From positions 1 to 32,649 of the IMG/VR virus record IMGVR_UViG_3300044846_000283: a stretch of 32,649 nt of DNA. One strand, 5' to 3'. Positions 1-32,649 of this stretch are shown here, piece after piece. A program made the position numbers and the translations under genes. The notes under the pieces are model-generated. The model did no database searches. It saw only the letters and a list, made by a program, of their open reading frames with translations, and was not told the DNA's origin. Positions within the stretch are counted from its first letter, which is position 1, and the number at the start of each line of letters is the position of its first letter. Source of the DNA: a virus.

Positions 1-115
1 AACAACTGACATTAAATCAAACAATCAAGCTGATAAGGGATATTGCCCAAAGCCACGACCAAATTAATACGGTCTATTTTGGCGATGTGTGGGAGTTTCT
101 TTCTCAGCCTGATAA
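1..115. repeat. Terminal direct repeat, left copy (circular overlap)
   Basis: Bases 1-115 are identical to 32535-32649. A single exact repeat at the two ends of a contig is what an assembler gives for a circular or circularly permuted molecule, and an open reading frame continues in phase across the join. The unique length is therefore 32,534 bp. A true physical terminal repeat is less likely, because the repeat lies inside a coding region and has no flanking signals. Confidence 0.95.
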
Positions 116-449
116 TGTTTATCCATCCATGTTCTATTCGTTGACTGGAAGCCAAATAAACGGCAAAGAATTAAGTATGTCATTTAGTTTATTCTTTCTT
201 GATAGGCAACTACAAGATGAGACTAATGAAACGGAGGTTTTATCTGACCAATTGCTAATCTGCCAAGATATTATTTCAATGCTAAAGCATCCAAATTTTA
301 ATTGGGAGATTGGCGAAGGAATTACATTAGAATTTTTTACTGAAAACGAGAAGGATTATTTAGCTGGAGTGAAAGCCGATATAACGGTTATTTATCCGAT
401 GCTTTCTAATCGTTGTCAAATACCAACCGACTTTACATATCCAAGTTAA
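1..449 (+). CDS. Probable head-tail connector/neck protein, 3' part of a gene split by the contig ends
   Basis: The reading frame is open from base 3 to the TAA at 447-449. It continues upstream through the circular join to an ATG at 32525, giving 152 residues in total. A GTG at 87 could be mistaken for the start, but about 30 good residues upstream (ending VYFGDVWEFL) would be lost. The protein is acidic, with no signal peptide or membrane segment. The size, the position after the portal and a connector gene, and the position just before the tail fibre suggest a neck or tail-terminator role, as in similar Bacteroidota phages. The family name is not certain; the function is inferred from context. 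Confidence 0.75.
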   Translation, partial: QLTLNQTIKLIRDIAQSHDQINTVYFGDVWEFLSQPDNVYPSMFYSLTGSQINGKELSMSFSLFFLDRQLQDETNETEVLSDQLLICQDIISMLKHPNFNWEIGEGITLEFFTENEKDYLAGVKADITVIYPMLSNRCQIPTDFTYPS

Positions 450-452
450 GAA

Positions 453-2486
453 ATGGCAAATAAGAAAATAAACCAATTAGTCTCTAAGACTTCAATTTTA
501 TCAACCGATTTATTTGGTATCGGAGATGCAACTACGGGGCAACTATTTAAAAAGACTATTGCTGAATTGCAAGCTGCGATTGGTGGAGCAGTAATTTCGG
601 TAAACGGCTTAGTTGGAACGGTTGTTTTGGACACGGATGACATTCAAGAATTAGCGACTCCGACTAATAAATGGTTTACTGATGCAAGGGCAAGGGCAGC
701 AATTAGTTTAACGGTAACGGGTAACTCAGGTGCTTCGACTTATTCAAGTGGAACGGGTGTTCTAAACGTACCTACTTATACGCTTGCTGGTCTTGGTGGT
801 ATTACTGCAACGTTTTTAAGTGGTGGAACTGGTATTTCTTATAACTCAACTACGGGAGTTATTTCTTATTCGGGTATGGTTTATACTGATGCTTCGATTC
901 GTGCTTTGTTTAGCGGTGGAACGGGTATTACTTATAACTCGACTACGGGCGCAATTACTTATAGTGGCACGGTTTACACGGATTCATCGATTAGGGCATT
1001 GATTTCTTTGACAACTACGGGGAATAGTGGCGCATCTACCTACAATAATACAACGGGAGTAATAAACGTGCCTGAATATACTCTTGCTGGACTTGGAGGT
1101 ATTTCTTACACTTCATTAAGTGGAGGTACTGGTATTACTTATAATAATACTACGGGTGCGATTAGTTACTCAGGTACGGTTTATACTGATTCAAGTATAA
1201 GAGCATTGATTTCAGCAAGTGGAGCAGTATCTTATAATAATACTACTGGAGTAATTAGCTTAACAAGTGGTAATTTAACCGAAGCGACAAGTTCGGTCTT
1301 AACAATTACTGGAGGAACGGGTGCAGTTCTTGGCGCTGGAACTTCTATTCAAGTTAAGCAAGCAAGTTCATCAGTATCGGGATTCTTGTCAAGTACGGAT
1401 TGGAATACGTTTAATGGTAAGGCAAGTGCGCTAAGTGGAACGACTAATTATGTAGCCAAATTTACTTCAAGTTCTACAATTGGAAATAGTTTAATTTTTG
1501 ATAACGGAAGTAATATTGGAGTATCAACAACATCTTTACTCGCAGATGCTTTATTACCTATTCAAATTAATGCAGTAGCTACAACCGGACAAGCCTATTT
1601 TGCATCAAATAATGCTGGTGGATATGGTTTATTAATGGGTTATGATAATGCTAATGGATATGCAAGAATAAGAAACGTATCAAATACTGCATTAACATTT
1701 GAAACTAATAACATAGAAAGATTTAGAATTTCAAACGCTGGAGCAGCCACGTTTTCGAGTACAGTATTTGCAACAGGGTTCTTTGTACCACAAAACGAAG
1801 GTATCGGATTTAATGGACAAGGATTATTTACAACTGCAATTTATAGTAGAAATTCTGGTGCTGATTTATGTTTTAATGCTGGTAATAGTGAAAAAATGCG
1901 AATTACTTCTGCTGGCAACGTAGGTATTGGAACGACTTCGCCAGATAGAAGATTAAGAATAGCATCAGATGGAACAAATTGGATTAGTGCAGTAATAGGA
2001 GGTAGCGGAGGAGGTGATGTTGTGGTTATTGGGAATTTAGGAGGAGCGCCAAGTATTGGTGGACATAATAGTGCTTTAACTGCATGGGCAAGGCTATCTT
2101 TAAACCCTGATGGGGGAAATGTATTAGTTGGAACTTCAACTGACAATGGGGAACGTCTTTATGTATCAGGTGCAATAAGAGCAACGGGAACAATTACTGC
2201 AAACTCAGATATTAGCTTAAAGAAAAACCTTTTAAAAATAGAAAATGCTTTAGAAAAAGTAGAGCAAATAAACGGATATACTTACGAATTTAAAGCAGAT
2301 GATTCAAAGCGCCACGCTGGGGTTATTGCTCAAGAGATTCAAACTGTTCTTCCTGAGATTGTAAACAAAGGTAACAATGGTATTCTTGGTGTTGAATACG
2401 GAAACATATCAGCTTTATTAATCGAAGCGATTAAAGAACAAAATATTAAAATTAAAAATTTAGAAACACTTTTAGCTTCTAAATAG
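453..2486 (+). CDS. Tail fibre protein with C-terminal S74 intramolecular chaperone
   Basis: This 677-residue protein probably forms the host-binding fibre or tailspike. Residues 584-677 form a peptidase S74 (endosialidase-type) chaperone domain. It has the conserved NSDISLKKN start, the GVIAQEIQ core, a VEYGNISALLIEAIKEQ helix and a terminal coiled coil. In this family the domain trimerises the fibre and then cuts itself off just before the serine of the SD motif, which is present at residue 585. Residues 85-270 are Gly/Ser/Thr-rich repeats. Residues 300-580 are beta-rich and include GNVGIGTTSPDRRL-type segments common in S74 fibres. The start follows the previous stop by three bases, and the stop abuts the next adhesin gene. 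No enzymatic domain is recognisable. Confidence 0.9.
   Translation: MANKKINQLVSKTSILSTDLFGIGDATTGQLFKKTIAELQAAIGGAVISVNGLVGTVVLDTDDIQELATPTNKWFTDARARAAISLTVTGNSGASTYSSGTGVLNVPTYTLAGLGGITATFLSGGTGISYNSTTGVISYSGMVYTDASIRALFSGGTGITYNSTTGAITYSGTVYTDSSIRALISLTTTGNSGASTYNNTTGVINVPEYTLAGLGGISYTSLSGGTGITYNNTTGAISYSGTVYTDSSIRALISASGAVSYNNTTGVISLTSGNLTEATSSVLTITGGTGAVLGAGTSIQVKQASSSVSGFLSSTDWNTFNGKASALSGTTNYVAKFTSSSTIGNSLIFDNGSNIGVSTTSLLADALLPIQINAVATTGQAYFASNNAGGYGLLMGYDNANGYARIRNVSNTALTFETNNIERFRISNAGAATFSSTVFATGFFVPQNEGIGFNGQGLFTTAIYSRNSGADLCFNAGNSEKMRITSAGNVGIGTTSPDRRLRIASDGTNWISAVIGGSGGGDVVVIGNLGGAPSIGGHNSALTAWARLSLNPDGGNVLVGTSTDNGERLYVSGAIRATGTITANSDISLKKNLLKIENALEKVEQINGYTYEFKADDSKRHAGVIAQEIQTVLPEIVNKGNNGILGVEYGNISALLIEAIKEQNIKIKNLETLLASK
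705..1211 (+). repeat. Compound tandem repeat inside the tail fibre gene
   Basis: Two protein units alternate in the order A-B-B-A-B. Unit A is 38 residues (fibre residues 85-122 and 185-222, with core TGNSGASTY...YTLAGLGGI). Unit B is 31 residues (123-153, 154-184 and 223-253, with core SGGTGI-YN-TTG-I-YSG-VYTD-SIRAL). A degenerate half unit follows at 254-270. The DNA copies are similar but diverged at synonymous sites, so the duplication is not recent. This is a plausible fibre-shaft element that could expand or shrink by recombination. Confidence 0.85.
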
Positions 2487-4685
2487 ATGCCATTACAAGG
2501 AAGTGGGGCAATGTCTTTTGCCGATGTGTACAATGAAATGACGGGGGAATCTTTAACGAATCCCCCTATTTCTATTACTGCTGCTGAACAAGGTCAACTT
2601 CAAAACTCTAGTGGGCAAACAATTCCATTAAATCAATATTACACTCCAAGACCTGACGGCAGTCTACCAACGGTATTTCCGACTGAATGGTATTTATATT
2701 GTCAACGATGTAACCAACCTAATCCATATTTAACGATTAGCAAATCGGCGCCTACGGGTGGGAATCTTAATCAAGCATATTCGTATTACTTAACTATTGT
2801 AAACAATGGCACAACGGCAACGACTGCGCCTATTCAAATATCTGATTATTTTCAATACGGATTAAATTTTATTACTCATAGTGGAGATGGATGGAATATA
2901 ACCGTTCAGCAAGTTTCAATCGATGTCGGCATATTTTCTTATAATGTCTTTGGAACTTATAACGGGGTTTTACAACCAAACGAAGTCTTAGTACTTCAGT
3001 TAATTGTTAATCCAGTTATATCGACAACGTATTATAATTATGCAACGGTATCGGGTGGAGGCGAAGCGATTTCTAAGACCTCAAATACAACCACTACTTT
3101 AATAGGTGGCGCAGAAACTTGGACAAGTTCAGTCACTAAAAGATTAGTCCGTACAATTCAAAAGAATGACTGCGGGGAATACGGAGTAGGCTCATATCAA
3201 GAAGTTTATTCGCCTTTTTTTACGGCTACTTATACAAGTTCAATAAGTCAGGCTGATGCCGATACTAATGCAAATAATCAGGCAACTGCATTATGTAACC
3301 AATGGCTTGATGCTAATGGGCAATCGGTTGCAAATCAATACGGGACTTGTGTTTACGGTTATCCTCAGATGACATTATCGAAATCGATGCCAGACTCATT
3401 TAATCTTAATCAATCGGGAACGGTAAGGATTCAAATGCGAATTTTGGCAAATGTGACAACTGGGCAAATTGTGATGTCAGATGTTTTGCCAAGTGGATTT
3501 GAATTTGTAAGTACGGTTGATATTCCAATTCCATTTAGTTTAACGGTTAGTGGAAAGACTTTAACTTATACAACTTCTACTTCATTACCAGTAGATTACT
3601 TTGCCGAGTTTGTATTTACGGTTAGGGCAATAACGGTTGGGAATTACACAAACTTTGCTTCTGCTTATGGAGGGAATATTTTAAATAATTATGCTCAAAG
3701 TAATACGGTGTCAACTTATGTATTTGGACAACCATCATTTGCTTTTTCAGTTGACTCGTTTAATGAAAATTTTAAATATCCAAGACCAATAACTGCAATA
3801 CCTACGGATGAGGCTTATTATGTATATCGATTAACAATTGGCAACCAACCAAGTACTAATTCTTCTTTGGTAGCCATGCGAATTACCTTACCTAACCATT
3901 TAAGAATTGTTGACCACGTTTCAGTATTTATTAATGAAACTTATTTTTTTTATTCTCAAGGTCTTTTACCTTATGAATTGTTAATATTTCAACGTAGTAA
4001 TGTAACCGTTCCCGTAGGACAATATATTTTTTATGTCAGGATAAATTTAGTTATTGATTATTATAGAATGTCTTCAATAGTACAACCCGTATCGGGAAGA
4101 CCTTTTGATAATTTAATAATTAATTCAAATAGTCAAGTAGTTCCAAGAAGACAATTTACAAATTTTAAAGGTTTTGTTGGAGGGACTCAAGTACATGAAG
4201 ATGAAAGGTCAATTGATTGGGCTAACAATTATCAATTTTTAGCAACGGCAACTTGTAGAGATACAAATCAAAACGTTATTGCTCCTATTGATACTAATGA
4301 TTTGACTTGGGATTATTCGATTAATAATAAAACTCCCGTAAGTCAACAATTCCCATTGACTTACGATGCTGGCATAAATACTTTTACTGCCGTTGGTAAT
4401 ATGTATGCACTTAATGCAGTAAGAGATAATTTATTTGGTAATATAAATGTAGATTATCCATTTCAAACAAGTGGGACATTTTGGATAAGAATTTATTATA
4501 GAATTTTTCATAAAGGAAGGCATATTACTACTGCTTATGTTAATCCAGGTGATATTTGGTTTCAATTATTTGATTCAAGAGAAGATGTTTATGTTAATAT
4601 ATATGATAATGAGCCAAAGCTAAGAAATGTATTATTTAAAATAATACTTAATCCAAATGGAACATACAGATATTGGCCAGATTAA
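2487..4685 (+). CDS. Large adhesin-like virion protein with DUF11 and DUF5977 domains
   Basis: This is a 732-residue protein without a signal peptide. Residues about 81-207 look like a DUF11 immunoglobulin-like repeat (LTISKSAPTGGNLNQ..., V-N-NGTT, DYFQYGLNF). Residues about 213-290 look like DUF5977, with the cysteine pattern NDCG...CNQWLDANGQSVANQYGTC. Residues about 293-413 form a second DUF11-like unit (MTLSKSMPDSFNLNQSG..., MSDVLPSGFEFV). The rest is beta-rich and unrecognised. In Bacteroidota these domains occur in surface adhesins. Here, directly after the S74 fibre with no gap, the protein is probably a second receptor-binding or baseplate-tip protein. The start ATG lies immediately after the preceding stop codon. 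Confidence 0.75.
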   Translation: MPLQGSGAMSFADVYNEMTGESLTNPPISITAAEQGQLQNSSGQTIPLNQYYTPRPDGSLPTVFPTEWYLYCQRCNQPNPYLTISKSAPTGGNLNQAYSYYLTIVNNGTTATTAPIQISDYFQYGLNFITHSGDGWNITVQQVSIDVGIFSYNVFGTYNGVLQPNEVLVLQLIVNPVISTTYYNYATVSGGGEAISKTSNTTTTLIGGAETWTSSVTKRLVRTIQKNDCGEYGVGSYQEVYSPFFTATYTSSISQADADTNANNQATALCNQWLDANGQSVANQYGTCVYGYPQMTLSKSMPDSFNLNQSGTVRIQMRILANVTTGQIVMSDVLPSGFEFVSTVDIPIPFSLTVSGKTLTYTTSTSLPVDYFAEFVFTVRAITVGNYTNFASAYGGNILNNYAQSNTVSTYVFGQPSFAFSVDSFNENFKYPRPITAIPTDEAYYVYRLTIGNQPSTNSSLVAMRITLPNHLRIVDHVSVFINETYFFYSQGLLPYELLIFQRSNVTVPVGQYIFYVRINLVIDYYRMSSIVQPVSGRPFDNLIINSNSQVVPRRQFTNFKGFVGGTQVHEDERSIDWANNYQFLATATCRDTNQNVIAPIDTNDLTWDYSINNKTPVSQQFPLTYDAGINTFTAVGNMYALNAVRDNLFGNINVDYPFQTSGTFWIRIYYRIFHKGRHITTAYVNPGDIWFQLFDSREDVYVNIYDNEPKLRNVLFKIILNPNGTYRYWPD

Positions 4686-4690
4686 TAAAA

Positions 4691-4713
4691 TTTTGAATAA
4701 TAGCTATTTATAA
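4691..4713 (+). promoter_or_regulatory. Late-type promoter-like motif TTTTG-N9-TATTTATA
   Basis: The 51-bp gap between the adhesin gene and the lysis-region operon contains TTTTG (4691-4695) and TAGCTATTTATAA (4701-4713). The same 13-mer lies just before the tail chaperone gene (20088-20100), and variants occur before the scaffold and pre-portal genes. The core is 25 bp from the ATG at 4737. It does not match the host-type TAnnTTTG element, so a phage-specific promoter or an RNA-processing site is possible. Confidence 0.4.
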
Positions 4714-4736
4714 TTGTAAACTAAACAAACAACCAA

Positions 4737-5006
4737 ATGAAATTAGATTTTAACTTTGACTTTATCGGTCTTGATGACCAAGTATTTGAGGGTGGTAATG
4801 CTGGTAAAATGTTAGCTGGCGCATTAGCCTCCGCATCTAAAGGAGATGCACTTAAATTTTGGGATTGGGCAAAGAAATTATTTAAAGGCGAGGTCTTAGA
4901 TTTAGACAAGTCAGACCAAGAAACTTTAAAAGGATTCGTAAAAGATAGCGAATCATTTACCGTTTTAGCGAAAGCACAATTATTAGAGATATTTATTAAA
5001 GACTAA
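4737..5006 (+). CDS. Small conserved phage protein of unknown function (89 aa)
   Basis: This soluble 89-residue protein is predicted to be mainly helical, with AKMLAGALASASKGDALKFW-like and LLEIFIKD segments. I recognise the pattern (an N-terminal strand, a GDALKFWDWAKKL helix, then a DQETLKGFVKDSE helix) as common just upstream of lysis genes in Bacteroidota phages, but I cannot name a function. The gene is the first after the motif at 4691-4713 and is separated from the next gene by one base. The leader ends in AACAACCAAATG, which resembles several other leaders in this genome. Confidence 0.75.
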   Translation: MKLDFNFDFIGLDDQVFEGGNAGKMLAGALASASKGDALKFWDWAKKLFKGEVLDLDKSDQETLKGFVKDSESFTVLAKAQLLEIFIKD

Positions 5007-5007
5007 T

Positions 5008-5352
5008 ATGATAGTATTCATTGAGCCAGTTAAGGGAGTTAGAGAAATTGCAGACCGAGTAGAAATTAAGGTCGTTAATTATGCACTTCAAAATCCTGAG
5101 CAAACTTTGTATTTCAAATTGATGAGCCAATTTAATCCTATGATTGAAGAAGGTAATCTTATTATACCTGAGCCAATCGTTGCTCAATGGGGAGTTGATG
5201 ACTCGTTCATTGTTAAATGGGCTTTACAAACATTAGGCTTAGAAGAAAAGAAAATCGTTCCAGTACAAGAAGAAGAAGTATTGATTGAAGAGGAAGAAGA
5301 AGTATTGGTTGAAGACGAAGAAGAAGTTGCACCTGAAACTGATGGCGAATAA
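5008..5352 (+). CDS. Hypothetical protein with poly-glutamate C-terminus (114 aa)
   Basis: Residues 1-75 form a small globular domain (IEPVKGVREIADRVEIKV...). Residues about 80-114 are very acidic, with runs of glutamate broken by valine and leucine (EEEVLIEEEEEVLVEDEEE). No membrane segment or known motif is visible. The coding DNA of the tail consists of near-identical GAAGAAGAAGTATTG-type units, so its length may vary by slippage. The stop codon overlaps the start of the holin-like gene by one base, so the two are probably translationally coupled. Function is unknown. Confidence 0.7.
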   Translation: MIVFIEPVKGVREIADRVEIKVVNYALQNPEQTLYFKLMSQFNPMIEEGNLIIPEPIVAQWGVDDSFIVKWALQTLGLEEKKIVPVQEEEVLIEEEEEVLVEDEEEVAPETDGE

Positions 5353-5666
5353 TGAATGATTGGGAAGAGGTAATAATACCAGGAATAACGGGATTATTTG
5401 GTTCTTTAATTACTTGGTTATTTGGCAGAAAGAAAGAAGGAGTTGAGGTACAATCGACTGAGATTACTAATGTTCAAGAAGCTATTAAAATTTGGAGAGA
5501 AATGGCAACGGATTTAAAAGCAGAGGTTGCCGACTTAAAAGATAAGGTCGAAAGTTTAACAACTGAGATTCATAATCTACGTTCAGAGAATGTAGAACTA
5601 AGAGCAAAATTAGATGAAAGTCAACCAAATAAGCCAAAAAGGACTAAGCCTAATAAAGAAGTTTGA
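5352..5666 (+). CDS. Putative holin or lysis accessory: one membrane helix plus coiled coil (104 aa)
   Basis: Residues about 7-24 form one hydrophobic, glycine-containing helix (VIIPGITGLFGSLITWLF) followed by GRKK, which puts the C-terminus in the cytoplasm by the positive-inside rule. Residues about 45-92 form a strong coiled coil (heptads such as LKAEVADLKDKVESL), ending in a Lys/Pro-rich tail. The gene overlaps the downstream lysozyme gene by 53 bp. That lysozyme has no signal peptide and so needs a holin, and no better candidate lies nearby. The identification rests on topology and position rather than sequence family. Confidence 0.55.
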   Translation: MNDWEEVIIPGITGLFGSLITWLFGRKKEGVEVQSTEITNVQEAIKIWREMATDLKAEVADLKDKVESLTTEIHNLRSENVELRAKLDESQPNKPKRTKPNKEV

Positions 5667-6069
5667 GGGAGTTAAACTCAAGCCTTACTTATGTCCAGCT
5701 GGCATACCGACCATTTCAATCGGTTGCACCTATTACGAAGATGGAACTAAAGTCAAAATGACTGATGCGCCAATAAGTGAAGCGAGAGCAACGGATATAT
5801 TTTTAAATGTAATTAAACATTATGAACGGAGCGTTGACTCATTTTGTCGTGATGACATTAATCAAAATCAGTTCGATGCCCTTGTATCGTTTTGCTATAA
5901 CGTGGGCGCTGGCGCTTTAAAGAAAAGCACATTATTAAAGAAAGTCAATGCTAATCCAAATGACCCTTTAATCAAATTAGAATTTTTAAAATGGAATAAA
6001 AGTGGAGGCAAAGTTCTTAACGGACTTACCTTGAGAAGACAAGCAGAATCTGAATTATACTTTTCGTGA
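5614..6069 (+). CDS. Endolysin, GH24 (T4-type lysozyme) family
   Basis: This 151-residue muramidase would cleave the peptidoglycan beta-1,4 bond between MurNAc and GlcNAc. The active-site region is KKFEGVKLKPYLCPAGIPTIS, with the catalytic glutamate in FEG at residue 18. The usual aspartate position is occupied by Cys in YLCPAG, a variant I recall in other phage lysozymes. The threonine of the triad follows in IPTIS. Typical later motifs are QFDALVSFCYNVGAGAL and GLTLRRQAESELY. There is no signal or SAR helix, so export needs a holin. The ATG at 5614 lies inside the preceding gene. The next gene starts within the last codons (GTGA overlap). Confidence 0.93.
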   Translation: MKVNQISQKGLSLIKKFEGVKLKPYLCPAGIPTISIGCTYYEDGTKVKMTDAPISEARATDIFLNVIKHYERSVDSFCRDDINQNQFDALVSFCYNVGAGALKKSTLLKKVNANPNDPLIKLEFLKWNKSGGKVLNGLTLRRQAESELYFS

Positions 6070-6515
6070 AACAACTACTCATCGGTTTGCTAATTGCAAA
6101 CTTTTTTTATTCTTGCAAGCCAACTAAATCGGTCATAATCGAAAAAGAAAAGATTCGTATTGATACGATTCGTGACTACAAAGTAATTACTAAATATGAT
6201 TCGGTCCACGATACGCTAACCATTGCTAATCCTTGCGATTCTACGGGCATACTGACACGATTTTATTCTAAAATAACCGTTCCTCAGGGTCGCATAATTA
6301 TAAGGTCTTACAAAGGCAATATTCAAGCCACGATTAATATAGATTCTATTGAAAATGTCTATCAAAATTTGTATGCTTCTACTTTGTCAACCGATAAATT
6401 AATATCTAATAAAGAAAAAGTAACGAATATTATTCCAACTTGGTGTATCTTAACCATTATTTTTCAAGGACTTATAATCTTTGGTTACTTATATTTAAGA
6501 ATATTTCATGTATAA
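6066..6515 (+). CDS. Putative unimolecular spanin (lipoprotein with C-terminal membrane helix)
   Basis: This 149-residue protein starts at a GTG that overlaps the endolysin stop. Residues 1-17 look like a lipoprotein signal peptide: a lysine, a hydrophobic core (LLIGLLIANFF), then YSC with Cys17 as the lipidation site. The middle is a periplasmic domain rich in beta strands (VIIEKEKIRIDTIRDY...). Residues about 124-147 form a C-terminal transmembrane helix (WCILTIIFQGLIIFGYLYL). One protein anchored in both the outer and inner membranes is the architecture of a u-spanin, as in phage T1 gp11, which fuses the two membranes at the last step of lysis. The position right after the endolysin agrees. 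The lipobox FYSC is loose. Confidence 0.7.
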   Translation: MKQLLIGLLIANFFYSCKPTKSVIIEKEKIRIDTIRDYKVITKYDSVHDTLTIANPCDSTGILTRFYSKITVPQGRIIIRSYKGNIQATINIDSIENVYQNLYASTLSTDKLISNKEKVTNIIPTWCILTIIFQGLIIFGYLYLRIFHV

Positions 6516-6699
6516 AATAGATATTGAGCCAGTGGAGAAGCCAAAATCAAGAGCAAAAGATTTACTTGATACTATGATGGATGTAATGGAGAACATCGAA
6601 CACGTTGATGATGCTGCTTACGTTTTACGAATGAAAGTGCTAAACAATATCGAATTTTTAGTCGATGTTTTAATGGAAGAATATGAACAAGGACGATAA
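6508..6699 (+). CDS. Small acidic helical protein, unknown function (63 aa)
   Basis: The gene overlaps the spanin gene by 8 bp and the phosphoesterase gene by 17 bp, so it is embedded in the operon. The protein is predicted to be almost all helix, with methionine- and aspartate-rich segments (LLDTMMDVMENIEHVDD), and has no membrane segment. I do not recognise a family. The ATG at 6508 lies inside the last codons of the upstream gene. Confidence 0.65.
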   Translation: MYKIDIEPVEKPKSRAKDLLDTMMDVMENIEHVDDAAYVLRMKVLNNIEFLVDVLMEEYEQGR

Positions 6700-7678
6700 A
6701 TTAATTAAGATTAGGGAGCATTTCTTTTCAACAAATCTTAGCAAAACGGATTTTTACAATTCATTTTATGAAATGTATGGATATAAAAGTCCAAATTCAT
6801 TAAGGAAATTAATGAGTCAATACAATATTTTGGCAAAGGATAGGTCTTTGCAGGCAGTTAATCAAGAGATGCCACCAGTAGTCGTAAACTATAACCTTGA
6901 TACATTGGACAACTTTGGGATTGAAGATAGCATTGGCAAAGAATATGTATCGGCTAAATTACCTAACCACTTAAAAAAAGTCGGAATCTTATCTGACATT
7001 CATTTTCCTTATCACGACTTGACTGCTTTGACTTGCGCTATTAAGCATTTAAAGGAGCAAGAAATTGATTGCTTGTATCTTAACGGAGATATCCAAGACT
7101 TCTATTCTATTTCCAGGCACGAAAAGGAAAAGGATATGCGAGACTTTAAAAGAGAGGTCGACATGAATAGGGATTTCTTGCAGAGGCTTAGGGATTTATT
7201 TAGAACGATTCCGATTTATTATAAATTAGGCAACCACGAGAATAGATTTGCTAGGTCATTACAATTACAAGCTGAAGAGTTTGCGCAATTACACGATTTA
7301 CAATTTGATATATTTTTTAGGTTAGATAAGTTAGGCATTACGATGGTTGAAGATTGGCAGGGTATGGAGATGGGCGATTTGTTAGTGCTTCACGGGCATG
7401 AATTGTATGGTGGTGGCGGAGTAAATCCAAGTCAAAATCTATTTAACAAGACTATCTGCAATACTTTAATTGGTCACGTTCATAGAACTTCAACAACTCA
7501 GAAGAAGACTGGCTTTAAGGAGTTTATAAATACTTATAGTACTGGATGCTTAACTTTATTAAGTCCTAAGTATATGCCGTTTAGTATGCACAACCACGGC
7601 ATGGCTATTGTCGAGATAGATAACGGCAAAACTATGGTCCACAATATTCAGATAAGAGAAGGGAAAATAATTAAATAG
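6683..7678 (+). CDS. Calcineurin-like metallophosphoesterase
   Basis: This 331-residue protein has the full set of metallophosphoesterase metal ligands in order: SDIHFPYHD (about residue 105), LNGDIQDF (about 132), KLGNHENR (about 180), VLHGHELYGG (about 236) and IGHVHRTS (about 262). This fold binds two metal ions and hydrolyses phosphomono- or diesters, including nucleic-acid ends. The first 85 or so residues are an extra N-terminal part with a short helical, possibly DNA-binding segment (LSKTDFYNSFYEMYGYKSPN). Substrate is unknown; a role in DNA or RNA metabolism is inferred. It is the last gene before a short non-coding interval with its own promoter and terminator. Confidence 0.88.
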   Translation: MNKDDKLIKIREHFFSTNLSKTDFYNSFYEMYGYKSPNSLRKLMSQYNILAKDRSLQAVNQEMPPVVVNYNLDTLDNFGIEDSIGKEYVSAKLPNHLKKVGILSDIHFPYHDLTALTCAIKHLKEQEIDCLYLNGDIQDFYSISRHEKEKDMRDFKREVDMNRDFLQRLRDLFRTIPIYYKLGNHENRFARSLQLQAEEFAQLHDLQFDIFFRLDKLGITMVEDWQGMEMGDLLVLHGHELYGGGGVNPSQNLFNKTICNTLIGHVHRTSTTQKKTGFKEFINTYSTGCLTLLSPKYMPFSMHNHGMAIVEIDNGKTMVHNIQIREGKIIK

Positions 7679-7681
7679 TAT

Positions 7682-7689
7682 TATATTTG
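7682..7689 (+). promoter_or_regulatory. Bacteroidota-type -7 element TATATTTG
   Basis: TATATTTG matches the Bacteroidota -7 consensus TAnnTTTG and lies just after the phosphoesterase stop (7676-7678). No clear TTTG -33 element is found 19-21 bp upstream, so this is the weakest of the three copies. If active, it would make the short RNA ending at about 7770. Confidence 0.4.
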
Positions 7690-7770
7690 TCTTTTCATAG
7701 TTAAGTTTTTTGTTAAATAGGTTTAAGTAAATAGAATCCCTATCGGTCATATCGGTGGGGATTTTTGTTT
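7690..7770 (+). ncRNA. Candidate small non-coding RNA between a -7 element and a terminator
   Basis: The interval has no plausible gene. It starts just after TATATTTG and ends in a terminator-like hairpin, so a transcript of roughly 70-75 nt could be made. It holds a small hairpin with stem TTAAA/TTTAA (7713-7717 with 7722-7726) and loop TAGG, followed by the terminator stem. The same TAGG-looped AT-rich hairpin occurs in the RNA at 10494-10576. The large terminator loop carries TATCGGT twice, two bases apart. It could equally be just the 3' end of the upstream operon. Confidence 0.35.
7735..7770 (+). terminator. Rho-independent terminator-like hairpin after the phosphoesterase gene
   Basis: AATCCC (7735-7740) pairs with GGGATT (7758-7763) around a 17-nt loop, followed by a T-rich run broken by one G (TTTTTGTTTT, counting the last two stem T's). 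The stem is short for such a loop, but the position at the end of the late operon and before the early promoter supports termination here. Confidence 0.55.
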
Positions 7771-7812
7771 TATACTACCGTTAAATAAATAATTATAATA
7801 ATTTTATAAAAA

Positions 7813-7845
7813 GTTTTTTTATTTAAAATAATAGGTATATATTTG
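7813..7845 (+). promoter_or_regulatory. Early promoter, Bacteroidota type
   Basis: TATATTTG (7838-7845) matches TAnnTTTG, with a T-rich GTTTTTTT tract (7813-7820) at about the -33 position, 17 bp upstream. A transcript would start near 7850 and have a leader of about 35 nt ending in AAACCAATCAAAAAATG. It would drive the early operon from 7886 onward. Confidence 0.65.
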
Positions 7846-7885
7846 TCTCAACAAAAACAAATAATAAACTTAAACCAATCAAAAA

Positions 7886-8086
7886 ATGAGAAATTCAACA
7901 ATCGATTCAACTCACGGTTCAGCTTACGATAGAGGAAGTGCAGATTCTTATTATAGAAGACCTAAATTCCCACACAAGTGGCCTGAAGGAACTGGTAACG
8001 GAGAAATGGTTATATTAACAGACCCAAAAGAAATAGAAGAATATTTATTAGGGTACGAAGAAAATCAAGATTTTAAAGAGTGGTAA
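7886..8086 (+). CDS. Small phage protein with GSAYDRG-ADSYY motif (66 aa)
   Basis: Residues 11-24 carry HGSAYDRGSADSYYRR, a motif I recall in small proteins from many unrelated phages and plasmids whose function is not established. The C-terminal half is acidic with helices (DPKEIEEYLLGYEENQDF). It is the first gene of the early operon, right after the promoter at 7838. The position suggests an early host-interaction or regulatory role; this is inference. Confidence 0.8.
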   Translation: MRNSTIDSTHGSAYDRGSADSYYRRPKFPHKWPEGTGNGEMVILTDPKEIEEYLLGYEENQDFKEW

Positions 8087-8100
8087 AAAATATAACCCGA

Positions 8101-8120
8101 GCCGAAGCGGATTCTTCGGC
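8101..8120 (+). other. Stem-loop between the first two early genes
   Basis: GCCGAA (8101-8106) pairs with TTCGGC (8115-8120) around an 8-nt loop. No T-run follows, so it is not a simple terminator. It may be an mRNA stability or processing element. Confidence 0.5.
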
Positions 8121-8140
8121 AATCTTAAACCAACAATCAA

Positions 8141-8266
8141 ATGAAAAAATCAATCGAGTACATTAAAGACTTTTACCAAACTGACCGAGAAGGTTTAGTT
8201 GGTAGCATTGCAATCGCAATATTTTTTTACTTCCTATTGTTTCATATTATCCCAATCATCTACTAA
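8141..8266 (+). CDS. Small membrane protein (41 aa)
   Basis: An ATG at 8141 preceded by AAACCAACAATCAA, the leader type used by other genes here, opens a frame ending with TAA at 8264-8266. The N-terminal half is charged (MKKSIEYIKDFYQTDREG). Residues about 21-41 form one hydrophobic helix (GSIAIAIFFYFLLFHIIPII). The next gene starts one base after the stop. It fills a gap that would otherwise be empty in a tightly packed operon, which supports it as a real gene. Function is unknown. Confidence 0.6.
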   Translation: MKKSIEYIKDFYQTDREGLVGSIAIAIFFYFLLFHIIPIIY

Positions 8267-8267
8267 T

Positions 8268-8414
8268 ATGATAAAGTATAAAGCAAAATTTCAAGACGAA
8301 GCTGGGTTCTATCATTGCACCTGGTTTTGCGAAGGACTTGAAGACTTTTGGTCTAAAGTGTATCGTGAAGAAAGAGTTTACAAATCAAAATTCATAGAGT
8401 TAAACCAAGACTAA
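8268..8414 (+). CDS. Small hypothetical protein (48 aa)
   Basis: The frame is open further upstream to 8199, but that part overlaps the 41-aa gene. The ATG at 8268, one base after that gene's stop, is the likely start. The product is soluble, with aromatic residues (FYHCTWFCEGLEDFW) and two cysteines in HCTWFC. The layout (a beta pair, then a helix) resembles small phage proteins of unknown role. It lies two bases before the ERF gene. Confidence 0.55.
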   Translation: MIKYKAKFQDEAGFYHCTWFCEGLEDFWSKVYREERVYKSKFIELNQD

Positions 8415-8416
8415 AA

Positions 8417-8983
8417 ATGGAAAACAAATTAGCAGAAATTCAAGCAAAGGTTAAAGCACCTAAAGGACAATTCAACTCATTCGGTAAATACAACTACCGA
8501 AGTGCTGAAGATATCCTTGAAGCAGTCAAGCAAGTAGTTAATCCGATGGGTTATTCTATTACGATTTCCGACACGATAATTAACGTGGGCGATAGATATT
8601 ATATTAAAGCTACTGCAACGCTTTCAAACGGCAAGGAAACGTGGTCTACGGATGGATATGCAAGAGAAGAAGAAAGCAAGAAAGGAATGGATGGCAGTCA
8701 AGTTACTGGAGCGAGCAGTTCTTATGCCAGGAAGTATGCGCTTAACGGATTGTTTGCATTGGATGATACAAAGGATTCGGATGCTACAAATACTCACGGT
8801 AAAGAGGAGGCTAAAGTTCAAATTCAATTACCATTATCTCAATGGAAAAAAATGATTGATGAGTGCAAAACAATAGAAGAATTAAATTCATTATATTCTG
8901 AAAAATCTTTTATTGTCAATAATAATCAAGATGTATTATCATTATTCAAAACTAAAAAATTAAGTTTCACAATTAACCAATAA
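8417..8983 (+). CDS. erf: ERF family single-strand annealing protein
   Basis: This 188-residue protein has the ERF superfamily pattern: an N-terminal helix (LAEIQAKVKAPKGQFNSFGKYNYRSAEDILEAVK), a beta core (YYIKATATLSNG), and the family's DGSQVTGASSSYARKYALNGLFALDD motif at about residues 91-117. ERF proteins anneal complementary single strands in phage recombination and can circularise or repair the genome. The C-terminal 60 residues form a helical tail of lower conservation. The gene sits directly before an SSB-like gene, the usual pairing for such recombination modules. Confidence 0.92.
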   Translation: MENKLAEIQAKVKAPKGQFNSFGKYNYRSAEDILEAVKQVVNPMGYSITISDTIINVGDRYYIKATATLSNGKETWSTDGYAREEESKKGMDGSQVTGASSSYARKYALNGLFALDDTKDSDATNTHGKEEAKVQIQLPLSQWKKMIDECKTIEELNSLYSEKSFIVNNNQDVLSLFKTKKLSFTINQ

Positions 8984-8987
8984 TCAA

Positions 8988-9284
8988 ATGAGCAAATTAG
9001 TAAGCATTTCAATTAACGTAGATTTGTTAGACAAGTCTAAATTGTACAAGGGTAAGAAAGGTACTTACCTAAACATCAGCGGATTCTTAAAAGAGGATGC
9101 TGATAATTACGGGAACTATGGTTTCGTAACTCAAGACGGAGTAAAGACTCCCGAAAGTAATGCGCCAATATTGGGTAACTTTAAAATTAAAGGAACGGAA
9201 GGATTTGCTGCACAAGCACCTAAGCCAATGCCAGTTTATGATTCTCCAAGTGCTACATTAGTCGATAACGATTTACCTTTTTAA
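8988..9284 (+). CDS. SSB-like single-stranded DNA-binding protein with acidic DLPF tip
   Basis: The 98-residue product has a short OB-like beta domain (SISINVDLLDKSKLYKGKKGTYLNISG...), a proline-rich linker (QAPKPMPVYDSP) and the C-terminus DNDLPF. An acidic tip ending in a hydrophobic proline-phenylalanine is the hallmark by which SSB proteins recruit replication and repair partners. The domain is shorter than bacterial SSB and may be a phage-specific relative. It follows ERF by four bases, with leader AACCAATAATCAAATG. Call: probable. Confidence 0.7.
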   Translation: MSKLVSISINVDLLDKSKLYKGKKGTYLNISGFLKEDADNYGNYGFVTQDGVKTPESNAPILGNFKIKGTEGFAAQAPKPMPVYDSPSATLVDNDLPF

Positions 9285-9286
9285 CG

Positions 9287-9784
9287 ATGGAAGAAATACA
9301 ATTTAATCCACAACAATTCGAGATAGGATTATTCGGTCATAATCCAATCTTAGATATGAGCAAGGCTCAAATTAATCATTTAGTACATTTGATTAATGAA
9401 GGCATTAAGGAAGGGGGCAGAGACATTAAGTCTTTGCTTGCCATCGCATCGAAGTATCAGTTGCTATTTGCTGAACTTGAGAAGACTTTAAAAGAGCAAG
9501 CAGTTGACGAATTGCTTAAATACGACAAAGGTCGATTTGAGGTCCACAATGTTGAGATGCAAGTGGCTGAGGTTGGAACGAAATACGACTTTAGTGCTAC
9601 TAAGCAATGGGTTGATATTCAGGACCAAATCGATGAGTTAAAAGAAAAACAAAAGGAAGTCGAGAAGTTTTGTAAAGGAATCAAGAATAAAACTATTACG
9701 GTAGATGAGGAAACGGGCGAATCGTTTGAGTTTTATCCACCAGCTAAATCAAGTACAACATCAATTAAAAAAACAATACTATGA
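9287..9784 (+). CDS. Conserved phage protein with coiled coil, unknown function (165 aa)
   Basis: The protein is helical. Residues 60-90 (YQLLFAELEKTLKEQAVDELLKY) and 108-132 (WVDIQDQIDELKEKQKEVEKF) can form coiled coils. Between them is VEMQVAEVGTKYDFSATKQW, a pattern I have seen in early-region proteins of Bacteroidota phages. The end is VDEETGESFEFYPPAKSSTTS. In this neighbourhood (ERF, SSB) a recombination or nuclease-modulating role such as a Gam-like one is possible but not shown. It overlaps the next gene by 4 bp (ATGA). Confidence 0.75.
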   Translation: MEEIQFNPQQFEIGLFGHNPILDMSKAQINHLVHLINEGIKEGGRDIKSLLAIASKYQLLFAELEKTLKEQAVDELLKYDKGRFEVHNVEMQVAEVGTKYDFSATKQWVDIQDQIDELKEKQKEVEKFCKGIKNKTITVDEETGESFEFYPPAKSSTTSIKKTIL

Positions 9785-10014
9785 TGATTAAGATAAAGAA
9801 AAATATTATACATCAGGCGGTTGCCGATAGTTTAAACAAGAAAGGTATTTTACCTTTTAGCGCAAGAGAATGGAACGTTCAGAATGTTCAGCAAGTAGTC
9901 TACTGGAATCTTAGAAACAAAGAGAACGGATACGTTAAGTACCCTGAAGTAATGCGAGAAGTTCAAATGATAGCTAAACAAATGCAAGATGAAAAATCAA
10001 GGCAAATCCAATAA
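9781..10014 (+). CDS. Small hypothetical protein, possible HTH (77 aa)
   Basis: The start overlaps the upstream stop (ATGA). The protein is basic and helical, with KKNIIHQAVADSLNKKGILPFSAREW followed by VQQVVYWNLRNKENGYVKYPEVMREVQ, a layout that could be a small DNA-binding fold. I recognise no family. It overlaps the start of the 39-aa membrane protein gene by 26 bp. Confidence 0.6.
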   Translation: MMIKIKKNIIHQAVADSLNKKGILPFSAREWNVQNVQQVVYWNLRNKENGYVKYPEVMREVQMIAKQMQDEKSRQIQ

Positions 10015-10108
10015 CTCAACTGAAACGGCAGAATTTCTCACGATGGTCGGCATCGTGGGAATAATTGCCACTTGGATATTTTATTTAATTGTAGATTTAT
10101 TAAGATGA
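9989..10108 (+). CDS. Small membrane protein (39 aa)
   Basis: The ATG at 9989 lies inside the previous gene and the stop is the TGA at 10106-10108. The N-terminus is polar (MKNQGKSNNSTETAEF) and residues about 17-37 form one hydrophobic helix (TMVGIVGIIATWIFYLIVDL). The stop overlaps the next start as ATGA, the coupling used throughout this genome. Like the genes at 8141 and 14100, it is a tiny single-helix protein of unknown role. Confidence 0.6.
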   Translation: MKNQGKSNNSTETAEFLTMVGIVGIIATWIFYLIVDLLR

Positions 10109-10260
10109 AAGCACTTACGTTCAACCAATGGCAAGACCATTTAAGCAAAGAGTTAAAAAAGGATTATAAGAAATTATATCACACATCTAAATTTAAACCA
10201 AATGAAAACAAGCTTCAAAAAATATCATCAAGACAATCCCCAAATATACCAGGAGTTTAA
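10105..10260 (+). CDS. Small basic protein, unknown (51 aa)
   Basis: The ATG at 10105 overlaps the preceding stop by four bases. The frame is open upstream to 10072, but that would run back into the membrane-protein gene. The product is lysine-rich (FNQWQDHLSKELKKDYKKLYHTSKF). Its last 20 codons overlap the next gene by 59 bp, which is unusual here and leaves some doubt about the extent. Function is unknown. Confidence 0.45.
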   Translation: MKALTFNQWQDHLSKELKKDYKKLYHTSKFKPNENKLQKISSRQSPNIPGV

Positions 10261-10468
10261 ACGTTTAGCATTCCAACTAATTAATCGAGGATACATTAGA
10301 CTTGGAGCAAAGCAGATATTTGAAGTCATTAGATGGCATACAATGGTCGAAGGGAATGATAGATTTAAAGTTAATAATTCATTTACTTCGGACTATGCTA
10401 GGTTATTTGAATCAGAGCATCCAATATATTCAGGATATTTTTCTAAAAGACTTTGTAAATCGGTTTAG
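10202..10468 (+). CDS. Conserved small phage protein, unknown function (88 aa)
   Basis: The product carries a pattern I recognise from many phages (FKKYHQDNPQIYQEFKRLAF..., GAKQIFEVIRWHT, FKVNNSFTSDYARLFESEHP). It is usually annotated as hypothetical and lies near replication genes. It appears to be a compact helical protein. The start ATG follows TTAAACCAA, the leader type seen at other genes. It is the last gene before the promoter and structured RNA at 10452-10576. Confidence 0.78.
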   Translation: MKTSFKKYHQDNPQIYQEFKRLAFQLINRGYIRLGAKQIFEVIRWHTMVEGNDRFKVNNSFTSDYARLFESEHPIYSGYFSKRLCKSV

Positions 10469-10482
10469 TTTTTTTATATTTG
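10452..10482 (+). promoter_or_regulatory. Near-perfect Bacteroidota promoter TTTG-N19-TATATTTG
   Basis: TTTG (10452-10455) and TATATTTG (10475-10482) are 19 bp apart, matching the consensus for the Bacteroidota primary sigma factor (TTTG, 19-21 bp, TAnnTTTG). The -33 box lies inside the end of the previous gene. Transcription would start near 10488-10491, a few bases before the first hairpin of the structured RNA. Confidence 0.8.
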
Positions 10483-10493
10483 AATATAATTAA

Positions 10494-10576
10494 CCAAGAG
10501 GGTCGGAGTTCTTGGGTAATTTAATAGGTTAAATAACCAAAGCCAGTTTTGCACTCCGACGCAGACTGGCTTTTTT
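10494..10576 (+). ncRNA. Structured RNA with predicted kissing loops; leader/attenuator or small RNA
   Basis: Three hairpins follow the promoter. H1: CCAAGA (10494-10499) with TCTTGG (10510-10515), loop GGGTCGGAGT. H2: 10516-10524 with 10529-10537, one A-A mismatch, loop TAGG. H3: AAAGCCAGT (10539-10547) with ACTGGCTTT (10565-10573), extended by an inner TGC/GCA stem, leaving the apical loop ACTCCGAC (10553-10560). The H1 loop bases GTCGGAGT (10502-10509) are an exact 8-nt complement of the H3 loop, so the two can kiss. H3 ends in a T-run 11 bases before the initiator start codon. It may be an attenuating leader or a stand-alone RNA. No Rfam family is recognised by eye. Confidence 0.75.
10539..10576 (+). 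terminator. Terminator hairpin just upstream of the replication initiator gene
   Basis: A 9-bp stem (10539-10547 with 10565-10573) is followed by an uninterrupted T6 (10571-10576, shared with the stem end). The initiator ATG is at 10588. Readthrough is required for the gene to be expressed from the promoter at 10452-10482, which makes this a candidate regulated terminator. Confidence 0.75.
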
Positions 10577-10587
10577 ATTTTTAAAAA

Positions 10588-11313
10588 ATGGCAAAACTAA
10601 AAATTTTAAACAAGTATGCTACCGTTCCAAATGAATTACTGAATGATTCGGTAATATCATTAAAGGCAAAAGGTATGTATGCTTACATTCAATCTAAGCC
10701 TGAGAACTGGGACTTTTCTGCTGAAAGAATATCAAAGCAATTAAAGGAAGGTTTACCAAGTGTTAAGTCAGCATTACAAGAATTAGAACTTAATGGCTAT
10801 CTAGTAAGAAGGAGATTTCAAAATAATAAAGGCTTTTGGGAAGTCGAATATATATTAAATGAAAATCCTGAGATTCAAAATCCTACGGCGGAAAACCTGA
10901 TAGCAGGAAAACCGACAGAGGAAAATCCTATGGTAGGAAAAACGTCAAACAATAGTAATAAAGATTATAGTAATAAAGATTATAATAGTAATAAAGAATA
11001 TAAAGAATATAAAGAAAATCGTTTTGATAATTTTTTTGGAAGTAAAGAGATTACATTAAGAGAAGAAATTTTTAATAAATGGTTTCAGCATAAAAAAGAA
11101 AAAAAACAATCTTATACTCCAAGTGGAAAAAAAGAATTATTAAAAACTTGGGAAAATAAAAGTGACCAAGAATTAGAAATTGCAATTAATCATTCAATAT
11201 CAAATAATTATTCAGGTATTTTTGAACCTAAACAACAATTCAGCAATAATGGAAATACAACTGAGAAACTCGGAACAAGTGCCGCAAGAATGGAAGCCTT
11301 ACGGAAGTGGTAA
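10588..11313 (+). CDS. Replication initiator-like winged-helix protein (241 aa)
   Basis: Residues 1-85 form a winged-helix domain typical of phage and plasmid initiators: YATVPNELLNDSVISLKAKGMYAYIQSKPENWDFSAERISKQ, then a recognition helix and wing (SVKSALQELELNGYLVRRR). Residues 88-145 are a low-complexity linker with repeats (NPTAENLIAGKPTEENP; SNKDYSNKDYNSNKEYKEYKE). Residues 150-241 form a helical DnaD-like C-terminal part (LREEIFNKWFQHKKEKKQSY...). The DNA of the linker contains iteron-like repeats, so the gene may carry the origin, as lambda O does. It overlaps the next gene by 65 bp. Confidence 0.8.
   Translation: MAKLKILNKYATVPNELLNDSVISLKAKGMYAYIQSKPENWDFSAERISKQLKEGLPSVKSALQELELNGYLVRRRFQNNKGFWEVEYILNENPEIQNPTAENLIAGKPTEENPMVGKTSNNSNKDYSNKDYNSNKEYKEYKENRFDNFFGSKEITLREEIFNKWFQHKKEKKQSYTPSGKKELLKTWENKSDQELEIAINHSISNNYSGIFEPKQQFSNNGNTTEKLGTSAARMEALRKW
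10861..11020. repeat. Iteron-like repeat arrays inside the initiator gene; candidate replication origin
   Basis: First array: copies of GGAAAA-CC begin at 10890, 10906, 10920 and 10936 (spacing 16, 14, 16), with a related GAAAATCCT at 10861. Second array: ATAGTAATAAAGA-TA begins at 10952, 10967 and 10985, followed by two AAAGAATAT units up to 11010. The region after it is almost pure A/T. Phage initiators often bind iterons within their own coding sequence, next to an AT-rich unwinding element. Confidence 0.6.
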
Positions 11314-11998
11314 TGCAATTGCAATAAGACAAGCACAAAGCGCTATTGCTTTACGTGTAAGGAACGAAGAAGATATAAAGCAAGCATTACGTTACACAAT
11401 GGTTTTAGTTGGCTTAAGAGGAAACAATTTACCAACTGAAGAAGAAAAGGTTGTATTGACTAATTTTGTTAAGTCAAATTTTGGTAATAATACTTGCGAA
11501 GAAATAAAACTTGCATTTGAAATGGCAGTCGCTGGAAAGCTAAATATTGATTCTAAATGCTATGAGAATTTTTCTTGCGAATACTTTGGTAGGGTTATGA
11601 ATGGTTACCTGGAGTATGCAAGACAAGAGATTAAAAACTTACCTAAACAAATAGAGCCAGTGAAAGAAAAACCTAATGACCAAGAATTAATGAAGCAAGC
11701 AATTGATACGGCTAATGAATATGCTAATCAGATTAGATTCTGCGAGAAGAACGATAAGAAATTTACGTTTATCGCTGGAGGCTTATCAATTCTCTTTGAT
11801 TACCTGGAGCAATTTAAGATTCCAACGATATCAAAAGAAGAACGAATCGAACTTTGGAATAAATATTCTGCCATTCAGGATATTGAAGAAAGGAAGATGC
11901 ATTGCAAAACTCAAGGGTATATTAAATTTATCAATAGTTTAGTTACATTTGATTGTCATATCGATAATGATGGAACTATTAAACCTAATAATATATGA
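11249..11998 (+). CDS. Putative replication accessory protein (249 aa)
   Basis: The start is the ATG at 11249, inside the initiator gene; the frame is open further upstream but that part is low-complexity and unlikely to be coding. Residues about 30-90 carry QSAIALRVRNEEDIKQALRYTMVLVGLRGNNLPTEEEKVVLTNFV, a pattern I know from Bacteroidota phage proteins placed after the initiator. The rest is helical with no Walker motif, so it is not a helicase or loader ATPase. A replisome-recruiting role is inferred from position only. The stop overlaps the methyltransferase start (ATGA). Confidence 0.65.
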   Translation: MEIQLRNSEQVPQEWKPYGSGNAIAIRQAQSAIALRVRNEEDIKQALRYTMVLVGLRGNNLPTEEEKVVLTNFVKSNFGNNTCEEIKLAFEMAVAGKLNIDSKCYENFSCEYFGRVMNGYLEYARQEIKNLPKQIEPVKEKPNDQELMKQAIDTANEYANQIRFCEKNDKKFTFIAGGLSILFDYLEQFKIPTISKEERIELWNKYSAIQDIEERKMHCKTQGYIKFINSLVTFDCHIDNDGTIKPNNI

Positions 11999-12927
11999 AT
12001 GTATTAAGTCTATTTGATGGAATGTCTTGTGGACAACAAGCACTTGAAAGAGCTGGAATTATAGTAGATAATTATTTTGCATCTGAAATTGATAAGTATG
12101 CTATCCAGGTTACAATGGCAAACTACCCAAACACTAAGCAGCTTGGAAGTGTTGTAAATGTAGATGGATATTCTTTACCTAAAATAGATATTCTAATTGG
12201 AGGTAGTCCTTGTCAATCATTTTCTTTTGCAGGTAAACGTAAGGGGATGAGTACAAAAGATGAGCAAGAGATTTTGACATTAGACCATTATCTTGAATTA
12301 AAGTCTGAAGGATTTGAGTTTGAAGGGCAATCTTATTTATTTTGGGAATACATGAGATTATTAAATGAAGTCAAACCTAAATATTTTCTTCTTGAAAATG
12401 TAATGATGGGAGAGAAGTGGGAAAAGATTTTATCTAAAGCAATTGGAGTAAAACCAATTATGATTAATTCATCTTTAGTTTCTGCTCAAAATAGACAACG
12501 TTTGTACTGGACTAATATAGGTTTAGAGCCACAAGGTTTATTTGGAGATTTAGAAACTATTATTGAGCAACCAAAAGATAAAGGTATTTTACTTAAAGAT
12601 ATATTAGAAAAAGAAGTAGATTCTAAATACTTTTTAAGTGAGAGAATAATCAAGGGATTTTTAAATAAGCCAGCTGCTTGGGCAAAGTGTTTTGTACCAA
12701 GAGATATTAATGGCAAATCAGATTGCCTAACTACTGGTCAATTCCAGGTAGGTAATAATTATATTAAAATTGATAAAATAAGAAGACTTACTCCTAAAGA
12801 ATTTGAAAGATTACAAACTGTTAAAGAAGATTATACTAAACACGTTTCAGATACTCAAAGATTTCGAATGCTTAGGAATGGTTGGACAATAGATGTGATT
12901 GCACATATTTTAAACTATATAAAATGA
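11995..12927 (+). CDS. DNA (cytosine-5) methyltransferase
   Basis: This 310-residue enzyme transfers methyl groups from SAM to cytosine C5 in DNA. All main motifs are visible: I (LFDGMSCGQ, residues 6-13), IV with catalytic Cys73 (GGSPCQSFS), VI (LLENV, 132-136), VIII (QNRQRLYW, 165-172), IX (RRLTPKEFERLQ, 263-274) and X (NGW, 295-297). The target-recognition part between VIII and IX is short. Residues 84-115 form an insert after motif IV. No restriction endonuclease is adjacent, so it is an orphan enzyme, probably protecting phage DNA from host restriction. Its target site cannot be read from the sequence. Confidence 0.95.
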   Translation: MNVLSLFDGMSCGQQALERAGIIVDNYFASEIDKYAIQVTMANYPNTKQLGSVVNVDGYSLPKIDILIGGSPCQSFSFAGKRKGMSTKDEQEILTLDHYLELKSEGFEFEGQSYLFWEYMRLLNEVKPKYFLLENVMMGEKWEKILSKAIGVKPIMINSSLVSAQNRQRLYWTNIGLEPQGLFGDLETIIEQPKDKGILLKDILEKEVDSKYFLSERIIKGFLNKPAAWAKCFVPRDINGKSDCLTTGQFQVGNNYIKIDKIRRLTPKEFERLQTVKEDYTKHVSDTQRFRMLRNGWTIDVIAHILNYIK

Positions 12928-13133
12928 AAAGAAAACTAATTTACATTACTGCACTGGCATTAATTAGCTATGCTTATTATTATGCTCTGAAAAATAAACA
13001 GACAATACAAAAAAAATCAGAGGCAAAAGTAACATTCGGAATTTCCGAATATGAGGATATCTACACGGATACAATAGATTTACGGTTATACACAAGTCAC
13101 GGAAGATTAAAATATAACGTTAAAGATAATTAA
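12924..13133 (+). CDS. Small protein with N-terminal membrane anchor (69 aa)
   Basis: The ATG at 12924 overlaps the methyltransferase stop by four bases (ATGA). Residues 4-21 are hydrophobic (KLIYITALALISYAYYYAL) after a basic start, so this is a membrane anchor or uncleaved signal. The remaining 48 residues are polar and would face the periplasm. No family is recognised. It is the last gene before a 162-bp non-coding stretch. Confidence 0.6.
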   Translation: MKRKLIYITALALISYAYYYALKNKQTIQKKSEAKVTFGISEYEDIYTDTIDLRLYTSHGRLKYNVKDN

Positions 13134-13295
13134 CAATTAGCAGTAAAATGTAAAATCTGTTTAATGTTATTGTTGATAAAATCCGACATTAAATTAGAAA
13201 ATGTCATACAATGAGGGATATATCCGACAAATTATATCACAAAGTAAATTTATAACTTGACAAATTTAGATAAAAAGTAAATCTATAACTTGACA
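13134..13295. promoter_or_regulatory. Non-coding regulatory region before the second early operon
   Basis: No gene fits here. The region holds an inverted repeat GACATT/AATGTC (13185-13190 with 13200-13205, 9-nt loop), the octamer ATCCGACA twice (13181-13188 and 13222-13229), and a 23-bp direct repeat with copies beginning at 13241 and 13274. TTGACA occurs at the end of each long repeat. No TATATTTG is present, so transcription here is probably driven or controlled differently from the other early operon. Confidence 0.55.
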
Positions 13296-13296
13296 A
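13241..13296. repeat. Paired 23-bp direct repeats (22/23 identical) ending on a start codon
   Basis: The copies at 13241-13263 and 13274-13296 share the pattern AAAGTAAAT-TATAACTTGACAA, with one T/C difference, and lie 33 bp apart (about three helical turns). The second copy ends on the first base of the VRR-NUC ATG (13296). Each copy contains TAACTTG, close to the -7 consensus, so they could be tandem promoters, operator half-sites or a small iteron pair. Confidence 0.7.
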
Positions 13297-13646
13297 TGAG
13301 AAACGAACACGAACATAAACTCCAAGTAGCAATTTGCAAATGGTTAGAATGGACTCAGGACTTTTACTATTATGCAATTCCAAACGGAGGTGCAAGGCAT
13401 AGGTTAGTTGCTATAAAATTAAAGATGGAAGGAGCAAAGGCTGGAGTGGCTGATATGTTTTGGATGGTTTCTAATAAACGATGGAAAGGTTTATTTGTTG
13501 AAGTTAAGATTGAGAAAGGAAGCCAACAACCAAATCAAAAAGCATTCGAGCAGATAGCAATTAATCACGGTTATTACTATGCAATTGTTAGGTCGATTGA
13601 GGATTGCGAGAGTTTGATTCGTAGATTTAAAGCAGATGAGATTTGA
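13296..13646 (+). CDS. VRR-NUC domain nuclease
   Basis: This 116-residue protein is a minimal VRR-NUC nuclease (PD-(D/E)XK fold), which cuts branched DNA structures. It carries the family pattern AIPNGGARHRLVAIKLKMEG (residues about 30-48), AGVADMFW with the catalytic Asp, GLFVEVKIEKGSQQPNQ with the E-x-K pair and a glutamine, then GYYYAIVRSIEDCESLI. The start is taken as the ATG at 13296; a TTG two codons earlier is possible. It is the first gene after the direct-repeat region. A role in resolving recombination or replication intermediates is inferred. Confidence 0.9.
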   Translation: MRNEHEHKLQVAICKWLEWTQDFYYYAIPNGGARHRLVAIKLKMEGAKAGVADMFWMVSNKRWKGLFVEVKIEKGSQQPNQKAFEQIAINHGYYYAIVRSIEDCESLIRRFKADEI

Positions 13647-13855
13647 GCGAGAATTATAAAAAGGCTATTGAGTGGATTACAATGAGAATACAACGACCTA
13701 CGATTCAATTAGTTATCGAAGGCGCAACGTATTTAGATTTAAATTTTAGCCTTGAAATAAACCTAAATAGAATCAAAAATAATAATGGTAGTTCAAGACC
13801 AGCATACCATCAGACAAAAAAAATCAAGGATTATTTGGAATTGCACGGATTATAA
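13643..13855 (+). CDS. Small hypothetical protein, TTG start (70 aa)
   Basis: The frame begins at a TTG that overlaps the VRR-NUC stop (TTGA), the same coupling used with ATGA elsewhere. An internal ATG at 13682 would give a shorter protein (MRIQRPTIQ...). The product looks like a small alpha/beta protein, with no known motif. Function is unknown. Confidence 0.5.
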   Translation: MSENYKKAIEWITMRIQRPTIQLVIEGATYLDLNFSLEINLNRIKNNNGSSRPAYHQTKKIKDYLELHGL

Positions 13856-13869
13856 TGTAAACTTTGCAT

Positions 13870-14112
13870 ATGGAAAAGATTAATTATCAAGGAGTTATAA
13901 AAGATGATACCGATTGGGTTAATGAGCCTCCGCACTACAAGAGCAAAGGAGGCATTGAATCCATAGATGTCATTGAGTCTTTTGAGTTAGGATTTCATTT
14001 GGGCAATGTAGTTAAATACATTCTTCGAGCTGATAAGAAAGGGAACAAGAAGCAAGATTTAGAAAAGGCTCAATGGTATTTGAATCGGGAACTTGAACAG
14101 TGGAAAGGTTAA
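13870..14112 (+). CDS. DUF3310 family phage protein (80 aa)
   Basis: The protein has the DUF3310 signature: PPHYKSKGGIESIDVIESFELGF, then HLGNVVKYILRADKKGNKKQDLEKAQWYLNREL. This domain is widespread in phages, sometimes fused to nucleotide-metabolism enzymes; its reaction is not settled. The start is set at the ATG of 13870; a TTG two codons upstream is less likely. A small membrane-protein frame starts within its last codons. Confidence 0.85.
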   Translation: MEKINYQGVIKDDTDWVNEPPHYKSKGGIESIDVIESFELGFHLGNVVKYILRADKKGNKKQDLEKAQWYLNRELEQWKG

Positions 14113-14198
14113 TTTGGGAAGCCATTGCGGTTGGAATAATCGAAGTGGCTTTTATTGTTTATTTTATTTTTGAAATAATCAGAAAATCAAAAGAATGA
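14100..14198 (+). CDS. Small membrane protein, GTG start (32 aa)
   Basis: A GTG at 14100 inside the DUF3310 gene opens a frame ending with TGA at 14196-14198. That stop overlaps the next gene's start as ATGA. Residues 7-27 form a hydrophobic helix (EAIAVGIIEVAFIVYFIFEII) followed by RKSKE. The perfect overlap at both ends and the membrane profile, like those at 8141 and 9989, support a real gene despite its size. Confidence 0.5.
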   Translation: MERLIWEAIAVGIIEVAFIVYFIFEIIRKSKE

Positions 14199-14707
14199 CC
14201 AGGTCGCAAATCATTGAGGAACTTTATAATTCAAAGGAGATTAAACAAGCCTTGATGAAAATGCAACCAGCAAACTTGAGGGAAGAACTAAAGCAAGAAA
14301 TGTTTTTAAATCTTTGCTCAATATCTGAAGACAAATTTTGGTCGATATACAATAACAACGGAACGAGTGGATTAAAATATTGGTTGGTCCGTTGTATGCT
14401 AAATATGATTTATAGTACTGGAATGAATCAACCATTCTTCAGGCATTTCAGAGCCAAGTTTGAAAGTATTGATGAGATTCACGAATTAGTGCAGATTGAG
14501 GATGAATCAAAGGAATACAAAGAAAAGCTATTTAATCGAGTGGAGGTAGCACGAAAAGAACTATCTTGGTATGAGGATATGCTACTCGATACATACGTTG
14601 AATTGAATTTTAATCAAACAGAGATTTCGAGAAAGACTGGCATTCCGTATATGTCGATTGTCAAAACGATTTCAAATATTAAAAAAAAGATAAGAGATGA
14701 AGCCTGA
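14195..14707 (+). CDS. Sigma factor-like transcription regulator (170 aa)
   Basis: The layout resembles small phage sigma factors. A helical N-terminal half could be a region 2-like part (LREELKQEMFLNLCSISEDKFWSIY, then GLKYWLVRCMLNMI). An acidic linker (residues 92-110) follows, then a region 4-like helix-turn-helix at about 122-167 (LSWYEDMLLDTYVE... NQTEISRKTGIPYMSIVKTISNIKKKI). Such proteins direct RNA polymerase to phage promoters. The phage carries a repeated non-host motif before structural modules (4691, 20078, 27236, 29509), a possible target. The resemblance is by pattern only; a plain HTH regulator is the alternative. Confidence 0.6.
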   Translation: MTRSQIIEELYNSKEIKQALMKMQPANLREELKQEMFLNLCSISEDKFWSIYNNNGTSGLKYWLVRCMLNMIYSTGMNQPFFRHFRAKFESIDEIHELVQIEDESKEYKEKLFNRVEVARKELSWYEDMLLDTYVELNFNQTEISRKTGIPYMSIVKTISNIKKKIRDEA

Positions 14708-14879
14708 TGAGAAAGCAAAAAGTATGTTAATTAATGCCTTGTATTTTTGTGGCAATAAAGCACTTGCTTTTGAATTAGCTTTGTACATTTGTTCATTATT
14801 ACTTGAGCAGAAACTAAAAGCAGATGATAAGGCTTACTGGAGTTTAGTTAAGGATGAAATTTACCAATCAAATAGATGA
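14697..14879 (+). CDS. Small hypothetical protein (60 aa)
   Basis: The ATG at 14697 overlaps the sigma-like gene by 11 bp. The product is helical and partly hydrophobic (LINALYFCGNKALAFELALYICSLLLEQ), but with charged residues nearby, so it is more likely a soluble helical hairpin than a membrane protein. It overlaps the next start by four bases. Function is unknown. Confidence 0.6.
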   Translation: MKPDEKAKSMLINALYFCGNKALAFELALYICSLLLEQKLKADDKAYWSLVKDEIYQSNR

Positions 14880-15103
14880 TAACTATAATCGCAGCCGTTT
14901 CCTTTGCCGTCTTTTTTACAATGACTAATTTATATCAGTCATTTGGACTAAACTTTAAACCGTTTAGTTGTACTCCTTGTCTAAGTACCTGGAGCGCTAT
15001 TGTTTTAATTGTTTTTCCTTTGCAGTTCCAAGAATGGATTGCAATCGTGTTTAGTTCAGGAATATTAGGAGCAGTCATTTATCGATTAATAAACAAACTA
15101 TGA
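14876..15103 (+). CDS. Small membrane protein with CTPC motif (75 aa)
   Basis: Three hydrophobic segments are visible: residues 2-19 (ITIIAAVSFAVFFTMTNL), about 37-50 (LSTWSAIVLIVFPL) and about 53-71 (WIAIVFSSGILGAVIYRLI). Between the first two lies FSCTPCLSTW, a C-x-x-C pair in a short loop, as in small phage and DUF1360-like membrane proteins. The stop overlaps the next start (ATGA). The function is not known. Confidence 0.7.
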   Translation: MITIIAAVSFAVFFTMTNLYQSFGLNFKPFSCTPCLSTWSAIVLIVFPLQFQEWIAIVFSSGILGAVIYRLINKL

Positions 15104-15384
15104 CCGAGCAAGAGATAGCATTTATAGAAGCCAATATTATAAACTTTGAGGCAGTCGCTTTAGGGTTTACTAAAAACATTGACCGAGAAATACTTGAAGA
15201 GTATGCGAATCTATATCGCAAATATGTCAACAAGGATTTTAACTTCAATTCGTGGTGTGGCTCTTGTGTATTTGATATGCTTAAAAGATTGTCAGCACAT
15301 TACGAAGGAATAAAGTATATTGCAAAACTCAACCAACCAAAACCAAACGATGTCCAAACTAAGAATCTGCGCAGTCGGAAGTAG
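15100..15384 (+). CDS. Hypothetical protein with WCGSC motif (94 aa)
   Basis: The protein is mostly helical, with a central NSWCGSCVFDMLKRLSAHYEGIKYI segment containing a C-x-x-C pair, which might bind a metal or be a redox pair. The pattern occurs in small Bacteroidota phage proteins. It overlaps the glycosyltransferase gene by 35 bp. Function is unknown. Confidence 0.65.
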   Translation: MTEQEIAFIEANIINFEAVALGFTKNIDREILEEYANLYRKYVNKDFNFNSWCGSCVFDMLKRLSAHYEGIKYIAKLNQPKPNDVQTKNLRSRK

Positions 15385-16366
15385 ACATTCAGGAGTCACT
15401 TACCATCGATTAGCGTTACCATTATCAGTAATGAAAAAGGAGTATTGTATTATCACGGATACAATGACCGAAGAGATGCTGATTGAGAAGAACATAAACG
15501 TGGTTGTAGTCAATCGTTTTTGTGAATTGATACCATTGCCCGATTTGTTAAAATGGAAGGATAAGATTGGCTTTAAATTGGTTGTCGATATTGATGATTA
15601 TTGGGAGTTGTTCAGCCAGCATTTATCTGCACCCACATATCGGTCTTTAGGAGTTACTCAGGTAATTAAGAATTATATTAAAGTGGCGGATGTTGTAACG
15701 ACAACTCATAATCGATTGAGAATTGAGATAATTAAGATAAATCCTAACTGCTTTGTTTTGCCTAATGCTTTGCCGTTTGATAAGGACCAATTTACTGCGA
15801 CAAGAAATGTTAACGAATTAGTTACCATTGCGCATACGGGAAGCATCACTCATTTTCCTGATATGAGGCAGTTAAAGAATCCGATTAGAGAATTATCCAA
15901 GTCTAAATCATTTAGGGAATCGACACGGATGCTTCTTTGCGGATGGAATAAGTTTAATGAATTTCATTGGAAGCAGATGGGCGATTGGTTTACTGCTGGC
16001 GAGAAACTAAATTATAAGATTATTGAATCAATGCCCGTAGATTTGTACATGAATTTTTACCAAGAGGCTGATATCTTACTTGCGCCTTTATTAGATAATA
16101 AATTCAATCGCTTAAAATCAAATCTAAAGGCATTAGAAGCTGGAGCTAAACGGATTCCAATAATGGCAATAAAACGAGCGCCATACGATGACATTCCAAC
16201 GGTGTGTTGGGTTGATAATTGGGAACGAGATATTAAACGAATGGCATTTAGTTCACAAATGAGAACGGATTTTGGCGAGTCAAATGCTGAATATGTTCGT
16301 GAGCATTACGATTTATTTAAAATTAATGAGCAGCGTTTTGCTATATATTCTAAACTAATAGAATAA
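15350..16366 (+). CDS. Glycosyltransferase, GT-B (GT4-like) type
   Basis: This 338-residue protein starts at the ATG of 15350 (MSKLRICAVGSRHSGVTYHRLALP); upstream codons in frame lie inside the previous gene. Features of a GT-B enzyme are an N-terminal Rossmann-like half with VVDIDDYW, a hinge near FVLPNALPFDKD, and a C-terminal donor-binding half with ADILLAPLLDNKFNRLKSNLKALEAGA (the E-x7-E-like sugar-nucleotide region). It would move a sugar from an activated donor. The acceptor is unknown: phage DNA, a virion protein or host glycan are all possible. It neighbours DNA methyltransferases, which hints at DNA or surface modification but does not prove it. Confidence 0.85.
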   Translation: MSKLRICAVGSRHSGVTYHRLALPLSVMKKEYCIITDTMTEEMLIEKNINVVVVNRFCELIPLPDLLKWKDKIGFKLVVDIDDYWELFSQHLSAPTYRSLGVTQVIKNYIKVADVVTTTHNRLRIEIIKINPNCFVLPNALPFDKDQFTATRNVNELVTIAHTGSITHFPDMRQLKNPIRELSKSKSFRESTRMLLCGWNKFNEFHWKQMGDWFTAGEKLNYKIIESMPVDLYMNFYQEADILLAPLLDNKFNRLKSNLKALEAGAKRIPIMAIKRAPYDDIPTVCWVDNWERDIKRMAFSSQMRTDFGESNAEYVREHYDLFKINEQRFAIYSKLIE

Positions 16367-16367
16367 G

Positions 16368-16784
16368 ATGCCAGTAATTAAATGTTCAAACGGGAAATAT
16401 AGAGTCGGGAATGGTGCTTGCATATACGATACGGAAGCAAAAGCGGAAGAAGCGTGGACTGCAATTAGAATAAGCATGGCGGATAGTTATAATGATTATC
16501 CCGAATCAGCAGTTAATAATGCTAAACGTGCTTTAAAATGGGCGGAAGAAAATGGTTGGGGAGAATGTGGAACTCCAGTAGGGAAAGCAAGAGCAAACCA
16601 ATTAGCAAACAAAGAAAACATTACAAGGGATACGATTGCAAGAATGGCTTCATTTAAAAGACATCAGCAAAGTAAAGACGTTCCTTATGGCGAAGGATGC
16701 GGAGGATTAATGTGGGATGCTTGGGGAGGTACTGAAGGAATTGAATGGGCAATAAGAAAATTAGAGCAAATAGATAAAAATTAA
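16368..16784 (+). CDS. Conserved phage protein, two-part (138 aa)
   Basis: Residues 1-36 form a small unit (MPVIKCSNGKYRVGNGACIY, EAKAEEAWTAIRIS) that I recall as a stand-alone or N-terminal piece in other phage proteins. Residues 37-138 are helical with SYNDYPESAVNNAKRALKWAEENGWGECGTPVGKARANQLA..., TIARMASFKRHQQ and GCGGLMWDAWGG. That second part is widespread in Bacteroidota and other phages, sometimes fused to head morphogenesis or protease proteins. The function is not established; a structural or assembly role is possible. It overlaps the next gene by one base. Confidence 0.75.
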   Translation: MPVIKCSNGKYRVGNGACIYDTEAKAEEAWTAIRISMADSYNDYPESAVNNAKRALKWAEENGWGECGTPVGKARANQLANKENITRDTIARMASFKRHQQSKDVPYGEGCGGLMWDAWGGTEGIEWAIRKLEQIDKN

Positions 16785-17320
16785 TGGCACACGTTGAACA
16801 ACAAAATTATTTAACCAGTATTAAAAACAAATTCCCCTCATTTTTTACGGGAGTTAAAGTTTTAGATATAGGCTCATTGGATATAAATGGAAACAATCGA
16901 TATTTATTTACTGATTATCATTATACTGGAATTGATATAGGCGAAGGACCAAATGTTGATATTGTTTGCAGAGGTCATGAATTTAAAAGCAAAGATAAAT
17001 TTGATGTTGTAATTAGTTCGGAATGTTTTGAACACGATGAGTACTGGGATAAGACAATGCTCAATGCTATTAATCTTTTAAAGGTTGGTGGTATGTTTGT
17101 TTTTACTTGCGCAACGGATGGTAGGGCTGAACACGGTACAAGAAGAACATCTCCTCAATGTAGTCCATTTACAAGCAATCTTGAGAATGATTATTATATG
17201 AATTTAAATGAAAGTTTAATTCGTGAAAAAATAGATATTGAAAAGCATTTTAGTGTATTTGAATTTCAAACAAATACTTTAGGAATGTGCGACCTTTACT
17301 TTGTAGGATTTAAAAAATAA
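16784..17320 (+). CDS. SAM-dependent methyltransferase (class I, type 11)
   Basis: This 178-residue protein has a Rossmann-fold methyltransferase layout: motif I VKVLDIGSLDINGNNRY (about residue 24), motif II around YTGIDIGEGPNVDIV, and a later KFDVVISSECFEHDEYWDKTM and LLKVGGMFVFTCA. Its substrate cannot be told from the sequence; this subfamily often acts on glycan or small-molecule acceptors next to glycosyltransferases. Its location one gene after the GT gene fits a modification pathway. The gene overlaps the previous stop by one base. Confidence 0.85.
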   Translation: MAHVEQQNYLTSIKNKFPSFFTGVKVLDIGSLDINGNNRYLFTDYHYTGIDIGEGPNVDIVCRGHEFKSKDKFDVVISSECFEHDEYWDKTMLNAINLLKVGGMFVFTCATDGRAEHGTRRTSPQCSPFTSNLENDYYMNLNESLIREKIDIEKHFSVFEFQTNTLGMCDLYFVGFKK

Positions 17321-17329
17321 TTTTTAAAA

Positions 17330-18598
17330 ATGAATATCACAACAACCAAATTGACCGACATAAAGTCGAATCCAAACAATCCGAGAATAATCAAGGATGA
17401 CAAATTTAAAAAGTTAGTAGCATCGATTAAAGAGTTTCCTCAGATGCTATCTTTAAGACCTATTGTCGTTAACGATGATATGATAGTGCTTGGAGGTAAT
17501 ATGAGATTAAAGGCTTGCAAGGAAGCTGGACTTAAAGAAGTACCAGTAATAAAAGCAAGTGATTTAAACGAAGAACAACAAAAGGCATTTATAATTAAAG
17601 ACAATGTTGGCTATGGAGAATGGGATTGGGATATGCTTGCCAACGAATGGGATGCTGAAAATTTAGTTGAATGGGGATTAGATGTGCCTGTATTTGATAT
17701 TGAAGATTTAGGAAGTGCTGAGGAAGATAATCACGAAATGCCTGAGTCAGTAGAAACTGATATTGTTATTGGAGATTTATTTGAGATTGGTCCACATAGA
17801 TTAGTTTGTGGAGATTCAACTAATAGTGATATTGTTGAAAAATTAATGAATGGTGAAAAATGGAATTTATTAGCGACAAGTCCACCATATAATCAAGGAA
17901 ATGGGACAAGTGATGGGTTTATGCATACTAAAGGAGGGAAAACTACAAAAGGTGTAAGATTGTATGAAGATAAAGATGCTGATAATAGAAGTTCTGAAGA
18001 TTATTATAAATTTTGTATTGATATTTTAACAACTTCTTCAATATTTAAAAATGAAGAAGAACATTCAGTTTGTTGGAATGTAGCATACAATGCAAAAAGC
18101 AGAGATGATTATGGTAAAATTGTTTTTTCAAATGATAATCCATATTCAGTAAAAGAAACAATTATTTGGGATAAAAATCATTCTATAAATTTACCACAAA
18201 TAGGAATTTATTCGAGAAGATGTGAGTTTGTTTTTGTAATGTCCGCAAGTAATAAATATAGAACAAGTCAAATTTATAATGATTGCAGATGGAATTATTG
18301 GCATATTAAATCTTCAGGTTCGCAAATAACCGGAGAAAGTGTTGAACATAGAGCAGCCTATCCAGTTGAATTTGCATCCAAAATGATTACTGATTTTTCA
18401 TTAAAAAATGATTTGATTTATGAGCCATTTACTGGCTCCGGTACAACTATGGTAGCATCACATCAATTAAATCGTAAATGCTACGGAATGGAATTAGACC
18501 CTAAGTATTGCCAAGTAATAGTTGACCGAATGATTAAATTAGACCCAACATTAATAATTAAAAGAAACGGAGAGGTATGGCAAACGAACAAAATTTAG
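17330..18598 (+). CDS. ParB-like/DNA N6-adenine or N4-cytosine methyltransferase fusion
   Basis: This 422-residue protein has two domains. Residues 1-100 form a ParB/sulfiredoxin-type domain (IKSNPNNPRIIKDDKFKKLVASIKEF, VLGGNMRLKACKEAG). Residues 145-405 form an amino-methyltransferase: motif IV TSPPYNQ (183-189) and motif I EPFTGSGTTMVA (365-376). The order IV-before-I is that of beta-class enzymes, and SPPY is more common in N4-cytosine than in N6-adenine enzymes. It methylates DNA, probably to resist host restriction; no cognate endonuclease is present. ParB-methyltransferase fusions are common in phages. The end overlaps the DUF5681 gene by 22 bp. Confidence 0.92.
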   Translation: MNITTTKLTDIKSNPNNPRIIKDDKFKKLVASIKEFPQMLSLRPIVVNDDMIVLGGNMRLKACKEAGLKEVPVIKASDLNEEQQKAFIIKDNVGYGEWDWDMLANEWDAENLVEWGLDVPVFDIEDLGSAEEDNHEMPESVETDIVIGDLFEIGPHRLVCGDSTNSDIVEKLMNGEKWNLLATSPPYNQGNGTSDGFMHTKGGKTTKGVRLYEDKDADNRSSEDYYKFCIDILTTSSIFKNEEEHSVCWNVAYNAKSRDDYGKIVFSNDNPYSVKETIIWDKNHSINLPQIGIYSRRCEFVFVMSASNKYRTSQIYNDCRWNYWHIKSSGSQITGESVEHRAAYPVEFASKMITDFSLKNDLIYEPFTGSGTTMVASHQLNRKCYGMELDPKYCQVIVDRMIKLDPTLIIKRNGEVWQTNKI

Positions 18599-18987
18599 TA
18601 AGTTTTAAGAAAGGTCAATCAGGGAATCCAAATGGTAGACCAAAGAAGTACGTTACGCTATTAAAAGAATCAGGTTATAATATGACCGAGATTGGAATAA
18701 CGATTCGTAAAATGCTTGCTATGAATATTGACCAACTTAAAGAGATATTTGATAATCCTGAAAGTTCAATATTAGAAAAGACAATTGCTGGAGCAATGAA
18801 TAAATCTTTAAAGAATGGCTCTTTATATTCAATAGAAACTTTATTAAGTAGAGTATTTGGAAAGCCAAAAGAATCGGCTGACATTAAACAAGATACTGAA
18901 ATAACTATAAAATTTGCCAATGGAGATTATCCTACCGACTCCACACGAGGCGCAGAAAAAAGTATTACAGAGCAAGGCGAGGTTTAG
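18577..18987 (+). CDS. DUF5681 protein, probable terminase small subunit (136 aa)
   Basis: The N-terminus has the DUF5681 signature FKKGQSGNPNGRPKK (residues 9-23), a basic segment thought to touch DNA. The remainder is helical with an acidic end. It lies directly before the large terminase gene and overlaps it by 68 bp, the usual place for the small subunit, which recognises the packaging start. Assignment as TerS is by position and family habit, not by a distinct TerS fold. Confidence 0.65.
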   Translation: MANEQNLVSFKKGQSGNPNGRPKKYVTLLKESGYNMTEIGITIRKMLAMNIDQLKEIFDNPESSILEKTIAGAMNKSLKNGSLYSIETLLSRVFGKPKESADIKQDTEITIKFANGDYPTDSTRGAEKSITEQGEV

Positions 18988-20086
18988 AGTGCTTATGTGC
19001 GGGCGGAGATTTGGCAAGTCATTGATTAGCCAGGTCATCACTTGCGTAGAGGCATTACAAGGCAAGTCAGTTGCTTACATAACTCCGACTTATAAATTAG
19101 CCAAAGTCTTTTTTGACGATATCGCTTTAATACTTCCGCCCGAAGTAGCAACTTCTAACATATCAGATTTGACTTTTAAATTGGCTACGGGTGGAGTCAT
19201 TCGATTTTATACGGGCGAAAGATTAGACAATCTTCGAGGTATGCGATTTCACTATGTGATTATTGATGAGGCTTCATATATCCCTGATTTAAAGAATGGA
19301 TGGAATAATGCTATAAGACCTACCTTAACCGATTACAAAGGCAAGGCGCTATTCTTATCGACTCCGAGAGGTAAGAATTATTTCTATTCTTTATATTTAA
19401 AAGGATTAGAAGCAAATACAGAATGGGAATCGTTTAAGTATTCGACTTACGATAATCCTTATATTGCAAGTTCTGAGGTCGATTCAATTAAGCAATCAGC
19501 TATTCCCGTAGTATTCGAACAAGAGTACATGGCTAACCCCGCAGAGAACGCTGCGAATCCATTTGGAAGCGAGGCAATTCGTAAGTGTACATCGGATATT
19601 TCTACCAATATTGTTAAATGTTATGGAGTCGATTTGGCAAAGTACTCAGATTGGACAGTAATTATCGGTTTAGATAATAGTGGCAATGTGGCTTATTATG
19701 ACCGATTTCAAAAGGATTGGGCATCAACTCAGAACATAATTCGCAATTTACCAAAAGCACCGATGTTAATTGATAGCACTGGAGTAGGTGACCCAGTAGT
19801 CGAACAATTGCAACGGGAAGGGATGGATATAGAAGGGTTTAAATTTACAAGCCAAAGCAAGCAAGAATTAATGCTTGGTCTACAAGTAGCAATACATCAG
19901 GAGCGAGTACATTATCCTGAGGGAATGATTAAAAATGAATTAGAAGTTTTTGAATATCAATATACATCACACGGAGTAAAGTATTCCGCTCCTACTGGGT
20001 TTACGGATGACTGCGTTTGTGCTTTAGCATTAGCTTGGCGCAAGTTTGATTTTAAGTCAGGAACGGGCAGATACAACTTTGTTTAA
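18920..20086 (+). CDS. terL: Terminase large subunit (packaging ATPase/nuclease)
   Basis: This 388-residue motor translocates DNA into the procapsid and cuts it. Walker A is CGRRFGKS (27-34), Walker B VIIDEAS (113-119) and the coupling motif LSTPRG (146-151). The C-terminal RNase H-like nuclease shows acidic residues Asp238 (YGVDLAK), Asp285 (LIDSTGVGDPV) and Asp363/Asp364 (FTDDCVCALA). The start is taken as the ATG at 18920; a TTG two codons earlier is possible. It is slightly shorter than many TerL proteins but complete in motifs. The portal gene is about 10 kb downstream instead of adjacent. Confidence 0.96.
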   Translation: MEIILPTPHEAQKKVLQSKARFRVLMCGRRFGKSLISQVITCVEALQGKSVAYITPTYKLAKVFFDDIALILPPEVATSNISDLTFKLATGGVIRFYTGERLDNLRGMRFHYVIIDEASYIPDLKNGWNNAIRPTLTDYKGKALFLSTPRGKNYFYSLYLKGLEANTEWESFKYSTYDNPYIASSEVDSIKQSAIPVVFEQEYMANPAENAANPFGSEAIRKCTSDISTNIVKCYGVDLAKYSDWTVIIGLDNSGNVAYYDRFQKDWASTQNIIRNLPKAPMLIDSTGVGDPVVEQLQREGMDIEGFKFTSQSKQELMLGLQVAIHQERVHYPEGMIKNELEVFEYQYTSHGVKYSAPTGFTDDCVCALALAWRKFDFKSGTGRYNFV

Positions 20087-20100
20087 TTAGCTATTTATAA
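20078..20100 (+). promoter_or_regulatory. Late-type motif TTTG-N10-TATTTATA before the chaperone gene
   Basis: TTTG (20078-20081) and TAGCTATTTATAA (20088-20100) lie in the 16-bp gap after TerL. The 13-mer is identical to that at 4701-4713. The motif ends only three bases before the ATG at 20103, so a promoter here would give a leaderless mRNA. An RNA-processing role is an alternative. Confidence 0.4.
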
Positions 20101-20102
20101 AT

Positions 20103-20750
20103 ATGAACTGGAAAGATGTCACGGTATGGCAATGGCAACAAATTCAAAACCTACTTTCAAAAAGAGAGGGATTAACTGAATTGGATATTGCAGTGAAGTC
20201 ATTAGAGATTTTAACATATCAAACGGAAGCACAAATTGATTCTTTAAGTATTAAGGAATTAAATGAGCAGTTAAAAGAAATTACATTTATTACCGAGTCA
20301 GCACCAACTCCAAAGCCAAGCGATTACATTAAGGTTGGTAAAAAGCGTTATAGATGCGTTTATGATATTCGTAATATCCCGTATTCAAGATACTTAGAAA
20401 CTAAGTTTTTTGGGGATGACATTATAAACAACTTGCATAAGATTGCTGCTTCAATGGTTATGCCTATGAAGTTGACCTGGCGAGGTTGGAAGGTAGCTAA
20501 GTACGATGCAAGCAAGCACGAAGAATATGCCGAAGATTTATTATCGGGTAGCTTTGAATCGGTTTATGGAAGTGTGGTTTTTTTTTGTCAAGTATTCAGC
20601 GAATCGATAGTGAGTTTAAAGGATTATTTGAAAGAGGAGTTGATGAAGAGCGGGATGGAGAAATTAGAAGCAGAGGTAACGATAATGGCTTTATGCAACG
20701 TTATGGATGGATTTACCAAGCTACCATCATTGCCGAACACGAAAGAATAA
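20103..20750 (+). CDS. Tail assembly chaperone, G-like short product
   Basis: This 215-residue protein is upstream of the tape measure gene. Its helical pattern (VTVWQWQQIQNLLSKREGL... LTYQTEAQIDSLSIKELNEQL) resembles tail assembly chaperones of Bacteroidota phages. Codons 159-161 sit on a run of nine T's (20578-20586). The overlapping -1 frame continues to 20869 and encodes a second chaperone-like segment. The two frames would give a short product of 215 residues and, after a -1 shift, a fusion of about 255, as with lambda gpG and gpGT. In this system the ratio of the two sets tail assembly. Confidence 0.75.
   Translation: MNWKDVTVWQWQQIQNLLSKREGLTELDIAVKSLEILTYQTEAQIDSLSIKELNEQLKEITFITESAPTPKPSDYIKVGKKRYRCVYDIRNIPYSRYLETKFFGDDIINNLHKIAASMVMPMKLTWRGWKVAKYDASKHEEYAEDLLSGSFESVYGSVVFFCQVFSESIVSLKDYLKEELMKSGMEKLEAEVTIMALCNVMDGFTKLPSLPNTKE
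20578..20586 (+). promoter_or_regulatory. Programmed -1 frameshift site, T9 slippery run
   Basis: The 0-frame codons are GTT-TTT-TTT-TGT. Re-pairing of both tRNAs one base back stays all U:A, so slippage is easy. The other frame is open for 94 codons beyond and ends inside the next gene. RNA polymerase slippage on the T-run could give the same product. No clear downstream pseudoknot is seen. Confidence 0.7.
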
Positions 20751-20869
20751 ATTTAGCAGATGCTTTTGAGTTGCCAACGATTCAAGCATTAAACGATTTA
20801 AGTTATATTAAGGCAAAGAATAGTTTTGATAGGGAGCAAATGAAACAGATATATGGCAAGCATTCTTAA
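20585..20869 (+). CDS. Tail assembly chaperone, T-like extension reached by -1 frameshift
   Basis: This frame has no good start of its own: its first candidate is a TTG inside the slippery region, and there is no AT-rich leader. The C-terminal half (RYGWIYQATIIAEHERINLADAFELPTIQALNDLSYIKAKN) is a well-formed, conserved-looking helical segment, like those of T-type chaperone extensions. That half lies partly past the 0-frame stop at 20750, so the sequence is under coding selection in this frame. It is best read as the C-terminal part of a fusion of about 255 residues. Its end overlaps the next gene by 17 bp. Confidence 0.7.
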   Translation: MSSIQRIDSEFKGLFERGVDEERDGEIRSRGNDNGFMQRYGWIYQATIIAEHERINLADAFELPTIQALNDLSYIKAKNSFDREQMKQIYGKHS

Positions 20870-21521
20870 AGCACAAGAATCATTAGGGGAAAATTTTGAT
20901 TTAGGAGGCGAAAGTTCTCAAGGCGCATTAAAATTAGATGCGGTTGAAAAAGTTATGTATGATGCTGCGAATAAATTTATTTTATTAGCAAAGCAAAGAA
21001 TAAATGCTAAAGGAAAAGTTGATAGGGGGAATATGAGTGATATTTCCGTTTCAGCAATTAATAAAAAAGGCAATAAATATACTTTAACAATTGGATACGA
21101 TGAATCAAATCCAGCAAGTAAATATTATGATTTTCAAAACAAAGGAGTAAAAGGATTAAAAAGCGGTCAACCAAATTCGCCTTATAAATTTAGAACGTTA
21201 AGCGTTTCTAAAAATATGGTTGAGGCAATTCTTCAATGGTATTTAAGGCATAAGAATTATATTAAAAATGAAGACCAACGCAAAGGATTAAGTCCGTTGC
21301 AGATAAAAAGAAAAACACTTACAAATGCTGCTGACCCAAAAAAGAAGTTATTGGCAATAGCTAAAAATACTGCTAAAAGAATTAAAGAACGAGGCATTGG
21401 AAGAGTAGGGTTTTTTGATGATAATGAACAAAAAGCATTTGGAGAAGATTTTAAAGCAAAATTATCCCAAGCATTAGGACAAGATATAGCATTAACAATA
21501 ACACAAACATTTAAGAAATAA
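20853..21521 (+). CDS. Putative minor virion/tail completion protein (222 aa)
   Basis: The protein is basic. It has an N-terminal helical segment (LDAVEKVMYDAANKFILLAKQRINAKGKVDRGNM), a beta region (KYTLTIGYDESNPASKYYDFQNKGVKGL) and helices toward the end (KKKLLAIAKNTAKRIKERGIGRV). The layout recalls HK97 gp10-like tail-completion proteins, and similar proteins occur at this place in Bacteroidota phages. It overlaps the next gene by one base. Name and function are tentative. Confidence 0.6.
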   Translation: MASILKAQESLGENFDLGGESSQGALKLDAVEKVMYDAANKFILLAKQRINAKGKVDRGNMSDISVSAINKKGNKYTLTIGYDESNPASKYYDFQNKGVKGLKSGQPNSPYKFRTLSVSKNMVEAILQWYLRHKNYIKNEDQRKGLSPLQIKRKTLTNAADPKKKLLAIAKNTAKRIKERGIGRVGFFDDNEQKAFGEDFKAKLSQALGQDIALTITQTFKK

Positions 21522-22669
21522 TGGCAACAAGCGTATACGTTCCACCATCTTACTCATCGGCTCATGATAGTTTATGGCATATAGCAACTTCAGGAAATGT
21601 ATCAGAATCATCCTTCAAATATGTATTTGATTTACAAATTGGTGGCGCAACCGTTGCCACACTTAAAAATTATCCCGACTCAGGAAACTATGGTGTACTT
21701 GATGTCGCTCCCATTGTCAGAAACTATCTTGGAAGCGGTTTTAACCCATCAGGAAGTTCAGTCTTACAGTATGCTGGCTCATTCTTATTCGTGGACTACA
21801 CGTTAATATTTGGAGAAGAATGGTTGGGGCAAGAGCCTATAATGAATCAAGATTCAGCAAGTTCTAAAGGTTGGAATTATTCTCTCAATCCATTTAGAGT
21901 TTCAATTTCTACTTATGCAAATAAGTTCTTAACGACAAGAGATAGAACGGCTGGCGAGGTAATTAGTGGAGAGAAGTTATTTATTACTTATTTCAATGCA
22001 AACTTATCAGCAGTAACGGCAACGGTTCAAAAGATAAATGAGGATGGCAGTAATAGCGGAAGTTCTTCAACGGGCGGAACGTTATCAAGTCTTTCATCAT
22101 TGCTTTTAGATTTAAGTCCTACGGCAATAAATACTTATTTAGGTAGTTCATTTATTACAAGTGCAACATATGGATATAATGTAACGATTGGCTCAGATAC
22201 AATAACAATTAAGCAAGTTTGTGCGCCAAGATTTACGCCTATCAATTTAATATTTCAAAATCAATTCGGAGGTTATGACACTTATGCTTTTCGCTTACTT
22301 AATCGCCAACAAAAGAATTTTAAAAGAACGACTTATCAGACTGCTGAATATCAAAGAAGCGCTGCGACAATGACCCATAAGAATAGTTCGGGTGTTCATT
22401 ACGGTGGTGTGCAAGCATTATCAACTCAAACCGATTGGAGTTACCTTGTAACGAGTGATTATGTTTCAGCAATAGATTATGCTCTTGGCTCTGAATTGCT
22501 TGCATCTAACGAGGTTTATTTGCAAATCATTAATGGAGGTACAAGTGATTATTATCCAATTGTAATGAAGGACACAAACTACCAAGAGAAAGTAAGTACT
22601 TCAGATAAATTATTTAACTATCAACTTCAATTTGATTTAGGTCAAAAACAATATAGCCAATTTAGATAA
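21521..22669 (+). CDS. Putative tail structural protein, beta-rich (382 aa)
   Basis: The protein is Ser/Thr/Gly-rich and beta-rich, without a signal peptide, and begins with SYSSAHDSLWHIATSGNVSESSFKYVFDLQIGG and DVAPIVRNYLG, a pattern I associate with a tail family of Bacteroidota phages. The C-terminus has YQEKVSTSDKLFNYQLQFDL. It overlaps both neighbours by one base (TAATG), so it is translated with them. A distal-tail or baseplate role is inferred from position between the chaperones and the hub-like gene. Confidence 0.65.
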   Translation: MATSVYVPPSYSSAHDSLWHIATSGNVSESSFKYVFDLQIGGATVATLKNYPDSGNYGVLDVAPIVRNYLGSGFNPSGSSVLQYAGSFLFVDYTLIFGEEWLGQEPIMNQDSASSKGWNYSLNPFRVSISTYANKFLTTRDRTAGEVISGEKLFITYFNANLSAVTATVQKINEDGSNSGSSSTGGTLSSLSSLLLDLSPTAINTYLGSSFITSATYGYNVTIGSDTITIKQVCAPRFTPINLIFQNQFGGYDTYAFRLLNRQQKNFKRTTYQTAEYQRSAATMTHKNSSGVHYGGVQALSTQTDWSYLVTSDYVSAIDYALGSELLASNEVYLQIINGGTSDYYPIVMKDTNYQEKVSTSDKLFNYQLQFDLGQKQYSQFR

Positions 22670-24861
22670 TGATAACTGAAATAATAGTTGAACAACAACG
22701 ACTCGATTTATTCGAGGATTTAGGAGCAGAATTAAACTACGCAATAGATGACATTAAAGACTTTTCTTCGAGGAATACGAACTATTCAAAAACGATTAAC
22801 GTACCTGGTAACGCAAACAATAATAAAGTGTTTGGTCATATTTATAATTTTACCAGCGGTAATAATTACGGTTTTAGTAACCCTAATGAACCAAATGTTG
22901 GCTATAATTTTGACCCGACCAAGCAAGCAAATTGTCAGATATTTGTCAATAAGATACAAGTTTTTAAGGGAGTTCTTCGCCTTTTGGAGATAACCATTCA
23001 GAACGGTGTAATAGAATATCAATGCGCAGTATTTGGGGAGTTAGGTGGCTTTGCCTCCGCCATTGGGAACAAGGTATTAAATGACCCTGATGTCATTGCT
23101 CATTTCACTAATTCATACGAAGAATATTGGAATGTTGAAACTATTGAAAATTCTTGGACTGCTTCAGGTGTGGCAAGTGGATTAGGAATTGTTTATCCAT
23201 TAATTGATTACGGATTATGTAAAAAAAATAATAAAGATTGGCATATAAATGCTTTTAGACCAGCATTTTTTGTACATGAATTGATAGATAAAATTATTGA
23301 TTTTTCAGGTTACACGTATACTTCTGCTTTTTTTGATACGCCTTTTTTTAAATCATTAATTATACCAAATAACAAGGCAAATCTTGAGAAATTAGCAAGT
23401 AATTTATTGTTAGTTTCGGGTAATTATTCGATTGATGCTGGAGCAAGCACTTCTGCTGGAGAAACACTTAGGTTTCTAAACATAGTAAACTTAGTATTAT
23501 TTACGAAAGATGTTGATAATCAAACTTTTACTTTTGCTGGCACAAATGGAACTCTTGGGAAATTAAGACTTTTCGGTACAATATCATTATCAAGACCAGG
23601 TACTTTTAGTGTTTACGTTTATCAAAATACAACTGAATTATATGTTGAAGAATTTACATCTTACAACGATTATCAAAATTTTGACATTGATTGGGTTATA
23701 TCAACATCATTAGATAATACAGATTATATAAATGTTTTTGCAAGTTTTAGCGCTTCTGAACAATATGTAACTTTAGACCCTAATTTATCATTTGAATTTG
23801 TAGCTGATTATCCTCAAGTTGCATTAGCAGAAGAAGGCGATTATATTTCAATTGGTAATTGTTTACCTAAAGGGATTCAACAAAAAGATTTTTTTACATC
23901 GATTTGTAGAATGTTTAATTTATACGTTTATGAAGACCCACAAAAAACAACTCATTTATTAATTGAACCATACATAGAATTTTATCGTAAAGGCGCTGGG
24001 TTTTTAAAGGTAAACGATGTTGGCGAATTATTATTGCACGGAGAGCCTGGAGATTCTACGGGTTTACTTTTGTTATCTGACCCAATAGCTGAATCAATTG
24101 ATTGGTCGAATAAAGTAGACTATTCAAGAGAGATTTCTATTAAGCCAATGTCGGAATTAAATGCTCGGTATTACGATTTCTTTTATACTGAGGACGATGA
24201 TTACTATAATGAGGCATATAATAAGAAATACAATGAATCTTATGGCGATAGGAAAGAGGATACTGGCTATCAATTTGCTGAAGATAGAACGGAAGTAAAA
24301 GTAATATTTAGCCCAAGTATTTTAACTGAGGATATTAATGATGATAAATTAAGGGCAAATTTATTTAAAGAATCCAATGGAGTTCAAGAGCGAAAAGATA
24401 ATAATATTCGTATTATGATTTTTAAAAGTGTCTCAACTTCAAATTATCATATTAAAGATTATTATAGTGGGGAAGGCAGTTCAAGTAACGGTAATTTAAC
24501 AGCTGGGCATTTATCAACTTACGGATATGCTGGGCATTTAGATGACCCATTAGAGCCAACGATTGACATTAATTTTGGAGTGCCTAATGAATTTTATTTT
24601 ACGTTATTAAATCCTTATCCTACGGCTAATTTATTTAATTCGTGGTGGGATGAATATTTAGCTGAAATAATAAACAAAGATAGTAAGCTTCTAAGTTGCT
24701 ATTTATACTTAACCGTACAAGATATTTATTCACTTGATTTTTCTCAATTGATTTATATCGATGGCGCTTTGTGGAGATTAAATAAAGTAATTGATTTTAA
24801 TCCAAGCATTCCCCAAACAACCAAATGTGAATTGTTAAGAGTAATTGAATTATTTTATTAA
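22669..24861 (+). CDS. Putative baseplate hub/tail-tip protein (730 aa)
   Basis: The N-terminus contains DDIKDFSSRNTNYSKTINVPGNANNNKVFGHIYNF, a motif I recall from large tail proteins of Bacteroidota phages, followed by NCQIFVNKIQVFKGVLRLLEIT and YQCAVFGELGGF, resembling a beta-sandwich hub domain. The rest is beta-rich with long aromatic and acidic stretches (YTEDDDYYNEAYNKKYNESYG). It has no lysozyme or protease motif. The place directly before the tape measure is unusual, since hub genes normally follow it. Role inferred from size, motif and location. Confidence 0.65.
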   Translation: MITEIIVEQQRLDLFEDLGAELNYAIDDIKDFSSRNTNYSKTINVPGNANNNKVFGHIYNFTSGNNYGFSNPNEPNVGYNFDPTKQANCQIFVNKIQVFKGVLRLLEITIQNGVIEYQCAVFGELGGFASAIGNKVLNDPDVIAHFTNSYEEYWNVETIENSWTASGVASGLGIVYPLIDYGLCKKNNKDWHINAFRPAFFVHELIDKIIDFSGYTYTSAFFDTPFFKSLIIPNNKANLEKLASNLLLVSGNYSIDAGASTSAGETLRFLNIVNLVLFTKDVDNQTFTFAGTNGTLGKLRLFGTISLSRPGTFSVYVYQNTTELYVEEFTSYNDYQNFDIDWVISTSLDNTDYINVFASFSASEQYVTLDPNLSFEFVADYPQVALAEEGDYISIGNCLPKGIQQKDFFTSICRMFNLYVYEDPQKTTHLLIEPYIEFYRKGAGFLKVNDVGELLLHGEPGDSTGLLLLSDPIAESIDWSNKVDYSREISIKPMSELNARYYDFFYTEDDDYYNEAYNKKYNESYGDRKEDTGYQFAEDRTEVKVIFSPSILTEDINDDKLRANLFKESNGVQERKDNNIRIMIFKSVSTSNYHIKDYYSGEGSSSNGNLTAGHLSTYGYAGHLDDPLEPTIDINFGVPNEFYFTLLNPYPTANLFNSWWDEYLAEIINKDSKLLSCYLYLTVQDIYSLDFSQLIYIDGALWRLNKVIDFNPSIPQTTKCELLRVIELFY

Positions 24862-24870
24862 AATTAAGAG

Positions 24871-26622
24871 ATGGCTGAAAACGCAAAGGTTGGTATTGAT
24901 TTAGTAGCGGACACACGAAGTTTACGAAGTCAATTAAGAGAATCGGTTCAAGAATTAGCACGATTACAAAATACTGCTGGCGCTTCTGCTCAAGAGATAG
25001 CGAATGCAGCCAAAAGAGCAGCCGAGTTAAAGGACCGTATTGGCGATGCTAAAGCTACCATTGATGCTTTCAATCCTGATGCTAAATTCAAAGCATTTGG
25101 TCAATCTATTCAAGGAGTTGCTGGAGCATTTGCTGGAGCGCAAGGAGCATTAGCTTTGTTTGGAGTAGAATCAGAAAACGTACAAAAGCAATTACTTAAA
25201 GTACAAGGTGCATTAGCATTTTCTGAAGGCTTAAATACAATATTAGGCTCAATCGATGGTTTTAAAAACTTAGCCTTAGTAATTAAAACTCAGGTATTGC
25301 AAGCATTTACTACTCTTAGAGGCGCTATCATTGCTTCGGGTATTGGTGCTTTGGCAATTGGATTAGGTTTATTGATTGCCAACTTTGATAAAGTAAGGGA
25401 AGCAGTTTTAAAATTAGTGCCAGGCTTAGGTCTTGTAGCTAATGCCATTGGCGCAATAGTTACAAAAGTAACTGATTTTGTAGGCATTACTTCCCAAACC
25501 GATAGGGCGCTTGAAATATATGCTAAAAATTCTAAAGGTCGCAAAGAGCAATATGAAAGAGAATTAAAAGTTCTTGAATCACAAGGCGCATCTGAGAAAG
25601 ATTTATCTGAGAAACGTAAGCAAATAGCGAAAGAAGATATTAATGTACTTGAGGCAAAGAAACGTAATGGAATAAAATTAAGTGAAGAAGAAACAAAGAA
25701 TTTAGCTAATGCAAAAAATGATTTAGTTGTTATTGAAGGCAATTATAAAAAATCCGTTTTAGCTACCCAAAAGAAAGGCGATGATGAATATCTTAAAAAT
25801 CAAAACGAAAAGATTGATAAAGAGATTGAGAATGAGAATGCAAGAATTAAAAGATTAGAAGAACTTGCGGAGGCTAACTTAACGGATGAGCAAAAAAAGA
25901 TATTAAAAGTAAGACAACAATTAGAAGCGGATTTAACTTTATTTGCTGATAACGAAAGATTAAAAGCAGAATTAACAAGAAAGTCGGCTGAAGAAATTGA
26001 TAAGATTAAAAGAGAATCTACCAAGTCTGAAGTAAAACAATTAAAAGATGTTAAGAATGTCTTTGATGTAATTCAAAACAATAAGCCTAAGACCGTAGCA
26101 TTAGTAACTTCTGCAATGGATAGGTCAATTAAAGCAAGTGCTGATGCCGAAGTAAAGATTGCCCAATTAACTCAAGAGCAAAAATTAGGTATTGTTAGCA
26201 ATGCTCTTCGTACTGGAATGCAATTGGCTGGAGAAGGTACGGTTGCTGGCAAGGCATTAGGTATTGCAGATGCTACGATTAACACTTATGTTGGAGCAAC
26301 GGCTGCTTTGAAATTGCCTCCGCCATTTAACTTTATTGCAGCGGCAGCGACAATCGCTCAAGGTTTATTAAGTGTTCAATCAATTATTAATACTCCATTA
26401 CCAAGTATGCCTGGAGTTACTGATTCAAGTGGAGGCGGAGGCGGAGCAAGACTATCGGCAGCACCAGTACCTCCGAGTTTTACTCCTAATGCGCCAACGG
26501 CTTTAGACCAAACTTCTTTAAATGCAATTGGAAACGTGGCAGCAAGAGCCTACGTAGTTGAATCAGATATTACGGGAAGTCAAAAAAGAATAAGAAGAAT
26601 TGAAAACTCTGCAAGAATATAA
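24871..26622 (+). CDS. Tail tape measure protein (583 aa)
   Basis: The protein is long and helical, with an N-terminal alanine-rich coiled part (SLRSQLRESVQELARLQNTAG..., AANAAKRAAELKDRI). A central hydrophobic segment lies near 150-170 (RGAIIASGIGALAIGLGLLIANF). A long charged coiled coil follows at about 215-410, and then a Gly/Ala-rich C-terminal part (GSIIN..., SSGGGGGARLSAAP). This is the usual tape-measure layout; the protein sets tail length and passes through the tail tube. At roughly 1.5 angstrom per residue it predicts a short tail of about 85-90 nm. No lytic domain is visible. Confidence 0.88.
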   Translation: MAENAKVGIDLVADTRSLRSQLRESVQELARLQNTAGASAQEIANAAKRAAELKDRIGDAKATIDAFNPDAKFKAFGQSIQGVAGAFAGAQGALALFGVESENVQKQLLKVQGALAFSEGLNTILGSIDGFKNLALVIKTQVLQAFTTLRGAIIASGIGALAIGLGLLIANFDKVREAVLKLVPGLGLVANAIGAIVTKVTDFVGITSQTDRALEIYAKNSKGRKEQYERELKVLESQGASEKDLSEKRKQIAKEDINVLEAKKRNGIKLSEEETKNLANAKNDLVVIEGNYKKSVLATQKKGDDEYLKNQNEKIDKEIENENARIKRLEELAEANLTDEQKKILKVRQQLEADLTLFADNERLKAELTRKSAEEIDKIKRESTKSEVKQLKDVKNVFDVIQNNKPKTVALVTSAMDRSIKASADAEVKIAQLTQEQKLGIVSNALRTGMQLAGEGTVAGKALGIADATINTYVGATAALKLPPPFNFIAAAATIAQGLLSVQSIINTPLPSMPGVTDSSGGGGGARLSAAPVPPSFTPNAPTALDQTSLNAIGNVAARAYVVESDITGSQKRIRRIENSARI

Positions 26623-26633
26623 AAACAAATAAT

Positions 26634-27224
26634 ATGAAATTACCAATTTATCAATTAGAAATAAGCGAAGATTTAAACGATGATGTTGAGGTTGACTTCG
26701 TTGCTTTGGTAGACAGACCAGCAATAGAAAGAGATTTCCTAAAGTTTAAAGAAGACAAGGCTAAGTTTGTTATTCAATCAGAGGATAGAAGAATTGTTTC
26801 AGGTCCTTTGATGTTGGCTGAAACTCCTATTTATCGCAATGACCAAAATGGCGAGTATTACGTTACGTTTACAAAAGATACGATTGAGAAGATAGCGCAA
26901 AAGTTCTTTAAGAAAGGTTATCAGTCAAACGTAAACTTGATGCACGATGAGGCTTTAGCAGTTGAAGGAGTAACGATGTACGAATCGTTTATTGTGGATT
27001 CATCACGGGGAGTAATGGCAATGAAAGGATTTGAGGATGCACCTGAAGGTTCTTGGTTTGGAAGTTTTAAAGTCGAAAACGAATCGGTTTGGAATAAGAT
27101 TAAATCAGGGGAGTTTAAAGGATTTAGTGTTGAGGGCATATTTAATTATAAGAAAGAAAAGCAACCGATGAGCGTTGAGGAATCGCTATGGTCGGAGATA
27201 TGTTCGATTTTAGAACAAGTTTAA
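26634..27224 (+). CDS. Prohead protease, XkdF-like serine protease
   Basis: The 196-residue protein has the XkdF-type (S78_2) pattern: EVDFVALVDRPAIERDFLKF at the N-terminus, then candidate catalytic His104 (NLMHDEAL), Ser165 (FKGFSVEGIF) and a conserved strand (YESFIVDSSRGVMAMKGFEDAPEGSWFGSFKVEN). These proteases remove the scaffold and trim capsid precursors in the procapsid. It precedes the scaffold and capsid genes, the standard order. Confidence 0.85.
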   Translation: MKLPIYQLEISEDLNDDVEVDFVALVDRPAIERDFLKFKEDKAKFVIQSEDRRIVSGPLMLAETPIYRNDQNGEYYVTFTKDTIEKIAQKFFKKGYQSNVNLMHDEALAVEGVTMYESFIVDSSRGVMAMKGFEDAPEGSWFGSFKVENESVWNKIKSGEFKGFSVEGIFNYKKEKQPMSVEESLWSEICSILEQV

Positions 27225-27235
27225 AGGATAAAGTA

Positions 27236-27255
27236 TTTTAGTATCAGTATTTATA
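27236..27255 (+). promoter_or_regulatory. Late-type motif TTTTAG-N6-TATTTATA before the scaffold gene
   Basis: TTTTAG (27236-27241) and TATTTATA (27248-27255) lie in the 55-bp gap between protease and scaffold genes, 24 bp before the ATG at 27280. It resembles the motifs at 4691, 20078 and 29509, but the upstream box is weaker. Confidence 0.35.
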
Positions 27256-27279
27256 ATCAAACAATAGTAAAAACAATTT

Positions 27280-27864
27280 ATGAACGTTTCAGAAGCAATT
27301 GAAAAAATTAAAGTTTTGTTAGCGGATAATACCGTTGAGCAAACTGAAGAAATTGCATCAGAGCCAGCTACTCAATTGGTATTTGAAACTTACGACCTTA
27401 AAGATGGAAGTAAGATTGACTTATCAGGTTTGGAGATTGGTGGAGATGCTATGCTTGTTGATGAATCAGGTAACTCAGTTTCTGCTCCCGATGGCGAGTA
27501 TGAATTAGCTGATGGAACTATGATTTCTGTCGTTGGTGGAAAGGTTGAAGGAATTGAAACCCCTCAGGCTGAAGCACCATCTGAAGAAGAAGCTCCTATG
27601 GAAATGGAAGCAGATTCTCAATTTGATGAAATGAACTCAACTATTTCTTACTTGCAAGCCGAGAATGAGGCTTTGAAAAACAAGTTAGGAGAATTAGAGA
27701 GCAAGTTTAATCAAGGATTTAGTGAAATGCTAAGCGTATTGGAAGGATTTTCAAAAACTCCAGTTGCTGACCCAATTCAAAACCCAAAAAATAACTTTAG
27801 AATCGTTGAGCCAAAGGCTGACAAGATAGAGCGATTCTTGGAAAGAGTAAAAACTTTAAATTAA
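27280..27864 (+). CDS. Putative scaffold protein (194 aa)
   Basis: Residues 1-85 are a beta-rich acidic part (AADNTVEQTEE..., LKDGSKIDLSGLEIGG, DGEYELADGTMISVVGGKVEG). Residues 85-110 are Glu/Pro-rich, 112-150 form a coiled coil (STISYLQAENEALKNKLGELESKF), and a basic C-terminal helix follows (KADKIERFLERVKTLN). An acidic coiled-coil protein directly before the capsid gene and after the protease is the classic scaffold position. The C-terminal basic helix would bind the capsid. There is no sequence family match by eye. Confidence 0.75.
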   Translation: MNVSEAIEKIKVLLADNTVEQTEEIASEPATQLVFETYDLKDGSKIDLSGLEIGGDAMLVDESGNSVSAPDGEYELADGTMISVVGGKVEGIETPQAEAPSEEEAPMEMEADSQFDEMNSTISYLQAENEALKNKLGELESKFNQGFSEMLSVLEGFSKTPVADPIQNPKNNFRIVEPKADKIERFLERVKTLN

Positions 27865-27885
27865 AAATTTTAAAAAAGAAAAATT

Positions 27886-28848
27886 ATGGCATTTGTTGTA
27901 AGTTCATTAACGGATTACGCCAAAGAAAACGAAGCATTATTAGTAACGTCTTCAGTTCTTGGCTCAAAAACTGCTTCTTTGATTAAGTCTCAAGGAAACG
28001 TTTTAGTTGGAGTAAAATCTTCTGAGAAAATTGGTATCATGGATACTGATGCTTTCTTTCAAGATGATAGCGATTGCGGTTTCAACGCATCAGGTACAAC
28101 TACTTTCACTCAGCGTAGTGTAACGGTTGGTAAAATTAAGGTACAAGAGGCATTATGTCCAAAAGGATTAGAGTCTAAGTATTTACAAAAAGCATTATCT
28201 GCTGGAAGCACTTACGATTCAATCGCTTTCGCTGCTGATTATACTTCTAAGAAAGCGTCTCGTATTTCTTCTCAATTAGAAACTGCTATTTGGACTGGAG
28301 ATTCTGCTTCTGCAAATGGTAACTTGAATAAGTTTGATGGTTTTGTGAAATTAGTTGCTGCTGCTTCTGCTTCAGTTGTTCACGCTAACACAACTACTTA
28401 TTACGGAACTCCTTTGGCTGCTTCTGCTGGTATCACTACTTCAAACGTGATTGCAGTTTTGGATTCAGTTTACAAGGCTATTCCAGCGCAAATTGTTGAT
28501 AAGGATGACGTTGCTATCTTTGTTGGAAACGATGTATTCCGTACTTACACAATCGCATTGAAAAATGCTAACTTGTTTGCTTACACTTTTGATGGTGCTG
28601 CAACTGGAGAATTAACTTTGCCAGGTACTACTATCAAGGTTATCGCAGTTCAAGGATTGAACGGAACTTCTAAGATTTATGCTTCAAGAGTTTCTAACTT
28701 GTTCATCGGTACTGACTTGTTAAACGAGGAAGAGCAATTCGAATTGTTGCATGACCCATATGCAATGAACATTAAGTTCATGGCAGCATTTAAGTTCGGT
28801 GTGCAGTTTGCATTCCCTGATGAGATGGTTGATTTCATCTTAGCTTAA
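27886..28848 (+). CDS. Major capsid protein (HK97-like, 320 aa)
   Basis: The protein begins MAFVVSSLTDYAKENEALLVTSSVLGSKT and has the pattern of Bacteroidota-phage capsid proteins (DCGFNASGTTTFTQRSVTVGKIKVQEALCPKGLESKYLQKALSAGS). Helix- and strand-rich segments compatible with the HK97 fold follow, such as AIFVGNDVFRTYTIALKNANLF and LNEEEQFELLHDPYAMNIKFMAAFKFGVQF. It lies directly after protease and scaffold, and its gene ends just before a strong terminator. Codon use shifts to C-ending codons (TAC, TTC, ATC, AAC) relative to its neighbours, as expected for a highly expressed gene. Confidence 0.88.
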   Translation: MAFVVSSLTDYAKENEALLVTSSVLGSKTASLIKSQGNVLVGVKSSEKIGIMDTDAFFQDDSDCGFNASGTTTFTQRSVTVGKIKVQEALCPKGLESKYLQKALSAGSTYDSIAFAADYTSKKASRISSQLETAIWTGDSASANGNLNKFDGFVKLVAAASASVVHANTTTYYGTPLAASAGITTSNVIAVLDSVYKAIPAQIVDKDDVAIFVGNDVFRTYTIALKNANLFAYTFDGAATGELTLPGTTIKVIAVQGLNGTSKIYASRVSNLFIGTDLLNEEEQFELLHDPYAMNIKFMAAFKFGVQFAFPDEMVDFILA

Positions 28849-28864
28849 TAATCTTACAAATAAG

Positions 28865-28902
28865 TTCGGGCAGATTGCTTGGTTGTGACTGCCCGAATTT
28901 TT
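28865..28902 (+). terminator. Strong Rho-independent terminator after the capsid gene
   Basis: TTCGGGCAG (28865-28873) pairs perfectly with CTGCCCGAA (28889-28897) around a 15-nt loop, and T5 follows. It is 16 bases after the capsid stop and would separate capsid from tail-tube transcription or tune readthrough. Confidence 0.88.
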
Positions 28903-28924
28903 AACACTTTAAAGAAAAATAATT

Positions 28925-29446
28925 ATGCCGTGTGCTTTAACTCAAGGATATTCTTTAGATTGTCGTGATTCATTAGGTGGAATAACAGAAGTGTATTTTA
29001 TCGAAAAAGGAAATATTAGTGCAATTACCGTTGCTTCGGGTTCGGTTTCAGCATTAACTAAAGTAGCTGGTAAAAGATTTTGGAAATATGAGTTAGTACC
29101 TGGTACTGCTTCTTTGACTGAAAACATTAATGCTAACGTCCAAAATGGTACGGTTTTCTATGCTCAAGAATTATCGATAGTATTGAATAAATTACAAGTG
29201 TCAACAAGAAACGAAATTCTTTTGTTGGCTCAGAATACGTTGTTATGTGTTGTAAAAGACAATAATGATAACACTTGGTTGTTAGGTCGTTTAAACGGCA
29301 TTAACATCACTGGTGGAAACGGTGCAACTGGAACTGCTCAAGGAGACCGTTCAGGTTATACTTTGACTTTCTCCGCACAAGAGAAAGAATTAGCACCTAC
29401 GGTAGCTTCAGGCGTTTATACCGCATTGACTACTCCAGGCGCTTAA
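28925..29446 (+). CDS. Probable major tail (tube) protein (173 aa)
   Basis: The N-terminus MPCALTQGYSLDCRDSLGGITEVYF matches a family I know from Bacteroidota phages next to the capsid gene. The rest is a single beta-rich domain (SVSALTKVAGKRFWKYELVPGTASLTENINAN..., GYTLTFSAQEKELAPTV) of the size expected of a tube monomer. It lies between two strong terminators, as expected of an abundant product. Assignment as tail tube rather than head decoration is inferred; no other tube protein is visible in the genome. Confidence 0.75.
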   Translation: MPCALTQGYSLDCRDSLGGITEVYFIEKGNISAITVASGSVSALTKVAGKRFWKYELVPGTASLTENINANVQNGTVFYAQELSIVLNKLQVSTRNEILLLAQNTLLCVVKDNNDNTWLLGRLNGINITGGNGATGTAQGDRSGYTLTFSAQEKELAPTVASGVYTALTTPGA

Positions 29447-29468
29447 GATAGTCGTTTGGTTGACGGGT

Positions 29469-29498
29469 AAGGGGGGAGCAGATGCTTCCCCTTTTTTT
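29469..29498 (+). terminator. Strong Rho-independent terminator after the tail-tube gene
   Basis: A G-rich arm (AAGGGGGGAGC, 29469-29479) pairs with GCTTCCCCTT (from 29484) around AGAT with two G-T wobbles, followed by T's to 29498. It ends 34 bases before the next ATG, so that gene needs its own promoter or readthrough. Confidence 0.85.
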
Positions 29499-29508
29499 AT
29501 ATAAACAA

Positions 29509-29528
29509 TTTTGTTAATGCTATTTATA
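29509..29528 (+). promoter_or_regulatory. Late-type motif TTTTG-N7-TATTTATA before the portal module
   Basis: TTTTG (29509-29513) and GCTATTTATA (29519-29528) fill the short gap between the terminator and the ATG at 29533. Since a strong terminator lies just upstream, a start signal is expected here. The core ends four bases before the ATG, so a promoter would yield a leaderless mRNA. Confidence 0.45.
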
Positions 29529-29532
29529 TTAG

Positions 29533-29919
29533 ATGATACATTTAATCAAAGGTCAAGTCAATAAGATAATTTTAACATTAAGCGAGAAGGCAACACTTAC
29601 TTCGCCTAATTGGTTATTTTATTTTAAGTCACGAAATACAAATGAAACGGTTGCTTTTGTAATTTTAAATAGTGCCGATTTATCTACATACCAAGAAAGA
29701 TTTAATGCTTTTAATATTACGGTAAATTCTTATTTTACGGGGAAATTACCAGGCGAATGGTCATATCAGATTTATGAGCAAGTTTCTACTTCTAATTTAA
29801 TACCAGCAAATGCTACTTCAATGGTTGAAAGTGGACAAGCGACATTAAATGACACGAGTCAATTTAGTTTTACAACATATAGCAACCAAACAAACACTTA
29901 CAAAGTAAGAGATATATGA
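29533..29919 (+). CDS. Putative minor structural protein upstream of portal (128 aa)
   Basis: The protein is beta-rich (GQVNKIILTLSEKATLTSPNWLFYFKSR, YQIYEQVSTSN, QFSFTTYSNQ) with no signal or membrane segment. I recognise a similar pattern in small proteins next to portal genes of Bacteroidota phages, but no function is established. Its stop overlaps the portal start by three bases, suggesting coupled translation. Confidence 0.65.
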   Translation: MIHLIKGQVNKIILTLSEKATLTSPNWLFYFKSRNTNETVAFVILNSADLSTYQERFNAFNITVNSYFTGKLPGEWSYQIYEQVSTSNLIPANATSMVESGQATLNDTSQFSFTTYSNQTNTYKVRDI

Positions 29920-31877
29920 GCAATCAATTAATGGTCCTGACCTTTGCGGAAGCAAGGCAACCCGAATACCGAGAGAAGAAAGGCGAAGGAGAAGGTTATA
30001 TTGAGTTCGGGAAAAAGAATGATTATCCTAACTATTTGGTCGATTTATACAATAAGTCTGCCAAGCATAACGCGATAATTAAAGGTAAGGTCAACTACAT
30101 AACTGGGAATGGCTTCAAAATCAAAGAGGGCGTTGACCCTATTGGTGAACAATTCATCGCACAAGCCAACCGAGTGGAGTCGTTGACCGAAGTATTAAGA
30201 AAGGCATCTATTGATATTGAGTTATTTGGAGGCGCTTACTTGCAAATTATATGGAGTGTAACGGGTGAAAATCTTGCTGAGGTTTATCACGTTGATTATA
30301 CTAAGATTCGTACAAATGCTGATAATACTCAGTTTTGGTATTCAGAGAATTGGGAAGATAGGAAGTACAAAAGAGAGGTTTACAACGGATTTAATTCTCA
30401 GTTACGACAAGGCACTCAGATAATGTATTTAAAGGAGTATCGACCTAACTTGAATGCCTATGCATTGCCAGGTTATTTCGGTGCTTTAAATTACGTTGAA
30501 TCAGATATTGAAATATCTAAGCACGTTTTAGGTAATGCTCAAACGGGATTTAGTGCATCTAAATTAATTACGTTACCAAATGGCGAGCCATCGGATGACG
30601 AGAAGCGCCAAATTGAACGAAAGTTTACTGATAGGTTTACGGGTAGTGATGGCAAAAAGTTTATACTTTCATTTGTTAATGATGCTTCAAGAAAGCCAGT
30701 CATTGAGGATTTAGGTGCTTCGGATATTACTAAAGAAGATTTCGGTAATGTAGATAAAATGATTCAGCAAAATATCTTTGCTGGGCATCAGATTACTGCT
30801 CCCGATTTGTTTGGTATTTCAACTCCAGGTCAATTGGGAACTCGCCAACAAATGCGAGATTCTTACGAGATTTTTAAAAATACTTACGTAAATGATAAGC
30901 AAATATTTCTTGAGCAAGTATTCAGTTTACTTGCCAAATTACACGGTGCTAATAGTGAACTCCAAATCGTTCCAGTCGAGCCGATTGGCATAGAGTTTGG
31001 CGAAGCAATCATTGCAGCAAATTTAACAAAAGACGAGATTCGTGAAAAGTTAGGAGCGCCAGCATTGGAGGCTAAAACTTCTTCAACTTCTCAGGATGTA
31101 ATTGATGCGATTAATTCATTAAGTCCATTGGTTGCTAATAAGGTACTTGAGTCAATGACTGCAAACGAAATTCGTTCTTTGGTTGGTTTAATACCCGAGC
31201 AAGGTGGAGAGAATATTCCAACTGCGCCAAGTGGCTTTAAGTTTAGCGAAGATGAGGTTGTAAGTGTATTCGAAGAATTTGGTGTTTCTAAGGCAGACTA
31301 TTCAATCTTTAAATCAAGAGAGGTATTTAGTCAAGTTCCGAATGAATTAGAGGAGGCTTTGCATTTAGAATTTGCCGAGCAAGCATTATCAGGATTAGAG
31401 GCTAATATATTGGACTTGATTCAAAAGGATAAAAGAATAACTGCTGAGGTTATTGCTGGAACTATTGGAGTGGACAAAGATATTGTAAATCGTGTCTTAG
31501 ATGGCTTAGAAAAAAGAGGCATAGTTGGAAGTTCAGTTTCAAGAGGTATCACTGAAAGGAAACTATCAAAGCCATTATCCGAATTGAATGCGCCTAAGCC
31601 AACAACTACAAGTTTTATGGTTCGGTATTCATATGAATGGAGGTCAGATATTCCAAGCAATGAACGTAATTCTGCGGACCATCCAAGTCGTTTTTTCTGC
31701 ACAAGATTAATGCAATTAGATAGGTTATATTCAAGAGCAGAGATTGAAGCAATATCAGCACGATTAGGATATAGCGTATTTGATAGGCGAGGCGGTTGGT
31801 GGACTCAACCAAATGGCAATCATTCTCCAAGTTGCAGACATCGGTGGTTTGCTCAAACGGTTATAAAGAAAGGTTAA
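29916..31877 (+). CDS. Portal protein fused to a winged-helix and a MuF-like C-terminal domain (653 aa)
   Basis: Residues 1 to about 370 resemble phage portal proteins (YPNYLVDLYNKSAKHNAIIKGKVNYITGNGF, EVLRKASIDIELFGGAYLQIIW, VDKMIQQNIFAGHQITAPDLFGIS, GTRQQMRDSYEIF). Residues about 495-545 look like a winged helix (ANILDLIQKDKRITAEVIAGTIGVDKDIVNRVLDGLEKRGI). Residues about 566-653 look like the C-terminal part of head-morphogenesis (MuF-type) proteins, with FFCTRLM, RLGYSVFDRRGGWWTQPNG and SPSCRHRWFAQTV. The portal ring is the DNA gate; the extra domains would lie inside or around it. It is clearly larger than a simple portal. Confidence 0.8.
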   Translation: MSNQLMVLTFAEARQPEYREKKGEGEGYIEFGKKNDYPNYLVDLYNKSAKHNAIIKGKVNYITGNGFKIKEGVDPIGEQFIAQANRVESLTEVLRKASIDIELFGGAYLQIIWSVTGENLAEVYHVDYTKIRTNADNTQFWYSENWEDRKYKREVYNGFNSQLRQGTQIMYLKEYRPNLNAYALPGYFGALNYVESDIEISKHVLGNAQTGFSASKLITLPNGEPSDDEKRQIERKFTDRFTGSDGKKFILSFVNDASRKPVIEDLGASDITKEDFGNVDKMIQQNIFAGHQITAPDLFGISTPGQLGTRQQMRDSYEIFKNTYVNDKQIFLEQVFSLLAKLHGANSELQIVPVEPIGIEFGEAIIAANLTKDEIREKLGAPALEAKTSSTSQDVIDAINSLSPLVANKVLESMTANEIRSLVGLIPEQGGENIPTAPSGFKFSEDEVVSVFEEFGVSKADYSIFKSREVFSQVPNELEEALHLEFAEQALSGLEANILDLIQKDKRITAEVIAGTIGVDKDIVNRVLDGLEKRGIVGSSVSRGITERKLSKPLSELNAPKPTTTSFMVRYSYEWRSDIPSNERNSADHPSRFFCTRLMQLDRLYSRAEIEAISARLGYSVFDRRGGWWTQPNGNHSPSCRHRWFAQTVIKKG

Positions 31878-31878
31878 T

Positions 31879-32460
31879 ATGAAGAATATATTATTTATAG
31901 GAGCAAATGCAATTAAGGAAAGAACTTCGGTCCATTCTAATATTGATGATAAATTGATAATGCCAGAAATCAAGACCTGCCAGGATATGTATATCTTGCC
32001 AGCTTTGGGAACGGCTTTATATGTTAAACTTCAAACGGGTATTGAAAATGCTACGTTGAGCAATGTTGAAACGGCTTTATTAAATGACTATGTAACCGAC
32101 ACTTTGGTTTATTATGTATTATCAGAGTTGCCAGTAGGTTTATCTTTTCAGTTTTATAACAAAGGATTGGTAAGAAAGACTTCTGATAATAGCGACCAGC
32201 CTAATATGCAAGATTTAATCGATGTGGCTAACCGTTATCGCTCAAGAGCAGAGTTTTACAAGCAAAGAATGATTAAGTACTTACAAGAGGTAAGCACAAG
32301 CAATTTGTTTCCTGAATATATTAATCCAGGCACGGGAGTCGATACAATGTACCCTGAGAAAGATGGCTATCAATCAAGTATTTTCTTAGGCGATGAGAAT
32401 AGTTTGTTTGGGATGACTTATCCTCAGCACGTTATGAAAAGTAAAGGACATTGCAATTAA
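31879..32460 (+). CDS. Putative head-tail connector protein (193 aa)
   Basis: The protein is helical (MPEIKTCQDMYILPALGTALYVKLQTGIENATLSNVETALLNDYVTDTLVYYVLSEL, then NMQDLIDVANRYRSRAEFYKQRMIKYLQ), a layout seen in Bacteroidota-phage proteins placed right after the portal and thought to be connector or adaptor subunits. It starts two bases after the portal stop. The C-terminal 40 residues are Gly/Pro-rich. Assignment is by pattern and place. Confidence 0.68.
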   Translation: MKNILFIGANAIKERTSVHSNIDDKLIMPEIKTCQDMYILPALGTALYVKLQTGIENATLSNVETALLNDYVTDTLVYYVLSELPVGLSFQFYNKGLVRKTSDNSDQPNMQDLIDVANRYRSRAEFYKQRMIKYLQEVSTSNLFPEYINPGTGVDTMYPEKDGYQSSIFLGDENSLFGMTYPQHVMKSKGHCN

Positions 32461-32466
32461 TAAAAT

Positions 32467-32601
32467 ATGCCAAAAGCATTCTCAACCAAAAACATTAATA
32501 AACTAATTGTTTATTTACAACAAAATGGCAATAAAACAACTGACATTAAATCAAACAATCAAGCTGATAAGGGATATTGCCCAAAGCCACGACCAAATTA
32601 A
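32467..32601 (+). CDS. Small hypothetical protein at the circular join (44 aa)
   Basis: The ATG at 32467, seven bases after the connector stop, opens a frame to the TAA at 32599-32601. The product is basic (MPKAFSTKNINKLIVYLQQN, then KSNNQADKGYCPKPRPN). The last 77 bp overlap the start of the 152-aa connector gene in another frame, which is a long overlap for this genome. It fills a gap in a tightly packed region, but may not be real. Confidence 0.45.
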   Translation: MPKAFSTKNINKLIVYLQQNGNKTTDIKSNNQADKGYCPKPRPN

Positions 32602-32649
32602 TACGGTCTATTTTGGCGATGTGTGGGAGTTTCTTTCTCAGCCTGATAA
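32525..32649 (+). CDS. Start of the split connector/neck gene (continues at base 1)
   Basis: The ATG at 32525, after an AT-rich leader (TTTACAACAAAATG), opens MAIKQLTLNQTIKLIRDIAQ and stays open to the window end. Bases 32535-32649 duplicate 1-115, and the phase matches, so the complete gene is 459 bp long on the circle. See the entry at 1-449 for the function. Confidence 0.85.
   Translation, partial: MAIKQLTLNQTIKLIRDIAQSHDQINTVYFGDVWEFLSQPD
32535..32649. repeat. Terminal direct repeat, right copy (circular overlap)
   Basis: Identical to 1-115. When merged, the contig closes to a circle of 32,534 bp with no break in the overlapping gene. Confidence 0.95.

Follow-up and report, generated by a model that had tools for sequence, protein, structure and literature searches.

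The direct repeats that lie inside a replication initiator gene of this viral contig, whose full length of 32,649 nucleotides is here called the window, raise the question of whether they form the site at which replication of the phage starts. A 115-bp direct repeat is present at both ends of the window (1–115 and 32535–32649), indicating that the sequence closes into a circle of 32,534 bp. The comparisons presented here indicate that the phage very probably carries its replication start inside the gene of the protein that recognizes it, a design known from other phages. The features of the locus are collected in Table 1.

Table 1. Features of the initiator locus and its leader (positions in the window)
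Feature	Position	Strand	Details
Bacteroidota-type promoter	10452–10482	+	TTTG at 10452–10455, 19 bp, TATATTTG (TAnnTTTG) at 10475–10482
Structured leader RNA, type A, 90 nt	10487–10576	+	Hairpins 1, 2 (small), and 3 (terminator-like); loop-loop (kissing) helix
Leader hairpin 1	10487–10522	+	Loop GTCGGAGT at 10502–10509
Leader hairpin 3, terminator-like	10542–10576	+	Stem GCCAGT/ACTGGC, loop ACTCCGAC at 10553–10560, then six T
Replication initiator gene, HTH_36 winged helix, DnaD-like/O-like	10588–11313	+	Pfam, PHROG, fold
Winged-helix DNA-binding domain, residues 1–90	10588–10857	+	AlphaFold pLDDT mostly 76–89; HTH_36
Iteron array	10861–10944	+	Six units at 10861, 10877, 10890, 10906, 10920, 10936
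Iteron units in order			GAAAATCC, AAAATCC, GGAAAACC, GGAAAACC, GGAAAATCC, GGAAAAACG
A/T-rich repeats	10952–11020	+	ATAGTAATAAAGA at 10952, 10967, 10985, then AAAGAATAT units
Predicted DNA unwinding element (DUE)	10956–11035		80-bp stability profile
Partner gene, candidate helicase loader	11249–11998	+	Overlaps the initiator end by 65 nt

The six GAAAA(T)CC-type units of the array have a pitch of 14–16 bp, with weaker units at 10861 and 10877 and a degenerate one at 10936, the fourth when counted from 10890. A search of the whole genome (+ strand) with GGAAA[H]{0,2}CC gave just three matches, at 10890, 10906, and 10920, and none of 300 dinucleotide shuffles held three such matches within 60 bp. 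As this motif was picked after the array had been seen, an unbiased count was added, in which 8-mers recurring at 12–20 bp with at most one mismatch were scored in segments across the genome. Segments starting at 10841–10961 took all of genome ranks 1–7, the best of them with a count of 41 compared with 11 at the next best locus. The A/T-rich repeats that follow keep to one frame throughout, at spacings of 15 and 18 bp, and could therefore represent low-complexity linker; a DnaA-trio-like reading of TAGTAATAA within them was rejected, as it is absent from the L007 and L018 groups. The predicted unwinding element adjoining the iterons is 88% A+T; in stability it ranks second lowest among the 80-bp segments of the genome and lowest among those within genes, and at the 150-bp scale the A/T-rich stretch by the array is the least stable of the whole genome. 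The least stable 80 bp, slightly below this element, is the intergenic gap at 7764–7843, which was discarded as an origin candidate since no iterons were seen in it. The initiator gene has 241 codons, and the whole array lies in codons 92–143, after the part for the winged helix and before that for the C-terminal domain. The initial annotation had described iterons, three copies of ATAGTAATAAAGA with AAAGAATAT units, and a neighboring A/T stretch, all within the initiator linker. The iterons are borne out by both the motif search and the 8-mer count, and the A/T-rich repeats, the unstable stretch, and the position in the linker hold as well; the number of iteron units, given as four plus one related unit, is corrected to six.

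The protein encoded around the array is a winged-helix initiator of the DnaD-like/HTH_36 family, of the TP901-1 type. Its N-terminal domain scores 25.6 bits against Pfam HTH_36 (curated cut-off 25), its PHROG matches are 186, 428, 4221, and 678, named DnaD-like helicase loader, replication initiation protein, and O-like, and the predicted fold of the protein most resembles the N-terminal portion of primosomal DnaB from Geobacillus (5wtn, E 1.3e-3). Residues 97–154, coded by most of the array, have AlphaFold pLDDT values below 50. A search with the winged helix matched 248 phage records, among them that of TP901-1 Rep, which is 46% identical over 67 residues to the winged helix of the initiator. 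Comparison of two relatives, L004 and L022, gives identities of 99% for the winged helix, 84% for the iteron linker, 42% for the middle domain, and 100% for the tail, which indicates exchange of the C-terminal domain by recombination in the linker. With the origin placed in the linker, the binding domain and its cognate iterons would move as one unit. The C-terminal tail, NGNTTEKLGTSAARMEALRKW (11249–11313), is kept despite the middle-domain swap; the same stretch also encodes, in a different frame, the first residues of the partner protein.

A linker that is of low complexity (ENP/GNP, N/K/Y-rich) could also produce DNA repeats as a mere by-product of codon choice and tandem duplication, in agreement with the many in-frame units of the L007 group and with the A/T repeats, all of which are in frame. 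We regard this explanation as very improbable, because out-of-frame, inverted, and three-frame repeats exceed those of synonymous shuffles, codon choice tracks the DNA unit, and unrelated initiators in the same operon have 11-bp iterons, which are unable to stay in frame. For the comparison of DNA with protein 50 viral relatives were fetched. In the window, GGAAAACC is read in two frames, as GAA-AAC-CTG and as GGA-AAA-CCG, and in L044 the unit CCCAGTGCAAAA occurs in all three frames. Out-of-frame repeats exceeded synonymous-codon shuffles in the window (p = 0.016) and in L004, L009, L011, L018, L021, L022, L029, and L044 (p = 0.002), as did inverted repeats in L006, L035, L038, and L045 (p < 0.01), with p = 0.004–0.01 over L035, L036, and L038, although these p values, like the counts below, overstate independence because the relatives share ancestry, for which the shuffle p values are uncorrected. 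The last three relatives carry the inverted unit AGGTTTTCC, where the protein motif has changed from GNP-type to RGFP-type and the DNA site is kept. The inverted, three-frame, and palindromic (L006 and L040) arrays count as cases apart from one another. The codons used also match the DNA unit: Asn before Leu is encoded by AAC in 18 of 18 cases against a background of 27%, Gly before Asn or Lys by GGA in 58 of 61, and Gly in inverted units by GGT in 4 of 4. The iterons of L007, L010, and L012 are all in one frame, and those of L019 are weak. Taken together, these patterns indicate that selection acts on the repeat DNA, so that the direct repeats within the initiator gene are under constraint at the DNA level. 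Protein-level repeats retained over unrelated DNA repeats, which the initial annotation had named as the outcome that would speak against an origin, are the opposite of what was found, the DNA unit being kept across frames and strands while the protein varies.

Comparison with known systems places the locus closest to the TP901-1 and Tuc2009 replicons, which have experimental support. According to PMC8965321, TP901-1 ORF13 and Tuc2009 ORF16 (Rep2009) bind direct repeats in their own genes, and these repeats are the origin; the homologous winged helix and the in-gene direct repeats are shared with our locus. An A/T-rich, N/T-coding stretch 3' of the repeats is a further likeness, whereas the repeats of TP901-1 are on the opposite strand (TTTTCC) and the 3' neighbor gene is another one in both phages. 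The homologous initiator gene of phiJB has an annotated rep_origin at the equivalent place, in a region made up of CGGAAAACGGAAAAACGGAAAACCG and then ACTAATAATAATAGTACTAATAATG. The group of Staphylococcus phages phiJB, 80, and phiETA has the HTH_36 winged helix and GGAAAA repeats followed by N/T-coding A/T repeats, but a DnaC-like loader gene comes next and the C-terminal domain is a different one (PF09524 in the phiJB record). Of the 18 homologues inspected, most that belong to phages of Firmicutes and Bacteroidota show GGAAAA-type units, and repeats of another kind occur in three from actinobacterial phages. Four GGAAAA(T/C)CC units are seen in the closest cellular relative, which is probably a prophage of Cruoricaptor ignavus. 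Phages of two phyla thus share the GGAAAA iteron core, which can stand in either orientation, and the putative origin represents a well-supported Bacteroidota example of a known design. Lambda O and ori-lambda, to which the locus had been likened at the outset, also place iterons and an A/T-rich tract midway through the initiator gene (PMC7466680), and the in-gene arrangement of that parallel stands, but the closest relative is TP901-1/Tuc2009 Rep and not lambda O. The units differ from those of lambda in sequence, length, and pitch, with 8–9-bp cores at a pitch of 14–16 bp here and longer, different iterons printed in PMC7466680, and a weak O-like PHROG match (678, E 1e-11) is the only sign of a relationship to lambda O. 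A repeat-plus-DUE origin within an initiator gene is likewise found in SPP1 (direct repeats and DUE of oriL in gene 38, encoding gp38; PMC6316719), which differs in that it has two origins and encodes a DnaB-type helicase itself. The proposal of a candidate origin inside the initiator gene is accordingly strengthened by DNA-level selection and by homologues in which an in-gene origin is reported (TP901-1, PMC8965321) or annotated (phiJB).

The repeats might instead serve as an autoregulatory operator for the expression of the initiator, with the origin elsewhere, given that a winged-helix protein binding within its own gene could repress that gene and that the genome offers alternative repeat or A/T-rich sites at 13226–13296 and 7764–7843. 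This is improbable in our judgment, as the iterons adjoin a DUE-like stretch, which is origin architecture, homologues have the origin at the same place (PMC8965321; phiJB annotation), and the promoter, with an RNA element of its own, is ~400 bp upstream of the array. The intergenic repeats at 13226–13296 were rejected as an origin because only some close relatives keep them and they lie directly before another gene, that of a VRR-NUC protein. This 33-bp repeat, AAAGTAAATCTATAACTTGACA, is kept in L022, L028, L041, and L003 and is replaced by another repeat in L029; it is a possible operator or promoter. The GC-skew check of the closed circle suggested in the initial annotation was run and proved uninformative, speaking neither for nor against the origin: the cumulative skew climbs throughout without any minimum because nearly all genes are on the + strand.

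We therefore favor, with high confidence, the reading of the array as the replication origin of the phage, located within the initiator gene, at which the N-terminal domain would bind, the A/T stretch open, and host DnaB be loaded. In the sequence of events that we infer, the winged-helix N-terminal domain would bind the GGAAAA(T)CC iterons at 10861–10944 at their 15-bp pitch, cooperative binding would open the adjoining A/T-rich 10956–11035, the C-terminal domain together with the partner protein encoded downstream would load the DnaB helicase of the host, whose replisome would then take over; the structured leader RNA, which ends in a terminator-like hairpin, probably limits expression of the initiator. 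Recruitment of the host replisome is likely but indirect. In lambda, the initiator gene is followed by a loader gene and the host replisome is used. The initial annotation saw no polymerase or helicase in this phage, and none turned up in a scan of 29 early, middle, and packaging ORFs, a set that took in neither the tail genes nor the smallest ORFs. The simplest role for the partner gene is that of a candidate loader of the host helicase. It lies 3' of the initiator in nearly all relatives, and in relatives with a matching leader its slot can hold a DnaB helicase (PF03796, E 1e-61). The partner protein gave no Pfam match and no PDB fold, PHROG 26016 (unknown function) being the sole family match and uncharacterized phage proteins the sole matches by fold, and it shows neither a DnaC/DnaI-type ATPase nor another known loader fold.

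The leader RNA is the part of the locus without a match to anything known. Of 28 distinct leaders, 24 are preceded at 2–5 nt by TAnnTTTG, compared with 0.044 expected per 51 nt, and transcription is predicted to start at the leader. The loops of hairpins 1 and 3 (GTCGGAGT and ACTCCGAC) are complementary over 7–9 nt, and the terminator-like hairpin, which a simple terminator scan did not list, ends 11 nt before the initiator ATG. For type A (nine distinct sequences), 93.9% of cells are paired over the 33 pairs counted, and 15 pairs are changed on both sides as compared with 1–3 in slid controls, including three co-varying pairs in the loop-loop helix; a second sequence type (ten sequences), with the same loop-loop arrangement but other stems and loops, is 94.3% paired and has 12 co-varying pairs, these values being biased in favor of the structures, which were drawn from the very sequences scored. 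The excess of co-variation over the slid controls argues against an artefact. The fold of the window's leader is 4.3 SD below shuffles (z −4.3), and the predicted structure is well supported. Neither leader type matches Rfam, with nothing near any gathering score, and the leader is apparently an undescribed conserved, folded RNA.

Control of the timing of replication start is a likely role of the leader, which we infer to act as an attenuator or replication-control RNA. Our confidence is evenly divided on whether it represents an undescribed class of phage regulatory RNA, combining a kissing loop with a terminator-like stem under its own promoter and setting the level of the initiator that follows. 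A simpler view, that the leader amounts to a terminator for the gene before it, with some decoration and no regulatory role, would fit its place between two genes and the terminator-like stem at its end; it is unlikely, as a terminator has no need of a kissing loop, the promoter motif lies just 5' of most distinct leaders, and the loop-loop helix co-varies in both unrelated sequence types. For a regulatory leader, the terminated RNA might act in trans on nascent leaders, and the existence of two types with several loop specificities, exchanged apart from the initiator, is somewhat reminiscent of plasmid incompatibility RNAs. The repZ leader of ColIb-P9 also has an RNA pseudoknot ahead of a replication initiator (titles cited in PMC10724649), but it switches translation and is paired with an antisense Inc RNA, whereas the phage leader has a terminator-like stem and no antisense RNA was noticed for it. 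HK022 putRNA is a two-stem RNA of ~70 nt 3' of an early phage promoter; the accessible part of PMC9378689 describes no kissing loops for it, and the phage leader differs further by its own terminator-like stem. If replication is under the control of the leader, phages would have in it a counterpart of the replication-control RNAs of plasmids, with loop specificities that might bear on superinfection interference.

The distribution of the leader is consistent with an element that heads the operon. Each of the six whole phage records that match leader model R1 contains it once, strong matches to R1 and R2 in protein-selected loci lie just 5' of the initiator, and in L041–L043 an R1/R2 match is found 5' of an initiator C-terminal match. 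A search of 296 genomes of Cruoricaptor's order with the leader models, run without a positive control, gave no match. Including further leaders found by DNA-pattern scans, the leader occurs, in its two sequence types, before five initiator classes; apart from the HTH_36 type, it precedes Lin1244_N initiators with tandem 11-bp CAACGACCGTT units (L123 and L101), a PHROG 270 initiator with CAAAGCA units (L087), a PHROG 6251/1701 replisome organizer (L127), and a divergent Lin1244_N protein (L128). With five initiator classes at one operon position and iteron-like repeats in the representatives examined, the in-gene origin looks recurrent. In some phages a small ORF or an HNH-type nuclease gene (the latter in L087, L092, L094, L111, and L119) separates leader and initiator, which indicates that the leader belongs to the start of the operon and is not tied to one particular gene. 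The initiators of L004 and L005 are nearly identical and their leaders are of type A and type B, respectively, from which the leader is judged to be exchanged independently of the initiator. Together with the C-terminal domain swap between L004 and L022, this indicates that the leader, the binding domain with its iterons, and the C-terminal domain are separate units of exchange. Elsewhere in the genome, a ParB-like N-terminal part and a DNA methyltransferase are fused in one ORF at 17330–18598 (PHROG 498 and 620), and a 93-bp tandem repeat of 1.8 copies lies at 822–992 within a large ORF that may be a tail fiber gene.
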